Shown here piece after piece: positions 1 to 64,000 of a DNA stretch of 64,000 nucleotides (positions are counted from its first letter, which is position 1; the number at the start of each line of letters is the position of its first letter). The stretch is from an uncultured Blastocatellia bacterium (lineage in GTDB: Bacteria; Acidobacteriota; Blastocatellia; Chloracidobacteriales; Chloracidobacteriaceae). A model generated the notes under the pieces. It ran no database searches and was not told where the DNA came from. It saw nothing but the letters and a program-made list of their open reading frames with translations. The DNA is taken from contig CALGZC010000028.1 of the NCBI GenBank assembly GCA_937934745.1, positions 62,001 to 126,000 of the forward strand. Reading direction: 5' to 3'. The translations under genes were made by a program, and so were the position numbers.

Positions 1-848
1 ATGGGGACGCGTTTCTCGTCAAGGCAGGGTCGGGTGTTGCCACGTTAGGCCTGCCGGATAGCCCCGGTGTTCCGGCAGAAATCTCGCAGCAAACCATTGC
101 CGTCCCGTACAACGATGTAGCTGCCGTTGAAGCTGCTTTCGCTGCTTACCCGGATGACATTGCGGCTGTCATTGTCGAGCCGGTTGTCGGCAACATGGGC
201 TGCGTCGTTCCAAAACCGGGTTACTTACAAAGCTTGCGTGACCTGACGCAACAATACGGTGCCGTACTGATCTTCGACGAAGTCATGACCGGCTTCCGAT
301 TGGCACGCGGCGGCGCGCAGGAGCTGTACGGTGTGACCCCCGATATGACCTGTCTCGGCAAGGTGATGGGCGGCGGGCTTCCGGCTGCGGCCTACGGTGG
401 GCGGGCAGACATTATGGATTGGGTTGCCCCGGCCGGTCCGGTCTATCAGGCAGGGACGCTGTCGGGGAACCCGGTGGCAATGGCGGCCGGACTGACAACT
501 CTACGCCTACTCCAGCAGCCCGGTGTGTACGACACACTGGAACGGCAGGCCAAAAAGGCGGCTGAGGGGCTGCTTAAGCTCATTCACAAAGCCGGATACC
601 CGGCAACACTCAATCGGGTCGGCTCAATGTTTACGATCTTTTTCACGGCCGACGAGGTAACGGACTGGGACTCAGCGGCGCGCAGCAACACGGCGCTGTT
701 TGCCCAGTTTTTCCACGCCATGCTGCACGAGGGCGTGTATCTGCCCCCGTCGCAGTACGAAGCGGCTTTCATGGGACTGGCACACACCGATGAAGTTGTC
801 GAGGTGACACTGGCGGCAGCCGAACGCGCCCTGAGTAAGCTGACGTAG
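1..848 (+). CDS. hemL: Glutamate-1-semialdehyde 2,1-aminomutase, 3' part
   Basis: This is the C-terminal part of a PLP enzyme that converts glutamate-1-semialdehyde to 5-aminolevulinate, the C5 route to haem and chlorophylls. Translation is open from base 3, so the true start lies upstream of the window. Recognisable family blocks are [11 protein letters not shown] at the very start, the acidic block [12 protein letters not shown], the cofactor aspartate segment [11 protein letters not shown] and the PLP-lysine segment [15 protein letters not shown]. The C-terminus [11 protein letters not shown] is also typical. It is the last gene of its transcription unit in view. The call is firm; only the N-terminal third is missing because of the window edge. 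Confidence 0.95.
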
Positions 849-891
849 TTCTGGTTTGCGCCGGCTTTGTTTCCAGACATGAGGCCCCGGC

Positions 892-1488
892 GTGCGCCAA
901 CTGGCAGGCTCGCCAATAACACCTCCCGTATTTTCGCCTATGCCGCGTCTAGCCGAGCAAATTCGTGTCCATGCCCCATATCTTGGCTTGAGTGGACTGC
1001 TGGTGTTGATGGTTCTGGGCAGCTTGTTGGCACCGCAACCCACAGGACGCCCACCCACAGACGGGCGGCGTCCACTTGCAGTCACAGGCGATGTCATTCG
1101 GTTGCGCTTTGATTACATCAAGAACGCCGACTATGCTTTCGACCCACGCGCGACCACGCCACTCCCGCCCCCACCTGAGCTACAGGCGCTCGACGGCAAA
1201 CAGGTCGAAATTGCCGGCTTTGCGTTGCCGCTCTACAGTCCGACGGGACAGACAGAGTTTCTGCTGACGCAATCGGCAAACGGCTGCTGCTTTGGGGCGC
1301 CGCCGATGCTGCAACACATGATCTTGGTGCGCGCCGGACAACTCAAAGTCGGCGGCTATGGGGAGCCGATTGTTGTTCGCGGAACCTTTTCTGTCGGGCC
1401 AGAGTGGGAAGACGGCTACGTGACCAGTTTGCTCCGGATTCAGGCCACGGCGATCCAGGCGCTGGCCGATGGCCGCGACGTTGAGTGA
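892..1488 (+). CDS. DUF3299-type exported or membrane-anchored protein
   Basis: The 198-aa protein has one hydrophobic segment near the N-terminus (about residues 30-48, YLGLSGLLVLMVLGSLLAP) and then a globular domain. That domain carries LDGKQVEIAGFALPL, the cysteine pair in NGCCFGAPP and a beta-rich end (VVRGTFSVG), the pattern of DUF3299 periplasmic proteins. The biochemical role is unknown. The GTG start at 892 has a GAGG a few bases upstream; an ATG at 940 would give a shorter protein with a more usual signal-anchor. The stop codon lies inside a 15-bp tandem duplication (1485-1514). It faces the fur-like gene, so the two are convergent. Confidence 0.7.
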   Translation: MRQLAGSPITPPVFSPMPRLAEQIRVHAPYLGLSGLLVLMVLGSLLAPQPTGRPPTDGRRPLAVTGDVIRLRFDYIKNADYAFDPRATTPLPPPPELQALDGKQVEIAGFALPLYSPTGQTEFLLTQSANGCCFGAPPMLQHMILVRAGQLKVGGYGEPIVVRGTFSVGPEWEDGYVTSLLRIQATAIQALADGRDVE

Positions 1489-1514
1489 CATTGCGTAGCG
1501 TGACATTGCTTAGC
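1485..1514. repeat. 15-bp tandem duplication across a stop codon
   Basis: Two adjacent copies of GTGACATTGCGTAGC (second copy has one change, G to T at position 11) cover the TGA of the DUF3299 gene. The 15-bp unit leaves a second TGA in the same frame. Confidence 0.85.
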
Positions 1515-1538
1515 CCGCAGCACACTGTTACGCCACCT

Positions 1539-1979
1539 TTACGCCGAAGCCGAGCGCAGGAAGCGGCACTCGGCGCAGTACCCATACACCTCAAACGCAT
1601 GCTTGACAATAGAAAACTGCTTGCGCAGCGCCTGTGTCATGAGCTTCGTCTCAACCGGGCACCAGTCTAAGCGAATGCTTTTGTGACAGTTGAGGCAGAT
1701 AGCGTAGTGGCGGTGTTCGTCTCCTTGGAACTCAAACCGTGCGACATCTCGGTTCTGAAGGTTTGATTGGTGCACCAACCCGACATCCGTCAGCAAGGTG
1801 AGGTTGCGGTAAACAGTGTCCAGGCTGACGTGCGGATGCACCTTTGTCACCTCCCGGTAGACCTCCTGCGCCGTCATTGGGCGGGAAGACTCCATGAGGG
1901 TTCGGAGGACGGTTGACCGCTGCGGCGTCATCTTTTGCCCGCGCTTTTTGAGTACGCCTAAAGCTTCGTCAAATGTCAT
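1539..1979 (-). CDS. Fur/PerR-family metal-responsive transcriptional regulator
   Basis: This 146-aa DNA-binding repressor of the Fur superfamily has an N-terminal winged helix (LKKRGQKMTPQRSTVLRTL; the PHVSLDTVYRNLTLL recognition region) and a C-terminal dimerisation/metal domain. Visible metal ligands are the HRHYAICLNC segment and a CAEC pair near the C-terminus, so a structural Zn Cys4 site is likely. The sequence alone does not separate Fur, PerR and Zur. The ATG at 1979 is chosen because AAGGTGGAG sits just upstream; the in-frame TTG further out would place that ribosome site inside the gene. A sigma70-like promoter is visible at 2069-2097. Confidence 0.88.
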   Translation of the reverse strand: MTFDEALGVLKKRGQKMTPQRSTVLRTLMESSRPMTAQEVYREVTKVHPHVSLDTVYRNLTLLTDVGLVHQSNLQNRDVARFEFQGDEHRHYAICLNCHKSIRLDWCPVETKLMTQALRKQFSIVKHAFEVYGYCAECRFLRSASA

Positions 1980-2068
1980 TACTCCACCTTGGCTCAATGC
2001 GGCTGCAGTTTGGATGCGGCGCGGTGCGCGGAGGGCGTGCTCTCAAGTTCGGAAGATTCCCAGTACGG

Positions 2069-2097
2069 AGCCTAAATCGTCCCTGGCAAACCGTCAA
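2069..2097 (-). promoter_or_regulatory. Candidate sigma70 promoter of the fur-like gene
   Basis: Read on the minus strand, TTGACG (2097-2092) and TAGGCT (2074-2069) are separated by 17 bases, about 90 bases upstream of the fur-like start codon. The match to consensus is partial. Confidence 0.4.
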
Positions 2098-2153
2098 CTG
2101 ACTGTTGTTTAGTTACGCTTCCCGACACTCATGGCCCCTTGTGCCCGAAGTCT

Positions 2154-3239
2154 TTACCCATGGCAGCGGGCAAAGTCCCGCATGAAATCAATGAGCGCCA
2201 TCACACTGTCCATCGGCAGCGCATTGTAGAGTGATGCCCGAATGCCACCGACCGAGCGGTGCCCGGCCAGCCCCGCAAAGCCGTTTGCGCTCGACTCCTG
2301 TAGGAACATTTGTTCCAGCTCAGGAGTGGGCAGGCGGAAACACACATTCATCAGCGAGCGCGAATCACGCTCGGCCGTTCCGCGATAAAAGCCCCCGGCG
2401 TCTATGACAGCATAGAGGCGCGCGGCCTTTTCCGCGTTGGCGGCGCTAACGACAGCCAATCCACCCTGCGCCTCGAGATACTCCAACACAAGCCCGACCA
2501 CATACACGGCAAAGACCGGCGGCGTATTGTACAACGACCGATGCTTGACGTGCGTTCGGTAGTCCAACATCGTCGGGAGTCCATCAGGAATGCGTCGGAG
2601 CCAATCGTCGCGCACGATGACAATGGTGACGCCTGCCGGGCCGGCGTTTTTCTGCGCCCCTGCATAGATCAGCGCATACTTCCTGATGTCGAGCGGACGA
2701 CTCAGAAAGTCCGATGAAGCATCGCACACCAACGGGACATCGCCTACCTCCGGTTCGGTGTGCCATTGTGTCCCAAAGATGGTGTTGTTTGACGTAAAGT
2801 GCACATATGCCGCTGTCGGGTCTAAACGAAGCTCCGCCGGCTTGGGAATCCGCGCATAGTTTTCCGCCTTGGTCGTCCCCGCAAGGTTGACCCGCCCGAC
2901 CTTACGTGCTTCCTCAACGGCCTTCTCGGACCAACTACCCGTGACGAGGTAGTCAGCACTCCCGTCTCGCGGGAGAAAGTTGAGCGGCACCATGCTGAAC
3001 TGCAAACTCGCGCCGCCCTGCAAAAACAGGATGTGGTGGGTATCCGGGACGTTCAGCAAGCGCCGGAGGCGGTCTTCTGCCGCCGCCAGGATGGTTTCAA
3101 AGGTCGTTGAGCGGTGGCTGATTTCCAAAACAGACATGCCAACGCCCGGTAGGCTTAGCATCTCATCACGGATGCGTTCCAGCACGGGCACAGGCAAGAC
3201 AGCGGGCCCGGCGTTGAAGTTATGGCAACGGTTCATCAT
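2154..3239 (-). CDS. serC: Phosphoserine aminotransferase
   Basis: This 361-aa PLP enzyme of aminotransferase class V converts 3-phosphohydroxypyruvate to phosphoserine in serine synthesis and has a parallel step in pyridoxal phosphate synthesis. The opening NFNAGPAVLPVPVLERI, the substrate segment EISHRSTTFE, FLQGGASLQFSMVPLN and the PLP-lysine segment YAGAQKNAGPAGVTIVIV are SerC hallmarks, as is the C-terminal GFAGLAGHRSVGGIRASLYNA. The ATG at 3239 follows AAGGAA and gives the usual family length of about 360; upstream in-frame starts add a tail without family character. It follows the PAP2-like gene by 126 bases and may share its transcript. Confidence 0.96.
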   Translation of the reverse strand: MMNRCHNFNAGPAVLPVPVLERIRDEMLSLPGVGMSVLEISHRSTTFETILAAAEDRLRRLLNVPDTHHILFLQGGASLQFSMVPLNFLPRDGSADYLVTGSWSEKAVEEARKVGRVNLAGTTKAENYARIPKPAELRLDPTAAYVHFTSNNTIFGTQWHTEPEVGDVPLVCDASSDFLSRPLDIRKYALIYAGAQKNAGPAGVTIVIVRDDWLRRIPDGLPTMLDYRTHVKHRSLYNTPPVFAVYVVGLVLEYLEAQGGLAVVSAANAEKAARLYAVIDAGGFYRGTAERDSRSLMNVCFRLPTPELEQMFLQESSANGFAGLAGHRSVGGIRASLYNALPMDSVMALIDFMRDFARCHG

Positions 3240-3332
3240 GGTTTCCTTCGGCTTGCACGATGCAGGACGGGTCCGGTGCGCCGGGGCAAACCCGACACGG
3301 GGCGCCATGCCCGTCAGACAAGGCACCGGTGC

Positions 3333-3368
3333 GGCAACAACGCCACATCAGGCAACAACGCCACATCA
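3333..3368. repeat. 18-bp exact tandem duplication at the stop codon of the PAP2-like gene
   Basis: GGCAACAACGCCACATCA occurs twice back to back. On the minus strand each copy begins with TGA, so the unit supplies the gene's own stop and a second in-frame stop 18 bases later. Confidence 0.9.
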
Positions 3369-3950
3369 CCGGAACAAAAAGCTGATTTGGGCAGCGGTGG
3401 CGGTCAGCCCCAAGGCAGTTCCGGCGACAACTTGCCCGACCGTGTGCTTTCTTAAGACAACGCGCGAAACGCACACGAGCGGGATCAGGCTAAAGTACGG
3501 CAACACGGTTGCCCCAAGCTGGTAATAAAGCGCCACGAGTGGGCCACTGATGCCGGTTGCATGGACGCTGATTTTCCAGTAGCGCGTAATCGCCAAGATG
3601 ACGGCCGTATTGACGGCATAGCAGAACATGAGTCCCTGCGCCAGGCGTGGCGCCTGAAACAGCTTGAGGCAGAGAAAGCCGGCAGTGTAACAGAGAATCC
3701 CCAGCAGGAATGGGCGCGTTCGCTGCTCACGCCGGTCAATGTTGACGTTGGTAATCAACCCACGCCGCTTCATAACGAGCAGGGCCGACAGCGGGAGGGC
3801 AGCCGCAAACAAAATTGCCGTTGCAGCTGCCAGTGGTTTGCTTGCTCCCTGGTGATTGGCGTCGGTCGCAATGATAATGAGAAATGCGGCCACGGCGTTG
3901 GCAAGGGGATTAAAGACATCCGATAGAATACGCGACACCAACAACTTCAT
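3366..3950 (-). CDS. PAP2-superfamily integral membrane phosphatase-like protein
   Basis: This 194-aa protein has several hydrophobic segments and degenerate PAP2 phosphatase motifs: IDRREQRTRPF (motif 1, arginine-rich), ISVHATGISG (motif 2, in the position of PSGH) and SRVVLRKHTVGQ (motif 3, SR-x5-H-x3). The last position is Gln instead of the usual Asp. Members of this family dephosphorylate lipid phosphates such as phosphatidic acid or isoprenyl diphosphates at the membrane; the substrate here is unknown. The ATG at 3950 is preferred because a longer version would run into the S9 peptidase gene upstream. Its stop codon is part of an 18-bp tandem repeat. Confidence 0.75.
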   Translation of the reverse strand: MKLLVSRILSDVFNPLANAVAAFLIIIATDANHQGASKPLAAATAILFAAALPLSALLVMKRRGLITNVNIDRREQRTRPFLLGILCYTAGFLCLKLFQAPRLAQGLMFCYAVNTAVILAITRYWKISVHATGISGPLVALYYQLGATVLPYFSLIPLVCVSRVVLRKHTVGQVVAGTALGLTATAAQISFLFR

Positions 3951-3994
3951 GCCCTGAAGATAACCACCTGCCTGTGAACGGCATGTAAAACGTT

Positions 3995-6142
3995 TCAGCG
4001 CAAATACTTTGCTAGCCAAGCATGCACCTCTTGAAACAAGTATTTGTTGTCCTCACCACGGAGAATCCAGTGATTTGCCTCGGGGAAGACGATCAGACGG
4101 CTGGGCACGCGGCGACGCTGAAGAATCGTCCAGTTTTCAAGCGTCTGGTTGATCGGAACGCGAAAGTCATTCTCGCCGATCGTGAGCAAAATTGGCGTTT
4201 GAAAGTTTGCCGCGTAGCGAATCGGATTTTGCCTACGCCACGTTTCATTCTGCTCCCAGACAGGGCCGCCGTTCATCAGCTCGCGGAAGTAACTGGTATC
4301 GCTCGTTCCATACTGGGACTCCGAGTTAATCAACCCGGCATGGGCGATGAGGCATTTGTAGCGCGTTGTGGTTGCTTGCAGCCAGTTCGCCAGGTGACCG
4401 CCGTAACTGGCCCCTCCGGCGGCGACCCGTTCGCCGTCCGCATAGGGAAAGGCGGCGGCCACCGCATCCACGGCTTCAGTAATCTCACTGCCACAGGTTC
4501 CGAAGGGATCGCCCTGAATGGCCTGGGCGAACTGCTCACCAAAACCGGTTGATCCGGTGTAGTTTGTCAGCACGACGACATACCCCGGCTGGGCCAGCAA
4601 GTGGTAGTTCCACCGCAGAAAGAACTGGTCACGGAACATCGTGTGCGGTCCGCCGTGGATGAAGGCAAACATGGGGTACTTTCGGCCAGGATCAAACCCA
4701 GGCGGCAGGACGAGTAGGTTGTGGATGCGTCGCCCGGCGCGACTGGTAAACCAAAAGTGCTGTAGCGGCTGCCAGTCAATCTGTGCGGCAGCCGCCACGT
4801 TGAAGTCGGTCAGTGCCGTATGGCGTCCGGCCGCCGGATCAATGCGCACAATCTCAGCTGGGTTGACGGCGCTTTCCCAGTTGGCAAACAGAAGTGGTGT
4901 GTCGGATTTCGGGGGCACGGCCAGATTCGTGTAACAGCCCAGCTTGACTTCCAGGACAGGTCTCGCTGCGCCGCCACCGTGCGCGGGCAGAGCAAAAACC
5001 TTTTCGTGACCGGCGTCTTCGGCCGTGACGTAAAGGGTTTTTCCGTCGGGCGCGATGCCGAAGGACTCCACCGAACGGTCAAAATCCGGTGCCACGACGG
5101 TCTCGTTGGCGACTTGGTTGGTTTGCCAGTCGAAGCGCACCAGTCGGTCAAGGTAATAGACCTTGCCTTCGGTGGTCGGCTGGCGCAGGGCGTACAGCGT
5201 CTGTCCGTCAGGTGCAAAGGCCGGGCGGGTATAGCGATGGCCCTTCTGAGTCAGTTGGCGCGGTTCGCTCCCCTGAGCGCTGACCACATACAGGTGCGTC
5301 TCGACCGGCGCGTAGGCTGCCTGCTGGCGCTCGGTTGTGGCCGTGAACAAGATGCTGGACCCGTCCGGCGTCCACACCGCATCGAGTGTGTCGGCAGCAT
5401 TGGTTTCCCGGCCGCCAAAGCCCGGCTCGGTCACAAGTTTCGTGCCGGCCAGGAGGTCGCGCGCCGGTTCGCTGCCGCTCAGCGGCTGCACAAACACATG
5501 CGTTTGTGTGTCTTCCAGCCAGTGATCCCACCGCCGGATGGGATAGCCATCATAGACCCGCGCCTTGTATTTCCGCGCCTTTCGCTCGGCCGCGATGCGT
5601 TGGTTGTCAGCGTCGTTGCGTGCGCCTGGGAAAACGACGCTTGAAAACAGCAGTGTCTTGCCATCAGGACTTAAGCGTGGGTTGCTGGCCCCCGTGGACA
5701 GAGATGTAACCCGCTGTGCTTCACCGCCTTCTAAAACATCGAGCAGATAGACCTGTCCGACCTCATCCCCTTCGCGTTTCGTGACAAATGCAATGCGCCG
5801 ACTGTCAGGACTCCAGGTGACGTCACTTTCGACCGCTTTTGTGAAGGTCAGCCGGCGCGGTGGCGTGCTGCCATCGCTGCGTACCAACCACAGATCACTG
5901 CTCTGGTCCTTCGGATCGTAAGCGGGGTCAACGACGGAAAACACCACAAACAGGCCATTCGGACTCGGCACAGGCGCACCGACGCGCTTCATCAGCCACA
6001 CGTCCTCATGGGTAATGGGGCGCTTCTTGGTCTCTGCCCCACCGGGCGTCTGGGCGTGCAGACTCGGCGCGGAGAAAGCAGCCAGGATCAAGGAACACAC
6101 ACTGTAGCCGAGGGCAGCAAGCAATGTTCGATTTTGCAACAT
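3995..6142 (-). CDS. Secreted S9-family prolyl oligopeptidase-type peptidase
   Basis: This 715-aa serine peptidase starts with a signal peptide (hydrophobic stretch then SLHAQ, residues 1-31). Residues about 40-450 form a TolB/DPP4-like beta-propeller with repeated SPDSRRIAFV, SPDGKTLLF and APDGKTLYV strands. The C-terminal alpha/beta-hydrolase domain has the nucleophile in GGASYGG (Ser about 579), the acid in GENDFRVP (Asp about 659) and the base in EANHW (His about 691). It resembles acylaminoacyl-peptidase and dipeptidyl-peptidase V types and should act on peptides outside the cytoplasm. It stands 74 bases downstream of galU on the same strand. Confidence 0.93.
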   Translation of the reverse strand: MLQNRTLLAALGYSVCSLILAAFSAPSLHAQTPGGAETKKRPITHEDVWLMKRVGAPVPSPNGLFVVFSVVDPAYDPKDQSSDLWLVRSDGSTPPRRLTFTKAVESDVTWSPDSRRIAFVTKREGDEVGQVYLLDVLEGGEAQRVTSLSTGASNPRLSPDGKTLLFSSVVFPGARNDADNQRIAAERKARKYKARVYDGYPIRRWDHWLEDTQTHVFVQPLSGSEPARDLLAGTKLVTEPGFGGRETNAADTLDAVWTPDGSSILFTATTERQQAAYAPVETHLYVVSAQGSEPRQLTQKGHRYTRPAFAPDGQTLYALRQPTTEGKVYYLDRLVRFDWQTNQVANETVVAPDFDRSVESFGIAPDGKTLYVTAEDAGHEKVFALPAHGGGAARPVLEVKLGCYTNLAVPPKSDTPLLFANWESAVNPAEIVRIDPAAGRHTALTDFNVAAAAQIDWQPLQHFWFTSRAGRRIHNLLVLPPGFDPGRKYPMFAFIHGGPHTMFRDQFFLRWNYHLLAQPGYVVVLTNYTGSTGFGEQFAQAIQGDPFGTCGSEITEAVDAVAAAFPYADGERVAAGGASYGGHLANWLQATTTRYKCLIAHAGLINSESQYGTSDTSYFRELMNGGPVWEQNETWRRQNPIRYAANFQTPILLTIGENDFRVPINQTLENWTILQRRRVPSRLIVFPEANHWILRGEDNKYLFQEVHAWLAKYLR

Positions 6143-6215
6143 TGTCCCAGGTCAGCCGAACTGTACCCCCACCCACGCACGGCGAGCGCAACGGTTGGGC
6201 AGAGGAGACAAAACC

Positions 6216-7079
6216 TTACAAAACAAGTGACTTGAGGTACGCCCGGAACTCAGGGCCGAGGTCGGGGCGCTGCAGCGCAAACTCGACGGTGGCAATCAAG
6301 AAGCCGAGTTTGTCGCCGGCGTCATGGCGGACGCCGATAAACTCATAGGCGTACATGGCTTGATCTTTCAGCAGCAGCCGCATGGCGTCGGTCAACTGGA
6401 TTTCACCACCGGCCCCTTTCGGCGTCCTGGTCAGGACGTCGAAGATTTCCGGCATGAGGATATACCGGCCGATGATGGCCAGGTTGGACGGCGCTTCGGC
6501 AAAGGGTGGTTTCTCCACCATGTCGCGGATTCTGTAGACCCGCTCCTCGATGGGATCGGCCGCCAGGACGCCGAAACGCGAGATGGCTTCCCCCTCGACC
6601 CGCGCCGTGCCGATTACGGAGCGCCCGTACCGTTCATACACATCGATCATCTGCCGTAGGCAAGGCACTTTGGCATCGACAATGTCGTCGCCGAGAATGA
6701 CGGCAAACGGCTCATCGCCGACGAGATCGCGTGCCATCAGGACGGCGTGGCCCAACCCAAGGGCCTGCTTCTGACGGACGTACGAGATGTTGATTTTCGA
6801 GATTTCCTGCACCTGCTCGAGCAGATCGAGCTTGCCCTTCTCCCGCAGGAGTTGCTCTAGCTCGAAGGAGATGTCGAAATGATCTTCAATCGCATTCTTA
6901 CCGCGACCGGTCACAATGATGACCTGTTCGACGCCGCTGAGGATCGCTTCTTCAACACCGTACTGGATGAGGGGTTTGTCCACCAACGGCAGCATTTCCT
7001 TCGGCTGGGCTTTAGTGGCGGGCAGAAAGCGGGTACCGAGTCCGGCGGCGGGGAAGATGGCTTTGCGAATTTTTCTCAT
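6216..7079 (-). CDS. galU: UTP-glucose-1-phosphate uridylyltransferase
   Basis: This 287-aa nucleotidyltransferase makes UDP-glucose for polysaccharides, glycolipids and trehalose or glycogen routes. The sugar-nucleotide signature AIFPAAGLGTRFLPATK, the lysine region EMLPLVDKPLIQY, QALGLGHAVL, FAVILGDDIV and the sugar-binding VEKP are all present in GalU order. The ATG at 7079 begins directly before this signature and matches family length; the longer reading frame upstream has no homology pattern. The gene diverges from tatA across a 303-base spacer. Confidence is high because GalU motifs differ clearly from RfbA/GlmU types. Confidence 0.95.
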   Translation of the reverse strand: MRKIRKAIFPAAGLGTRFLPATKAQPKEMLPLVDKPLIQYGVEEAILSGVEQVIIVTGRGKNAIEDHFDISFELEQLLREKGKLDLLEQVQEISKINISYVRQKQALGLGHAVLMARDLVGDEPFAVILGDDIVDAKVPCLRQMIDVYERYGRSVIGTARVEGEAISRFGVLAADPIEERVYRIRDMVEKPPFAEAPSNLAIIGRYILMPEIFDVLTRTPKGAGGEIQLTDAMRLLLKDQAMYAYEFIGVRHDAGDKLGFLIATVEFALQRPDLGPEFRAYLKSLVL

Positions 7080-7382
7080 AAGGATGCTTGGTTGATGAAA
7101 TAATGTGCCTGAGCAAACCCGCCGACAGGCACTCACAGCGCACGTAACCTGACTTGAGCCTAACCATACGCCAACCCCTGCGCGCCGTGCGAGTCCAATC
7201 TGTGTTTGTTCCTTCGAGCCGAGAACAGACGTTGCTTGAGGCAGTACGGCAGATGCTGGCGACAAGGCAGGTCCGGCGCTTAGATCAGAGTGTCGCCCGA
7301 GTTGAATTGACAGTATCCCAACACACTCTTTAGTATGCTCTCACCCTGGCCGGTGACATCCGGTCGCATAGGAGTTGTCTGT
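7080..7382. other. Divergent intergenic spacer galU/tatA
   Basis: About 300 bases without a credible gene. It carries a good promoter for tatA (7307-7336). No promoter for galU could be assigned with confidence. Confidence 0.5.
7307..7336 (+). promoter_or_regulatory. Candidate sigma70 promoter of tatA
   Basis: TTGACA (7307-7312) and TAGTAT (7331-7336) are 18 bases apart and lie about 47 bases upstream of the tatA start. The -35 box is perfect and the -10 box matches at four positions. Confidence 0.6.
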
Positions 7383-7568
7383 ATGCACCTCGGCATGTGG
7401 GAAATCCTCCTGATCGGTCTTGTTGTTGTCCTTCTGTTCGGGACGAAAAAAATTCCTGAACTGTTTACCGGGCTTGGCACCGGCATCCGCAACTTCAAAA
7501 AGGCCATCAACGAGGACACAGACGAAGTGAAACGCAAGGAACTTCCAACGGTGACATCCAAGGAGTAG
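7383..7568 (+). CDS. tatA: Sec-independent protein translocase subunit TatA/E
   Basis: This 61-aa membrane protein forms the pore-like component of the twin-arginine translocase, which exports folded, cofactor-loaded proteins. It has the family plan: one N-terminal transmembrane helix ([16 protein letters not shown]), the FG hinge followed by KKIPEL, an amphipathic helix ([13 protein letters not shown]) and a charged acidic/lysine tail. The start could also be the second ATG four codons on. At least two proteins in this window carry twin-arginine signals (IorB and ActB), so its cargo is likely to include them. Whether it acts as TatA or TatB depends on other genes outside the window. Confidence 0.93.
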
Positions 7569-7710
7569 CACAGCAGACAGCCTCCCACCTCGCCAGTGAC
7601 GTTCGTTAGGCGTCCCCGCACGACACACATCCGTTTCGCACGTTCGTGGAATGGCAACGGCCACTCTCCACGAAGACGTCCCTGCTTACCATACCCAAGG
7701 TGGTTCGGCT

Positions 7711-8358
7711 ATGAGCACGATTGATCCTATTGCGGAGTTCATTCAGGGCCAGCTCAACGAGATTCGGAATGTCAGCAGTGAGCGGGAGTACCACCGCAAC
7801 GAGACGATCTATCACTTGGACGATCCTGCCGACCATATTTTTTACATCTTGTCGGGCAGCGTCAAAATCACCCGTGTCTCAGATGACGGGAAGGAAAAAA
7901 TTATCAGCATTCACCGCGCTGGTGAGATTTTTGGCGAGTTGTGTTTTTGTGAGGTGGACGACCGCCGCAGCGATCAGGCGGTAGCCATGGAGGCGACGCG
8001 CGTCCTGGCGATTCGTGTGCATGACTTCCTAGCCATGCTGCGCGAGAATCCAAAGGCATTGTTAGACATGCTCGCGCTGTTCTGTAAGCGGCTGTCGGAA
8101 GCCCAGCAGCAGATTGAAACCCTAGCTTTTGACAACACAACGCGCCGCCTGGCGCGTGTCTTGCTCAAATCGAGCAGCGACTCAGGACTGGAGCGGCTGC
8201 GGTTGACGCACGAGGAACTGGCGCAGATGGTCGGGACATCGCGCGAAATCATCACGACCATTATGAACCAGTTCCGCGAGGAAGGGCTGATTGACTATCG
8301 GCGCAGTGAAGTGAGTCCGCACGTTGAAAAACTGCGGCAGTTCCTTGTCACCAACTAG
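7711..8358 (+). CDS. Crp/Fnr-family transcriptional regulator
   Basis: This 215-aa regulator has an N-terminal cyclic-nucleotide-binding-type beta-barrel (about residues 20-125; SGSVKITRVSDDGKEKIISI, then GEIFGELCFCE) and a C-terminal Crp-type helix-turn-helix (LTHEELAQMVGTSREIITTIM, about residues 155-190). The barrel has GEL but not the full RxS cAMP site (DDRRSDQAVAME), so the ligand may not be cAMP. It lacks the N-terminal cysteine cluster of Fnr. The ATG at 7711 has AAGGTGG about eight bases upstream; an upstream in-frame ATG at 7651 would add 20 residues. Targets are unknown. Confidence 0.9.
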   Translation: MSTIDPIAEFIQGQLNEIRNVSSEREYHRNETIYHLDDPADHIFYILSGSVKITRVSDDGKEKIISIHRAGEIFGELCFCEVDDRRSDQAVAMEATRVLAIRVHDFLAMLRENPKALLDMLALFCKRLSEAQQQIETLAFDNTTRRLARVLLKSSSDSGLERLRLTHEELAQMVGTSREIITTIMNQFREEGLIDYRRSEVSPHVEKLRQFLVTN

Positions 8359-8444
8359 TCAGACCACGTTGGTCATACCGAGCCTGACTGTCAAGGCGTG
8401 GTGCGCGCAGCCGCAACCAACTGTGGGCGGCGGTTTCCCAGGTA

Positions 8445-9824
8445 TTACAGCCCGCCGTCCGCCTGCTCACGGAGGATCCACCCATCGGTCACGATCTCAC
8501 TTTTGCGGCGTACCCAGCGCTGCGGTCGGATGCGGTAGAACCTCCCCCTGATTTCCAAGACATCGGCTTCGACGCCGGCGCCGACGTCGCCCAGCCAGTC
8601 GTGCGACCGCAGGGACTCAGTCGGCGCTGCATAAGCTTTGGTCGGCGCCAGGAGTTTGACCTTGAATAAAGGCCGGGCAGCCGGTAGCGGCCGCGGACGA
8701 ATCTGTTCGCGTACTGTAGCGCGTGTCAGACGGTAAAGCGCCGTCAATCCGCCGACAAACACCAGAACAATCATGAGAACAACGCCCACGCCGATCAGCC
8801 GCGTCGTCGTCACCGCCGGCAAGCTGGCCTCCGGTGTGGTTGCATCCAACCGCGCGACCCCGTCTGCCGGGAGTTGCCCCCCCGGCGCATCCTGTAATGG
8901 CGTCTGCCGGCCGGGGATGTCACGCCCGGTTTCCACGGATTGCACCACCACTGCCGGTGTGGCTTCTGAGGGGTGCATCAACACCCGCTCGACCTCCGAC
9001 CAAAACAGAGCCAGGCTCGGATACCGTGCCGTAATCTGCGTTGCCGTCGCCCGGCGCAGGATGCCTAGGAGCGCCTCGGCGGGAGGTAAAGCCGCCATCT
9101 GCGCCGGTAACGCAGCAATCGGTTGCCCGACATACGCCACCGGCGGCTCGCCGGACAACACGGCGTAGAGCGTTTTTGCCAGACCGTACACATCGGTTGC
9201 CGCCGCATACGCCCGCCGCCCTTCGGCAAGACACTCCGGCGGCGCATACACACACACCAGATCGGAAACGACCTTACCGTCAGCGGGTGTTTCGTCGTCA
9301 GCAGCAGAACCGAAATCGGCCAGTTTCAACGTTTGGCGGTCATCCGTCAGCAGGAGATTACTCGGCTCAACGTCACCGTGGACGATACCCAGCGCATGGC
9401 AGTGGCTGAGGGCGGCAGCGACCTGCCGCAACAGCGGTAAGGCAACTGCCGGGGGCAATCCACCGGTCGCCTGGCTCAGCGCGGCTAGCGTCCCACCGGC
9501 CAGGTACTCCAGGACGTGATAATCAAATGTCACTCCAGACTTGTCGCGTGCTTGCCCACTCGCCAACCGCCGGACAATGTTTGGATGGCCAACACGGTCC
9601 AGCCATCGCCCTTCACGGCGAAATCTTTCCAGCTGCAGACGCGCCGGCCCGACCGTCGGGGACAGGTGGCACAAGTGGGCAACAAACGCCTTGATGACAA
9701 CGGCCTGGCGCGTGATGGGGTCAAACGCGAGGAACAACTCCGTTTCAGCGCCGGTCGCCAAATGCCGCTCGACGCGATAACGTTTATTGAGTTCACTCTG
9801 TTCAAGGTGCAGAACTGCCGCCAT
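8445..9824 (-). CDS. Membrane-anchored eukaryotic-like Ser/Thr protein kinase
   Basis: The 459-aa protein has an N-terminal kinase domain (about residues 15-275), a Pro/Thr-rich linker, a single transmembrane helix (VGVVLMIVLVFVGGLTALY, about 345-365) and a small C-terminal beta-rich, SH3-like extracytoplasmic tail. Kinase landmarks are the VAIK-type lysine in AVVIKAF, the catalytic loop IVHGDVEPSNLLL (HGD in place of HRD, so not the RD type), the metal-binding LADFGSA and the PPECL/DVYGLAKTLY segment. The glycine loop (LATGAETELF) is poor. Activity is therefore likely but not assured. It diverges from the ABC exporter gene. Confidence 0.85.
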   Translation of the reverse strand: MAAVLHLEQSELNKRYRVERHLATGAETELFLAFDPITRQAVVIKAFVAHLCHLSPTVGPARLQLERFRREGRWLDRVGHPNIVRRLASGQARDKSGVTFDYHVLEYLAGGTLAALSQATGGLPPAVALPLLRQVAAALSHCHALGIVHGDVEPSNLLLTDDRQTLKLADFGSAADDETPADGKVVSDLVCVYAPPECLAEGRRAYAAATDVYGLAKTLYAVLSGEPPVAYVGQPIAALPAQMAALPPAEALLGILRRATATQITARYPSLALFWSEVERVLMHPSEATPAVVVQSVETGRDIPGRQTPLQDAPGGQLPADGVARLDATTPEASLPAVTTTRLIGVGVVLMIVLVFVGGLTALYRLTRATVREQIRPRPLPAARPLFKVKLLAPTKAYAAPTESLRSHDWLGDVGAGVEADVLEIRGRFYRIRPQRWVRRKSEIVTDGWILREQADGGL

Positions 9825-9948
9825 TGTTCCTTTGCACGCCTCCTAGGTAACAGACAATCGTACTGCGACGAATTCGGCCAGGTGGAGGCGCACTGCCGGC
9901 GCCACCTTGATCACGGGCAGTGCGACCTGAAAAATACTACTGCAACGC

Positions 9949-11748
9949 ATGAACAGCCTGCTGCGCCTCCTTCACTACACGCGCCCTTACACGAGTCACA
10001 TCGCACTTGCCGTCCTGGCCGCTGCCGGAGTTGGCCTCTTTGAAGCCGCCCGGACGGCACTAATTCAACCTATTTTTGACGGACTTGGTGTTGCTTCCGG
10101 CGCGCCACTTCTCACTGAATCAGCGCTGGCGTTGCCCCGGCTGAGCCGTTGGCTGCCCTCTGGAGGGGCATACTGGGTAATTGTGCTCGGTTTGCTGGTT
10201 GGGTTTAGCCTGCTGCGCGGCATTTCAGAGTTCACGGCCAACTTTTTGCTGACTTCTGTTGGGCAGTCGGTGATGGTCACGTTGCGGACGATGCTGTTTA
10301 CGCACACCCTCGACCAATCGGCTGCCTTTTTTGACCGTCACCGAACCGCCGAAATTGCCACCTGCCTCCTGACGGACGTTGAAAAAGTTCAGTCCGGTGT
10401 GGCGCAGTATCTTGCCGATGCCCTCCGCGAGGGCTTTACCCTGGTTTGTCTCTTGACGCTCGCGTTGTGGCTCTCGTGGAAGCTCACCCTACTGACGCTG
10501 GTCGTTGTCCCACTGTTGGCGCTGCTGACCGCCATCTTTAGCCGCTGCCTGCGGCAGGCTGGCCGCGCCACCCAGCAGGCCATTGAGGAGATGCTGGCGC
10601 TGGCGGGGGAAACACTGTCCGGCTACCGGGTTGTGCAAGCGTACACTGCCGAGGCTTACGAACGGAGGCGCTTTGAGGCTGCCGTCCAGCGCCTCCGACA
10701 CTTTAATCTGCGGACAGCACGCGCGTTGTTTTTGCCCTCCCCTTTGCTGGACCTGCTGGGCGTCGTTGTTGGGGCAGGGGTGATCTTCTACACCCACCAC
10801 CTCATCACTGCCGGCGAACTCACGGCCGGGACGTTCACCGCAACGCTGTTGGCGCTCGTCCGGCTCTACGACCCCATTCGCAAGTTGACACAAACCTACC
10901 ATGCCTATCAGCAGGTTCTTGTGTCTGCCGGGCGGTTGTTTGCCCTGCTCGATGAACCGGTGCAGGTTGCCGACGCACCACACGCCCTGACAAAGGTGAC
11001 CTTTCAGCAGACGCTGACGTTTACCGAGGTATCTTTTACCTATCCCCAGGCGACGACGCCGGCTCTTGACCGAGTGACGTTCACCGTCCGGCGCGGTGAG
11101 ACCGTGGCGCTGGTTGGACCGAGTGGCGGCGGCAAAAGTACGACATTTGCCCTTTTGTTGCGGTTCTACGATCTCGGCCGGGGTGCCATCACCATTGACG
11201 GGGTGGACATCCGCCATCTGACGCGGGCAGCGCTGCGTCGGTTGACGGCGTATGTCCCCCAGGAAATCATGCTCTTTGATGGGACGTTTGCCGACAACAT
11301 CGCCTATGGGCAGCCGGATGCAACCCGCGTTGCCATCGAGCGCGCGGCGCGTGCCGCCCACGCCCATGAGTTTATCCTGGAGCGCGGCGGTTATGATGCG
11401 CACATCGGCGAGGCCGGCCGTCGTCTGTCTGGCGGTCAGCGCCAGCGCATTGCCATCGCCCGTGCTTTATTGCGCGACGCGCCAATCCTGCTCTTAGACG
11501 AAGCGACCTCAGCCCTTGATGCAGAATCCGAGGCAGCAGTGCAGGCTGCCCTTGCGACCCTGATGCAGGGGCGAACAACCCTGGTCATTGCCCATCGGCT
11601 GTCCACCATCCGGCGCGCCGACCGAATTTTGGTTTTTGAGCAAGGGCGCATTGTGGAAGCCGGAACTCATGCTGCACTGATGGCTGTTCAGGGGCCGTAC
11701 CGGCGATTGTATGAGCGACAGTTTGCCGCCCCGACGCAGCATCTCTGA
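9949..11748 (+). CDS. MsbA-like ABC exporter (fused transmembrane and ATPase domains)
   Basis: This 599-aa half-transporter has an N-terminal six-helix ABC transmembrane domain (about residues 15-310) and a C-terminal ATPase (about 345-590). ATPase motifs are Walker A GPSGGGKSTT, signature LSGGQRQR, Walker B ILLLDEATSALD and the switch histidine in VIAHRLS. Such homodimers export lipids (lipid A core, glycolipids) or drugs; a lipid role is plausible because a polyprenyl-phosphate transferase gene follows 77 bases downstream. The ATG at 9949 begins directly before the first helix. Substrate cannot be read from sequence. Confidence 0.92.
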   Translation: MNSLLRLLHYTRPYTSHIALAVLAAAGVGLFEAARTALIQPIFDGLGVASGAPLLTESALALPRLSRWLPSGGAYWVIVLGLLVGFSLLRGISEFTANFLLTSVGQSVMVTLRTMLFTHTLDQSAAFFDRHRTAEIATCLLTDVEKVQSGVAQYLADALREGFTLVCLLTLALWLSWKLTLLTLVVVPLLALLTAIFSRCLRQAGRATQQAIEEMLALAGETLSGYRVVQAYTAEAYERRRFEAAVQRLRHFNLRTARALFLPSPLLDLLGVVVGAGVIFYTHHLITAGELTAGTFTATLLALVRLYDPIRKLTQTYHAYQQVLVSAGRLFALLDEPVQVADAPHALTKVTFQQTLTFTEVSFTYPQATTPALDRVTFTVRRGETVALVGPSGGGKSTTFALLLRFYDLGRGAITIDGVDIRHLTRAALRRLTAYVPQEIMLFDGTFADNIAYGQPDATRVAIERAARAAHAHEFILERGGYDAHIGEAGRRLSGGQRQRIAIARALLRDAPILLLDEATSALDAESEAAVQAALATLMQGRTTLVIAHRLSTIRRADRILVFEQGRIVEAGTHAALMAVQGPYRRLYERQFAAPTQHL

Positions 11749-11825
11749 CGCACCTGTGAGCCGGGTGGACGATTGTACCGACGGCCATATTTCCTAGTTA
11801 TATTTCTTGGCGACATTTGCGGTCT

Positions 11826-12734
11826 ATGCCAACTGCCATTGCCTCACCCATCATTGCCATCCCGCTGGCCCTGCTCCACGCGATGCGTCCGCAACAATGG
11901 ACGAAGAACATCTTACTCTTTCCGGCGCTGCTGTTTTCCCAGAATCTTTTTCATCGGCGCGAAACTTTCCTCGTTTGTGCGGCTTGCGCCGTGTTCTGTC
12001 TCCTCAGCAGTGGGGTTTATCTGCTGAACGACCTACTGGACCTAGACAGTGATCGTGCGCATCCGACCAAACGCTACCGTCCGCTGGCTTCGGGCACCCT
12101 TCCGATCCCGGTCGGCATTGCCGCCTGTGTCACATTGTCGTCCGGGTCGCTCCTTGTCGCTTTCTGGCTTTCCACAGCTTTTGCCTGGACGGCCGTGGCG
12201 TACTTCCTCCTGCAGGTCGCCTACACCCTCCGCCTCAAGCACGTTGTCATTCTCGATGTCGGTTGTATCGCCGCCGGGTTTGTACTCCGTGCCGTTGCCG
12301 GCGGGCAGGTCATCGCAGTGACCATCTCTCCCTGGCTGCTCATCTGTGCAATGCTGCTATCGCTTTTTCTAGCGCTCGGTAAGCGCCGGCATGAGTTGCT
12401 GTTGCTCGAAGACGGTGCAACGGCACACCGCCGCATCCTAGGTGAATACACGATTGATCTGCTTGACCAGATGATCGCCATCGTGACGGCGGCGACGGTT
12501 GTTTGCTACACGTTCTACACGGTTGCGCCGGAAACAGTTGCGAAGTTTGGAACGACCAAACTCGTCTTTACCGTCCCGTTTGCCCTGTATGGAATTTTTC
12601 GCTACCTGTACCTCATCCACCGCCGGCAACTCGGCGGCAGCCCGGAAAAAACACTGCTCAACGATGGAGCTTCACTGGTCAACCTGGCGCTGTACGGGCT
12701 GACGGTCATTATCGTGCTGTACTGGCTGCGTTAG
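11826..12734 (+). CDS. UbiA-family prenyltransferase, decaprenyl-phosphate phosphoribosyltransferase-like
   Basis: This 302-aa polytopic membrane enzyme belongs to the UbiA superfamily. The first aspartate-rich motif NDLLDLDSDRAHPTKRYRP followed by LASG, and the opening RPQQWTKNILLFPALLFS, are typical of the subfamily that moves phosphoribose from PRPP to a polyprenyl phosphate (Rv3806c type). The second motif (VILDVGCIAAGFVLRAVAG) is also present. That reaction makes the arabinose/ribose donor lipid precursor of cell-envelope glycans. An ordinary quinone or chlorophyll prenyltransferase is less likely given the DRxHPtK pattern. The ATG at 11826 is taken as start; a TTG nine bases upstream is possible. 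Confidence 0.85.
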   Translation: MPTAIASPIIAIPLALLHAMRPQQWTKNILLFPALLFSQNLFHRRETFLVCAACAVFCLLSSGVYLLNDLLDLDSDRAHPTKRYRPLASGTLPIPVGIAACVTLSSGSLLVAFWLSTAFAWTAVAYFLLQVAYTLRLKHVVILDVGCIAAGFVLRAVAGGQVIAVTISPWLLICAMLLSLFLALGKRRHELLLLEDGATAHRRILGEYTIDLLDQMIAIVTAATVVCYTFYTVAPETVAKFGTTKLVFTVPFALYGIFRYLYLIHRRQLGGSPEKTLLNDGASLVNLALYGLTVIIVLYWLR

Positions 12735-12938
12735 AAAGACCCGTAGCGCCGGGCGCAAGAACCGGGCAGGCAGCCACATTGTGCGCCGATCGGGACGCCG
12801 GAGCCGGCGCAGGGTCACGCACCAATAACCCCTCCGGTGAACGCTGCGGTTTGTCCCCATCGGCGTCTGTTCTGACCGGGCGGCCGGCAATCTGAGCCTT
12901 GGAACAGTGCCGGCACCGCTCCTACGCGCGCCCCGCCC

Positions 12939-13865
12939 CTACCTGGTACGACGCCCCAAGCCCGACGCAATGACGGCTGCCGTCAGGGCGTTGTGCTGCA
13001 ACACGGCGCGGTTGACCTCCACACTTTTTCCACCAGTCAGTTCACTCACCTTGCCTAACAGGTAAGGTGTCGTGGCCGGGCCACACATACCGGCCGCTGC
13101 AGCCTCGGCCAGCGCAGCCTGGATAGCCGTCTCAACGCCGGGCACTTCCTCCGGCGGGGGCTGCACCACCAACATCCCCTTGCCGTTCCAGGCCTGCTCC
13201 ACCTCCCACACACGCGCCAAGTCGTCAATCTGTTCTACTGAAAACAACAACCTGCGGCCGCTGTCAGCCGTGTAAAACGCCGGAAAGACTCGGCAGCCCC
13301 ATCCGATGACCGGCACGCCGAGCATTTCAAGCCATTCCAGCGTCGCCGAGATGTCGAGAATTGCCTTGACGCCGGCGCAAACGACCAAAACCGGGTAACG
13401 CGCCAGCGCCATCAGATCGCCGCTGATGTCCCAGGTTTGCGCCGCGCCGCGATGCACGCCGCCGATGCCGCCCGTTGCCATCACCTGAATTCCGGCCAAC
13501 GCGGCCGCCCGCGCCGTTGCCCCAACCGTCGTTGCGCCGTCCCACCCCAGCGCCACGGCTGCTGCCAGGTCGCGCGCGCCCAGCTTCGCCACAGCCGACC
13601 CAGACCGTGGGCCGCCTTGCGCCGATTCGCCAAATTGCGTTATCAGTCGCTCGTCTAAACCAACCACCAGCACCCCACCGACCACCCCAATCGTCGCCGG
13701 CACGGCGCCGCCCGCCCGTACCGCTCGCTCCATGGCCAGCGCCGTCTCGATGTTCACCGGATACGGTAACCCATGCGCGATCACGGTGCTTTCCAGCGCC
13801 ACGACCGGGCGCCCTTCTGCCAGTGCCTCGGCGACCTCTGGTGCGACTCGAACAAATGACCTCAT
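12939..13865 (-). CDS. psuG: Pseudouridine-5'-phosphate glycosidase
   Basis: This 308-aa enzyme reversibly splits pseudouridine 5'-phosphate into uracil and ribose 5-phosphate, in pseudouridine breakdown. Strong family blocks are VVALESTVIAHGLPYP, ATIGVVGGVLVVGL, VMATGGIGGVHRGA (catalytic lysine region KLGARDL upstream), VVCAGVKAILDI and TPYLLGKVSELTGGKS. The ATG overlaps the stop of the D-aminoacylase gene by four bases, so translation is likely coupled. No pseudouridine kinase (PsuK) is next to it, which is a difference from the common psuKG pair. It ends the four-gene ior operon. Confidence 0.94.
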   Translation of the reverse strand: MRSFVRVAPEVAEALAEGRPVVALESTVIAHGLPYPVNIETALAMERAVRAGGAVPATIGVVGGVLVVGLDERLITQFGESAQGGPRSGSAVAKLGARDLAAAVALGWDGATTVGATARAAALAGIQVMATGGIGGVHRGAAQTWDISGDLMALARYPVLVVCAGVKAILDISATLEWLEMLGVPVIGWGCRVFPAFYTADSGRRLLFSVEQIDDLARVWEVEQAWNGKGMLVVQPPPEEVPGVETAIQAALAEAAAAGMCGPATTPYLLGKVSELTGGKSVEVNRAVLQHNALTAAVIASGLGRRTR

Positions 13866-15469
13866 GGACGTCCTCCCTGCCCGGTCAGGTGCAGCGCCTG
13901 GCCGGGCCGCGCCCCGGTCAACTTGTTTTCCTCTAGCACAACGACACCGTTGACAATGACCATCCGAATACCGACCGGGAACTGATGTGGCTGCTCATAG
14001 GTGGCTTTGTCCTGAATGGTCTGATCATCAAACAGGACGAGATCGGCAGCAAACCCCTCCCGGAGCAATCCGCGCTCCGCCAGGCGGAACGTCTGCGCCG
14101 GCAGGCTGGTCATTTTCCGCACCGCATCCTCAAGCGTCAGCAGGCCTAAGTCTCGGACGTACCGCCCCAACACGCGGGCGTTGTTGCCGTACCCGCGCGG
14201 ATGCGGGACGCCCACGCCAAACTTCCGCACCCCCGCGTCGGCGGCGACCATCGTGAACGGCTCGCGCAGGATGCGAATGACATCGTCCTCGCGCATGCCG
14301 TGGAAGATCATGCCGGCACCGCCCTGCTCATACATCGCGAGAATCTGCTCGGCCTGCGCGTCCAGGTCGTCGCGGCCCTGCGCCAGGCGCGTAATCTCAA
14401 CCAGATGCTTGCCGTTGTAGTCGAGATTCGCGCCGTAAAAGGCCACCACGGCATAGCTGAAGTCCGCGCGCCCCTTGGCTTTCAGGCTCTCCAGCAGCTC
14501 ATCCTTGATTTTTCGGCGCGTCACGGGATCGGCCAGACGCTTGACGGCTTCGGCGCGCCCGCCTTCCAGCGCCCAGTTCGGCAACATGGTTTCCAGACTC
14601 GTCGAGGAGGCTGTGTAAGCGTACTGATCCGCCGTCACTTCAAGCCCGCGCGCCCGCGCCGCCCGAATCAGGCCCAGCATTCGGTCGCTGCTGCCCCAGA
14701 GGCGTGGCGAAGAGACTTTGAGGTGCGAAATCTCCACCGGCAGCCCGGCCTGCTCGCCAATGGCGATGGCTTCCTCGATGGCTTCCAGGACGCCGTTGCC
14801 CTCATTGCGCATGTGCGTCGCGTACACGCCGCCGAATCGGGCGACGACTCTGGCCAAAGCGACGATTTCATCGGTCTGGGCAAAGCTGCCGGGCGCGTAG
14901 ATCAACCCGGTTGAGAGACCAAGCGCGCCATCTTCCATCGCCTTGGCGACCAGGCGCTGCATTTCCGCCAGCTCATCAGCCGTGGGCGCGCGGTTGGCGT
15001 ACTTCATCACCCTGGCGCGCACCGAGCCGTGGGCAATGAGCGTTGCCAGATTAACCGCCAGCGGCGTCTCTCGGTAGCGGCTGAGAAACTCGCCCACGTC
15101 AATCACGGACGCGCCGCAGTTCCCCGTGACGAGCGTCGTCACGCCCATGCGGATGAAGTTCTCGGCGTCAGGATGACTGAAGATGTCCTCAGTATGGGCG
15201 TGAACGTCAATGAAGCCCGGCGCGAGCGTCAGCCCTTCGGCGTCAACGACCCGCCGCGCCGTCCCGGTCAGCGCCCGCCCAATGCGGGCAATGCGACCGT
15301 CCTTGACGGCGACATCCGCGCGAAACCACGGATTGCCCGTGCCATCTACGACGCGCGCCTTTCTGATGAGCAAGTCATACTGCGGAGCTGCCGCTTGTCC
15401 CCGCGCCAGGCTTGCCGCCGCGCAGAGCAGCAGCGACAGCGCGGCAATCCAGCTTCCCGGCAGCTTCAT
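13862..15469 (-). CDS. Exported D-aminoacylase / N-acyl-D-amino-acid deacylase
   Basis: This 535-aa amidohydrolase starts with a signal peptide ([19 protein letters not shown]). The metal-binding landmarks are [10 protein letters not shown] (HxH motif), the cysteine region [16 protein letters not shown] and [10 protein letters not shown], and the C-terminal [19 protein letters not shown] that closes the composite beta-sandwich. This is the pattern of the D-aminoacylase / N-acyl-D-glutamate deacylase group, which releases free D-amino acids from N-acyl forms; dihydroorotase-like alternatives lack the last segment. It overlaps both neighbours by four bases (iorB upstream, psuG downstream) and is therefore in one operon with a molybdenum hydroxylase, a combination whose purpose is unclear. 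Confidence 0.9.
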
Positions 15470-17592
15470 GCGTCCAGCTCGATGGGGAGTCGGCGAATGC
15501 GCTTGCCGGTCAAGGCAAAGAGCGCGTTGCACACGGCCGGGGCGGTCGGCGGCAGCGCCGGCTCGCCGGCCCCAGAAGGCGCTTCGGCGCCCTTGACCAG
15601 ATGGATATCCACCTTGGGCATCTCGGAAACCCGCAGTAACGGGTAGTCGTTGAAGTTCGACTGTACCACTCTGCCCTTCTCAATCGTCATCGCGCCGTAG
15701 AGCGCCGCGCTCAAGGCAAAGGCGATGCTGCCCTCGATCTGCGCCTCGACCTGGCTCGGATTGATGACCGTCCCGACATCCATGGCGCACACGATGCGGT
15801 GAACGCGCAGGGCGTCGTCTTCAACGGATACCTCCGCGACCTGCGCGCAAAAGGCCCCGAAGGAAGCATGCGCCGCCACGCCGCGCGCGCGGCCCTTGGG
15901 CAGCGGCTTGCCCCAGTCGGCAGCGTTTGCGGCGATTTCGAGCGCGTTTTTCAGCCGCGGCGACTTGTCCAGCAGGCGCAGGCGAAACGCGACCGGATCG
16001 GCTTTCGCCGCATGGGCTAGCTCGTCCAGAAATGACTCTTGGACGAAGGCGTTTTGCGAGTCAAACACCGCCCGCCAGAAGCCAATCGGAACGCCCGTGT
16101 TGGCGCGGACATACTCGGCGCGGAAGTTCGGCACGCTGTACGGCATCGTGGCAATGCCGGACATGGCGCCGCGATCCACGCCCTTGCCGCCGTCGGACTG
16201 GCGCTGCCCCAGAATCGAAGGCGCGACGAGTCGGTGCAGGAGCGCCACCGGCTGCCCATCGGGCGACAAGCCGCCCTTGACGATGTGCAAGCTGGCCGGG
16301 CGATACCAGCCCTGCCGCATGTCTTCCTCGCGCGTCCAGGTCACCTGCACTGGCGCGCCGTCCAGCCGCTTGGCGACCTCGATGGCATCGGCCGCGTAGT
16401 CGGCTTCGATGCGCCGGCCGAAGCCGCCGCCGAGCAGGGTGACATGAATCTTGATGCGCCCAGCATCGAGTCCGGTGATGCGGCGGGCTTCATCCATGAC
16501 GAAGTTGGGAAACTGCGTCGGCGCCCAGATTTCGCAGCGCTCGGCCGTGACCCGCGCCGTGCAGTTCTGCGGCTCCAGCGTGGCGTGGTGCAGGAAAGGC
16601 GCTTCATACTCGGCTTCAAGCGTTTTGGCAGCCTTTGCGAAGGCTGCCTCGAAATCGCCGTCCTGGCGCGCCGCATCGCCCGGCGCTTTGGCCTTTTCGG
16701 CGAACATGGCGCGGATGGCGGCGCTCGACAGCGCTGCGTTCGGGCCATCGTCCCAGGTAACGCGCAACTTTTTCGCGCCCTCGAACGCCGCCCAGGTGTT
16801 GGTCGCCACCACGGCCACGCCCCGGTCGGTCAGAAGCACCTTCTCAACGCCCGGCACGGCTTTCGCCGCGCCGTCGTCCACCTGCTTTGCCTTGCCCCCG
16901 AACGCCGGCGGGTGGAGCAGCGTGGCAAAACGCATGCCGGGCAGCCGGACATCGAGGCCGTAAACCGCTCGGCCAGTCACGATGGCCGGGTTGTCATAGC
17001 GCGCCACGCGCTGCCCGATGAGCTTGAAATCCTTTGGTTCTTTGAGCTTGACAGCTTTCGCGTCCGGCACGGGCAGCGCCGCCGCGTCGGCGACCAACTC
17101 GCCGTAGCCGAGTTTTTTCGCAGCCTCCGTCGGGTGGATGACGAAGCTGTTGGATGTCCGGCACTCGGCGGCAGGCACGTTCCAGCGGCGGGCGGCCGCT
17201 TCGACCAGCATGGCGCGCGCCGTCGCCCCGGTTCGCCGAAGCGGCTCCCAGGCCCCGCGAATGCTGCCGCTCCCGCCCGTCCTCTGAAAGCCATACTTGG
17301 ATGGGTCAAACGACGCCGTCTCCGCCGCAACCTGCGACCAGTCGGCATCCAGCTCCTCCGCCACCAGCATCGGCAGGGCCGTTCGCACGCCCTGGCCCAT
17401 TTCCGTCTTATTCACGGTGATAAGAATCCGTCCATCGGATTGAATCGTCAGGAAGGCGTTGGGGGCGAGCGTCGGCGCGTCAGCCGCGATAAGGCGACCG
17501 GCGTCAGCCTCGAAATGACAGCCCAGCGTCAGCGTTGCGCCGGCAACTGCCGCGCCCGCCAAAAACTCGCGTCGCGAAACTTTGGTGATCAT
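15466..17592 (-). CDS. iorB: Isoquinoline 1-oxidoreductase beta-type molybdenum hydroxylase large subunit
   Basis: The 708-aa molybdopterin subunit belongs to the xanthine oxidase family, IorB branch. The N-terminus has a twin-arginine signal ([19 protein letters not shown]), pointing to export in folded form by Tat. Molybdopterin-binding stretches include [33 protein letters not shown] and, near the end, [19 protein letters not shown], which contains the expected catalytic glutamate. Family members hydroxylate N-heterocycles or oxidise aldehydes; the substrate here is unknown. The ATG at 17592 overlaps the iorA stop by four bases. It pairs with the 2Fe-2S subunit upstream; no CoxG/XdhC-type maturation gene is adjacent. 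Confidence 0.9.
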
Positions 17593-18065
17593 CGCGCCAG
17601 CGCTTCTCCTTTCTGAAGCCTGGCGGCGCGCCGGACGGCGGCGACGATCCGCTGGTAGGTTCCGCACCGGCAGAGGTTTCCGACCAGCGCGGCGGCAATG
17701 TCCTCATCGGATGGATTGGGTTGTTTCGCCAACAGCGCGGCAGCGGCCATGATTTGACCGGGCTGACAGTAGCCGCACTGCGCCACATCCTCCGCCTGCC
17801 AGGCGCGCTGCACCGGATGCGTTCCGTCTGGCGACAAGCCTTCGATGGTCGTGACTTGCTTCCCCCCAACGCTCGACAACGGCGCGAGGCAGGCGCGCGT
17901 CGCGGCGCCGTCCACATGAACCGTGCAGGCGCCGCAGAGGCCAATGCCGCAGCCGTATTTTGTGCCGGTCAGCCCCAGCGTATCGCGCAACACCCATAAC
18001 AAAGGCATCTCCGGCGGCGCGTTACAGGACTGCCTGACGCCATTGACCGTGGCCGTGATCGGCAT
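17589..18065 (-). CDS. iorA: Isoquinoline 1-oxidoreductase alpha-type 2Fe-2S subunit
   Basis: This 158-aa electron-transfer subunit has the two iron-sulfur domains of molybdenum hydroxylases. The plant-ferredoxin-type N-terminal domain has [15 protein letters not shown] plus a further Cys (ATRACLAPL). The all-helical C-terminal domain has [10 protein letters not shown] and [11 protein letters not shown]. It passes electrons from the molybdenum centre of IorB to an acceptor, often a cytochrome c in the IorAB group. It has no signal of its own and would travel with IorB through Tat. It is the first gene of the operon, with the ATG at 18065. Confidence 0.93.
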
Positions 18066-18325
18066 AGTTCTTACCTCACCTTCAGGACCTCGCCGTTGGC
18101 TTTTCGATCAACTCGATGCCGCGCTTCTATGCGATCACCGGCGAAAACACAACTTCTGAATGCCCCAAGTCAATGCTCCACTGCCCTGGCTCTCCTTGTT
18201 GTTGTGGCAAAGGCGTCGGCCAGCGAAACAGGCACGTCCAATGGCCCGGCTGCGGCCTCTGGAGCAGCGTCAGGCCGACAGCGTACAGCTACCGAAGGGT
18301 CGTCTGTGTGGGATGTGCCAAGTTG

Positions 18326-19309
18326 TTATCTACCACCCTTGCCCTCAAAGAGCATGCCGGTACGGCTGGCTGCCATAACCTGACAAACAACATCAAATAC
18401 GTCATCCACACCGACGGGACGCGCCGGCAGCGCGTAGAGCAACCGGCTGAGCGAGCCACGCGGCGCAAGCCGTGCGGCCGCCGTCGCTTCTATCACCACC
18501 ACAACCGGCGTCCGCAGGGCGACGGCCACATGCACCGGTGCGCAGTTGCTGCCCACCACCACCGACGCCTGCGCCAAGGCAACCGCCAACAGCGCCGCAT
18601 GCGGCCGGCGCAACACCACCGGCTTGAGGTTGTACCGCTTCCATTCGGACTGGAACCGATCTGTCAGCCCGGGTTCTTCTTCCGTCTCAACGATGAGTAG
18701 CTGTGCGCCGTACTCGGCAGTGAGCCGTGCGGCAAGCGGCACAATGTGCTCGGCAGGCCAGACCTGTGGCGCAAAGCCGACGGTCGGGTGTAACACAAAT
18801 GTCAACCCATTGTCGCGCCAACCGAGCTTGGCAAGCCTGTTCTGTTCAGCTTGTAGGACCGGCGGCGGGAGCAGGAGCTGTGGCGTCGGAGGCACGTTCG
18901 GAACGCCCAGTGCCGCCACAAGCGCTGCCGCCGCATCCGTCACATGCTGGACACGCCGCCCAACATCGGTCTGCAGCGTCAACTGCCGGTGTGCCCGCAG
19001 CCATAACCGGCCGACCTGTTCGGGGATGGCATCGGTTAGGCCAATCACGGCGTCGAAGACATGGCGACGCAGGACGACCAGTGCGCGCAGCGATTGGAAA
19101 AGCGAAGGGCCAGAGACCAGCGAACGGTGGGCGCCCAGCGGATGCACTACATCCACACAATCCGCAAGCCGAGCAAGGTCACACGCAAAGTCCGGCGCGG
19201 CCAGCCACACCTGTGCCTGTGGAAAACGGCGGCGCGTTGCCTGAAGAGCCGGCAGGCAAAGCAAGAATTCTACCGCCGTACCGCGATGCACAAAAAGCAG
19301 ACGTTCCAC
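18326..19309 (-). CDS. Glycosyltransferase family 9 (heptosyltransferase-like)
   Basis: This 327-aa protein has the two-Rossmann GT-B plan of LPS heptosyltransferases: LLFVHRGTAVEFLLCLPAL at the N-terminus, then the C-terminal nucleotide-sugar half with LTFVLHPTVGFAPQVWPAEH, LLIVETEEEPG and VVVGSNCAPVHVAVALRTPVV. It would move a sugar onto an outer-membrane glycolipid or another acceptor. The N-terminal catalytic Asp region is not obvious (HRGTAVEF in place of GxxGDxL), so donor and activity are uncertain. The start is a GTG at 19309; no other envelope gene is adjacent, though the VWFA gene lies 65 bases upstream on the same strand. Confidence 0.8.
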   Translation of the reverse strand: MERLLFVHRGTAVEFLLCLPALQATRRRFPQAQVWLAAPDFACDLARLADCVDVVHPLGAHRSLVSGPSLFQSLRALVVLRRHVFDAVIGLTDAIPEQVGRLWLRAHRQLTLQTDVGRRVQHVTDAAAALVAALGVPNVPPTPQLLLPPPVLQAEQNRLAKLGWRDNGLTFVLHPTVGFAPQVWPAEHIVPLAARLTAEYGAQLLIVETEEEPGLTDRFQSEWKRYNLKPVVLRRPHAALLAVALAQASVVVGSNCAPVHVAVALRTPVVVVIEATAAARLAPRGSLSRLLYALPARPVGVDDVFDVVCQVMAASRTGMLFEGKGGR

Positions 19310-19374
19310 ACCAGGACAGTACCGTGATGGAATGGGTTGAGGTCAGTCGTCACAGACCGGTCAAGTGTCGCCTT

Positions 19375-20304
19375 TCAAGCATAGCTTTTTCGCGCCCGCC
19401 ACGTCACATTCGGACGCCGCACCCTGACGCGAATACCGTGCGTCTGACCGTCATGGCCGTTCGGTGGGTAAAAACCAAGGGTGTACTGTGCGCGAAGTTC
19501 CTCGACAACTTCTGCAAAACGCGCGGTCAGGTCGGTGCCACCAGGGGACTTGATGTAGCATCCGCCGGTCGCCGTTGCCATCGCCATCAGCCAAGCTCCA
19601 TGACGCGCTGCTTCTGGCTCCTGGCTCGGAAACCGGGCGTCATACAGGTCCACGGCATACACAAGCACGTCGGCCTGAGCGGCCTGGCGCATCACAGTGT
19701 CAGGCTGGACATTGCTGGCCGTGTCTGCGCCGTCAGAAATCAACACAATCGCCCGGCGTCGTTCAGGCCGCGCGTCAAGCGCCATGATTACGGCCTGTAG
19801 TCCGTCGTAGAGGCGTGTTTTCCCGCGCGCACGCAAAGACCACACCTGCGGGGTGACGGTGCGGATCGCAGAAAACGCCTGGATTTGTTCAACGGTGCTG
19901 CTGAACGCATAGATGGCAACGGCGTCGTCAGGTTGAATCAGCGATTGAAAATGTGCCGCCGCCCTTTGGGCGCTGCGCAACTTCGTGCGCATGCTGTCGC
20001 TGGTATCAATCATCACGGCCGCGCAAAACGGGGCATCTCCGGCGCTGAAGTGTTCAATCTTCTGCGCGACGCCGCCTTGAAAAACCATGAAATCTGCCAG
20101 CTGTAGGCCGTGCACGTAGCGGCCGCTGCTGTCCAGGACGGTAACGTTCACCAGCACCAGCTCGGTCGTCAAGCGCAGTGTTTCTTCATCGGCCGGTGTC
20201 GGGCGCTGCGTGGCGCGTGCGGGCAGCAGGAACGCTGCACCACAGGTCGCCAACCAGCCCTGTAACCATAGGCGACGCGCCGGATAAAACAGGTCGTAGG
20301 CCAT
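19375..20304 (-). CDS. Secreted VWFA-domain protein of the acidobacterial type
   Basis: The 309-aa protein starts with a signal sequence (GWLATCGAAFLLPARA) and then the typical lead-in LVLVNVTVLDSSGRYVHGLQLADFMVFQGG of the VWFA-related proteins expanded in Acidobacteria (TIGR03436 pattern). The von Willebrand A domain (about residues 95-260) has an intact metal-ion adhesion site: DTSDSM, TRLYDGL and LISDGAD. The C-terminus AQYTLGFYPPNGHDGQTHGI is also characteristic. It probably binds a protein or glycan partner in the periplasm or at the cell surface. Start ATG 20304 follows AGAGGA. The next gene upstream (20346-20861) is on the same strand 41 bases away. Confidence 0.9.
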   Translation of the reverse strand: MAYDLFYPARRLWLQGWLATCGAAFLLPARATQRPTPADEETLRLTTELVLVNVTVLDSSGRYVHGLQLADFMVFQGGVAQKIEHFSAGDAPFCAAVMIDTSDSMRTKLRSAQRAAAHFQSLIQPDDAVAIYAFSSTVEQIQAFSAIRTVTPQVWSLRARGKTRLYDGLQAVIMALDARPERRRAIVLISDGADTASNVQPDTVMRQAAQADVLVYAVDLYDARFPSQEPEAARHGAWLMAMATATGGCYIKSPGGTDLTARFAEVVEELRAQYTLGFYPPNGHDGQTHGIRVRVRRPNVTWRARKSYA

Positions 20305-20345
20305 GGGTGTGTCCTCTCAGGGCCTGGGGCGTCAACTTGCCCCTG

Positions 20346-20861
20346 TCACTCACTACGCGAGCACTCACTGCGCAAGCTTCGCGACAAGCGGAGGATGCGG
20401 GTAGTCCGGGAAAGGAGCCCCACCGACAGCGTGTGCCGGGAGGTCTTCTCCGCCGCTTGTCGCACTTCCACCCCTAGTCGGGCAAGTAAAGCAATCCGCG
20501 CAGTGAAGTCGGCCGGCAACGGCTGGGTGTCCTCGCCGTCTCCCCGGGCGCCGTGGAGTTCACGAACTCGCTTGGCGAGTTTTTCAACGCGTTTGAAATC
20601 CTCAAGGTCTTGACCGGAAAGCTGGAGGTGTCTGCCGTCCGGGACGGCATCGAACCGCCGGGCAATGCGCTGCGTCAACACCTCAAGTTCCTGACCGGCT
20701 TTGCGCAAATCCACCAGCATCTGCTCGGCGCGGTCGCGCTGCCGTCGGAACTCCATGTCGTTGTAGAACTCGCTCGCCGACTGGGAGGCGCCAAAGCTGA
20801 GGCTTTGCCCCGCACCGACCGTAGCTAGACACAGCGTTAGGCAGACGAGTCGCCGCGCACT
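20346..20861 (-). CDS. Exported protein of unknown function with helical central region
   Basis: Not recognised. The GTG start at 20861 follows a good GGGAGATGGGAA ribosome site and gives 171 residues with a signal peptide (RRLVCLTLCLATVGAGQSLSFGA). The mature part is charged and helical (RRQRDRAEQMLVDLRKAGQE; DLEDFKRVEKLAKRVRELHG) and ends in an Arg/Ser/Glu-rich tail. An in-frame GTG at 20909 would add 16 residues. It sits 41 bases upstream of the VWFA gene and could be its partner. The last ten codons include a 15-bp near-tandem repeat that ends in the stop codon. Confidence 0.65.
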   Translation of the reverse strand, partial: SARRLVCLTLCLATVGAGQSLSFGASQSASEFYNDMEFRRQRDRAEQMLVDLRKAGQELEVLTQRIARRFDAVPDGRHLQLSGQDLEDFKRVEKLAKRVRELHGARGDGEDTQPLPADFTARIALLARLGVEVRQAAEKTSRHTLSVGLLSRTTRILRLSRSLRSECSRSE

Positions 20862-21047
20862 CACTTGTTCCCATCTCCCCGTTTGAGCCTCAAGCCGTTT
20901 CAACAACACATTTCAACGCGCTTGCACCACCTTGCGCCTAGGGGGCACCCGGAGTGTAGCAGCACGTGCAAGGCCGTTTCTTTATTCCAACGCAGTGACG
21001 CCGGCGCACGGAAAGCGCAGATTGCCTGGCGAGTTTAGAGAAAATGA

Positions 21048-21076
21048 TTGACAAGCAAAAACGGCCTCCCTATACA
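21048..21076 (+). promoter_or_regulatory. Near-consensus sigma70 promoter of the Lys/Ala-rich gene
   Basis: TTGACA (21048-21053), a 17-base spacer and TATACA (21071-21076). This is the best promoter in the window. The transcript should begin near 21083, directly at the base of the 42-nt hairpin. Confidence 0.75.
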
Positions 21077-21084
21077 CCAAATGT

Positions 21085-21126
21085 TGTGGAGTAATCGTTC
21101 TTGAGTACAAGAACAATTACTCCACA
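21085..21126 (+). promoter_or_regulatory. 42-nt near-perfect inverted repeat at the predicted 5' end of the mRNA
   Basis: Two 19-base arms (21085-21103 and 21108-21126) pair around the loop AGTA with a single C/A mismatch at arm position 12. There is no T-run after it, so it is not a terminator. It could be a 5' stabilising hairpin of the mRNA or a dyad operator just downstream of the promoter. Confidence 0.8.
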
Positions 21127-21171
21127 GCATCTTGTGGTTTCCGAAGCCCAACGCCGAAAGGAGCGCCCCGC

Positions 21172-21675
21172 ATGCCGACTAAGAGTAAAGCCGCCGAAGG
21201 CACCAAACCCAAGGCATCCGCCAAAAAAGCCGTTGCCGAACAAAAAGCTACGGTTGAAGCAGCCGTAGCGCCCATTACCAAGAAAGCGGCTGCTAGGAAA
21301 GCGGCCACAAAGCCAGACACGACACCGCAAACACCAACCCAGCCGAGTGCGGCGGCGCCTGCCGAAACCAAATCGACCAAAACATCAACGGCTCGGAAAC
21401 ATGTCTCGCCCCAATCGCCGGCAACAGCAGCTGAGGCGCCTGGGCAGGTGGACAACGTTGCCGTGGCAGCGCCGGCTGCGGAGACTCCACCACCCAAGAA
21501 AACAACCAAGCAGTCAATGGTGAAAGTGGAGAACGCCGTTGTGGATGCCTCACCACCTAAGAAGGAAAAGAAGAAGGCACTGGCGGCGACGGACACGGTG
21601 GCGAAACAGTCAGCCAAGAAAAAGACGGAGACGGCAGAAGCCAAGGCCCAGAAGGCATCGAAAAAGGCAAAGTAA
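21172..21675 (+). CDS. Lys/Ala/Pro-rich histone H1-like protein
   Basis: This 167-aa protein is very rich in Lys, Ala, Thr and Pro with almost no aromatic residues, and has repeated AAKK/PPKK/KKAK blocks, as in bacterial histone-H1-like (HctB/AlgP-type) DNA-compacting proteins. It should be unstructured and positively charged. It lacks a signal peptide. The ATG at 21172 follows AAAGGAG. It has its own strong promoter and a 5' hairpin (see 21048-21126), so high or tightly controlled expression is expected. Composition alone does not prove DNA binding; an RNA-binding or structural role is possible. Confidence 0.75.
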   Translation: MPTKSKAAEGTKPKASAKKAVAEQKATVEAAVAPITKKAAARKAATKPDTTPQTPTQPSAAAPAETKSTKTSTARKHVSPQSPATAAEAPGQVDNVAVAAPAAETPPPKKTTKQSMVKVENAVVDASPPKKEKKKALAATDTVAKQSAKKKTETAEAKAQKASKKAK

Positions 21676-21852
21676 GCCAAGGCAATCGCACCCGGTCTCA
21701 CCGAAGACAGACGAACCATTTGCCGGAGCTTCTGGCGGCCGATGCTCGGGGTTGCTTTTTCTGCGCCGGTCAACGTGATAGGACTCAGGTGCCTGGCCTG
21801 GCGCAGAGAATGCGCCGTGTGTCACCTTCAGTTGTCTGTCGAGGTTGTGACG

Positions 21853-23250
21853 ATGCAGCTATGTCCAGTATGCCTCACCTGCTATGAGGATGTAGCCCGC
21901 TTCTGCGTCCAGGACGGCACACGGTTAACGAAAGGCTTGCCTGGACCAACACTCCTGCCGGGAGATCGCTTCCGCGTTACGCGTCTCCTGACCAGTGGGC
22001 GCATGGGCGATGTCTACCTGGCCGTGGACGTCGCTGCCGGACAGCAGGTGCTGGTCAAAGCCCTACCGCTGCACCTGGTGGGCAATGCGGAGGGTTGGCA
22101 TCAATTCAAGGCCTGTCAGAGCCAGTTGGCACAACTTCAAGAACCCAACCTTGTGGCGTACCACGCCGTGATAGCGCTGGACGAAGGGTACGTCGTGCTC
22201 GTCACCGAGTATGTGGTTGGGCATGACCTGCGTGAGGAGTTGCGCAACCGGCAACCGCTGTCGCCACGCCGGGCAGCCGTCATAGCCGGTGAAACAGCCA
22301 AGGGACTGGCAGCAGCGCATGCTGTAGGCGTCTTTCACCTCGATCTCAAACCCGAAAACATCTTTCTCTTTGCCGACGCTGAAACCCAGCTTTTGCGGGT
22401 TAAGGTCGCCGACGTCGGATTGGCTTGCCTCAAGGAAGGCCTGGCCGGTTCAGTGACGGACAATACTGGCTCTGAAATCGCCCGCCTGCCGTATTACACC
22501 TCACCGGAAGCTTGCTTGGGTGAGCCACTTGACGCCCGAACGGACATCTACGGACTCGGCGTCATCCTGTACGAAATGCTCGCCGGTGTCCCGCCGTTTC
22601 AGGCGAAATCGCCGGGCAAGGTGCTTCAAATGCAAACCAACATGCCGCCGCCGCCGCTGACGCGCGTTCACCCACCGCCGGAGCTGGCAGCGCTCGTCGA
22701 GCGCATGCTGGCCAAGCGACCCGATGAACGTCCCCAGACCATGCATGAAGTTTCGGCAGCCTGTCAGGCGTGGCTGCAGCGCCAAGATGAACCGGAGTAT
22801 TTTGCGGCAGCAACAGCGCGAAACACCACCGAAATGGCACCGACAACGGCACCAATGTCCCCTACCGACCCAAAAACATCGACCCTGCCATCTTACGACC
22901 TGCCGCTGCGCTTAACGATTATTGACGCGGACAATGACGGGAATCGCTCGCGGACAATTCCGGGGCGTGTTCAGGAGGCTTCTCCGCAGGGGATGCGGAT
23001 CCTGACCGGGATCATCGAAGCAGGGCAGCTCAATATTATCCGTGATCACACGGTCGCCTTCAAGAACCGACTCGCCATTGAAGTCGATCTCCCGGACGGC
23101 ACGGTGCACATGAACGGGTTTGCCGTGCGCTACCACCGCGCACCAGATGGTCAGAACTGGGTGGTGTATATCTACATCAAGGAAATGCCGCGCGACGACC
23201 GCCGCCGCTATGAAGCCTTTTTGCGCGCCCAGGCGGTGCAACCCGGATAG
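21853..23250 (+). CDS. Zinc-ribbon / Ser-Thr kinase / PilZ-like fusion protein
   Basis: The 465-aa protein begins with a short zinc ribbon (CPVCLTCYEDVARFC, then DGT), followed by a kinase domain (about residues 40-305) and a C-terminal PilZ-like beta-barrel (about 350-460). Kinase landmarks: SGRMGDVYLA, lysine in VLVKALP, catalytic loop FHLDLKPENIFL (HLD), VADVGLA (DVG in place of DFG) and SPEACLGEPLDARTDIYGLG. In the PilZ-like part the consensus D/NxSxxG appears as EASPQG and the RxxxR part is unclear, so c-di-GMP binding is uncertain. No transmembrane helix is present. It may couple phosphorylation to a second messenger. The ATG at 21853 starts the zinc ribbon. Confidence 0.82.
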   Translation: MQLCPVCLTCYEDVARFCVQDGTRLTKGLPGPTLLPGDRFRVTRLLTSGRMGDVYLAVDVAAGQQVLVKALPLHLVGNAEGWHQFKACQSQLAQLQEPNLVAYHAVIALDEGYVVLVTEYVVGHDLREELRNRQPLSPRRAAVIAGETAKGLAAAHAVGVFHLDLKPENIFLFADAETQLLRVKVADVGLACLKEGLAGSVTDNTGSEIARLPYYTSPEACLGEPLDARTDIYGLGVILYEMLAGVPPFQAKSPGKVLQMQTNMPPPPLTRVHPPPELAALVERMLAKRPDERPQTMHEVSAACQAWLQRQDEPEYFAAATARNTTEMAPTTAPMSPTDPKTSTLPSYDLPLRLTIIDADNDGNRSRTIPGRVQEASPQGMRILTGIIEAGQLNIIRDHTVAFKNRLAIEVDLPDGTVHMNGFAVRYHRAPDGQNWVVYIYIKEMPRDDRRRYEAFLRAQAVQPG

Positions 23251-23284
23251 TCGCGGATAGTTTTTCGGATAGTTTTTCGGATAG
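23245..23284. repeat. Four spaced copies of GGATAG at the kinase stop codon
   Basis: GGATAG occurs at 23245, 23255, 23267 and 23279; the last two intervals are exact 12-base copies (GGATAGTTTTTC). The first copy contains the TAG stop of the kinase gene. Confidence 0.85.
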
Positions 23285-23360
23285 TCTTTAAGGCGAAACA
23301 GAACATCGGTTGCTCCCCTTTGTGCGCCCCTGTCATCCTATATCCCGGTTCTGTGACTTT

Positions 23361-23378
23361 GGGGGAAAACCCCTTTTT
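23361..23378 (+). terminator. Short rho-independent terminator candidate after the kinase gene
   Basis: GGGG-AAAA-CCCC is followed at once by TTTTT. The stem is only four to five base pairs, so it would be weak. It lies 110 bases after the stop of the + strand kinase gene, before the convergent regulator gene. Confidence 0.4.
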
Positions 23379-23505
23379 CGGGGGACACGTCGTAGGCCAG
23401 GGAGGCCGTGAACCGAGAGCAGAAGGCTTCCCGGCGTAGACTGTCCGATGCGCCGGCGGCGGCCCGTGCCCAGAGGCGGCAACGGCAAGGGCTTCTCCGG
23501 CCCTG

Positions 23506-25023
23506 CTACTGCGATGTGGACGACACCGGCACGAGCAGGCCCTCACGACGCAGTTCAACAAGCATCACCATGGACTCTAAATCATCCTCAAGAATCCGTA
23601 GGCATTCCCCAAAAGAACGCCGTCCATCAAACAGTGATTTGAGAAAACTGATTTCTGTTGTGAAGTCCTCAGGAATGACCAGGCGGGCAAAGGATTCACT
23701 GACGACGTAAGGACGGTCTAGGTCTGGCTCAGACTCCAGCAACGACTGCGCTTCATCGTAGCGGCGGACGGCCTCGAGGAGCAGTTGCTGGGTTGAAAGG
23801 GTAATTCGCGCTTCGCGGTCCACGGGGGTACTCCGAAAGGCAAACTCTCCACGTGACCAACGAATGACGGCATAGGCCACGCGTTCACCCTGGTAGGCGT
23901 CCAGTTCGGCATCCACAATCCAACCTTCGCGGATATACAACGTCGCCTCGCGTCCGTCTGAGGCAATTTTGAGAATCCCGGTTTTGCGGCCGCTCTCGAT
24001 AATTTGTAGGATTTCAGGGAAAGAGACTTCCTGCAACTTCCCCCGAAAGTCTGCACTTGGGTGCAGCCGCCGAAGCAGGTTCTTGACCCGAAACGCCACC
24101 TCCACAGCACTGAACGGTTTGACCCAGTAATCCTCTACCCCGCGTCCGAAGGCAGCCAGGCGTTCCTCTTGCTGGCCGCGCGACGACAGACAAACAAAAG
24201 GCACTTCGCGCAGTGTTGGGTGGCGACGTGTCCAGTCAAAAAACTGCCGCCCGTCCATCCGTGGCATCAGCAGGTCACAAATGATCAGTGACGGCGGATG
24301 TTGAAGGGCAACTTCCTGGGCTTGCTCCCCGTCGGCAGCCGTCACCACTTTACACCCCAATCGGCGTAGGCACAGGGTCAGCAACTCGCACGTACTCGGC
24401 TCATCATCCACCACCAGGATTGTTTGATCCGGAAACTGTTCGCGAAACTTTTCAAAAGCGTTGGGGTCGGATGGATGCTCACTTGCTTCGTCCAACCACG
24501 TACCGCGCGCACCATATGCCCATTCCTGCCGATTGATATTGACCAGGTCAATCAGCTCCTTACGGTACCGGGCATCGTTCTCACCTAGTTGGGGCAGATT
24601 CTCGACGTAGCCGCGCGCTGCCGACAACTCGCCGTGTGCCAGCAGGAGCTCCACAACCTGGCGTGCCCGCTCAAATGCATCAGCGTGTCGCCCGAGTTGA
24701 ACCATCAACTCAACCATCCTGCGCAGCAACCGCGACCGTTCGTCACTGGGGGCAAGTCGCTCTGCGCGCCGCAGGTAGGCCACGGCCGTCTCAAGATGAC
24801 CCTGGCGCTGGTAAAGCTCCCCAATCCGACACAACAGTTCTATGGCGCGGCGTCCCTGGCCGGCCTGCTGATACGCATCACTGAGTTGCTGCATCAGAAA
24901 CGGGTCGTCTGGGGCTGCTGCCAAACGACGTTCTAGCTCGTCAATGTCGTGGCGCTGGCGAATGTCGGTAATCAAGCCAACCACTTGCTCACGCATTGAG
25001 CGAAACCTTTCAAATAACCCCAT
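23506..25023 (-). CDS. TPR / response-regulator receiver / DUF4388 protein
   Basis: The 505-aa protein has an N-terminal helical repeat region with TPR character (about residues 28-165; AAAPDDPFLMQQLSDAYQQA, GELYQRQGHLETAVAYLRRA). A receiver domain follows (about 205-320; ILVVDDEPSTCELL, phospho-acceptor Asp in IICDLLMPRMDG, KPFSAVEV). The C-terminal DUF4388 (PatA-type) domain begins at GKLQEVSFPEILQIIESGRKTGILKI. DUF4388 is common in gliding, motility or predatory bacteria and is linked to GTPase/roadblock signalling. No kinase is adjacent. The ATG at 25023 is used; a TTG two codons upstream also exists. A second REC-DUF4388 protein is encoded at 33218. Confidence 0.87.
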   Translation of the reverse strand: MGLFERFRSMREQVVGLITDIRQRHDIDELERRLAAAPDDPFLMQQLSDAYQQAGQGRRAIELLCRIGELYQRQGHLETAVAYLRRAERLAPSDERSRLLRRMVELMVQLGRHADAFERARQVVELLLAHGELSAARGYVENLPQLGENDARYRKELIDLVNINRQEWAYGARGTWLDEASEHPSDPNAFEKFREQFPDQTILVVDDEPSTCELLTLCLRRLGCKVVTAADGEQAQEVALQHPPSLIICDLLMPRMDGRQFFDWTRRHPTLREVPFVCLSSRGQQEERLAAFGRGVEDYWVKPFSAVEVAFRVKNLLRRLHPSADFRGKLQEVSFPEILQIIESGRKTGILKIASDGREATLYIREGWIVDAELDAYQGERVAYAVIRWSRGEFAFRSTPVDREARITLSTQQLLLEAVRRYDEAQSLLESEPDLDRPYVVSESFARLVIPEDFTTEISFLKSLFDGRRSFGECLRILEDDLESMVMLVELRREGLLVPVSSTSQ

Positions 25024-25387
25024 GCTCAAGCCCCACCACTTTCGGCTATGTTACCGGATACTTTTTATGCGCAGTTTATCACAGCGTTGTAACAGGGATT
25101 GGGTGCAACCGCCCAAAAGGCATCAACTTGCCGGAGTCATCTGGGCATCATCCCGGGTGACGGCGCAGGGCAGGGGCGGGGTCAGGCCTGCCGCCTCTGG
25201 TGCCCAGACCACAAGCCCATGAGCCGTGCACCAGGGGCCGCGCAGCAACTGGCCCTTTTTGGCACTCACGGCGTTGCCACCAACCGGCGCAAATTGCTAG
25301 GGTGGGATAGATGCCGATCAACTGTCACGCTTGGTCTGCATTTCAAAAGCAGAACGGGTGCGTCACCAACTGAGCTGAGGGAAACTT
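25024..25387. other. Divergent intergenic spacer, 364 bases
   Basis: Lies between the start codons of the TPR-REC gene and the lipase gene. The central part is GC-rich with several short inverted repeats, but no known riboswitch or RNA family and no clear promoter could be identified. Confidence 0.4.
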
Positions 25388-26398
25388 ATGCGCTCTATGT
25401 CATTGCATCGCTTGCTACTCATCGTCGGCCTTTTTTTCAGCACGTTTCTCGACCTGACAAGCCTGCCAGCGGTCGCCAAAGACAAAGCAGTAGCTCCGGC
25501 TACCACCCAAGTCTCTACATCCGGCCTGACACCCCATTTCCGCAACTGGCTGGTTGCCAATGGATATGGCAGTTTTGATTTCGCCCGCACCGATCTGTCC
25601 GGCGGCAGTTATGGCGGCAAGCAAAATGATGCCGATGCCGTCATCAATCAGCCGGTCATCTTCATCCACGGTAACTCAGACAAGGCGGTGGGAACCGGTG
25701 TTCCCGGTCAGAGCGGGTGGAACGCCTCGATTCAGTACTTCCTTTCCCAGGGGTACAAGCCGAGCGAGCTGTACGCCACGACCTGGGGGCCAGCCAACGC
25801 CCTGTTCGCTTCCCAGCAGTACCACTCACGGGCGTATCTGACCCGTCTCCGCGCCTTCATTGAGGCCGTCAGAGCCTACACCGGGGCCGCTAAGGTGGAC
25901 ATCATTGCCCATTCGATGGGCGTCACCCTGGCTCGGAAAGCCATTAAGGGCGGACCGGCCTTCGATGCCCTGGACGGCGGTAGCTACAACCTCGGGCCTA
26001 GCCTAACCTCTATCGTTGACACATTTGTGGGCATCGCCGGCGGCAACCAGGGTTTGGCAAACTGTTATTTGTCAGGCCCGACGACGCCGACCTGCGGCAA
26101 CACCAACGGGTTCTATCCGGGCTACCTGCTGGGTGGCTTTGGGCCATACGGGATGTCCGCCTTCCTGACCGAACTCAACTTCAGCGTCGGCTACGAAGGT
26201 GCATACCGGTATTCCATCTGGTCGAGCGTGGATGAGGTTGTCGGCTATGGGTGTCTTGTGTACGGACGCAACACCTGCCGTATCCCAGGGCAAACTGGCG
26301 AGCGCCGTTTTTCATCCGCGCCATACGGCCACTTTGGTTGTAAGGACCTGACCAGTTACTGGCAGTTGCGCATGGTCAAGTTTCACACGACAAGCTAG
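25388..26398 (+). CDS. Secreted alpha/beta-hydrolase, class 2 lipase or PhaZ7-like esterase
   Basis: The 336-aa protein has a signal peptide (residues 1-30, LLLIVGLFFSTFLDL...AVA). The hydrolase core starts with PVIFIHGNSDKAVG (oxyanion-hole HG) and has the nucleophile in IIAHSMGVTLARKA (Ser about 176). Further blocks are YATTWGP and the late YGHFGCKDL with the probable catalytic His. Four cysteines in the C-terminal third (NCYLSGPTTPTCGN; YGCLVYGRNTC) suggest disulfides, as expected outside the cytoplasm. Secreted triacylglycerol lipases of the Lipase_2 type and the PHB depolymerase PhaZ7 share the AHSMG box, so the substrate is open. The ATG follows GAGGGA. Confidence 0.83.
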   Translation: MRSMSLHRLLLIVGLFFSTFLDLTSLPAVAKDKAVAPATTQVSTSGLTPHFRNWLVANGYGSFDFARTDLSGGSYGGKQNDADAVINQPVIFIHGNSDKAVGTGVPGQSGWNASIQYFLSQGYKPSELYATTWGPANALFASQQYHSRAYLTRLRAFIEAVRAYTGAAKVDIIAHSMGVTLARKAIKGGPAFDALDGGSYNLGPSLTSIVDTFVGIAGGNQGLANCYLSGPTTPTCGNTNGFYPGYLLGGFGPYGMSAFLTELNFSVGYEGAYRYSIWSSVDEVVGYGCLVYGRNTCRIPGQTGERRFSSAPYGHFGCKDLTSYWQLRMVKFHTTS

Positions 26399-26470
26399 GC
26401 CTTGTCGGCGACGGTTGTGAACAGATCGCCGGGCCGTCGCCACCAGGGTCACGCGTAAGAGAGGACCACT

Positions 26471-26520
26471 CGCCCGGCAGGCAAACCATTACCTTACCGG
26501 AAGGGTAGCCAAACCGGGCG
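26471..26520. other. Inverted-repeat structure between convergent genes
   Basis: CGCCCGG (26471-26477) and CCGGGCG (26514-26520) enclose a second small hairpin (ACCTT...AAGG). It lies between the stop codons of the lipase and the acyl-CoA ligase genes. It may act as a shared transcription end, although no T-run is present. Confidence 0.35.
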
Positions 26521-26574
26521 GTGGTGTGCCTAGGAACACAGGTAACAGGGCGTCCTCACCAGAGCTGACGCGCG

Positions 26575-28173
26575 TTATGCCGGTGTTTCCAACGTTTCAC
26601 GCAGTACGCGCTTGAGCACCTTACCGGTCGGCCCAATCGGCAACTCACGGCGAAACTCAATCAAGCGGGGGTACTTGTACGCGGCCATCTGTTCCCGACA
26701 CCACTCGCGCAGTTCATCCTCCGTGATTGCCGCGCCAGGCTTGAGAACGACATACGCCTTGACTTCCTCCCCCAACCGCTCATCCGGGACACCGATGACC
26801 GTCACTAACGATACCGCCGGATGGGTCATCATCACTTCCTCAACCTCGCGCGGGTACACATTGTAGCCGCCGCGAATGATGAGGTCTTTCTTGCGGTCAA
26901 CGATTGTCAAGTACCCCTCTTCGTCAATGAAGCCTAGATCGCCCGTGTGAAACCATCCGTTGCGCATCGCTTCCGCCGTTGCTTCCGGGCGCTTGTAGTA
27001 CCCTTTCATGACGCAGTGGCCACGGACGACAATTTCACCCACCGTGCCGGTCGGCACCGGTTGGTCGTTTTCATCGTGAATCCGAATCTCAATGCCCATC
27101 AACGGCTGCCCAACCGTACCGGGCTTGGGCGGTTTCGTAATCTGATTGTACGCCAGCACGCCGGTCTCCGACATGCCATAGCCTTCCAGCACGCGCGTCT
27201 TGAACTTCTCACTGAACGCGCGCATCAACTCAACCGGCATCGGAGCGGCACCAACGTTTGCAATCCCCAAGGTTTCGGCGATAGGCGATACGTCAATGTT
27301 GTGTTCGTTGGCATAGTTCAACAGCGCCCAGTACATGGTCGGGACGGCGGCCCAGGAGTTGATCCGCTCCTGGAGCATAGTTTCGATGGTCTGTTTGGGA
27401 TCGAAACGCGGGAGCAGCACCGATGTCCCACCGGCGTACATCACCACGCCGAACTGCGCAATCAATGCTGTGGCGTGAAAGAGCGGTGCCGTTGACAGCA
27501 CTTTGAACTCAGCTTCCAATCGGACATCCATCGTCGGCAGCAACACGTCACGGACATGGATGAAATTCAAGATCAGCTGCCAATGCGTCAATTCTGCTCC
27601 TTTTGGCTGCCCCGTTGTCCCCGATGTGTACAGCATCAACGCTGTGTCGAACGGACTGACCGGCGGCAGGTCACAACTTGTCGGCTGGTCGGCCATCAGC
27701 GCCGCCAGGGTGAGTCCACCGGGAACACCCGGCGGGGCAGCGGGATTGGCCGGCATGAGGACAAAGGTCTCACATTGCTTTGCTTCTGGCAGGGCCGCCT
27801 GCGCCATCTGCGCCATCGGCAGTTCCGGCATCCCCTCGAAGCACAGGAGGGCTTTGGCGTCACAATCGTTCAGGTGATAGGCGATCTCGCGCGGCTTGAG
27901 CAGCACGTTGAGCGGCACAACAACCGCGCCTGCTTTCAAAATGCCGAAAAAGGCCATTGGGAAGTAGGCAATATTAGGACACGACAGCGCTACGTGATCC
28001 CCGGGCCGGATGCCACGCGCACGAAGCCCGTTGGCAATTTGGTTGGCGGCTGCTGCCAGTTGGGCATAGGTCAGGCGGGTTGTGCCGGCGATGACCGCCG
28101 TTCGATTCGGGCGATGAACGGCGTGGTAATCAAGTATAGAGGCAATCGAGTACGAAGCCGCAGCAGGTAGCAT
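26575..28173 (-). CDS. Long-chain fatty-acid/acyl-CoA synthetase
   Basis: This 532-aa AMP-forming enzyme activates carboxylates to acyl-CoA thioesters. Motifs in order: LMLYTSGTTGQPKGAELTH (phosphate loop), GYGMSETG (adenine motif), GWFHTGDLGFIDEEGYLTI and VDRKKDLIIRGGYNVYPREV (hinge), and the catalytic lysine near the end in PIGPTGKVLKRVLRE. The length and motifs fit FadD-like ligases; medium-chain or aromatic acids cannot be excluded. The ATG at 28173 follows a near-perfect GGAGGAAGG at seven bases, which settles the start over an upstream in-frame codon. It stands alone and faces the lipase gene. Confidence 0.93.
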   Translation of the reverse strand: MLPAAASYSIASILDYHAVHRPNRTAVIAGTTRLTYAQLAAAANQIANGLRARGIRPGDHVALSCPNIAYFPMAFFGILKAGAVVVPLNVLLKPREIAYHLNDCDAKALLCFEGMPELPMAQMAQAALPEAKQCETFVLMPANPAAPPGVPGGLTLAALMADQPTSCDLPPVSPFDTALMLYTSGTTGQPKGAELTHWQLILNFIHVRDVLLPTMDVRLEAEFKVLSTAPLFHATALIAQFGVVMYAGGTSVLLPRFDPKQTIETMLQERINSWAAVPTMYWALLNYANEHNIDVSPIAETLGIANVGAAPMPVELMRAFSEKFKTRVLEGYGMSETGVLAYNQITKPPKPGTVGQPLMGIEIRIHDENDQPVPTGTVGEIVVRGHCVMKGYYKRPEATAEAMRNGWFHTGDLGFIDEEGYLTIVDRKKDLIIRGGYNVYPREVEEVMMTHPAVSLVTVIGVPDERLGEEVKAYVVLKPGAAITEDELREWCREQMAAYKYPRLIEFRRELPIGPTGKVLKRVLRETLETPA

Positions 28174-28255
28174 TGCAGACCTTCCTCCGAAGTGTGACAC
28201 AGGAATGACGCGCCGGAGCGCCAATTTCCACCATCGTCGTCACCGCGCCCGGCGA

Positions 28256-28281
28256 CGTCAATGCTGTTCGTCAATGCTGTT
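28256..28281. repeat. 13-bp exact tandem duplication
   Basis: CGTCAATGCTGTT twice in tandem, 14 bases beyond the stop codon of the SRAP gene. Confidence 0.85.
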
Positions 28282-28294
28282 CCTCAGACCCGTT

Positions 28295-28981
28295 CTAGAA
28301 CAAAGCTGTTTGACGCGGCTCTACAGTCACCGGTGCGATGAGTGTTGGATCATCGTTGGCGACGCGATTGACGGCACGCGACACCGGATAGATGCGTATT
28401 GCTTCGGCCGGATATGGCTGCAACAGCTGTTCGAGGGCCTTCAGGTCGGTCTCAGTCAGCCAGGCACGTTCTGCGGCCGGTGTCAGGATGACCGGCATTC
28501 GTTCGTGCAACGTCGCCAAGAGCGCGTTGGCCCGGGTCGTGATCACCGTACAGGAGCGCTGTGGCATCCCATCGGGCCCAGGTCGTTCTTCCCACAAGCC
28601 GGCCAGCGCAAACGGGCCGCCATCGGACAAAACGGCGCGAAAGGGGGTTGTGGTCCCGTCCGCATTGCGATGCCATTCATAAAAACCGTCGCACAGCACC
28701 CAGCAACGGCGCAGGCGAAAGCTTGTGCGGAAGGACGGCTTGATGCGCAGGGTTTCGGCACGCGCATTGATGAGCGGCAGGCGTGTGGCGTCTGTCTCCC
28801 AGGCCGGAAGCAGCCCCCACCGCGCTGCATCAAGCGTCGTCGGGGCATCGTTGAAGACAACAGCCACCGACTGGGTCGGAGCAATGTTGTAGCGTGGCCG
28901 CACTGGAACTCGCACGTTGTCCAGGCCAAAGCGGCGTAACAATTCAGGTTGTGGCGTCGTCAACGTGTAGCGCCCGCACAT
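28295..28981 (-). CDS. SRAP-domain protein (YedK/HMCES family, abasic-site cross-linker)
   Basis: This 228-aa protein starts with MCGRYTL, where processing exposes Cys2, the residue that forms a thiazolidine cross-link with abasic sites in single-stranded DNA. Further family blocks are RPRYNIAPTQSVAVV, RWGLLPAW, LINARAETL, CWVLCDGFYEW, FALAGLWEE, CTVITTRAN and the catalytic-histidine region LLATLHERMPVIL. It protects replication forks at abasic sites. The start at 28981 is fixed by the need for Cys at position 2. It lies 55 bases downstream of the propeller histidine kinase on the same strand, with no evident functional link. Confidence 0.95.
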   Translation of the reverse strand: MCGRYTLTTPQPELLRRFGLDNVRVPVRPRYNIAPTQSVAVVFNDAPTTLDAARWGLLPAWETDATRLPLINARAETLRIKPSFRTSFRLRRCWVLCDGFYEWHRNADGTTTPFRAVLSDGGPFALAGLWEERPGPDGMPQRSCTVITTRANALLATLHERMPVILTPAAERAWLTETDLKALEQLLQPYPAEAIRIYPVSRAVNRVANDDPTLIAPVTVEPRQTALF

Positions 28982-29036
28982 AACCGACGTTCGACAACTG
29001 GCAGCGGTGGGTACACGGCGCGACTGCCATCCGGCA

Positions 29037-32000
29037 TTACGCGCCGATCCTGGCAATTTCCATCGTGATTCGGGAAGCCGTATTGTCTCCCACGACACGC
29101 GGCAGACTGATGGTGAAGCGGCTGCCCTTTCCGGGGCCGTCAGAGGCGGCAGTAATCAAACCGCCGTGGGCTACAATGTAGCTTTTCGCGATGGTCAGCC
29201 CAAGGCCTGTTCCGCGGGTATTGAACTCAAAGCGCCCGGACGAGTGCCGCGATGTGTCGCGGCCTGTGTAAAACCGCTCGAAGATGTGGGGCAAGTCCTG
29301 GGCTTCGATGCCGATCCCTCGATCCTCAACCTCGATGATAACCTGTTCGGTATCGCCGACAATATTGATGAAGATGTCACCGCCGTCGGGCGTGAACTTG
29401 ATGGCGTTTTGAATGACGTTGAGTAACGACAGGTTGAGCTTGTGGGCGTCGCCTTCAACGCGCGTGTCGCCGCTGACCGTCAGCTTCAGCCGCTGCTCGC
29501 GCTTAGTGGTAAAGACGCTGACTTCCTGTAGAATTTCACGCACTATGGCCTCGATATTCACGGTTGTCCGGTTGAGTTCGAGGTAGCCTTCCTGAATCTT
29601 CAGCACCTCAAAGATGTCTTCGACAATCCGCGCCAGGCGGTTCGTGGTCTTCAGACAAGTTTGCAGTGCCGATTGCTGCCGTTCAGTTGGCAGGTCAAAC
29701 ATCCCGCCGGCTAGCGCCTCAATGTACCCCTTGATGATCGTCAGCGGGGTTCGCATCTCATGGGAGGTGATGGCAAGGAAGTTGTTTTTCATCACGTCGA
29801 GTTCCTGTAACCGAGCGACGATTTCCTGCTCACGTCGGTAGAGGCGCTCGGCCGTCTCGGCAGCTTCACGGAGTTGGCGGTTAATCGCCGCGTTTTCAAT
29901 GGCGACCGCCGCCTGATGGGTGAGTCCCTCGACCAACTCGCAGTCTGTTTCCGTAAAAGGTTCACGCCCGAACGGACGACGAATGTCAAGAACGCCGATG
30001 GTGACGCCATCGCGATTGCGGATGGGGACGTCCATCAGCCCGCGCGCGCCGTAGGTTTCCAGCAACTCCGGGTAGAGCAGATCGGGACAATCCCGCACCT
30101 CATTGACGATGCGTGGCTGTCCGGTGGCGACAACGCTGCCGGCGATCCCCTTGCCAGGGGGGAAATGCAGCGCAGCATCTTCCCAGGCTGCACCGTTCCA
30201 GACATGCCGGAGGACAAGCACACCGTTTTCGACCAAACCGATGCCACCCGGTTCACCGCGCACGAGCGCAGCGCTTTCCGAAGCGATTCTCCGCAGGACC
30301 TCACCAACATCGAGCGTTGAGTTAATGACGCGCGTGCTGTCCAACACTTGCCGCAGGGCAGCAATCCGCCCTTCCTGGTTGCGCCGAATCTGACGCACGC
30401 GAAAGTCATATACAGCGTAGCCTAGTCCGGCCAGCGCCAGAACGTACAGCATATACGCCCAGCCCTGCTGCCACGGCGCCGCTTGGATGGCAAAGCGCAG
30501 TACGACCGGACCGACCACCCGTCCCTGTGGATCACAGGCCCAGACCTTGAACAGATACCGACCCGGCGCCAGATTGGAGTACTCGCGGTGCGGGCGTGTC
30601 GTCCACGCCGTTGGTTTAAGGTCATAGGGAACTAACTGGGTCTGATAGACAATATCGGCACCGCGCCGCAGAACCGGTAACTGATATCGAAACACAAGAT
30701 CACGGACGGTATGCGGCAGTTCACAGTTCAGTTCACGGTTGCGCTGCAGCGCCGGCAGCAGCAATTCATCCAGCCGCTCACCCGGCGCCGAAACCTCAAC
30801 TGACAACGCTCCCGGGGAATCCTCCGGCAGATCATAGCGCGTGTCCAGCACGGCAAGTCCCCGGACTGTCCCTACCCAGGCTCGTCCCTGATCGTCACAA
30901 TGGGCGCGGCCAAAGTTACACTCATTGCTCGGCAGCCCATCATCCATGGTGAACTTTTTCAGGATTCTTCGTCCGTCGGGTGCGCCGTCCAGCGCCAGGC
31001 ATACCACGCCGCGATTTGTCGTCACCCAGAGCCGCCGGCGACCATCCTCAAACAGGTGATACACCACATCGTTGGGGAGCGACGGTGTTGTTCGGGTGTT
31101 GATTCGTTCCACGATGCGGGGTGGATCGTCCGGCGCCAAACAGACCAGTCCTCCGCCCTGCAAGCCACACCAGAGGCGAGGCGCTCCGGCCGCATCCACT
31201 GTGGTGTGGAGCGCGTTGACCATCAGACGACTCCCCAGGCCGGACTCAAAGCGCTTCCATTCTTGCCCGACCCGGTAGGCCAAGCCTTGATCCAGGCCGG
31301 CCCAGAGGCGTGGTGTGCCGTCTGGCCCGGGCGTCTCTGCAATGGCGTACACAGCTTCGTCGAGGCCAAGCGACGCACTGGTCTGCGTCCCGATCTGCAT
31401 CACCCGCAGACCGCGATCTAGGCCGATATACAGGCGATCTGATTCGCCACCCGACTGTGGGTGGTAGAGGCAATAGACGTGGGCATCCGGGGGCAGCGTC
31501 TTCACCTGTGTGGCGCGTCTTGCCGACCGCTCGGCCAACCACCACAGCCCTTGTTCGGCCGTGCCGATCCACAGTGTCCGCTGCCCCACCGGTCCAGTTG
31601 TCAGCAGGGTTCGGACATCTTTGAGTCCACCCCCTTCCGCAGCGCCGATTGGCTCCCAAACGCCACGCTGCCACCGCACAAGTCCGGCGAGCGTCCCCGC
31701 CCAAAGCATTTCGTTTCCATCCGGCTCACGCCACGTTGCAGCACACCAGGCCATGTCGGACGGCAAGCCATTTGCAACCGAGAATGACCACCAGCCACCG
31801 TAGTGGAGGTAGGTCACGCCGCCGCCGCCACCCTGCCCAATCCACACCCCGCCACTGCGGGGCTGCCCGACGAACAAAGCCCGGACAATGTTGGTCGGCA
31901 GGTCCTGCGGTGCGGTGAAACGTCGCCAGCGGTCGGCGTGGTGCCAATACAGCCCCTGGCTCGTGCCGACCCAGAGCATCGGCGAGCCATCCACGCCTTC

Positions 32001-32927
32001 TGTTTCAAGCAGGGCATTGACGGTCACCCGCCCCGGCGCCGCCGGAGCGGCAATGCCGCCGAGCTGCGGACGTAAGCCGATGACCAACACCACCCCCTGC
32101 AACGTTCCAACCCAAAGCCCTTTCGTACTCCGACTCTCGGCCAGACAGGTAATGTTGTCGGCAGGTAAACCTTCGGCGATGGTGAGGCGCTCCCAGCGAT
32201 TCGTCCCAAACTCATATCGCCATAGCCCGTGCTCCTGTGTCCCAACCCATAGCAGCGTGCCGGAAGAGCCATGCGTCACAGCCAGGCACTGGACGACCAA
32301 CCCTTCCAGAGCCGAGGTATAACTCGACCGTTCCCAGCGCTCTTCACGAAACTGAAAGAGACCGGCGTGCGTCCCCACCCATAGCCCCTCTGCGCCGTTT
32401 TCCGTTACGTCAAGCAAACACGTAATGTTGTTAGCGCGCCCCTCACCCGGTAAATATATCCGCCACTGCTGAGCCGGATGTGTGCCGGCGGTATATCGGC
32501 ACAGGCCGTTCGGCGTTCCGAACCACACACTCTCTCCGGCAACGGCCAGCGCCGTCACAAAGTTAGAGCCAAGGGCGTGTGGCAGGGAAACGGCCGTCCA
32601 CGTCTGCCCGTCAAAGTAGGCGGCGCCGTCCTGGGTTGCCGCCCACAGATGCCCTCTCTGGTCACGCGCCAGGGCACGGATGGAATTCTGCGGTAAGCCG
32701 TCCTGGTCGGTGTAGCTCTCCGTCCCTGGCCGCGCCAGGGTCAGTGGCATTCCATGCTGTAATCCGGTTTGACCATCCCCTGCCAGAGCAAACCCCGGTG
32801 ACACCAACCACCACAACCCGGCCAGCACACAACACAGGAGACGACAAACGACCAACGCGGCACCGACGCAGCACTTGCAACGACACGTCAGACCGGTCCG
32901 GCCTGCTTTTCTGAGAAAAGGTTTCAT
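29037..32927 (-). CDS. Giant sensor histidine kinase with two-component propeller, Y_Y_Y, GAF and HATPase domains
   Basis: The 1296-aa protein has an N-terminal signal-anchor, then about 700 residues of two-component-regulator propeller repeats (IRALARDQRGHLWAATQDG; LWVGTQEHGLWRYE; WVGTVRGLAVLDTRYD) that form two seven-bladed propellers in relatives. A Y_Y_Y domain follows (VFRYQLPVL...NLAPGRYLFKVWA), one transmembrane helix (YMLYVLALAGLGYAVYDF), a GAF domain (about 885-1040), a short coiled coil and the kinase core. The phospho-His is in ITSHEMRTPLT; ATP-binding boxes are NAIKFTPDG, DRGIGIE and GTGLGLTIAKS. No receiver is fused, unlike the Bacteroides hybrids. It diverges from a REC-DUF4388 gene, its likely partner. 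Confidence 0.92.
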   Translation of the reverse strand: MKPFLRKAGRTGLTCRCKCCVGAALVVCRLLCCVLAGLWWLVSPGFALAGDGQTGLQHGMPLTLARPGTESYTDQDGLPQNSIRALARDQRGHLWAATQDGAAYFDGQTWTAVSLPHALGSNFVTALAVAGESVWFGTPNGLCRYTAGTHPAQQWRIYLPGEGRANNITCLLDVTENGAEGLWVGTHAGLFQFREERWERSSYTSALEGLVVQCLAVTHGSSGTLLWVGTQEHGLWRYEFGTNRWERLTIAEGLPADNITCLAESRSTKGLWVGTLQGVVLVIGLRPQLGGIAAPAAPGRVTVNALLETEGVDGSPMLWVGTSQGLYWHHADRWRRFTAPQDLPTNIVRALFVGQPRSGGVWIGQGGGGGVTYLHYGGWWSFSVANGLPSDMAWCAATWREPDGNEMLWAGTLAGLVRWQRGVWEPIGAAEGGGLKDVRTLLTTGPVGQRTLWIGTAEQGLWWLAERSARRATQVKTLPPDAHVYCLYHPQSGGESDRLYIGLDRGLRVMQIGTQTSASLGLDEAVYAIAETPGPDGTPRLWAGLDQGLAYRVGQEWKRFESGLGSRLMVNALHTTVDAAGAPRLWCGLQGGGLVCLAPDDPPRIVERINTRTTPSLPNDVVYHLFEDGRRRLWVTTNRGVVCLALDGAPDGRRILKKFTMDDGLPSNECNFGRAHCDDQGRAWVGTVRGLAVLDTRYDLPEDSPGALSVEVSAPGERLDELLLPALQRNRELNCELPHTVRDLVFRYQLPVLRRGADIVYQTQLVPYDLKPTAWTTRPHREYSNLAPGRYLFKVWACDPQGRVVGPVVLRFAIQAAPWQQGWAYMLYVLALAGLGYAVYDFRVRQIRRNQEGRIAALRQVLDSTRVINSTLDVGEVLRRIASESAALVRGEPGGIGLVENGVLVLRHVWNGAAWEDAALHFPPGKGIAGSVVATGQPRIVNEVRDCPDLLYPELLETYGARGLMDVPIRNRDGVTIGVLDIRRPFGREPFTETDCELVEGLTHQAAVAIENAAINRQLREAAETAERLYRREQEIVARLQELDVMKNNFLAITSHEMRTPLTIIKGYIEALAGGMFDLPTERQQSALQTCLKTTNRLARIVEDIFEVLKIQEGYLELNRTTVNIEAIVREILQEVSVFTTKREQRLKLTVSGDTRVEGDAHKLNLSLLNVIQNAIKFTPDGGDIFINIVGDTEQVIIEVEDRGIGIEAQDLPHIFERFYTGRDTSRHSSGRFEFNTRGTGLGLTIAKSYIVAHGGLITAASDGPGKGSRFTISLPRVVGDNTASRITMEIARIGA

Positions 32928-33217
32928 AGAAAGCCGTGCAAAGCAATGCCAGAGCCAACACGATTGCAAGACAACTGCAACCTAACAACAAGGTGTTAAC
33001 CGTCAAGTGGCAATAGAGCAGGCTTGAGTAAGGTTTTTTCTGTGTGTGGCAATTGATTCTTCACTTTGCGCCTGACCGCCGGACAAGTCAAGCCAAAATT
33101 ACCCCTGGCGACAAACTAAAGCCAACGTTTTGGCAGGACCCAAACAACCGTGCTACAAGCAACACAACAAACGGTTATCCCGGCCACCGTGTAGGCCCCA
33201 GATGAGTGTAGGCAGGT

Positions 33218-33970
33218 ATGTCAACATCTTGTCAGCCTTCTCAACCCGCAGTTTCCACATCGAAAGGGACCGTTCTGGTCGTTGACGACGACCCCTTTGT
33301 TCGTCACGCAATTGTGCAGGCGCTCCGGTCCAAGGGCTATCAACTCCTGTCCGCAGCGGATGGATGCGAAGCCCTCAACCAGCTTGCAGCCCACCCCGAC
33401 GTCATCATCTGCGACGTTGCCATGCCGAACATGGATGGGATTGAGTTGTGCCGGATGGTACGACGCGACCCTACATTGGCCGGCATTCCCTTCCTGTTTC
33501 TAAGTGCCTACCAGGATATTGAAGCCCGGTTGCAGGGCCTTTCTGCCGGAGCAGACGACTTCCTCGGGAAACCGTTTAGTTTGGACGAACTGGTGTATCG
33601 CCTAAACCGGCTACTTGTCCATCGCCGCTCGCCGCTTGTGGAAGACCGCTTTGAGGTCAACCCCAATCACCTCACGCAGGTTTCTTTCGAGCAGGCGCTG
33701 GCGTTGATTGCAATGCAGTCCCTGAGCGGGGTCCTGTCTGTCATCTTGGAGAACGGCGTGGTTGGACGGCTGTCCTTTGCAGAAGGAAAGTCCACGGGAG
33801 CCTTTCTTGAAAATGTCCAGGGCGAAGTCATTGCTACCGACCAGGCGGCGCTTGAGGCGCTCCTTGCCGGCCCGCGCCTGGCCTTTAGCTTCTCTGGACA
33901 ACAAACGTTGGACAATGCGGCCTTGATGAGCCGGATTACACGGATCGTCGAATCAGAGACCGGTGCTTGA
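33218..33970 (+). CDS. Response regulator with receiver and DUF4388-like output
   Basis: The 250-aa protein has an N-terminal receiver domain (about residues 18-130): acidic pair in VLVVDDDPFVRHAI, phospho-acceptor Asp in VIICDVAMPNMDG, FLFLSAY and GKPFSLDELVYR. The C-terminal half (about 145-240; VSFEQALALIAMQSLSGVLSVI, LSFAEGKSTGAFLENVQGE) fits the DUF4388 pattern and has no DNA-binding motif. Output is thus probably by protein contact. It is divergent from the giant histidine kinase (290-base spacer), which makes the two a likely sensor-regulator pair. The ATG at 33218 has only a weak ribosome site (GTAGGCAGGT). Confidence 0.86.
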   Translation: MSTSCQPSQPAVSTSKGTVLVVDDDPFVRHAIVQALRSKGYQLLSAADGCEALNQLAAHPDVIICDVAMPNMDGIELCRMVRRDPTLAGIPFLFLSAYQDIEARLQGLSAGADDFLGKPFSLDELVYRLNRLLVHRRSPLVEDRFEVNPNHLTQVSFEQALALIAMQSLSGVLSVILENGVVGRLSFAEGKSTGAFLENVQGEVIATDQAALEALLAGPRLAFSFSGQQTLDNAALMSRITRIVESETGA

Positions 33971-34102
33971 AGCGTTCGGAGCGTAGTCTTCCGGTTGCCC
34001 GAACGCACCGCTTTGGACTCATTTTGTCATGCAACGTCTGGGTGGGCTAGGATACTGAAGCCTTCCCCAGCCACTTCCTCAACGTAGGCTCCTGCACCGC
34101 TT

Positions 34103-35428
34103 ATGACTGCGCCTCACACAACATCATCGCCGGTTGACATTCTCATTCTGGGCGGCGGATTTGCCGGTCTCAACACCGCCTTCCAACTCTCGAACTATCC
34201 CTGGACGCGTCCGGTTCGGATTACTCTTGTGGATCGGAACGAGCGTTTTTTGTTCACCCCCATGGCGTACGAAATCCTCACGGGCGAAGTCGAAGTGTGG
34301 GAAATTGCGCCACTGTACCGCGACATTCTCGGCAATCGGCCGGTGCAGTTTGTTCAGGGGAACATCGAACGCATTGACCTCGACAAACGGCAAGTGCAGG
34401 TTGGCGATGCTACCTACACCTATGACTACCTTGTGGTGGCGCTCGGTGGACGCCCCAACTTCCGCCAGGTCCCGGGGGCGGACCGGTATTCGCAACCGTT
34501 TTATGACCTCAGTCATGTCCTGACCTACCAGAAACACATTGCCCAGGTTCTCGACCGTGCCAAACAGACCGGCGATCCCAAAACCCGCAAGGCGCTGCTG
34601 AATTTCCTGGTCGTCGGTGCCGGGACCTGCGGCGTCGAGGTTAGCTGCAAGCTGGCCGATTACCTGGCAGAGCAAGCTCGCGTACGCGGGCTTGACCGCA
34701 CGGAAATCGAAATCCATTTGATCGACCGCAATGAACGTATTCTGCGCGGCGTTGCACACCGACTCGAACCTATGGCCCTCGATGCCCTGCACCGGCGGCG
34801 CGTCAATTTGGTGCTGGACTGGGGTGTGACTAAAGTGACGCCGGAAGGCGTTGAAATCCGCTGTGATAAGCAGGGAACTATCAAGCAGATTGCAGCCGCC
34901 ACGGTCACCTGGACTGGGGGCATTGAGATGTATCCACTGCTGGCCAACCTACCGGTCGAGAAAGATCCGCACGGCCGCCTCTGTGTCACCCAGCAGTTGG
35001 AGGTATCGAGCCGTCCTGGCGTCTATGCCCTTGGGGATGCGACACACTTCCCCACAGATGACGGCAAAGGGCTGCCGGCAACGGCGCAAGTAGCCGTCAG
35101 ACAGTCGGAAATTGCCGCGTGGAACATCCGCGCCGACATCGAAGGTTGGGCGAAGCTGCCGTACATCTACATTGGATTGGGTGAGATGATCACACTCGGC
35201 ATCGGTGAGGCCGGCGCCGATGCTTTTGGTATGTGCATTGGTGGGACGCTTGGTGCCGCCCTGCGGCGCGCCATCTACCTGACGAAGCTGCCGACCATCG
35301 GGCTCAAGGTCCGCGTGGGTGGAACCTGGGCCCGTGAAATCACCAAAAGTCTGCTAGCTACAGGCGAACGTGCGCTTGACGCAATGCGCCAAGCAGCCGC
35401 ACAAGCACCATCCGGTCAGGCGGCGTAG
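34103..35428 (+). CDS. Type II NADH:quinone oxidoreductase (NDH-2)-like flavoprotein
   Basis: The 441-aa enzyme has two dinucleotide folds. The FAD site is ILILGGGFAGLNTAFQL near the N-terminus; the NAD(P)H site is FLVVGAGTCGVEVSCKLADY (about residue 170). The second FAD contact is VYALGDATHF. Blocks such as VALGGRPNFRQVPG and VTWTGGIEMYPLLANLP are typical of NDH-2 and plant/cyanobacterial NdbB-type enzymes, which feed electrons from NAD(P)H to quinone without proton pumping. A C-terminal amphipathic region (RRAIYLTKLPTIGLKVRVG) may attach it to the membrane. It is monocistronic; the next gene is convergent. Confidence 0.9.
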   Translation: MTAPHTTSSPVDILILGGGFAGLNTAFQLSNYPWTRPVRITLVDRNERFLFTPMAYEILTGEVEVWEIAPLYRDILGNRPVQFVQGNIERIDLDKRQVQVGDATYTYDYLVVALGGRPNFRQVPGADRYSQPFYDLSHVLTYQKHIAQVLDRAKQTGDPKTRKALLNFLVVGAGTCGVEVSCKLADYLAEQARVRGLDRTEIEIHLIDRNERILRGVAHRLEPMALDALHRRRVNLVLDWGVTKVTPEGVEIRCDKQGTIKQIAAATVTWTGGIEMYPLLANLPVEKDPHGRLCVTQQLEVSSRPGVYALGDATHFPTDDGKGLPATAQVAVRQSEIAAWNIRADIEGWAKLPYIYIGLGEMITLGIGEAGADAFGMCIGGTLGAALRRAIYLTKLPTIGLKVRVGGTWAREITKSLLATGERALDAMRQAAAQAPSGQAA

Positions 35429-35621
35429 CATATGCCTGCCACGGTGAGCAACCGGAAAGCAGCACCAAAGCCGTCTCAGGTAAGCCAGGGCGCGCCAGCA
35501 GTTCGCGGGCCGCTGCAAGAAGGTACGCAGTACCCGAGCCGGGCGCCGACAGACGGCAGCGCTCCGGTGGCAACCGGACGGATGACACCAGGGGACAGCG
35601 CACCTTGTGACGCCGATGGCC

Positions 35622-36347
35622 TTAGTCGGCAGGGGGGTCAGTCTTGAGCAAGCCCTCACGCTGCATGGCTTCACGCAGCCGCTTGATGGCGCGTGCGTGC
35701 AGGCGCGACCCCCACGAGCGCGATAAGCCGAGCTCCGCCGCGTAGTCGGCCGCACTCCGTCCTTTAAAGTACAGCGCCTCAATCGTTGCGCGGTCTTCTT
35801 CGGGGAGTTGCGCAACCAGCCGCATCATGCGGCCAATGAGGTCGTCGCGTTCTAGCGCACGGGCAAAATCCAGGCTGTGATCGTCTGCAATGGTGAGTTC
35901 TTCGTGGTCGAGCGACAGCAGGTAGATCGGAATTAGACTTTCGAGTTGCGCGCGCGCTTCGGCGATGTCGTCGTCCAACGTCGCGCCTGGCGTCGGCGCT
36001 CCGGTGTCCTCCTCTGCCAGGACTTGGAGAAAGTCCGTAGTGTTGGCTTCAGCGCGCACCCGGCCGCCGTCCAGGCGGGCGAAGTTCGCCATTTTGCGCA
36101 CCTCATCCCAGATTGCCCCTTTGATGTAGTAGTGGGCAAACGTCACAAATGACACGCCGCGCGCCGGGTTGTATTTTTCCGCTGCACGGACCAGGCCCAG
36201 GTTCCCATACGCAATCAGTTCGTCAACCTCAACACTAGGCGGCAGTTTGCGCACGATGTCGTAGGCAATACTCCGCACATAGTGCAGGTGCTGCTCGATC
36301 AGGGCGTCGCGATTGACGTTCGGGAAAGATGGCTGCGTGCCACTCAT
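35622..36347 (-). CDS. FliA/WhiG-like alternative sigma factor
   Basis: The 241-aa sigma70-family protein has region 2 at about residues 15-95 (VEVDELIAYGNLGLVRAAEKYN and the promoter-melting VSFVTFAHYYIKGAIWDEVRK) and region 4 at about 170-230 (LPEEDRATIEALYFKGRSAADYAAELGL...LHARAIKRLREAM). An acidic linker of about 60 residues replaces a clear region 3. The closest pattern is the group 3 (FliA/SigD/WhiG) class, which in other bacteria serves motility, secretion or development. It lies 30 bases downstream of the transglycosylase gene on the same strand and may be co-transcribed. No flagellar gene is in the window. No anti-sigma factor was seen. Confidence 0.85.
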   Translation of the reverse strand: MSGTQPSFPNVNRDALIEQHLHYVRSIAYDIVRKLPPSVEVDELIAYGNLGLVRAAEKYNPARGVSFVTFAHYYIKGAIWDEVRKMANFARLDGGRVRAEANTTDFLQVLAEEDTGAPTPGATLDDDIAEARAQLESLIPIYLLSLDHEELTIADDHSLDFARALERDDLIGRMMRLVAQLPEEDRATIEALYFKGRSAADYAAELGLSRSWGSRLHARAIKRLREAMQREGLLKTDPPAD

Positions 36348-36377
36348 GCCGTTTCGCGCCACCGTACAGAGAAGCCG

Positions 36378-37475
36378 TCACCCGGCGGCGGTACGGCGGC
36401 GCGCGACGCGAGCGACAATCTGTTCTGGATAGTTCCGAATCTCGACAAACTTCTGCGCAGCCAGTTTAGGGAAGTAGCGTGCGGCGGCCAACGCCAACGG
36501 TGAGTCTTCGCCGCCCATGGAGAGATGTTCCCACTTGGTAGCCCACTCACGCGCAAAGGCGACGGCTTCCGGTCCTGAAAGACCTTCTTCACGGGCGCGG
36601 GCCAGGCCGTCACGGTAGGCGTGGCCCATTGCCACGGCGATGGTTCCTTCCCCACCATTGTAGGCACCCATGACAAACTTCCAGTATTCCGTTCCCTGCG
36701 GCGTACCGTACCGTGCAAACGCCGTTTCGGCCAAGCGCTGGGCTTTGATGTGGAGCAATTGGGCAGCCGCCGGAATGGCCAGACTCGGATTGAGTCGTTC
36801 ATCGCTCTCTGTGCCAGGCACGCCGACCGAAAGGCCTAGCTCGCGTGCTTCCCGCCGCCCGATCTGGGCAATGCCGGCGTAGCCATATTGATTCACGACA
36901 TCCGTCCGCAGTCCTGATTCCTGCACCAACAGGCTCTTGAGCAACGACGGTGGCAATCCTGGGCACTGCGCCACTGCTTGCTCAATAATTGCGTCGAACT
37001 CCCCGGCCGTCATCTTGTCCTTGCCAGGGACGCGCAGGGGGACATCACCGGGTCCGCCGCCGGGCATTCCACGCGCCGGTTTTTCCTGCTCGGACGGCAA
37101 CGCCGGCCGCTCCCCTTGCAGCGCCAGCAGTTCGTTGAGTGTTGGTTGGACAAGCTGGGCGCTAATGTCGTTCCATTCGTCAAGCAGCTCAGGGGACTGG
37201 GAGAGATCGGCGCCGGTCAGCTCGGGATGACGCGCCTGAAAAATCAGGTCAGTCAACTGCCACGGGTCGGTAAAACCCGCCTGTACTGCCATGACGATCG
37301 TTTTAAGTTCCTCGCGCGTCCGGCGCTGCGTCTGGGGGTCGGTTCCCAGGGCTTGTTCAAGGCGCGTGTCAAAAGCCGTCTTGCCGACCGTTCGTCCGGT
37401 TGCAGGCTGCCGAAGAAGTGCCTCGGGTCGTATCCGCGCCAGATCGGTCCGGTGAATACTCTGCTCGTTGGCCAT
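36378..37475 (-). CDS. Lytic transglycosylase (SLT domain) with extended N-terminal region
   Basis: In this 365-aa protein, residues about 165-300 form a lysozyme-like SLT domain: FDAIIEQAVAQCPGLPPSLL, the catalytic glutamate in LLVQESGLRTDV, YGYAGIAQIG and the late GAYNGGEGTIAVAM. The N-terminal 150 residues are helical and of unknown function, followed by a Pro/Gly linker. It cleaves peptidoglycan without hydrolysis. No signal peptide is seen, so export would need a dedicated route, as for wall-opening enzymes of type III and flagellar systems. It is co-directional with the sigma factor gene (30-base gap). Start ATG 37475. Confidence 0.85.
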   Translation of the reverse strand: MANEQSIHRTDLARIRPEALLRQPATGRTVGKTAFDTRLEQALGTDPQTQRRTREELKTIVMAVQAGFTDPWQLTDLIFQARHPELTGADLSQSPELLDEWNDISAQLVQPTLNELLALQGERPALPSEQEKPARGMPGGGPGDVPLRVPGKDKMTAGEFDAIIEQAVAQCPGLPPSLLKSLLVQESGLRTDVVNQYGYAGIAQIGRREARELGLSVGVPGTESDERLNPSLAIPAAAQLLHIKAQRLAETAFARYGTPQGTEYWKFVMGAYNGGEGTIAVAMGHAYRDGLARAREEGLSGPEAVAFAREWATKWEHLSMGGEDSPLALAAARYFPKLAAQKFVEIRNYPEQIVARVARRRTAAG

Positions 37476-37498
37476 GGCGTTGATCCCGTCGCTCTGAA

Positions 37499-37526
37499 TC
37501 AGGGTACTTAGGTCAGGGTACTCAGG
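37499..37526. repeat. 14-bp near-exact tandem duplication
   Basis: TCAGGGTACTTAGG and TCAGGGTACTCAGG lie side by side, 23 bases upstream of the transglycosylase start codon. Confidence 0.8.
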
Positions 37527-37705
37527 GCGTGCCGTACACCAGATGCGCCCTATCTCCGGTTATCGCTGAGAGCAATTCAATGTTGCGCAGCGTGCGCCGT
37601 GCATCCCGTGACAAGACGAACGCAATGCTGTGAGAAAGCCATGCTAGCCTGTCAATACTTGTGTCTAGCACAGAACTATCTGCATACGCGAGGAGTGAAG
37701 CGACC

Positions 37706-38107
37706 ATGCGCACTATGCGTTACGCCCTGTACCTAGGACTTATACTGGCGCTGCTGCCCATCGCGGCCAAGGCGTGGACAGCGGATGAACCGAAAAAACT
37801 CCCGGCCATTGAGGGTGAGTACGATATGGAAATCACCGTAACGGGGGCCGGAATCTTTCCGGTTATGTTAAGGGTCACACGCGACGCTGAGGGACAGTTA
37901 GCTTGCGAATCAACGGATCAGATCGGCGTGTCCATCACGGCCATTGCAGTCGATGAAGAGGGCAATGTCACGCTCAAAGGTAACTACCAGGGCATGGAGT
38001 TTGAGTTCAAGGGCAAGCTCAAAGACGACACCATGCAGGGTGAGTTTGACATTTCAGGCTATGCCGGAACCTGGGTTGCCACACGTAGGAAAGGTGTCAC
38101 GCCGTAG
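37706..38107 (+). CDS. Small exported beta-rich protein of unknown function
   Basis: Not assigned to a named family. The 133-aa protein has a signal peptide (YALYLGLILALLPIAAKAW) and an all-beta mature part with two similar sheets (GEYDMEITVTGAGIFPVMLRV; VTLKGNYQGMEFEFKGKL; MQGEFDISGYAGTWVATR). The last part resembles the small beta-barrel repeats often found fused to amidohydrolases and secreted peptidases that begin GxW/GxY. The ATG at 37706 follows GAGGAG; a second ATG lies three codons on. It is monocistronic. Confidence 0.75.
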   Translation: MRTMRYALYLGLILALLPIAAKAWTADEPKKLPAIEGEYDMEITVTGAGIFPVMLRVTRDAEGQLACESTDQIGVSITAIAVDEEGNVTLKGNYQGMEFEFKGKLKDDTMQGEFDISGYAGTWVATRRKGVTP

Positions 38108-38256
38108 CAAGCGCCCTATTGGGACTGCCGGTTGGTGCCAGGCAGCCACCCCTTGGCTTTCGTCTGCGTCAAAGCCAAGGGGTAGCCCGCCGATTGTCTT
38201 CAGGACCGCGTGAAGCAGGGCGTTTTCGCTGCCCATGCACCTCTCGAGGGGGGGAC

Positions 38257-39330
38257 TTAGAGACCACAACCGGCGGTTTGCCGGGCGAGTTCGGCAAATA
38301 AGCGGGCCATCGCTCCCATGCGGGCAAAACGCTCGTCCTGTGTAAAACCTCGAACGTAACGAAAGTAAATCTGCTGGACGATTACGGCGACCTTGAAATA
38401 GGCAAACGTCTGATGCCAGCGCATCTCGCACACGTCGCGCCCGCTGACGGCGGCGTAACGCGCCAGGAGTTCCGCCCGCGTGAGGTTGCCGGGCAGAGCC
38501 GTCAGCCCAAAGCTCATGGCGTGGACTTCCGGTGGATCATCCGGCTCGACCCAGTAGGCTAGCGTGGTTGCGACATCTGTCAGTGGATCGCCCACCGTTG
38601 CCATTTCCCAGTCGAGGACAGCGCGTAGCTGTGTGATGTCGTCCGGATCGAGAATGACATTATCGTATTTGTAGTCGTTGTGAATGAGTGTCGCCGCGCT
38701 GTCTGTGGGCACATGTGCCGTGACCCAGGCAATGACGCTCTCAACAGCCGGGAGGTCGTCGGTTTGGGCGGCGCGGTATCGCTTGACCCAGCCCTCGACC
38801 TGCCGCCGGACATACCCTGCGCCGCGGTAGAGGTCAGCCAGTTGGGCAGCACTGACATCTACCGCGTGGAGTCGGGCAAGGTTGTCAATAAAGTTCGTTG
38901 AGAGTTGGCGCATGGTCGCAGAGTCCAGCACCAAACCTTCCGGTGGACGTGCCCGCAGGATGACCCCGCGCACCCGTTCCATGACGTAAAACGCTGCCCC
39001 AAACGGTGAAGCTTCGGCTGGGACATAACATACCGGACGCGGGACACGCCCATACACCGGGTGAAGTCCTGACAAGACGCGAAACTCACGGTACATGTCA
39101 TGGCCGGCCCTGATGTGTTCGGCACCAAACGGCGGACGCCGCAAAACGTACTCGTGTTCGCCGCTGGTTACTGCGTAGGTGAGATTGGAATGTCCGGCCG
39201 GAAACTGCGCAATACTGAGCGGCGCAACCAAACCGGGGATACGGTCCTTGAGACAGGCGAAGAGGGCATCGGCATCCAACGCCTCGCCGGGGCGCGGTGG
39301 ACGTGGGACATCGAGGATGGCATCGGTCAT
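38257..39330 (-). CDS. Phosphotransferase (APH-like kinase, ACAD10/11 N-terminal type)
   Basis: This 357-aa protein-kinase-fold enzyme has FPAGHSNLTYAV and EYVLRRPPFG (nucleotide lysine/arginine region), the catalytic loop LIHNDYKYDNVILD and the metal-binding VLDWEMATVGDPLTDVA. This matches the bacterial group related to the APH domain of acyl-CoA dehydrogenases 10/11, in which a hydroxy-acyl-CoA is thought to be phosphorylated in fatty-acid breakdown. An aminoglycoside kinase is less likely. The ATG at 39330 places the protein start just before the conserved domain. No acyl-CoA dehydrogenase gene is adjacent. Confidence 0.88.
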   Translation of the reverse strand: MTDAILDVPRPPRPGEALDADALFACLKDRIPGLVAPLSIAQFPAGHSNLTYAVTSGEHEYVLRRPPFGAEHIRAGHDMYREFRVLSGLHPVYGRVPRPVCYVPAEASPFGAAFYVMERVRGVILRARPPEGLVLDSATMRQLSTNFIDNLARLHAVDVSAAQLADLYRGAGYVRRQVEGWVKRYRAAQTDDLPAVESVIAWVTAHVPTDSAATLIHNDYKYDNVILDPDDITQLRAVLDWEMATVGDPLTDVATTLAYWVEPDDPPEVHAMSFGLTALPGNLTRAELLARYAAVSGRDVCEMRWHQTFAYFKVAVIVQQIYFRYVRGFTQDERFARMGAMARLFAELARQTAGCGL

Positions 39331-39686
39331 AGTTAGATCGCAGGAGACCAGAAGAGAGTCCACCTGGGGTTGACCTGGTGTTAGCCTTGTCGCAGGCAGG
39401 CAGCGCTGCTCACTTGTATCATCCACCGTCAATACCGACAAATCATCCGCCGACCAAAGCCAGCTAGTTGGCGCCCTCGTTCATCCATAAGCTGCATACG
39501 TTCGTTAGGGGACGCTCCGGTGTGGGGTTGTTAGTAGGGTGGCTTCCCCCTTAAACTGACACCTGGTGCCGGCATGAAGGTAAGCGGTGAGGCATCCGAC
39601 CGACCTCAAGGGTTATCATCGTACTCAGAAGCGCGTTTGCCCTACGGCGGTGCGCTTTGCCAAACCTACTCGATATCGACCTTGCT
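39331..39686. other. Divergent intergenic spacer, 356 bases
   Basis: Between the phosphotransferase and the DUF6702 gene. No conserved open frame, hairpin or convincing promoter could be recognised. Confidence 0.4.
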
Positions 39687-40211
39687 ATGCTTTCCCGTCG
39701 CATGTTCTTGTTCGCTTTGTGGTCGGCATCCGGCACCAGGGCAGCGGTTGCCCACAAGTTTCACGCCAGTTTCACCACCATTGAGTACAATGCCGACACG
39801 CAATCTCTTGAAATCTTGCTGCGCACCTTCAGTGATGACCTTGAATCGGCCCTGAGCCGCAAGGCGCGCCGGCGCATCGAGCTTGACCGCATACCGCACA
39901 GCGCCGAGCTGGTCAGCGGGTACGTGCGGGAACATTTCAAGCTCCGCCATACAACGGGCGGCGACCTGCGGCTTCTCTGGGTCGGGATGGAGCAACGGGT
40001 GGATATGACCTGGATTTACGTCGAAGCGCCGACGCCGACCGGACTCAGCGGTGTGGAGGCGCTGGTGACTATTTTCTATGAATTGTTTCACGACCAAAAA
40101 AACAACGTCTCCGTCAAGGATGAACGGGGCAAGCGCCATGATATTCTGTTTCGCCCTGGCGCAAGCGCCTTCAAGCCGCTGATCCGTCCGTATGATGATC
40201 GTGCTCTTTGA
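39687..40211 (+). CDS. DUF6702-type protein
   Basis: This 174-aa protein has a hydrophobic N-terminus (RRMFLFALWSASGTRAAVA) with a leading Arg pair, then the family opening HKFHASFTTIEYNADTQSL, EILLRTFSDDLESALS and a C-terminal beta-sandwich region ending in VTIFYELFHDQKNNVSVK. DUF6702 proteins are small periplasmic proteins without known function. The ATG at 39687 starts the likely signal sequence. It overlaps the next gene (CIA30-like) by 20 bases, so the two should be translated together. Confidence 0.8.
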   Translation: MLSRRMFLFALWSASGTRAAVAHKFHASFTTIEYNADTQSLEILLRTFSDDLESALSRKARRRIELDRIPHSAELVSGYVREHFKLRHTTGGDLRLLWVGMEQRVDMTWIYVEAPTPTGLSGVEALVTIFYELFHDQKNNVSVKDERGKRHDILFRPGASAFKPLIRPYDDRAL

Positions 40212-40695
40212 CTTTACCCAACCGGAAAGCACCGCTGCGTGGTTTTCAATTGGGGACGCCGTGATGGGGGGACGGTCGGTCGGGCAACTGCGGCCAACCG
40301 GCAATGGGAGCGCCGTTTTTGAAGGTTTAGTCTCTCTCGATCACAACGGGGGATTTGCTTCGGTGCGGTCGCGTCCCTTGGCGCACCAGCTACCGGACAA
40401 TGCCCGGCTGGTTGTCGAGTGTCGCGGCGACGGCAAGACCTACAAGCTTGTGGCGCGAACCGATGCGGCCTTTGACGGCATTGCCTATCACGCGGTTTTC
40501 ACACCGCCGACCACGGCTTGGGCGACGTGCGTGTTGAGCGCCGTGGATTTTACGCCAACCTTTCGTGGGCGTAGCGTTCTGGCCCCACCTCTGCGACCAG
40601 CGAACCTGGTCACCCTCGGTCTGATGATCGCCGGTAAGCAAGCCGGTCCGTTTGCTCTGTGGCTGCGGCGCCTGTACGCCATAACGCCAACGTAA
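40192..40695 (+). CDS. CIA30-domain (complex I intermediate-associated protein 30-like) protein
   Basis: This 167-aa all-beta protein opens with LFDFTQPESTAAWFSIGDAV and MGGRSVG, followed by FEGLVSLDHNGGFASVRSRP, the core of the CIA30/NDUFAF1 carbohydrate-binding-like fold. In bacteria these proteins are common and of uncertain role; the mitochondrial relative assists complex I assembly. No complex I gene is in this window. It has no signal peptide. The first of two ATG codons (40192, 40195) lies 20 bases inside the DUF6702 gene. It ends 121 bases before the glucosaminidase gene. Confidence 0.87.
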   Translation: MMIVLFDFTQPESTAAWFSIGDAVMGGRSVGQLRPTGNGSAVFEGLVSLDHNGGFASVRSRPLAHQLPDNARLVVECRGDGKTYKLVARTDAAFDGIAYHAVFTPPTTAWATCVLSAVDFTPTFRGRSVLAPPLRPANLVTLGLMIAGKQAGPFALWLRRLYAITPT

Positions 40696-40816
40696 GATAG
40701 GCTAAAAAAACAGCCCCAAAAGGGCAGCCTGCACGCAACATCGCCCCGGCGCTGCCGATAACCAGTATGGATGCCCGGTAAAAGCGGCATCATCACCGCC
40801 AATGGAGACTCACGCT

Positions 40817-42772
40817 ATGGCAAGGACCAACGGCGTTACACGGCCATCTCCTCCGCCTGTACACATCTCGACCGGTACACAACATCTTATTCGCCGGGGA
40901 GAAACCCTGTCCGGTATTGCCCAGCGGTATGGGACAACGGTGGATGCACTAATGCGTGCCAACCGGCAGATCAAGAACCCCAACCTCATTTACGCCGGGC
41001 AGACGCTGACCATCCCGGCAACACGCAGTGGCGCTGCGTCAAGCCAAGGCGGGAGTCAATATGTTGTTCGCCAGGGGGACACGCTTTCCGACATTGCTGC
41101 CCGCAACGGCATCGAGCTGTCACCTCTGATCAAAGCCAATCTTCAGATTCGCAACCCGAACCTTATCTTTCCAGGGCAAGTGGTCAACATTCCCGGACGT
41201 GGAGCAACAACCACCCCACCGACCACGTCGGCACCGTCGCGTCCGACTCCGCCCGTGGCGCAACCACCTGTGACGCGCCAACCAACGCCAGCGCAACCGA
41301 CACCACCGCGAGTGAATACTACGGCGCCGGTCGGCTCGATACCACGGACCGGCAACGCCTTTATTGACTCGATTGCCGCCGACGCCATCCGCAGCCAGCG
41401 CACAACCGGGGTTCCGGCCTCAGTGACGATTGCCCAAGCCATTCTGGAAAGCGACTGGGGGCGTTCTGGCCTGACACGTCAGGCGAACAATTACTTCGGC
41501 ATCAAGGGCACAGGTCCAGCCGGTTCCGTCACCATGCGGACACGCGAAGTCATCAACGGGCGCGATGTGTACGTCAATGCCCAGTTCCGCAAATACAACT
41601 CGGCAGCAGAATCGTTTACCGATCACGCGCAGTTTTTCATCCGCAATCAACGCTATGCCACGGCCATGCAGCACACTCACGATCCGTGGCGCTTTGCGGC
41701 GGAAATCCACAGGGCCGGTTATGCGACCGACCCGGCATACACGCAAAAGTTGTACCGTCTGATGCGCCAGTATGATCTGACGCGCTTTGACGCCATTGCC
41801 CGCAACGGTGGGCAGGCACCGGCTTCGCCCCCGGCCGCAACCCCCTCCAACCCACCGACGGCCGGCGCACGCGAGCATCGTGTGCGGATTGGAGAGACCC
41901 TGTCCGGCATTGCCCAGCGGTATGGGACGACGGTGGCAGCGCTTCAGCGTGCCAATCCCAGCATTACCAATCCCAATCGCATTTATCCAGGCCAGCGCCT
42001 GACAATCCCGGCCGGCAACGCACCAGATGCGCCGAGTCAACGGACACCGAGTCAACCGACGCCGCCCAGAACACCGACACCAACACCCGGAACGCCAACG
42101 GCGGGCCGCACGGGGATGCCGCGCACAGAAGGCCTGTCCAACGCCCAGAAGTTTGCCCTGTACGCCGACTACATCCAGCGGTTTGGCTCCGACAAAGCCA
42201 AGGCCGACCTGGCTGCCGGGCGGGTTGTGATCCTCGGACTGCGCGCCACAACTAACACCCGGACCAACAACGGCGAAGGCGTGTACGATGATCGGATTGT
42301 CACCCTGCGCAAGTTGCCAAACGGGCAATTCCAGGTGACGGAGCTGCGCGCCAACACCGAACCAGGCAGCCAATATGAAGACGGCTGGTCAGGACGGACA
42401 CGCCGCCCTATGGGTGTGGACAGCAACGGCGATGGGCGCCTTGACCTAGGGCGCCTTGTGGATGGAACGCACGAATACATGCGCGCCAATGCCGGGCCAA
42501 ATTTCGGACCCAGGCAGCCTGACGGCAACAACATCCTCATGCCGACGACCAGCCGCCCGGTTGTCCGGGATACCAATCACGATGGTGTCTTCGATGAGCG
42601 GGATCGCAATCGGCGCAGCTTTGAGGGCCAGACAATGTATTTCCACCGTGGGGGTGCATCCAATACTTATTCGGCCGGATGTCAAACCATGCCGCAGAGT
42701 GAGTTCAACCGCTTTTGGGACTCACTTGGCAATCAGCAGCGGTTTCAGTACGTCTTAGTCACGGTCAGTTAG
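40817..42772 (+). CDS. Three-LysM peptidoglycan hydrolase with glucosaminidase and SAGCQ-type C-terminal domain
   Basis: This 651-aa modular wall protein has LysM 1 (about 22-67), LysM 2 (about 82-126), a Pro/Thr linker, a FlgJ-like glucosaminidase (about 180-320; catalytic Glu in AQAILESDWGRSGL, then NYFGIKG), LysM 3 (about 353-400) and a C-terminal domain (about 430-651). The last contains two calcium-loop-like segments, DSNGDGRLDLG and DTNHDGVFDERD, and a late FHRGG...YSAGCQTM pattern that recalls the His/Cys of L,D-transpeptidase-like folds. No signal peptide is seen. The ATG at 40817 follows GGAGA. It stands 62 bases upstream of the inner-rod-like gene in the same orientation. Confidence 0.87.
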   Translation: MARTNGVTRPSPPPVHISTGTQHLIRRGETLSGIAQRYGTTVDALMRANRQIKNPNLIYAGQTLTIPATRSGAASSQGGSQYVVRQGDTLSDIAARNGIELSPLIKANLQIRNPNLIFPGQVVNIPGRGATTTPPTTSAPSRPTPPVAQPPVTRQPTPAQPTPPRVNTTAPVGSIPRTGNAFIDSIAADAIRSQRTTGVPASVTIAQAILESDWGRSGLTRQANNYFGIKGTGPAGSVTMRTREVINGRDVYVNAQFRKYNSAAESFTDHAQFFIRNQRYATAMQHTHDPWRFAAEIHRAGYATDPAYTQKLYRLMRQYDLTRFDAIARNGGQAPASPPAATPSNPPTAGAREHRVRIGETLSGIAQRYGTTVAALQRANPSITNPNRIYPGQRLTIPAGNAPDAPSQRTPSQPTPPRTPTPTPGTPTAGRTGMPRTEGLSNAQKFALYADYIQRFGSDKAKADLAAGRVVILGLRATTNTRTNNGEGVYDDRIVTLRKLPNGQFQVTELRANTEPGSQYEDGWSGRTRRPMGVDSNGDGRLDLGRLVDGTHEYMRANAGPNFGPRQPDGNNILMPTTSRPVVRDTNHDGVFDERDRNRRSFEGQTMYFHRGGASNTYSAGCQTMPQSEFNRFWDSLGNQQRFQYVLVTVS

Positions 42773-42834
42773 GTAACCTTGTCAATAGCCTTGGGCGTTC
42801 CATATAGGCATTCACAGAGGGAAAGGAAAACACG

Positions 42835-43350
42835 ATGAGCGGACAGATTGGGGGCGTTTCCGCCGGCGTTCCTGCCGGCGTCCCGCATCAACCCACCAAC
42901 ACCTCGGCCGGCGGCAGCAAATCCTTTGAGTCGGTGTTGCAGCAAATGTCCGAGCAGCCGGGGAACGTTCTGCAGCAAGGCAGTGGTGTCTCCGGTGTAA
43001 CGCTTGAACAACTGCGCGCCGACCTGATCAAGCGTTACACCGATCCAAGCGCCGGCGACTTCGGTTTACAGTTTGACGATGCCCGGCTTCGCCTTTCCGT
43101 GCTGCGGGACAGTATCCACGGTCTGAACCCGAACCAGCGCCCGGCAGACCTCCTCACCCGCTTTTCACAGGTGGAGAATCAGTGGAAACAGATTGAGGCA
43201 ATGCTCAACTCTGACCACGAGCTGTCGAAGGGCGAGCTGTTGGCGTTACAGGCACGCATGTACCAGCTCACACAAAATATCGAGATTCTCAGCAAGGTTG
43301 TGGATCAGGTCACCGGTGGCATCAAGACCATTTTACAAACCAACCTGTAG
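42835..43350 (+). CDS. Type III secretion inner-rod-like protein (SctI/YscI family pattern)
   Basis: In this 171-aa protein the N-terminus is Gly/Pro/Ser-rich without a signal peptide, then KSFESVLQQM. The C-terminal 50 residues follow the SctI/YscI/EscI plan: a Glu-Leu-Leu-x-Leu-Gln helix (KGELLALQARMYQL) followed by the conserved Glu-x-x-Ser-Lys-Val-Val helix (NIEILSKVVDQVTGGIKTIL). Inner-rod proteins polymerise in the periplasm inside the needle base of injectisomes. The preceding gene is a wall hydrolase; two unknown small genes follow. No export ATPase, SctV, secretin or needle gene lies in the window, so this is a homology hypothesis. The ATG follows AGAGGGAAAGGA. Confidence 0.6.
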   Translation: MSGQIGGVSAGVPAGVPHQPTNTSAGGSKSFESVLQQMSEQPGNVLQQGSGVSGVTLEQLRADLIKRYTDPSAGDFGLQFDDARLRLSVLRDSIHGLNPNQRPADLLTRFSQVENQWKQIEAMLNSDHELSKGELLALQARMYQLTQNIEILSKVVDQVTGGIKTILQTNL

Positions 43351-43357
43351 GGTGCGT

Positions 43358-43389
43358 CCGGCCGGCGCTTGCACTGCAACTCCGGCCGG
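43358..43389. other. GC-rich hairpin downstream of the inner-rod-like gene
   Basis: Two copies of the palindrome CCGGCCGG (43358-43365 and 43382-43389) can pair into an eight-base-pair stem with a 16-nt loop. There is no T-run, so a rho-independent terminator is not shown. Confidence 0.4.
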
Positions 43390-43393
43390 TAAG

Positions 43394-43421
43394 TTGACAG
43401 GCAGGTTGGAACCATTACAAT
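43394..43421 (+). promoter_or_regulatory. Near-consensus sigma70 promoter upstream of the 43569 gene
   Basis: TTGACA (43394-43399) and TACAAT (43416-43421), 16 bases apart. It would give a leader of about 140 bases before the next gene and separates it from the inner-rod-like gene. Confidence 0.6.
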
Positions 43422-43568
43422 CGGTTCTGGCTAGGGTGAGTCCAAGCTGTTACCAGCTTTTCACGAACTTGGTTGCACAGCTTACCGCAAGCTTGTAGGT
43501 GCATACGCCGTCTACCTTACGCCCCACGCCCCACATTCCACCCATTCGACACGAAGGGCATTGTGCCG

Positions 43569-43979
43569 ATGAAGCAACACCGTAGACCCCGCCGAGGTGG
43601 TAACCACAACGGCAACGTTGCCAAAAACACCAAAGGTAAACGTGCAGGACAGTCGAACCAACCCAACGGTTTACCGCAGTATGCGGATGAAGTTTATGAG
43701 TCAGCTGTTGTTCCTCAATCACCGGCCGAACTGGAAGCCTATTTGGCGACCCAAATGCGGCTTCTGATCCACGCACGGCAGGAACAAGAACGTGCGCTAC
43801 GTCAGATTCGTGCTTTGGGTGAACAACTCGCCCATGAGGGACAGGCATCTCAAATCCAAGAGCAGTACGCAAAGGCCGTTGCACTCTGGCAGGCTTCACG
43901 CCGCAATGGTGTGAGCGCCCGTCAAAAGTTGCTGTTCGCTATGTCTGAGAAACTCATGATTGACACAAATGTGCCATGA
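43569..43979 (+). CDS. Small protein with basic N-terminus and coiled-coil C-terminus, unknown
   Basis: Not recognised. The 136-aa protein has an Arg/Lys/Asn/Gly-rich, probably disordered N-terminus (KQHRRPRRGGNHNGN; NTKGKRAGQSNQPNG) and a helical, Gln/Glu/Ala-rich part from about residue 48 to 135 (TQMRLLIHARQEQERALRQI; GQASQIQEQYAKAVALWQAS) that is probably a coiled coil. A GTG two codons upstream (43563) has a better-spaced GAAGGG and may be the true start. Its stop overlaps the ATG of the next gene (ATGA), so the two are an operon. The position after the inner-rod-like gene suggests, but does not show, a shared role. Confidence 0.7.
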   Translation: MKQHRRPRRGGNHNGNVAKNTKGKRAGQSNQPNGLPQYADEVYESAVVPQSPAELEAYLATQMRLLIHARQEQERALRQIRALGEQLAHEGQASQIQEQYAKAVALWQASRRNGVSARQKLLFAMSEKLMIDTNVP

Positions 43980-44368
43980 CTAACACCGGGGCGTCGTCAG
44001 TTGTACTGGACACATTACTGGTTCATCGTATCCATGAGCTGGCGCGCGCCCTTGGTGTCGCTTCTGACTCATTCCTCTTCAACGACTTCACGACCGTTGA
44101 CACCGAACTGGTGCACCAAATTGCAGACGGCTTAACCCTGGCGTTTGTTACCCACTGCTACCACCACCACCCACGCGGCGAAAACGTCTATGAGCTGATG
44201 GCATTAGAAGAACAAACGCCACCTAACACGGCGGAAGCCATCGCACTCGAAGCGCGGATTGAGCAGGCGGCAGCAGCGCAAATCCCCTTTGTCGTCAACA
44301 CCAATCGGCTACTGGAGGACTACTACCATATCCGCCGTAGCTTGGATGAATATCTCGCCAACGCCTGA
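43976..44368 (+). CDS. Small helical protein, unknown, coupled to the 43569 gene
   Basis: Not recognised. This 130-aa, mostly helical acidic protein has no signal peptide or membrane segment. It has a His-rich stretch (THCYHHHPRGEN) in the middle and ends with a helix (RLLEDYYHIRRSLDEYLANA). It starts inside the stop of the preceding gene (four-base overlap), so the two proteins are probably made in equal amounts and may interact, for example as a chaperone and client. It is the last gene before a 454-base spacer. Confidence 0.7.
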   Translation: MTNTGASSVVLDTLLVHRIHELARALGVASDSFLFNDFTTVDTELVHQIADGLTLAFVTHCYHHHPRGENVYELMALEEQTPPNTAEAIALEARIEQAAAAQIPFVVNTNRLLEDYYHIRRSLDEYLANA

Positions 44369-44822
44369 CTACGAAGCCACCGCCGATCAGCCGCTCACAG
44401 GAGTAACGGAGATAGCAGGTCGCGTTACTCGGGCTGCACCGGGTGGGGGGGGAGTGACGGCAACGGCCACCCACGGCGGAGTGGGTAGCTACTGCCCGGC
44501 CGGTAGCTCATGCGGCTCACAACCTGAAGCACCGTTCACAACCCGTTACTGTCTATTTTCCCATTTCACAGACCTCAGAGGCGGGGCAAGCAAGGGGAGG
44601 ACGAGCACACAGTGCGCACTCGCGAGAACAACCAGGCGATAGAGAGCTTCACCTGCACAGATGAAGCCGATAGCAACACTGATAGGCCACCGCCGGGACA
44701 GCCGTCGCAAAACAGTCGTGTCTCAAACGCGACCTAACCACGGGCGAATCCTGGCCGTGTTGTGAACGGGGAGGTACGTTCTCCCCCTAAGCCGGGGTGA
44801 CGAACCTGACCGATGAGCCTGA
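44369..44822. other. Intergenic spacer, 454 bases, between convergent genes
   Basis: Frames here have unlike composition from real genes and no family pattern. A GGGGAG...CTCCCC hairpin (about 44769-44785) could end the transcript of the minus-strand export gene, but no T-run follows. No known structured RNA was recognised. Confidence 0.4.
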
Positions 44823-45851
44823 CTAGCGAATCAAACCGGTGGTCAGGAGCGGCACCAATGTCCCCACCACCACCAGCGGCAGATTGCGGGCCAAGTTGGA
44901 CCTGATCACACCGGCTTCCGAGTGCGGCACATAGAGCACGTCGTTAGCCTGGAGGAAAAGATCCTTTTGTTTCCCAGATTGAATGGACGCCAAGCTGATT
45001 TTGATTTCTTCCCGTTCAAGTTTACCCGGCACGGTGCGGTACAGTCGGATGTCGTTGCGTTTTGCCCCGTCGGCAAGGCCGTTCGCCATGGCGATGGCCT
45101 GGGTCACGGTAATCGGGTTGCGCGTCGTCAGCGGCCCCGGTCGCCGGACATTGCCGGCCAGATACACCACATCGGCCCGTGGAACAGATACGATGTCCCC
45201 GGACTGAAGCAGGATGTTGTTCTGGGTGTTGCCGGCAATGATCTCGTCAATGTTGACAGAGATGATGTCCACATCAGGCGATACATCATCACCGGTCGTC
45301 GGCGACTGCCCGGCCGGAGGAGAGACATAACGGATGATGTTGACAAAGCGACTGGAATCTTCAACCAGTCCTCCAGACAGCGCAATGACATCCAGTAGAC
45401 GCATGGCACGGCGGAGCGGCAGGCGTCCCGGTGACCGCACGGCGCCGATAACGGTAATCGCGCGTGAGTTGAACTCGACGACGCTCACATTGACTTCCGG
45501 CTGGCGCAAGTACTTCCGCAGTGCCTGACGAAGTACCTCGGCTGCTTCGTCCTCGGTCAGGCCCGCTAGTTGCTGCCGCCCGATAAAGAGCATGTCAATC
45601 GTACCGTTTTCCCCAACCCGGAACTTCCCGGTGAGGTCGGGTTGTTTGTACACCTTGATGTCCACCACATCGCCGGGGCCGATGACGTAGTCCCCAAGTG
45701 GGGCAGCATAGGACTGCGTCGCGCGGACTGCCGGGCTGGGCAATGCCATAGGCGGCGACGAGGTGGGCAGTTCATCCTGAGCCGCGGCCGAACCGACAAG
45801 CCATAGGACGGCAACCAACGCAATACACGTAGTGCGAAACAAGTTTGACAT
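44823..45851 (-). CDS. Polysaccharide biosynthesis/export protein (Wza-like, SLBB domains)
   Basis: In this 342-aa protein a signal peptide (IALVAVLWLVGSAAAQD) is followed by the Poly_export domain (YVIGPGDVVDIKVYKQPDL, GKFRVGENGTIDMLFIG) and two SLBB-type domains (AITVIGAVRSPGRLPL; VVYLAGNVRRPGPLTTR). The C-terminus is hydrophobic (LVVVGTLVPLLTTGLI). Wza-type proteins form the outer-membrane channel for capsule or exopolysaccharide. No lipobox cysteine is evident and no polymerase, Wzc kinase or glycosyltransferase gene is next to it. It diverges from mogA over 95 bases that contain a palindrome at 45883-45898. Confidence 0.92.
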   Translation of the reverse strand: MSNLFRTTCIALVAVLWLVGSAAAQDELPTSSPPMALPSPAVRATQSYAAPLGDYVIGPGDVVDIKVYKQPDLTGKFRVGENGTIDMLFIGRQQLAGLTEDEAAEVLRQALRKYLRQPEVNVSVVEFNSRAITVIGAVRSPGRLPLRRAMRLLDVIALSGGLVEDSSRFVNIIRYVSPPAGQSPTTGDDVSPDVDIISVNIDEIIAGNTQNNILLQSGDIVSVPRADVVYLAGNVRRPGPLTTRNPITVTQAIAMANGLADGAKRNDIRLYRTVPGKLEREEIKISLASIQSGKQKDLFLQANDVLYVPHSEAGVIRSNLARNLPLVVVGTLVPLLTTGLIR

Positions 45852-45882
45852 GGCAGAATCCGAATCAAAGAGTTGAAATGAG

Positions 45883-45898
45883 CGTTACCAGTGTAACG
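45883..45898. promoter_or_regulatory. Perfect dyad in the divergent promoter region wza-like/mogA
   Basis: CGTTAC and GTAACG flank a four-base centre. Its place between two divergent start codons makes an operator site plausible; the regulator is unknown. Confidence 0.4.
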
Positions 45899-45946
45899 TA
45901 CCCTGCCGAGTGGTGAAAACCACCGCCTTGCTTACCAAACGGCTTT

Positions 45947-46492
45947 ATGGCTTCCACATCCTCAGGCTCACATATCCGGATCGGCATCGTCACGATTTCT
46001 GACCGCGCCAGTCAGGGCGTGTACCCTGACGAATCAGGGCCGGCGATTGTCGCCGTCCTGCGCGAGTTTATCGCCGGTGACTGGACGCCGATCGCTCGGC
46101 TCGTCCCTGACGAACGTCACCTGATCGAAGCCGAGCTTTGCCGGCTGGCGGATGACGACGGCTGCTGCCTGGTCGTCACCACCGGCGGGACGGGTCCTGC
46201 TCCCCGCGACGTGACACCCGAAGCCACGGCTGCCGTTTGTGACAAACTACTGCCCGGTTTTGGCGAACTCATGCGTGCAGTGTCGCTCAAGTCCGTGCCG
46301 ACCGCCATCTTGTCCCGCCAGACGGCAGGTATTCGGGGGCGCTGCTTGATTGTCAACCTGCCCGGTAAGCCCAAATCCATTCGAGAATGCCTCGAGGCCG
46401 TCTTTCCGGCGATACCGTACTGTATTGACCTGATCGGCGGCCCCTGCATCACCGGCACAGACTGCATCCAAGTTTTTCGCCCTAAGGTTTAG
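45947..46492 (+). CDS. mogA: Molybdopterin adenylyltransferase
   Basis: This 181-aa enzyme adenylates molybdopterin before molybdenum insertion. Family blocks: IGIVTISDRASQGVYPDESG, LVPDERHLIEAEL, LVVTTGGTGPAPRDVTPEA and SRQTAGIRGRCLIVNLPGKP. The MogA pattern (GxYxDxSGP, TPEAT) separates it from MoeA and from the fused Cnx1-type. The product is needed by molybdenum enzymes such as IorAB encoded at 15-18 kb. The stop codon TAG shares its last base with a possible GTG start of the next gene, so the two may be co-transcribed. Confidence 0.93.
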   Translation: MASTSSGSHIRIGIVTISDRASQGVYPDESGPAIVAVLREFIAGDWTPIARLVPDERHLIEAELCRLADDDGCCLVVTTGGTGPAPRDVTPEATAAVCDKLLPGFGELMRAVSLKSVPTAILSRQTAGIRGRCLIVNLPGKPKSIRECLEAVFPAIPYCIDLIGGPCITGTDCIQVFRPKV

Positions 46493-46515
46493 TGTTGTTT
46501 GGTCTTCTCGCGGCT

Positions 46516-48447
46516 ATGCGTCGCTTCAACAAATGGACGGTCGCTCTTGTTTGGGCGTTGGTTGTGCTCTGCAGCAGGCCGGTCGGCGCGCAATTGCCGC
46601 CGGACGACCCACAAACGCCGGACTTTGTCCCGTACCTGACGCAGGCCGACTTCGACCGGTTGGCGCGCATTGCCACCCAGGCCCGGCAAGCCCCGACGCC
46701 GAGTGTCATGTTCCTGATTGACCGTCCGGCCGGGCGTGTTTACTACGCCAATTCGCGACGGTTTCGCTTCCACAGCGACTTTGCACGGGCAATCTACTTG
46801 ACGCTCGATGCGGGAGACGTGTTTTTACGCCACAACTACACCAACGAACAGCGCCGCTTCTTACTCGGCACGGTAGCGTTTCAGCCCCGCCTAGAGCGCT
46901 TTACCTACGAGTTTTGGGAAGGCGACCTCCTAACGCCCAAACTCCTGGCAGAAGCCCACGCACGGCTGACAGCAACGTTTTTTGCCCCCCTGACCTTCAA
47001 GGCCAACGGGCGCCGGCACGAGGAAATTGCAGCCCAGCTTCCAACAGTGCCCAGTGTGCATGCCGAGACAACGCTGCCGGAGACCACGTTTCTGGCGCTC
47101 AACCCCGGCCGCGCCACAGGTATCCTGCGCCTGGTGGAACACTTGCCACCGCCGCAGCCCTTTGAACGCGAAGACATCGTGATCTTCAAGGAAACACCGC
47201 TTTCGACAACCCCCATCCGGGGCATCCTCGTGACCCAGCCCGGTGCGCCGCTGTCGCACCTCAATCTCTTGGCAAAGGGGTGGGGCATACCCAACGCTTA
47301 CGTCAAGGATGCCGACGCTCGCTTTCGGAGCTTACTCAATCGCTGGGTGACGCTGGTTGTCACAGACGACGGCGTTACGGTTGAGCCGGCCGAGCAGATC
47401 GTTGAATCCGACCGTGAACGTGAGCGTAGCCGCGAACTGCGGTTACCCGGCGCCGATTTACGATGGCGGGCGCTGACCGACCTCCACCGGCAACGTGCGC
47501 AGGATGTCATCCGGTTCGGCGCCAAGTCGGCGAACCTGGGGGAAGTTGCCCAGGCGCGCATTCCCGACATTATCGTGCCGCGCGGCTTTACGATTCCCTT
47601 CGCTCACTACAAAGCATTTGCCAAGCGCCACAGGATCGAGGAGCGTGTCTTGGCGCTGCTCAACGACGAGCAATTCCACCACGATCCCCGGACGCGACAG
47701 GTCGAGTTGGCCAAATTGCGCGATCTGATCAGTAGCGCATCGTTCGATCCGGCCCTGCGGAAGATGATTCTGTCCAAAGTACACCGTGAGTATCGGGGTA
47801 AAGGGCTGTTTGTTCGTAGTTCCACCAATGCTGAAGACCTCCCAGACTTCAGTGGCGCCGGGCTGTACACAACCGTGCCGAATGTTCGCGGAGATGAGGC
47901 GCTGATCACGGCTGTCAAGACCGTTTGGGCTTCAATTTGGAACTTTGAGGCGTTTGAAGCCCGCGAGGCGGCGCGCATTGACCACCTGGCGGTGTATCCG
48001 GCCGTCCTGATCCAGGAGGGGATTAACGCCGACAGCGCCGGCGTCCTCGTCACGACCAATCCGTTTGATCACCGCGACACAGAAGGGATTTACATCAATG
48101 CTAAACACGGGTTAGGGCTACCGGTGGTCGAAGGGCGGCGTGTACCGGAACAGATCATCTACCGCCCGGACAGCGATACGGCGCTCATCCTGACCCGCGC
48201 CGATGATGAGACCATACTGACCTTTGACGTAAAAGGCGGCGTGAAGGAAGTTGCCGGCACGCCTAACCAGCCGGTGCTTTCGGCAGCTATGATTCGGCGC
48301 TTAGGTCAGGCCGCACGGGCAATTGAGAAGCTGTTTGGCGGCGTCACACAGGACATTGAGTGGCTGACCTACCGGGGGCAGCTTTACATCGTCCAATCAC
48401 GGCCGTTGGTTGTGCGCAGCGACTGCCTCGCAGAACAGACCAAGTAA
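46516..48447 (+). CDS. Exported PEP synthase/PPDK-like protein with N-terminal phosphohistidine domain
   Basis: This 643-aa protein begins with a typical signal peptide (WTVALVWALVVLCSRPVGA). After a region of unknown fold (about 30-200), a phosphohistidine swivelling domain is seen (GILVTQPGAPLSHLNLLAKG; His about 248), then a pyruvate phosphate dikinase ATP-grasp domain to the C-terminus (GAKSANLGEVAQ; VRSSTNAEDLPDFSGAGLY with Arg about 434; LVTTNPFDHRDTEG; YRGQLYIVQSRPL). The order phosphohistidine then ATP-grasp is the reverse of PEP synthase and recalls glucan water dikinases. There is no C-terminal PEP/pyruvate domain, so the acceptor is unknown. ATP supply outside the membrane is a puzzle. 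Start at ATG 46516; a GTG at 46492 is possible. Confidence 0.8.
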   Translation: MRRFNKWTVALVWALVVLCSRPVGAQLPPDDPQTPDFVPYLTQADFDRLARIATQARQAPTPSVMFLIDRPAGRVYYANSRRFRFHSDFARAIYLTLDAGDVFLRHNYTNEQRRFLLGTVAFQPRLERFTYEFWEGDLLTPKLLAEAHARLTATFFAPLTFKANGRRHEEIAAQLPTVPSVHAETTLPETTFLALNPGRATGILRLVEHLPPPQPFEREDIVIFKETPLSTTPIRGILVTQPGAPLSHLNLLAKGWGIPNAYVKDADARFRSLLNRWVTLVVTDDGVTVEPAEQIVESDRERERSRELRLPGADLRWRALTDLHRQRAQDVIRFGAKSANLGEVAQARIPDIIVPRGFTIPFAHYKAFAKRHRIEERVLALLNDEQFHHDPRTRQVELAKLRDLISSASFDPALRKMILSKVHREYRGKGLFVRSSTNAEDLPDFSGAGLYTTVPNVRGDEALITAVKTVWASIWNFEAFEAREAARIDHLAVYPAVLIQEGINADSAGVLVTTNPFDHRDTEGIYINAKHGLGLPVVEGRRVPEQIIYRPDSDTALILTRADDETILTFDVKGGVKEVAGTPNQPVLSAAMIRRLGQAARAIEKLFGGVTQDIEWLTYRGQLYIVQSRPLVVRSDCLAEQTK

Positions 48448-48728
48448 CCACTAAACACCATCATCCGCACTGGCACGGGTGCGGCGTGACGCGCCATCTC
48501 CCAAGCGATGCAGAGGGCGCGTCAGACACCGACCGTTCGAGTTCGGCTCCGGAGCAGCCGGCGCGTTACAACCGTGGTCTAGACGCCGGACAAACGGCAG
48601 CTGTCATTGTCGGCAGCTTGTGACCTGTGATACCAACGGCGACTTTGAGTCATTTTGCTCACTTTGTCACCGGTCGCGTGGATCGCTTCTGCAATCTGCC
48701 GGCGTCCAACGAACCAGTCCAACTCACC

Positions 48729-49739
48729 ATGCGATTTCCCCTTCGATTCACCCTTGCGCAAGCCCGCCACCGCGCCAACATGAAGCGCCTCGGCCGGAAA
48801 CGCTACCCGACCGTCCTCATGCTTGAACCGCTGTACACGTGTAATCTGGCCTGTTTGGGCTGCTCGACCGAACGTTACACCGGCAAGCTCTCCGACCGCC
48901 TGCCGCCGGAAAAGTGCTTCGAGGCCGTGGAGGCCTGCGGCGCACCGATTGTCAATATCTGTGGTGGCGAGCCATGCCTGTACCCTGAACTCCGGGAGCT
49001 ACTCGAAGGTCTTTTTGCCCGCAAGAAGTACGTCATCTTCTGCACCAACGCGCTCAAGCTTGAAGAAAAGCTCCTCGGCGTTGTTCCTCCCACCGACCGT
49101 CTCTTGCTCATGATTCATTTGGACGGCATGCGCGAAACGCACGATTACGTCACCAACCGTGCGGGCGTGTTCGACAAAGCGATTGACGCCATTCGGAAAG
49201 CCAAAAAGCTCGGCTACAACGTCTATCTCAATACGACCGTTTTTCGCGAAACGAACATTGCGGAAGTTGAGCAACTCTGTCAGTTGGTGGACACGCTTGG
49301 TGCGAACGGCATTCTAGTCTCGCCTGGCTATGAATACCAAAGCGTTAAAAACGACATTTTCCTCAATCGTGAGCAAATCCATGTGAAGTTCCGCGCCATC
49401 CGTGCGTTCGCCAAAAAGTACAAAATCAACGCCACGCCGAAGTTTCTTGACTTTGCCGCCGGTTTGATCGAACTCCCCTGCGCGCCCTGGTCAACGGTCA
49501 ACTACACGCCAAAGGGCTGGAAAGCGCCCTGCTACCTGATCGAAGGGGAGGGTTACTTCCAGGACTTCGAGACGTTCTGGAACGCGGTGGACTGGAGCTA
49601 CTGGGAAAGCCGCCAGGACCCGCGCTGCCTCAACTGTAAGATGCACAGCGGATCAGAGCACAGTGCCGTTGAGGAAGCCATGAAAACCCTTCGGGGCAAG
49701 CTCCAACTCGCGGCTTGGTCACTAGGAATGGGTATATGA
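48729..49739 (+). CDS. hpnH: Adenosyl-hopene transferase, radical SAM protein HpnH
   Basis: This 336-aa radical SAM enzyme joins an adenosyl group to diploptene, the first step of the C35 hopanoid side chain. The 4Fe-4S cluster motif is in LEPLYTCNLACLGC (CxxxCxxC), with IVNICGGEPCLYPEL as the SAM-binding GGEP motif. Downstream HpnH blocks are HLDGMRETHDYV, ILVSPGYEYQSVK, FLDFAAG, PCAPWSTV, KAPCYLIEGEGY and the closing C-x2-C/C region (CLNCKMHSG). The ATG at 48729 starts just before the conserved part. It is the first gene of a hopanoid cluster that continues after one antiparallel gene. Confidence 0.93.
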   Translation: MRFPLRFTLAQARHRANMKRLGRKRYPTVLMLEPLYTCNLACLGCSTERYTGKLSDRLPPEKCFEAVEACGAPIVNICGGEPCLYPELRELLEGLFARKKYVIFCTNALKLEEKLLGVVPPTDRLLLMIHLDGMRETHDYVTNRAGVFDKAIDAIRKAKKLGYNVYLNTTVFRETNIAEVEQLCQLVDTLGANGILVSPGYEYQSVKNDIFLNREQIHVKFRAIRAFAKKYKINATPKFLDFAAGLIELPCAPWSTVNYTPKGWKAPCYLIEGEGYFQDFETFWNAVDWSYWESRQDPRCLNCKMHSGSEHSAVEEAMKTLRGKLQLAAWSLGMGI

Positions 49740-49777
49740 ACCTCGCCTGGTGGCACTGCCGCCGCACCGGCGGGCCA

Positions 49778-50485
49778 TTACGGATGAAACATCTCTTCCG
49801 TCAGACCAACGTCGAGGCGCAGGTCACGCCACTCGGTCAGGCTGACGCGGATACCATCTTCAAAGGCGATCAACTCAACCGGCAAACCCAGCTTAGCATC
49901 CACCACATAGAGCCGGACGGTGCGTCCGTTTACCAACCGCAGCGCGTAGGCATCCCCACGGGTCAGGACGCTCGCCGGCGCGCCGTTCATCAGCAGGCGA
50001 TGGATTTCGTCAATCAGACTACCGAAGTCGCTGTGAGCAAAATCCTGCAGCGCTTCGCGCACCAGAAAGGTTGGGATGGGAAAACCGTTTTTCCGCAGGC
50101 GCAGTTTCCCGTCTGTCCCCAAGACAACCACAGCGCCCTGCGCCCGGCCGGTGCGTCCGACGAGTTTGATCAAACGCGGCTTTTTGAACGCATAGTCGCT
50201 TTCAGAAAACGCCTCGGTGTGCTTGAAGTTGCGTTCAACCAAGCGGCAGGTGTAATCCATGAGCCGATGGAACACCTCACGCATCCGCGCCACCAGGGCT
50301 TCTGGCGTAGGGGTGTCCGTGATCGACCTGTCCGTGGTCGGCACGGTCGCAGGCGCGCTGTGCTTGGCCAGTGGCATCAGACTCAGGCAGAGCAGCACCA
50401 GCCCCACACCACTGCGCCGCCACCACGCTGGGGTAGTGACGGACCTGCCGCCCACACACCGACTGCCCTGTTCAATCTCAGACAT
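49778..50485 (-). CDS. DUF1571-type exported protein, antiparallel within the hopanoid cluster
   Basis: The 235-aa protein has a signal or anchor segment (SGVGLVLLCLSLMPLAKHSA) and a mature part with VARMREVFHRLMDYTCRLVERN, KKPRLIKLVGRTGRAQGAVVV and RLYVVDAKLGLPVELIAFEDG, the pattern of DUF1571 proteins, which have a LolA/LolB-like lipoprotein-binding half-barrel. Such a fold binds acyl chains or lipids in the periplasm. It lies on the opposite strand between hpnH and hpnJ, so a link to hopanoid handling is attractive but unproved. The start at 50485 is chosen among several in-frame codons. Confidence 0.75.
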   Translation of the reverse strand: MSEIEQGSRCVGGRSVTTPAWWRRSGVGLVLLCLSLMPLAKHSAPATVPTTDRSITDTPTPEALVARMREVFHRLMDYTCRLVERNFKHTEAFSESDYAFKKPRLIKLVGRTGRAQGAVVVLGTDGKLRLRKNGFPIPTFLVREALQDFAHSDFGSLIDEIHRLLMNGAPASVLTRGDAYALRLVNGRTVRLYVVDAKLGLPVELIAFEDGIRVSLTEWRDLRLDVGLTEEMFHP

Positions 50486-50568
50486 GAGCTTGCTTGTGCC
50501 ATCAACTTCCGCGTCGCGGGCGTCCACGACGCCACAACCACGCGGTGCTGGAAAAGAGACCGAATTCT

Positions 50569-52035
50569 ATGCCGATGAAAACGCTGCTTCTGAATCCACC
50601 TTCTTTCGAGGGCTTTGACGGCGGTGCCAGCTCACGCTGGCCGGCGACACGTGAGATCGCCTCCTATTGGTATCCTGTGTGGCTCGCTTACCCGGCCGGG
50701 ATGATTCCCGGCGCACGCCTGCTGGACGCCCCACCGCACGGCATTGGACTTCAAGAAACACTCGCCATTGCCAAAGATTACGAGTTTATCGTTTTGTTTA
50801 CGAGCGCACCCGGACTGCACAACGACCTCAAGCTCGCCCGGATGTTCAAGGAGCAAAACCCTCATGTCAAGATTGCCTTTGTCGGCCCGCACGTCACTGT
50901 TCGTGCTGAGGAAACACTGCGGATGGCAAACGGAGCAATTGACTTTGTGACGCGCAAGGAATTCGACTACAGCGTGACGGAGTTCGCCCTGGGCAAGCCG
51001 CTCGCGGACATTGACGGCGTTTCCTACCTTGACGCGGAAGGGCGCTTCGTCAGCACGCCCGACCGGCCCCCGATTCACGACCTCGACGCCTTGCCCTGGG
51101 CGACCGAAGTGTACGCCCGCGACCTAGACTACACAAAGTACAACGTGCCATTCCTGCTTCATCCATACGTCGCGTTCTACTCAACGCGCGGCTGCCCGGC
51201 GCTGTGTACGTTCTGCATGTGGCCGCAGACCATTTCCGGCCATCCATGGCGCAAGCGGTCGGCCGGCGACGTCGCCGCCGAGTTCGCCCGCGCCTGGGAG
51301 CTTTTCCCAAAGCTCAAGGAGATTTTCTTCGACGACGACACGTTTTCCTACCAGGCGTCGCGCACGATTGAAGTCTGCGAAAAGCTCAAGCCGCTGAAGA
51401 AAACGTGGTCGTGCACGGCGCGCGTGACGACGACCTACGAAGCCCTCAAGGCGATGAAGGAAGCCGGCTGCCGCCTGCTCATCGTCGGCTTCGAGTCAGG
51501 CGACGATCAAATCCTCAAAAATATCAAGAAGGGCGCGACGACCGACATGGCGCGGCAGTTTATGAAACACTGCAAAAAGCTCGGCCTGGTCGTTCACGGC
51601 GACTTCATCCTGGGCCTGCCGGGCGAGACACCGCAAACCATTGAAAAAACCATCCGTTTTGCCAAAGAACTCGACTGTGAGACGATCCAGGTCTCGATTG
51701 CGCATGCCTACCCAGGCACGGAACTCTACGACTACCTGGTTGAAAACGGTTGGTTGACGGAAGACGCCATGACGGATGACGAAGGCCACCAGCTTCCCCA
51801 CATTGAGTATCCCGGCCTGACGAAAGCGCAGATTATGAAGGCGGTCGAAGATTTCTACGACAGCTATTACTTCCGGCCGAAAATCGTCGCTCGGATCGTC
51901 GGCAAAGCGATCTTTGACCAGGCTGAGCGGAAACGGCTGTACAGAGAAGCGCGCGACTTTTTACGCCTGCGCTCAAAGCGCCAGGCATATTACCGCAGCC
52001 AGGTGGAAACCGCCGGCACACACAAGGGTGTTTGA
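50569..52035 (+). CDS. hpnJ: Hopanoid biosynthesis B12-binding radical SAM protein HpnJ
   Basis: The 488-aa protein opens with a cobalamin-binding domain (MKTLLLNPPSFEGFDGGASS, then YEFIVLFTSAPGLHNDLK and IAFVGPHVTVRAEETL) followed by a radical SAM domain with RGCPALCTFCMWP (CxxxCxxC) and EIFFDDDTFSYQASR. These blocks match HpnJ, reported to contract the amino sugar of bacteriohopanetetrol glucosamine to a cyclitol ether. The late GDFILGLPGETPQTIEKTI is typical of B12 radical SAM enzymes. The stop codon is within an 18-bp imperfect tandem repeat (52021-52056). hpnK follows 50 bases downstream. Confidence 0.93.
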   Translation: MPMKTLLLNPPSFEGFDGGASSRWPATREIASYWYPVWLAYPAGMIPGARLLDAPPHGIGLQETLAIAKDYEFIVLFTSAPGLHNDLKLARMFKEQNPHVKIAFVGPHVTVRAEETLRMANGAIDFVTRKEFDYSVTEFALGKPLADIDGVSYLDAEGRFVSTPDRPPIHDLDALPWATEVYARDLDYTKYNVPFLLHPYVAFYSTRGCPALCTFCMWPQTISGHPWRKRSAGDVAAEFARAWELFPKLKEIFFDDDTFSYQASRTIEVCEKLKPLKKTWSCTARVTTTYEALKAMKEAGCRLLIVGFESGDDQILKNIKKGATTDMARQFMKHCKKLGLVVHGDFILGLPGETPQTIEKTIRFAKELDCETIQVSIAHAYPGTELYDYLVENGWLTEDAMTDDEGHQLPHIEYPGLTKAQIMKAVEDFYDSYYFRPKIVARIVGKAIFDQAERKRLYREARDFLRLRSKRQAYYRSQVETAGTHKGV

Positions 52036-52056
52036 CACCACAGGGGTGTTCGACGC
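52021..52056. repeat. 18-bp imperfect tandem duplication across the hpnJ stop codon
   Basis: CACAAGGGTGTTTGACAC is followed by a copy with 15 of 18 matches. The TGA of hpnJ (52033-52035) lies in the first copy; the second copy has lost it. Confidence 0.75.
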
Positions 52057-52085
52057 GGCGAGAGGAGACGAGGGTTCTACCTGCC

Positions 52086-53066
52086 ATGGGCACCGGACGG
52101 TCTTCAAAGTCCCCAGAGCGCCCCACGGCTGCGGAGCGCCGGAGCACCGGCAGCACGTCGGGGATCGCTCCGTGTCGGCACCGATCATCACGCCTGCTCA
52201 TTATCAATGCCGATGATTTCGGCACCTCATCGGCTGTCAACCAGGCCGTTGCTCAGGCTCATGATGAAGGTATTCTCACCAGTTGCAGCCTCATGGTCGG
52301 CGGCGAGGCCTGTGACGAAGCAGTTGAGCTGGCTAAAGCACGTCCCCGCTTGGCCGTCGGACTGCATCTAACGCTCATCTGTGGTCGGTCGGTACTACCG
52401 GCCGCGGCCATTCCGCATCTGGTCGATGCGCAGCAGCGGTTTGCATCGAATCCATTCACGGCCGGCTTGCGGTACTTTGTTGACCCCCGCTGCCGGGCCG
52501 AGCTGCGCCGCGAAATCCACGCCCAGTTTGAGCGATTTATGACGACGGGGTTGAGGTGCTCCCATGTGGACGGGCATTTGCACTTTCACCTGCACCCGGC
52601 CGTGTTTCCCACCCTGGTTGACTGCGCCGCGGCGTTTGGCGTCCGCTTTGTGCGGCTGCCGCGCGAGCGCCTCTGGCGTAATCTCTCCATTCGCCGGCGC
52701 GGCTGGCCGATCAAGCTGCTGCACTGGGCGATTTTTGGGTGGCTCGCGCGCAGCGCGTCCCGGCGAATGGCCAGCCAGGGTCTGCGTTGCGCCGACGAAG
52801 TGCATGGGCTTTATGAGACCGGACGCTTCACGGAGGATTACTGGCTTGCGCTCCTCGATCGCCTCAGCGCGGAGGCACCCGAATGGGCAGCGGGAACGCG
52901 CGATCTGGCGCATGAAATTTATTGCCACCCGGAAGCGCCATCGCCTATGTTACCCGCGCATAACGCTCAGGGACCGGATGAGCTTGCGGCGCTCCTCAGC
53001 CCGGCGGTCAAAGCGCGGCTTCAGCAGGGCGATCTCCGGCTGGCGACTTACGTGGATTTGTCATGA
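52086..53066 (+). CDS. hpnK: Hopanoid biosynthesis deacetylase HpnK (YdjC-like)
   Basis: This 326-aa protein of the YdjC/ChbG carbohydrate deacetylase fold has metal-binding landmarks LLIINADDFGTS (Asp), VGLHLTLICG (His) and CSHVDGHLHFHLHPAVF (His pair), with the late EIYCHPEA. HpnK removes the acetyl group from the N-acetylglucosamine placed on bacteriohopanetetrol by HpnI. The N-terminus carries about 36 extra Arg/Ser/Thr-rich residues before the domain; the ATG at 52086 is the only ATG available but a downstream non-ATG start cannot be excluded. The end overlaps the next gene by four bases. Confidence 0.92.
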   Translation: MGTGRSSKSPERPTAAERRSTGSTSGIAPCRHRSSRLLIINADDFGTSSAVNQAVAQAHDEGILTSCSLMVGGEACDEAVELAKARPRLAVGLHLTLICGRSVLPAAAIPHLVDAQQRFASNPFTAGLRYFVDPRCRAELRREIHAQFERFMTTGLRCSHVDGHLHFHLHPAVFPTLVDCAAAFGVRFVRLPRERLWRNLSIRRRGWPIKLLHWAIFGWLARSASRRMASQGLRCADEVHGLYETGRFTEDYWLALLDRLSAEAPEWAAGTRDLAHEIYCHPEAPSPMLPAHNAQGPDELAALLSPAVKARLQQGDLRLATYVDLS

Positions 53067-53479
53067 AACTGCACCCCCTCGTCACCGTCTCGGTCATCGT
53101 CAACTCGATGGGCAACATTTTACTGACGCTGGCCATGAAGCGGCTCGCCCCGGCGCTGGAAGCGCACCTCGCGGCCCGCGACGCGGCGGCGCTGCTCCTG
53201 ACCCTGGCGACCGACGCGACGTTCTTGAGCGGGCTGGCTTTGCTCATCGCGTTTTTTCTGCTGTTTCTCACGCTGTTGTCAAAGCTCGACCTAAGCTACG
53301 TGCTGCCTGTGACTTCGCTGGGCTATATCGTCACGGCGCTGCTGGGCGCGCTGCTGCTTGGCGAGCAGGTTTCGGCGCTGCGGTGGCTGGGCATCGGGGC
53401 CATTGCAGTCGGCGTCTATCTCGTGACGCGCAGCGCCGAAGCGGAGCGGGCGGCCGCGCCCGCGGAGGCCGGACTATGA
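53063..53479 (+). CDS. Four-helix SMR/EamA-type membrane protein (first of a pair)
   Basis: This 138-aa protein has four hydrophobic helices (VTVSVIVNSMGNILLTLAMK; FLSGLALLIAFFLLFLTLLS; VLPVTSLGYIVTALLGALLL; WLGIGAIAVGVYLVT) with the LSYVLPVTSLGYI and GEQVSALRWLGIGAI features of the drug/metabolite transporter superfamily. Size and plan resemble ArnE/ArnF and other paired flippase subunits. It overlaps hpnK and the next gene by four bases each, so it is made together with the hopanoid sugar enzymes. A role in moving an intermediate such as a glycosylated hopanoid across the membrane is inferred from place only. Confidence 0.85.
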   Translation: MKLHPLVTVSVIVNSMGNILLTLAMKRLAPALEAHLAARDAAALLLTLATDATFLSGLALLIAFFLLFLTLLSKLDLSYVLPVTSLGYIVTALLGALLLGEQVSALRWLGIGAIAVGVYLVTRSAEAERAAAPAEAGL

Positions 53480-53856
53480 CGGCCTCGCTCCCGGTGGCGG
53501 CGGCGCTGATTGGCGGCATTGTCGTTTTCGGCACGCTCGGCGACCTCACGCTCAGCCGAACCATGAAAAGCGTCGGGCAAGGCAAGCTGCAAACTTGGCG
53601 CGACGCCTGCGCCCTGGCCTGGCGAACGCTTGGCGCGGCGGGCTTTTACCTTGGCGTCGCCTGCATGACCGGCGCGTTCCTTTCGCTCCTGGCGGCACTT
53701 TCCGTCGCCCCGGTCAGCCTGGTCGAGCCGGCCACCTCGCTAAGCTTCGTTCTCAACACGCTCGGCGCGCAGTTCATCCTCAAGGAACGGGTGAGCCGCG
53801 AGCGCTGGCTTGGCACGCTGCTTGTCACCGGCGGCGCTTATCTTCTTTTCTTCTGA
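53476..53856 (+). CDS. Four-helix SMR/EamA-type membrane protein (second of a pair)
   Basis: This 126-aa protein has four hydrophobic helices. Landmarks are AALIGGIVVFGTLGDLTLSR, GFYLGVACMTGAFLSLLAAL, VAPVSLVEPATSLSFVLNTL and a closing VSRERWLGTLLVTGGAYLLFF. It shares the small-transporter plan of the preceding gene and starts in its stop codon (ATGA). Two unlike halves made in series are typical of heterodimeric flippases with opposite topology. The gene lies in a frame that continues open upstream across hpnK, so its start can be missed; ATG 53476 is the credible one. The stop codon is in a 15-bp tandem duplication. Confidence 0.85.
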   Translation: MTASLPVAAALIGGIVVFGTLGDLTLSRTMKSVGQGKLQTWRDACALAWRTLGAAGFYLGVACMTGAFLSLLAALSVAPVSLVEPATSLSFVLNTLGAQFILKERVSRERWLGTLLVTGGAYLLFF

Positions 53857-53875
53857 AAGCTTTTCTTCTGAAAGC
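53846..53875. repeat. 15-bp exact tandem duplication across a stop codon
   Basis: TTTTCTTCTGAAAGC twice in tandem; the TGA of the second small transporter is in copy one and an in-frame TGA recurs in copy two. Confidence 0.9.
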
Positions 53876-53947
53876 GAGCGAGCGCCTCGCCTGGCTACCG
53901 GCAGCCCCCCGATGTTACCGACCGACACCGCCACTGGAGACTAACCC

Positions 53948-55126
53948 ATGGGCTTTGCGCTTTGGCTCTTCGCGTTTCTGGCCCTGCTCGTCGTCGCCTC
54001 CTGCGCATACCAGCTCGTTGTCACGCTGGGCACGCTTTGGTTTCGGCGTCTCGCGCGCCTGGAGCGGCGCGCTGCCGACGCCTTCACGCCGCCGGTTAGT
54101 CTAATCAAGCCGATTCGGGGCGCGGATGGCGATACGGAAGCCTGCCTGGAAAGCTTTTTTCAGCAGGATTATCCGCACTACGAAATCGTTTTCGCGCTCC
54201 ATGACCCAAGCGACGTCGCGGTCGCGATCATCGAGCGCCTGAAGCGGGCCTATCCGGCCGTGCCAGCGACCTGCGTTTTCCAGCCGCCGCCACTGGGGAT
54301 CAACCCCAAAGTCGCCAATCTGGCCAACGCCCTAGCCGCGGCGCGGCATGAGATTGTGATTCTGAGCGATGCGGACATCCGGGCGCCGCGCGACTACGCC
54401 CGGCTCGTGGTGCGCCCGCTGCGCGACCCGCGGGTGGGCATCGTCACCTGCCTGTACCGGGGCGTCGCCTCGCGCGGCTTGCCGGCGCGCTTCGAGTGCC
54501 TTGGCATCAGCGCGGATTTCATCGGCAGCGTACTGGTGGCGCGTCTGGTGGAAGGGTTGAGCTTTGCCTTCGGCGCGACGATTGCCACCCGGCAGTCGGT
54601 CATCACGGCCTTCGGCGGGCTGGAACGTTTAGCCGATCACCTTGGGGACGATTACTTGCTCGGCTACCTAGCCCACCAGGCTGGGTATGAAGTGCGACTG
54701 TCCTCCTGTGTGGTTGAAACCAATGTGCCTTGGATGACCTGGCGCGATCTTCTGAGCCATCAACTTCGGTGGGCGCGCACCATTCGGACATCCCGCTTCG
54801 GGGGGTATGTGGGACTTGTGGTGACGCATACCCTTGTGCTCGGCCTGGCACTTGTTGCGGCTTTTCCGACCCTCGCACTGGCCTGGCTCCTGCTTCTCAT
54901 CGGACTGGCGCTACGGTTTCTTGCGGCCTGGCAGACGGCATCGGTCCTCGGCGATCACGCCACCATTCGTCATCTCGGTTGGTTGCCCCTGCGCGACTTA
55001 CTGCATTTCGGGGTTTGGTTGAGTGGTTTTTGGGGAAGCGCCGTCACGTGGCATGGGCAGACATACAGTCTGACAAGGAATGGGTGTCTTGTGCCGGACC
55101 GCTCCTCATTAGGCGTCAATCGGTGA
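53948..55126 (+). CDS. hpnI: Hopanoid biosynthesis glycosyltransferase HpnI
   Basis: This 392-aa membrane GT2 enzyme resembles ceramide glucosyltransferase. An N-terminal helix (WLFAFLALLVVASCAYQLVV) precedes the catalytic domain: SLIKPIRGADGDTEACLES, YEIVFALHDPSD, the metal-binding ILSDADIRAP, HLGDDYLLGYLA and HQLRWARTIRTS (the Q/RxxRW signature). The C-terminus has several further helices. HpnI adds N-acetylglucosamine to bacteriohopanetetrol, and HpnK then deacetylates the product. It follows the small-transporter pair by 91 bases and closes the cluster. Start ATG 53948. Confidence 0.93.
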   Translation: MGFALWLFAFLALLVVASCAYQLVVTLGTLWFRRLARLERRAADAFTPPVSLIKPIRGADGDTEACLESFFQQDYPHYEIVFALHDPSDVAVAIIERLKRAYPAVPATCVFQPPPLGINPKVANLANALAAARHEIVILSDADIRAPRDYARLVVRPLRDPRVGIVTCLYRGVASRGLPARFECLGISADFIGSVLVARLVEGLSFAFGATIATRQSVITAFGGLERLADHLGDDYLLGYLAHQAGYEVRLSSCVVETNVPWMTWRDLLSHQLRWARTIRTSRFGGYVGLVVTHTLVLGLALVAAFPTLALAWLLLLIGLALRFLAAWQTASVLGDHATIRHLGWLPLRDLLHFGVWLSGFWGSAVTWHGQTYSLTRNGCLVPDRSSLGVNR

Positions 55127-55331
55127 TGGGCACCGACCTTGACCATCGGCACCGGTGGCCCTGGCAGACATCGTTCCCAGTTCTGTCGCGGGTTGTAATT
55201 TAGTCGCCTTTTGGTATGTTTTCGGACAATTTCTGACCATCCCCGCTTGTCATGTGCCACGCACCTGCCACCGTCTGCTGGATGCCACCTTGGCTCTTGT
55301 TGTCGAAAACGGTCTTTCCGAGGAAATGCCC

Positions 55332-57131
55332 ATGCGCCGTTTGTCGCTTTGCTGCCCTACTTTCCCCTGCCTGGCGAGCGTCGCCGTTGCGTTGCTCACG
55401 ACCATCCTGCCGGCGCTCTCTGCCTGCGGCTCGCGCAACATTGCCGGCAGTCAGGCCGTCATTACCCCACCACCCCAGACGCAGGCGCTCAACAAACCCC
55501 TGTGTCCAACACCAAACGAACGCGCACTCTCTGTCAACGACGTAACCCAGATCATCACGCAGGCCGTGACGCGGGCTGTGGCCCTGAACCTTCGGGCCAC
55601 GATTGCCGTAACCGACCGGGAAGCGAATGTCCTCGCAGTGTTTCGGATGACGGGCGCCAATCCGAGCACGTTGATTTCCGGCGGGCCGCTCGGCGGGCGC
55701 GCCATCCCCAGTGAGCTGGCCGCCATTTCCAAAGCCGGAACGTGTGCCTTTTTTGCTACGACGGGCAATGCCTTCACACCACGCACGGCGAGCTTCATCA
55801 TCCAGGAGCATTTCCCACCGGGGGTGGCGTTTACCCGGGGCGGGCCGCTGTTCGGCGTGCAGTTCTCGAGCCTGCTCTTCAGTGACATCAACCCGCGGCT
55901 GCCGTTGGGGCTGTCGGCCGACGCCGGCGGGGCGCCACTTTACATCGGCGATTCACCCGTCGGGGGCATCGGCGTCGAACTCGACGGGAGCTACACCTTT
56001 GACCCAGACCCCACGGACAACGACCAAGCGCCGGAAGAACTCATTGCCGTTGCCGGCACGCGCGGCTTTGAAGCTCCGGCCGACATTCGTGGTCACCAAA
56101 TTCTGGTGGACGGTATTGCGTTGCGCTTCGTTAATGCCCCCCCACCAACCGCCGAACCGTTGGTCAACCTGGCGACACAGGGCACTTTCATGGTCATTCC
56201 GGCCTTTGGCACGCAGGCAACACCCCGGGCCGGGGTGCCGTTCCTCGGTCCAGGTAGCCAGTTTACCTGCGGGACACTCGGTGGGCGTCCGGTACGGATC
56301 TTTATGCCGCTTGCCGCTATTGTACCGAGCGCTCAGCTTTCGGTCGCCGAAGTCGAGCGCCTGCTGAGTCAAGCCATTCAGCAGGCTTACTCGACCCGCG
56401 CCGGCATCCGGCGTCCGATCAACAACTTTGCCGAAGTCAATGTGGCCGTCGTGGATGCCAACGGCAACCTCCTGGGGCTGCGCGGAACGCCTGACGCCCC
56501 GGTCTTCGGGCTGGATGTCTGCGTGCAGAAAGCGCGCTCCGCAGCCTTTATGAGCAACCCGAACGCCGGCGCGATTTTCAACGCCGCCGGGTTGGGAGCC
56601 TACGTCAGCCGGGCGGCAGCCGACGGCATTCAGCTCAACGGCTCGGTCGCCTTTAGCTGTCGCGGCTTGGGCGACCTACACCGTCCGTTCTTCCCTGACG
56701 GTATTGACTGCACCGGCTCAAATCCCTGTGTGCCGAACGCGCCGGGACCGTTTTCCACTGCCAGCCGCCTTTTCACCAACACGAACGTGTGGAGTCCGTT
56801 CAACACGGGGCTGCAACTTGACCTCATTGCCGGATCACTGGTGGACATTCTCTCCAACTATGTCAATCCAGGGAGCGTGCCGGTCACCCGGCGGCCGCCG
56901 GCCAACCTCCGCAACGGGCTTCAGATTTTCGCCGGCGGTGTGCCACTGTACAAAAACGGGGTTCTTGTCGGCGGCATCGGCATCAGCGGCGATGGTATTG
57001 ACCAGGATGACATTATCGCCGCATTCGGCTCGGCCGGCTTTGAAGCGCCGGCCAACATTCGGAGCGATCAACTCATTGTGCGCGGCGTTCGGATTGCATT
57101 TGTCAAGTTCCCGGCGAATCCGAACCTGTGA
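55332..57131 (+). CDS. Lipoprotein with duplicated GlcG/HbpS-like domains
   Basis: The 599-aa protein starts with a lipoprotein signal (VAVALLTTILPALSACGS; the Cys is the likely lipid site). Two GlcG/HbpS-type domains follow: the first about residues 60-270 (VNDVTQIITQAVTRAVAL, IAVTDREANVLAVFRM) and the second about 335-590 (SVAEVERLLSQAIQQAY, VAVVDANGNLLGLRG). Each ends with a GGAPLY/GGVPLY...VGGIG strand and FEAPA(D/N)IR. GlcG-like domains bind haem or small molecules, and HbpS senses redox state. A nine-haem cytochrome gene follows 48 bases downstream. The ATG at 55332 follows GAGGAA. Confidence 0.82.
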   Translation: MRRLSLCCPTFPCLASVAVALLTTILPALSACGSRNIAGSQAVITPPPQTQALNKPLCPTPNERALSVNDVTQIITQAVTRAVALNLRATIAVTDREANVLAVFRMTGANPSTLISGGPLGGRAIPSELAAISKAGTCAFFATTGNAFTPRTASFIIQEHFPPGVAFTRGGPLFGVQFSSLLFSDINPRLPLGLSADAGGAPLYIGDSPVGGIGVELDGSYTFDPDPTDNDQAPEELIAVAGTRGFEAPADIRGHQILVDGIALRFVNAPPPTAEPLVNLATQGTFMVIPAFGTQATPRAGVPFLGPGSQFTCGTLGGRPVRIFMPLAAIVPSAQLSVAEVERLLSQAIQQAYSTRAGIRRPINNFAEVNVAVVDANGNLLGLRGTPDAPVFGLDVCVQKARSAAFMSNPNAGAIFNAAGLGAYVSRAAADGIQLNGSVAFSCRGLGDLHRPFFPDGIDCTGSNPCVPNAPGPFSTASRLFTNTNVWSPFNTGLQLDLIAGSLVDILSNYVNPGSVPVTRRPPANLRNGLQIFAGGVPLYKNGVLVGGIGISGDGIDQDDIIAAFGSAGFEAPANIRSDQLIVRGVRIAFVKFPANPNL

Positions 57132-57179
57132 AACCAACCCGGACACCGACGGCGGTGGCCGACGTGTGAGGGTAGCAAG

Positions 57180-58565
57180 ATGGCTCAGCAAGGGTGGATC
57201 AAGCTGGCTTTTGTGTGGCTGGTGCTGCTCGGTGCCGGTTGGTTCAGCCTGGCGCAGCAAGCGCCACAGCAACCGCCGGTGACAGCAGTGGGCAGCACGG
57301 AGCCGATTTATCCACCGGCGCCGGAAGACAACCTACCGGATGGCATCTTTCGCCACGACCAGCACCCGACCGGCGAGGTCGCGGTTGTGGACAAGGCGTT
57401 GATCCGGTTCAATGGCGGCAAGCCGACCATCCGGCTCGACTGCAACTACTGCCATCTCGTGGATCCGAAGGAAGTGCGCGCCGACGGCTTTGGCACGTAC
57501 CCACTGGAGACGCCGGCCTACCTGAAGCGCTTTACCGGGCGCAAAGCGCCGGTCAACCACTCGGCCTGTACCGGTTGTCACGACTTTACAGTGACGCCGG
57601 GCAATCGCGCCCGTCTGGCGCAGCTCCAGGTGATGTGCAGCATTTGTCACAACGGTCCACCGGTTGGACAAACGGCAAAAGCGATTCATCCGTTCCCCAA
57701 TCCAACCCGCCAAACCCAGTTTGGGGTCCTGTACTCCCACGCCCTCTCGGCGCATGCGAAGGAAAGCTGCGAAAGTTGCCACCAAGTTCAGCCACGGCCG
57801 ACGCTGACGGGGACTCAGGAGACGCCCATCCGCAACGTCTATGCGTCGCGTCCCGCACATCGTGAGTGCTTTGTCTGCCACATTGAAAACGCCAGGGAGC
57901 TGACGGGTCGGGAGCCCGCAGAGCCATATGCGACCCACTGTGCCGGCTGTCATCCACCAGAACGCGATCCCAACCGCCGTCTGTTGCGTGCCCCGCGCTA
58001 TACGGCGCTCACAGCAACGTTTCAGCACGGCAGCCACCATGCCGTTTTCAATCGTCAGTGGAATCCGAGCAAGCCGTTTGAAACCATCGAGTTCCTCAAC
58101 GGGCTGGGCAAGGTGACGCCGCTTGAAGCGATGACGCATCCCGATGCGGCCACCAAACAGACGGCGCTTTCCTGCAAGAGCTGCCATGGAAACCTCCTGG
58201 CCCTCACGAAGGAACTGCGTGATGCGCGCCCGAAGCGCGGCAAAAAGACCCCGGAAGCGTTTGCCGATGAAAAACTCGCCTGGGACCGGCTGGTGCAGAC
58301 GACCTTCCGGCGCCATCCAACCTATCCCGCCAATCTGGCGTGCGCCGGCTGCCATGGCTTCGAGCGTATTGAGAAAGTCAACGAAAAGGACCCCAAAGAG
58401 CGCGCCCAACGACTCGGTCCCTTGCCTGCTTTTGCCCCAGAGCGGCATAATTTTATCTCGGTGTTCAACATCGGAAGTTGTGATCGGTGCCACCCGCCAA
58501 CCGTGAGTAAGACGAAACCGGAAAGCCACAAGCTGCGTCGGCCGGGAACAGAGAACGGCCGGTAG
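57180..58565 (+). CDS. Nine-haem c-type cytochrome
   Basis: This 461-aa exported protein has an N-terminal signal or anchor helix (LAFVWLVLLGAGWFSLA) and nine CxxCH haem sites: CNYCH, CTGCH, CSICH, CESCH, CFVCH, CAGCH, CKSCH, CAGCH and CDRCH. Many additional His residues (for example HDQHPTGEV, FQHGSHHAVF) could serve as distal ligands, as in cytochrome c3-type and decahaem electron carriers. It likely moves electrons in the periplasm or at the outer membrane. It is paired with the duplicated GlcG-like lipoprotein and is followed, in the same direction, by rsmB. No quinol oxidase partner is adjacent. Confidence 0.92.
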   Translation: MAQQGWIKLAFVWLVLLGAGWFSLAQQAPQQPPVTAVGSTEPIYPPAPEDNLPDGIFRHDQHPTGEVAVVDKALIRFNGGKPTIRLDCNYCHLVDPKEVRADGFGTYPLETPAYLKRFTGRKAPVNHSACTGCHDFTVTPGNRARLAQLQVMCSICHNGPPVGQTAKAIHPFPNPTRQTQFGVLYSHALSAHAKESCESCHQVQPRPTLTGTQETPIRNVYASRPAHRECFVCHIENARELTGREPAEPYATHCAGCHPPERDPNRRLLRAPRYTALTATFQHGSHHAVFNRQWNPSKPFETIEFLNGLGKVTPLEAMTHPDAATKQTALSCKSCHGNLLALTKELRDARPKRGKKTPEAFADEKLAWDRLVQTTFRRHPTYPANLACAGCHGFERIEKVNEKDPKERAQRLGPLPAFAPERHNFISVFNIGSCDRCHPPTVSKTKPESHKLRRPGTENGR

Positions 58566-58589
58566 TCGGGACAAATCACACCGTTGCTT

Positions 58590-60161
58590 ATGCGCATGCG
58601 TATCTCGGCATCAGAATCACCGAATCTATCTGTGCCGACGACAGTGCCGACCGAGCCGCGGGCAATTAGCCGTGCGCGGCGGGCGGCTTTTCTGGCGCTG
58701 ATCCGTGTCGAGAGGGACGATGCCTGGGCGGATGAAGCGTTAGATGCCGCGTTTGCGCGCGTTGCGCCAAGCGGTTTGACCGAACAACTGGACGCCGACC
58801 GGCGCTTGGCGACCGAAATTGTCCTTGGCGTCCTGCGCTGGCGCGGCAAGCTGGACGCCCAACTGCGGGGACATGTTGGACGTGAGCTAGCGGCCCTTGA
58901 CCCGGCAGTACGAACGGCGCTGCGCATGGGGCTTTACCAAATCTTGTATTTGACGCGTATCCCTCCGTTCGCCGTCGTGCACGATGCCGTCGAACTGGTC
59001 AAGCAGTCCTCCGAAACCAGCCATGGGGCGGGATTTGTCAATGCCGTTCTCCGTGAGATTCTGCGCCAGCGCGGGGTTGATAACAGCCAGTTGGCGCCGG
59101 CTCGGCGCATTCTCAAGAAACCGCCGCCCCCGCCGACCCCGGCCAAGCGCGTTCGCCGCCGGACGATCCTGCCCCCGCCACCCCCTGCGGAAGCGTCCAC
59201 CATCCTGGATCGGGAGGCAGAGTTATCGCACCCAGCCTGGCTGCTGAGCCACTGGGCGCGGGCGCTCGGTGAAGCCCGCGCTACGTGCCTTGCGGCCGCG
59301 AACAACCAGCCGGCGCCGACGTTTGTCTGGCTCAATCCCCTGCGCCAACGCCCGGCCACAACCCGGGAGCAGTTGGAAGCGGCCGGTTTGGAGCTTAAAC
59401 CCGTCGCCGGCCTCGACGATGAAGGCTATGAGGTGACCGGTGGAAACCTGGCGGTGCTCGGCCCGTTCATTGACAACGGAACAGTGTACGTGCAGGATGC
59501 CGGCTCACAGCGCGTTGCACGCTGGTTAGGTGTTTGCCCTGGGCAGCGCGTCCTCGATATGTGTGCAGCACCCGGTGGCAAGACGGCTCAGCTCGCCGCA
59601 CAAATGCATAACGAAGGGACAATTACAGCGCTTGACCTGCACCCCCACCGGGTCGCGGCAATGGAACGCAATCTTGCGCGCCTCGGCGTCCAGATTGCCC
59701 GGTGCTACACGGCCGACGCCACCGCGGAGACCTTGGTTTCGACCGCCGATCACCGACGGTCACGCAAGAAGCTGCCTTTTTCGTTGTTCCCCGACTCATT
59801 TGACGCCGTTTTGGTTGACGCGCCCTGTTCGGGAACGGGGACGCTCCGCCGCCACCCGGAGATCAAATGGCGGCTGACTCTGCGTAAGCTAGCCGAATTT
59901 GCCGGTCTGCAGACGAAACTGCTGTGGAACGCCGCGCGCGTCGTCAAGCCAGGCGGTGTACTGCTCTATGCTGTTTGCTCGCTGGAGCTCCGCGAAGGCG
60001 AAGAGGTTCTGCGCACCTTTCTCAAACATCACCGGCACTTTATGCTTGCCCCCCCACCTGATGCCGGCGATGCCCTCACCAGTGAGGGCTTTCTACGCCT
60101 CTGGCCAGACCAGGACGGAACAGACGGCTTTTTTGCCGCCCGCCTGTGCCGCCAAAGCTGA
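58590..60161 (+). CDS. rsmB: 16S rRNA (cytosine-967-C5)-methyltransferase
   Basis: The 523-aa protein has an N-terminal NusB-like RNA-binding domain (about 30-165; ALIRVERDDAWADEALDAAF, RMGLYQILYLTRIPPFAVV) and a C-terminal SAM methyltransferase domain. The latter has QRVLDMCAAPGGKTAQLAAQ (SAM), VDAPCSGTGTLRRHPEIKW (motif IV Pro-Cys) and LYAVCSLELREGEEVL (motif VI catalytic Cys). Between them is an unusual Pro-rich basic insert (LKKPPPPPTPAKRVRRRTIL). The ATG at 58590 is used; a TTG two codons upstream exists. bshA starts 27 bases downstream. Confidence 0.93.
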   Translation: MRMRISASESPNLSVPTTVPTEPRAISRARRAAFLALIRVERDDAWADEALDAAFARVAPSGLTEQLDADRRLATEIVLGVLRWRGKLDAQLRGHVGRELAALDPAVRTALRMGLYQILYLTRIPPFAVVHDAVELVKQSSETSHGAGFVNAVLREILRQRGVDNSQLAPARRILKKPPPPPTPAKRVRRRTILPPPPPAEASTILDREAELSHPAWLLSHWARALGEARATCLAAANNQPAPTFVWLNPLRQRPATTREQLEAAGLELKPVAGLDDEGYEVTGGNLAVLGPFIDNGTVYVQDAGSQRVARWLGVCPGQRVLDMCAAPGGKTAQLAAQMHNEGTITALDLHPHRVAAMERNLARLGVQIARCYTADATAETLVSTADHRRSRKKLPFSLFPDSFDAVLVDAPCSGTGTLRRHPEIKWRLTLRKLAEFAGLQTKLLWNAARVVKPGGVLLYAVCSLELREGEEVLRTFLKHHRHFMLAPPPDAGDALTSEGFLRLWPDQDGTDGFFAARLCRQS

Positions 60162-60188
60162 GGACGTCTCCGTGGAGAAACTCCCACT

Positions 60189-61346
60189 GTGAAGATCGGC
60201 ATTACCTGCTATTCGTCATACGGCGGCAGTGGCATTGTTGCCTCTGAACTTGGGTTAGAACTCGCGGCGCGCGGTCATGACGTGCATTTCATTTGTGCGA
60301 CCTTGCCGCTGCGCCTGTCGCCCCGGCCGGACCACTTGTACTTCCATGAGGTCGAAGCCACGAACTACACCCTCTTCGACGCCGCTCCCTACGCGCTGGC
60401 GTTGGCCGTCCGCATGGCGGAAGTCGCGCTCGAATACGAACTCGACCTCCTGCACGTTCACTACGCCATTCCGCATTCCGTGAGTGCCTTTCTGGCACGC
60501 GAGATGCTCAAGGAGACCCGTCCTGTTCCCTTCATTACGACTTTGCATGGGACAGACATCACACTGGTGGGAACAGATCGCTCCTACCTGCCGATTACAC
60601 GCTTTGCCATTCGCCAAAGTGACGGGGTGACGGCCGTTTCCGAGTACTTGCGCGCCGAAACCTGCCGTGAGTTTGACATTTGCACCGACACGCCGATTGA
60701 GGTCATTCCCAACTTTATCAACAGTGAGGCCTACCGCCGGGTGGAAAACCCCGCCCTGCGGGCGACGTTCGCCCGCGACGATGAGCCGGTACTCGTTCAC
60801 GTTTCAAACTTCCGCGCCGTCAAACGCCCCACCGACTGCATCCGTATTGCGGCGCGGCTGAGCCGCCACCTACCGGTGCAACTGGTCATGGTGGGCGACG
60901 GGCCGGAACGGGCCCAGGCACAATGGTTAGCGCGTCAGAAGGGCATCGCCGACCGGGTCCACTTTGTCGGCAAGCAGCCGGACATTGCGACCTACCTTTC
61001 AATTGCCGACGTGTTACTGTTGCCAAGCGAGTCGGAGTCGTTCGGATTGGCGGCCCTGGAAGCCATGGCCTGCGAGGTGCCCGTCATTGCGAGCTGCACG
61101 GGTGGACTCCCGGAAGTGGTTACGCCCGGGGAAACAGGTTTTCTGGCAGAAGTCGGTGACATTCAGGCGATGGCTGAGCACGCCGAGCGCATTTTGACCG
61201 ACGCTGCCCTCCGCGCCCGGATGCGCACAGCCTGCCGGCGCATCGCGGTCGAGCGGTTCAACGCCAACGACATTGTTGCCCGCTACGAGGCCTACTACAC
61301 CCGGATTCTCGACAACTTCACCGTCCGCCGCCGGGGCGGTGCATAA
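60189..61346 (+). CDS. bshA: N-acetyl-alpha-D-glucosaminyl L-malate synthase
   Basis: This 385-aa GT4 glycosyltransferase catalyses the first step of bacillithiol synthesis. The opening [51 protein letters not shown] and the C-terminal [19 protein letters not shown] with GGLPEVV are close to the BshA pattern. Bacillithiol is a low-molecular-weight thiol for redox balance; bshB and bshC were not found in this window. The start is GTG at 60189, which is required to keep the conserved N-terminus. It is co-directional with rsmB and separated from the actA gene by 435 bases. Confidence 0.93.
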
Positions 61347-61781
61347 GACTCACCCCGCAGGCAGGCGCACTGCCGCGTGTACCGTCTGTGCGCCGGCTGG
61401 ACTGGTGACCTGTGATTTTTTGCAAAAAACCCCTTGGAATGTTTGAAAGGTTACGCTAGATTGGCGTCGTTTCGTGAGGTAGCGCACGAAGCAACCCCTC
61501 TGGAGGTGGTCAGTGCCTTACCCTCCGCGCCACCTGATGCCACTGCGCTCGGTAAGCGAAACCCGCGCTCTTTGAGCGTCCATTGTGTGACCATTCCCCC
61601 CGAAGACAATCGCGTGAGGCGAAAGTTGGGATGCGGCGACTCGGTTGCCACCTGAAACAAACGTGAACACGTCCTGGCATAGAGAACTACGTCCTGTTGT
61701 CCCCGGCGTCCGTCCCCCGTGCGCCGGACGGCGTGTGCTGTGGCTGCGATGGGCAGCCATGGCGGTGTAAAGGGAGTTGAT
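61347..61781. other. Intergenic spacer upstream of alternative complex III, 435 bases
   Basis: No convincing gene. It contains a promoter candidate at 61434-61462 with the AT-rich palindrome TTTTTTGCAAAAAA (61416-61429) directly upstream, in the position of an UP element. The leader to actA would be about 310 bases. Confidence 0.45.
61434..61462 (+). promoter_or_regulatory. Candidate sigma70 promoter of the alternative complex III operon
   Basis: TTGGAA (61434-61439) and TAGATT (61457-61462), 17 bases apart, each with four of six consensus matches, behind an AT-rich stretch. Confidence 0.45.
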
Positions 61782-62450
61782 ATGGCTCAACATTTCCACC
61801 GCAGCATGAACACCGTTGCGAAGGTTTCGATCTTCGGGGCGGTGTTCATTATCGGATTTGGCGCGTGGCTGCTGCTTGAGATTAATCGCTCGTCCAATGT
61901 GACCAATGTGGGCATTGCTCTGCCCCAACCAGTACAGTTCAGCCACCAGCACCACGTTGCCGGCCTCGGCATCGAGTGCCGCTACTGCCACACCTCGGTT
62001 GAGCACTCCGCTTTTGCCAACATTCCTCCGATGTCAACCTGCATGAACTGCCATCAGCAAATTTGGTTCGGTGCGCCGATGCTGGAGCCGGTGCGCGTGA
62101 GCTGGAAATCTGGGCAGGCGCTGGAATGGAACCGCGTTCACAACCTTGGTGACTACGTGTATTTCAACCACGGTATCCATGTACAAAAGGGCATCGGCTG
62201 TGTCTCTTGCCACGGGCGCGTAGACCAAATGCAGCTGGTGTACAAAGACCAGCCCCACACGATGGAGTGGTGTCTGAGCTGCCACCGTAATCCGGCCCAA
62301 CACATCCGCCCGCGTGATCAAGTCTTCAACATGACGTGGAAACCGGAAGACATCGGCGAAACGCAAGCCACCCTGGGCGCACGTCTCGTCAAGGAATACA
62401 ACATCGAGTCACCCCGCAAACTCACGAGCTGCTCGACTTGTCACCACTGA
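61782..62450 (+). CDS. actA: Alternative complex III pentahaem cytochrome subunit ActA
   Basis: The 222-aa protein has one N-terminal transmembrane helix (VSIFGAVFIIGFGAWLLLEI) and five CxxCH haem sites: CRYCH, CMNCH, CVSCH, CLSCH and CSTCH. The FSHQHHVAGLGIECRYCH block is typical of ActA. ACIII oxidises quinol and passes electrons to cytochrome c or directly to an oxidase, replacing the bc1 complex; in phototrophs it serves cyclic electron flow. The ATG at 61782 follows AAAGGGAG. actB starts 11 bases after the stop. Confidence 0.95.
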   Translation: MAQHFHRSMNTVAKVSIFGAVFIIGFGAWLLLEINRSSNVTNVGIALPQPVQFSHQHHVAGLGIECRYCHTSVEHSAFANIPPMSTCMNCHQQIWFGAPMLEPVRVSWKSGQALEWNRVHNLGDYVYFNHGIHVQKGIGCVSCHGRVDQMQLVYKDQPHTMEWCLSCHRNPAQHIRPRDQVFNMTWKPEDIGETQATLGARLVKEYNIESPRKLTSCSTCHH

Positions 62451-62461
62451 AGCGCGACGCT

Positions 62462-64000
62462 ATGACCGATCATTCCGTACGTGTACCTGTCCCCACACCG
62501 CCTGTCGCCGAAACGCCCGAACCGGCCCAGTGGCGCGGCATTGAGCGCCTGCTGGCCGATCCGGCAGCCCAGGCAGCGCTCGTTGCAACGTTCCCCCGTC
62601 AGGCCGCCCTGCTCGGTGATGCCCTCGACCGGCGTCACTTCCTCAAAATCATGGGTGCATCGTTCGGACTAGCCGGACTGACTGCCTGCAGTGCCTATCC
62701 CGACGACGGCAAAATTGTGCCGTATGTCAAAGCGCCGGAAGAGATCGTGCCGGGCAAGCCGCTCTTTTACGCCTCAACCTTCAGCCTCGGAGCGCTTGTC
62801 ACAGGGGTGCTGGTTGAAAGCCACATGGGTCGTCCGACCAAAATTGAGGGCAATCCCGACCATCCGGCCAGCCTTGGCGCAACGGACCTGTTCGCGCAGG
62901 CTGCCATTCTGACGCTCTACGACCCGGAGCGTTCCCAGACCACGCGCTACTACGGCGATGCCCGCCCCTACGACATGTTTTTGCGCGACCTGCGCAAAGT
63001 CCTCGACCAACACCGCGCCAACCAAGGGGCCGGATTGCGCATTGTGACCGAAACCGTCGTTTCGCCGACGCTCGGCGCCCAACTGCGGCGTGTGCTGAGC
63101 GACTTTCCAAAAGCTAGGTGGGTACAGTACGAGCCGTACAACCGCGACGCCGCCCGCGCCGGCGCAAAACTTGCCTTTGGCCGCGTTGTTGCAACGCAGT
63201 ATCGGTTTGAGGCCGCCGACATTGTGGCGGCCTTTGACGCCGATTTCCTGGCGACCGGCCCCGGTCACATCCGCTACGCCCAGGACTTCAGCCGCCGCCG
63301 GCGTGCACGCCTTGGCCAGGAGGCGACCCAACACATGTCACGCCTCTACATGGTGGAGTGTACGCCGACGGCGACCGGGACGGTGGCCGATCACCGCATT
63401 GCCGTCCGCCCGAGCGAACTAATTGAAATTGCCAATGCCGTCGCCGTCGGACTCGGTGTTGAAACTGGCCGCCCGGCACAACCGCCAGCTGCCCATGCCA
63501 AGTTTGTCGAAACGCTCGTGAAAGACCTCCAGGGGCACGCCGGCCGGAGTGTCTTTCTGGTCGGCGACTATCAGCCGGCGGCGCTGCATGTGCTGGCGCA
63601 TGCCGTCAACGCCAAGCTCGGCAATGTCGGGAAAACCCTCGTTTACACCGACACACCCGAAATCGCACCCACCGACCAGGAAGCTGACTTCCGGCAACTC
63701 GTTGCCGAAATGCATGCCGGAGATGTCGAAACACTCATCATTTTGGACGGCAATCCGGCCTACACGGCGGCGGCCGACGTTGACTTCGCCGGCGGACTCC
63801 AGAAGGTCAAGCTTTCGGTTCACCTGAGTCTGTACTTTGACGAAACCTCGGCGCGCTGCCACTGGCATATCCCGGCCTCACACTTCCTGGAAACGTGGGG
63901 CGATGCCCGCGCCCACGACGGCACAGCCTCTGTCCAGCAGCCGCTGATTGCACCGCTGTACCGCGAAACGAAGTCCCCGCTTGAACTCCTGGCGGCGTTT
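62462..64000 (+). CDS. actB: Alternative complex III iron-sulfur/molybdopterin-like subunit ActB, 5' part
   Basis: The first 513 codons lie in the window and the frame is still open at the end. The N-terminus has a short cytoplasmic part and a twin-arginine-like signal ([20 protein letters not shown]). Family blocks are [40 protein letters not shown] and [14 protein letters not shown], as in ActB. The N-terminal part has the molybdopterin oxidoreductase fold without the cofactor, and the iron-sulfur half should follow outside the window. [19 protein letters not shown] near the end of the window is part of the same fold. Confidence 0.95.

What the first reader, a model, noticed from the sequence alone, without database searches (positions are those of the whole stretch)
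40817..44368. Type III secretion inner-rod-like protein next to a modular wall hydrolase, with no injectisome genes in view
Seen: the protein at 42835-43350 ends with the ELLxLQ...EIxSKVVxxxTxxIxTxL pattern of SctI/YscI/EscI, lacks a signal peptide, and is preceded by a three-LysM glucosaminidase with a novel C-terminal domain and followed by two ATGA-coupled small unknown proteins. Known: inner-rod proteins cap the injectisome base, and wall-cutting enzymes open the wall for it. Inference: a divergent type III-like or scattered export system in an acidobacterium, with the downstream pair as possible chaperone/client.
Basis: partly seen in the sequence, partly recalled or inferred. Interest (0 to 1): 0.68.

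Follow-up and report, generated by a model that had tools for sequence, protein, structure and literature searches.

The report
Scattered secretin-less type III secretion system
The flagged protein is the inner-rod part of a complete but scattered needle-type protein-injection machine in Chloracidobacterium and other Acidobacteriota; it lacks its own outer-membrane ring and, in relatives, travels with toxin-immunity gene pairs, so it probably acts on other bacteria and resembles a predicted early stage of injectisome evolution.

Summary
The 171-aa protein (42835-43350) is a divergent SctI. Its own profile scores are sub-threshold (best hits NF038054 14.6 bits, PF17001 13.2), but its orthologues sit in SctI position: sigma-SctI-SctJ-SctK-SctL-SctN-SctO in two genomes of the same order, and inside complete non-flagellar (NF) T3SS clusters in other Blastocatellia. 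The window's own genome (Chloracidobacterium) encodes SctV, R, S, T, U, N, Q, J, D, L, K, SctE/F/G-like proteins and a SycD-like chaperone, spread over six other contigs; a complete congener genome confirms that the scatter is real. SctI and SctV co-occur in 18 of 162 class genomes, each alone in 3. The sigma factor and transglycosylase at 35622-37475 are T3SS genes too. There is no dedicated secretin (only PilQ and a T2SS GspD), SctD ends at its membrane helix, FliO is present, and a HrpA/SctF-like needle subunit exists. Three relatives carry a CdiA-CT RNase/CdiI pair in the cluster. This needle-without-secretin combination is what Abby and Rocha (2012) inferred for the ancestral NF-T3SS, in a phylum where they found only flagella. 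The downstream pair is genus-specific and unresolved.

The parts
42835..43350 (+). SctI-like inner rod protein (171 aa)
   Evidence: Best family hits are SctI models, sub-threshold; orthologues upstream of SctJ in G010, G013 and G154 and next to SLT in complete T3SS clusters; hhalign against annotated Bradyrhizobium SctI P=0.0011 over the C-terminal 42 columns
36378..37475 (-). T3SS-associated SLT lytic transglycosylase without signal peptide (365 aa)
   Evidence: PF01464 54.4 bits; 57% identical over about 309 aa to the protein beside SctI in G030; orthologues beside or near SctI in G052, G065, G104, G131, G027, G034
35622..36362 (-). FliA/WhiG-like sigma factor, likely T3SS regulator
   Evidence: TIGR02479 108 bits, below its cut-off of 189.6; orthologues inside T3SS clusters, immediately upstream of SctI in G010 and G013
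40817..42772 (+). LysM-glucosaminidase-LysM wall hydrolase with unassigned C-terminal domain; FlgJ-like enzyme domain, no signal peptide
   Evidence: PF01476 x3, PF01832; TIGR02541 FlgJ 113.6 bits, below its cut-off of 193; next to SctI in all seven Chloracidobacterium genomes
43569..43979 (+). 136-aa helical protein, genus-specific; weak SsaE-type co-chaperone hit (E=0.1)
43976..44368 (+). 130-aa helical protein, ATGA-coupled to the previous gene; AF2 pLDDT 90.8, no PDB fold match at E<=0.001

Best explanation
The 171-aa protein is the inner-rod subunit (SctI) of a complete non-flagellar T3SS whose genes are scattered over the genome. Shown by sequence and gene order: an export gate SctRSTUV with FliO, an ATPase complex SctN-SctL with a SctK-like protein, a C-ring protein SctQ, an SctJ lipoprotein ring, an FHA-domain SctD that ends at its membrane helix, SctI, a 70-aa HrpA/SctF-like needle subunit, SctE/SctG-like needle chaperones, a SycD/LcrH-like chaperone beside hydrophobic translocator-like proteins, a FliA-like sigma factor, and a cluster-conserved lytic transglycosylase without signal peptide. 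Inferred: the export gate secretes SctI, which joins gate and SctJ ring to a needle or short filament. The transglycosylase, and in this genus the LysM-glucosaminidase, leave through the same gate (as flagellar FlgJ does) and open the wall. With no dedicated secretin, the outer membrane is crossed by a borrowed or unknown channel, or the filament stays periplasmic and hands over to another machine, as proposed for M. xanthus T3SS*. The likely targets, at least in relatives, are other bacteria.
For: SctV 731 bits on the NF model (cut-off 692) against 597 on FlhA. SctN 638.9, SctR 223.2, SctQ 114.1 and SctT 174.7 pass NF cut-offs; SctJ and SctU score best on NF models. One FHIPEP gene only. SctV tree: Blastocatellia NF clade 100/99, split from flagellar FlhA 100/99. 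Complete clusters containing SctI orthologues. SctI directly upstream of SctJ in G010, G013, G154. SctI-SctV co-occurrence: 18 both, 3 and 3 alone, 138 neither. Scatter on contig 2 of the two-contig genome G001. Needle family: one member passes PF09589 HrpA_pilin, 25.9 vs 25 bits. Only PilQ and GspD secretins. RNase toxin plus CdiI immunity pairs in three clusters.
Against: The SctI profile cut-off is not met by the window protein, and the best of 18 orthologues reaches only E 0.0024; no SctI of the PDB is found. No secretin was found, so export beyond the periplasm is unproven. G003 has SctI and SctU but no detected SctV or SctL; these two lie within 10 kb of each other in G001, so one assembly gap may explain it. 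SctS scores slightly higher on the flagellar model. The toxin-immunity pairs and DUF1521 are in relatives; DUF1521 is absent from Chloracidobacterium, and the toxins were not searched for there.
Confidence: 0.88

Rival explanations
1. A remnant: a formerly complete T3SS that lost its secretin and is decaying, its parts dispersed and possibly re-used.
For: Genes are dispersed over one chromosome in Chloracidobacterium and no dedicated secretin exists; DUF1521 is missing in the genus.
Against: All genes examined are open frames; SctV is 90% identical across the genus, SctU 84-89%. Clustered systems in other genera also show no secretin in the stretches read.
Confidence: 0.06
2. A degenerate flagellar export apparatus (or periplasmic flagellum), with the SctI-like protein as a rod protein.
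For: FliO present (PF04347 41.7 bits); FliA-like sigma factor and FlgJ-like hydrolase domain; SctS slightly better on FliQ.
Against: SctV, SctR, SctN and SctQ score best on NF models and pass their cut-offs; SctJ is one short lipoprotein, not FliF; the SctV tree separates it from FlhA of the same class with 100/99. FliO is also known in Myxococcota NF-T3SS (PMC12403147).
Confidence: 0.03
3. The T3SS is real but injects eukaryotic cells (grazing protists, algae), like ordinary injectisomes.
For: SycD-like chaperone with hydrophobic proteins, needle-like subunit, DUF1521 (NopE-type) protein in relatives' clusters.
Against: RNase A toxin with CdiI immunity partner in three clusters points to bacterial targets; no dedicated secretin.
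Confidence: 0.2

Closest known systems
Myxo-type NF-T3SS / Myxococcus xanthus needleless T3SS* (PMC3459982, PMC12075869)
   Same: NF-type export gate and sorting platform, no secretin, FliO present (PMC12403147), probable antibacterial role
   Different: Here a needle-family subunit (HrpA/SctF-like), SctE/SctG-like and SycD-like chaperones and translocator-like proteins are present; genes are scattered in Chloracidobacterium; other phylum. No Myxo sequence could be put in the tree
Canonical injectisomes (Ysc, SPI, Hrp, Rhizo) with SctI inner rod
   Same: Order SctI-SctJ-SctK-SctL-SctN-SctO in G010/G013 as in Bradyrhizobium; SctI C-terminus aligns
   Different: No SctC, SctD without periplasmic part, FliO present, SctI 171 aa and below profile cut-offs
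Chlamydial T3SS
   Same: Genes scattered over the chromosome; the SctG-like TPR protein hits CdsG best
Flagellar FlgJ
   Same: Glucosaminidase beside the rod gene; no signal peptide
   Different: LysM modules, extra C-terminal domain; the cluster-conserved enzyme is an SLT transglycosylase instead

Membership tests
SctI inner rod (NF038054 / PF17001 / TIGR02497) | Score above curated cut-off | tested here: not met
   14.6 vs 39 bits and 13.2 vs 32.4; best of 18 orthologues E 0.0024
SctI inner rod (NF038054 / PF17001 / TIGR02497) | Gene directly upstream of sctJ in a T3SS operon | tested here: met
   Orthologues in G010 and G013, and in G154 at weak similarity; in Chloracidobacterium the gene has moved away
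SctI inner rod (NF038054 / PF17001 / TIGR02497) | C-terminal rod helix resembling known SctI | tested here: met
   hhalign against annotated Bradyrhizobium SctI P=0.0011, 36% identity over 42 columns; NolB of S. fredii gave nothing
Non-flagellar T3SS | Core SctJ, N, Q, R, S, T, U, V present and of NF type | tested here: met
   SctS alone slightly prefers the flagellar model
Non-flagellar T3SS | Secretin SctC (absent in the Myxo type) | tested here: not met
   Only PilQ and a T2SS GspD in their own operons
Non-flagellar T3SS | Needle subunit SctF/HrpA | tested here: inconclusive
   70-aa family beside SycD; one relative's member just passes PF09589 (25.9 vs 25), the others do not; the own copy is assigned by synteny and weak similarity, E=0.017; C-terminus of the larger SctF-like family aligns with rhizobial SctF at P=0.027
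Non-flagellar T3SS | No flagellum-specific genes | tested here: inconclusive
   Single FHIPEP, FliP, FliR, FlhB and YscJ/FliF; hook, filament and motor genes not searched
Non-flagellar T3SS | Secretion into or onto another cell | not testable with these tools
   experiment needed

The most novel reading that the evidence does not exclude
Blastocatellia keep the state that Abby and Rocha inferred for the ancestor of all injectisomes: a non-flagellar T3SS with a needle protein but before any secretin was recruited. It is used against bacteria, with toxin-immunity pairs as cargo.
Probability: 0.3. Interest if true: 0.92.

Novelty: new variant of a known kind. Interest (0 to 1): 0.76.

Why it matters
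The 2012 survey found NF-T3SS only in Chlamydiae, Proteobacteria and Verrucomicrobia, and reported flagella but no injectisome in Acidobacteria (PMC3459982). It also argued that the ancestral injectisome had a needle protein but no secretin, a state its surveyed systems did not show. A conserved system with that combination, in culturable phototrophic Chloracidobacterium and other Blastocatellia, makes the idea testable. If the toxin-immunity pairs are its cargo, it would be a second lineage of antibacterial T3SS besides Myxococcus.

Tried and rejected
PDB sequence search with the SctI profile found no rod protein; the same search with the larger needle-like family found nothing. S. fredii NolB does not align. 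AF2 of the LysM protein's C-terminal domain was poor (pLDDT 44.8), so no fold search was made. The 130-aa protein folded well but has no PDB match. Searches of cluster ORFs with profiles of the 136- and 130-aa proteins gave no relatives. Myxo and Chlamydia sequences could not be fetched, so the depth of the branch within NF-T3SS stays open. SctO was not located in the own genome and SctP not found beside SctL there (SctP is in G001). Literature searches found no description of this system, but the library is incomplete.

Full report
What is there. Its only clear leads in Pfam and NCBIfam are SctI models, below cut-off (PF17001 E=0.12; NF038054 E=0.027). A C-terminal pattern search hits no other of 1,921 ORFs in the stretches held. 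The genus is Chloracidobacterium: two MAGs of that genus carry 74% identical copies.

Rest of the genome. The own genome carries one FHIPEP gene, an NF-type SctV (731 bits against a cut-off of 692; FlhA 597), with an FHA-domain SctD upstream (C51). C58 has SctJ, SctS, SctR, FliO and SctQ; C1 has SctN; C22 has SctU with SctE-, SctF- and SctG-like genes; C73 has SctT; C67 has SctL and SctK-like proteins. SctR, SctN, SctQ and SctT also pass NF-T3SS cut-offs. The scatter is not an assembly effect: in the two-contig genome G001 the genes examined lie on contig 2 near 170 kb, 694-710 kb and 769-778 kb.

Relatives. In 162 genomes of the class, close SctV homologues (>50% identity) and SctI homologues occur together in 18, SctV alone in 3, SctI alone in 3. 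Fisher p is about 5e-18, without correction for relatedness. In G030, G052 and G104 they lie 15-19 kb apart in clusters with SctD, V, J, K, L, N and SctE/F/G-like genes, a FliA-like sigma factor, an SLT transglycosylase beside SctI, and a SycD-like chaperone; G030 and G052 also show SctU, Q, FliO, R, S and T in the same stretch; SctO (PF16789 78.8 bits) and a SctP/FliK-like protein were seen in G030. In G010 and G013 the order is sigma-SctI-SctJ-SctK-SctL-SctN-SctO-...-SctQ-FliO-SctR-SctS-SctT, which fixes the identity of the window protein by position. hhalign of 18 orthologues with the annotated Bradyrhizobium SctI gives P=0.0011 over the C-terminal 42 columns. In the window, the sigma factor (35622-36362) and SLT protein (36378-37475) are orthologues of these cluster genes.

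Type of system. In the SctV tree the Blastocatellia form one clade (100/99), apart from flagellar FlhA of the same class (100/99) and next to the proteobacterial NF sequences (85/65). Myxo and Chlamydia sequences could not be included. The own genome has two secretins: PilQ in a pilus-type operon and GspD in a T2SS operon. SctD ends at its membrane helix in all six genomes checked, so it has no periplasmic part to meet a secretin. A 70-aa protein beside SycD belongs to a family of which one member passes HrpA_pilin (25.9 vs 25 bits); the family shares its C-terminus with the SctF-like protein beside SctE/SctG. The chaperone beside it hits SycD/LcrH (72 bits, sub-threshold). So the parts list is that of an NF-T3SS with a probable needle subunit and without a secretin of its own.

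Cargo. Clusters of G104, G052 and G065 encode a protein ending in a CdiA-CT RNase A domain (PF18431, above cut-off) next to a CdiI_2 immunity protein (PF18593, above cut-off), the sign of an antibacterial toxin. Clusters of several genera encode a protein with DUF1521 similarity (PF07481 52.2 bits in G030), a domain known from secreted NopE1 of Bradyrhizobium (PMC6506597). Neither was shown in Chloracidobacterium; DUF1521 was not found there and the toxin was not searched for.

Mechanism (inferred). SctI leaves through the SctRST gate and forms the adaptor for the needle subunit. The SLT protein, and in Chloracidobacterium the LysM-glucosaminidase (FlgJ-like domain, no signal peptide), probably exit the same way and open the wall. 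How the outer membrane is crossed is unknown: PilQ, GspD, another pilus as with M. xanthus T3SS* and its Tad pilus (PMC12075869), or no crossing at all.

Downstream pair. The 136- and 130-aa proteins follow SctI in all seven genomes of the genus but were not found in other clusters. A weak SsaE-type hit and helical content make a chaperone role possible; nothing more can be said.

Comparison with the literature. A 2012 survey restricted NF-T3SS to three phyla and listed only flagella for Acidobacteria. It inferred an ancestral NF-T3SS with SctF and without secretin, and found the Myxo type lacking both (PMC3459982). FliO in NF-T3SS is known from Myxococcota and some Pseudomonadota (PMC12403147). 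The present system matches the inferred ancestral parts list, but secondary loss of the secretin is not excluded.

Noticed in passing
L002:5762-6460 (-): A 232-aa protein whose last 68 residues are 74% identical to the neighbouring 70-aa needle-like protein (6528-6737), fused to a hydrophobic domain shared with the next gene (5303-5710).
   Followed up: partly
window 42065-42769 (+): The C-terminal domain of the LysM hydrolase ends with HRGG...SAGCQTMP, recalling (from memory) the His/Cys motif of L,D-transpeptidases, plus two D-N-DG loops; highly conserved in seven genomes, but the fold model was poor.
   Followed up: partly
L080:706-2360 (G154): A more divergent SctI-SctJ pair in another family of the class, with its own SctV (41% identity): a possible second NF-T3SS type.
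   Followed up: partly
L129:18194-19504 and contig C67 19501-20466 (-): A TPR/PEGA-like protein and a protein similar to a formylglycine-enzyme-like cluster gene lie beside SctL in own and other genera's clusters; conserved, role unknown, possible envelope parts.
   Followed up: no
L086:10396-12353 (-): RNase A-domain toxin and overlapping CdiI_2 immunity gene inside a T3SS cluster; same pair in L084 and L091.
   Followed up: partly
G003: Has SctI and SctU but no SctV or SctL was detected despite 99% completeness; one gap could explain both.
   Followed up: partly
L086 near 9190-9300: Run of N inside the sctE-like gene of G104; not pursued.
   Followed up: no
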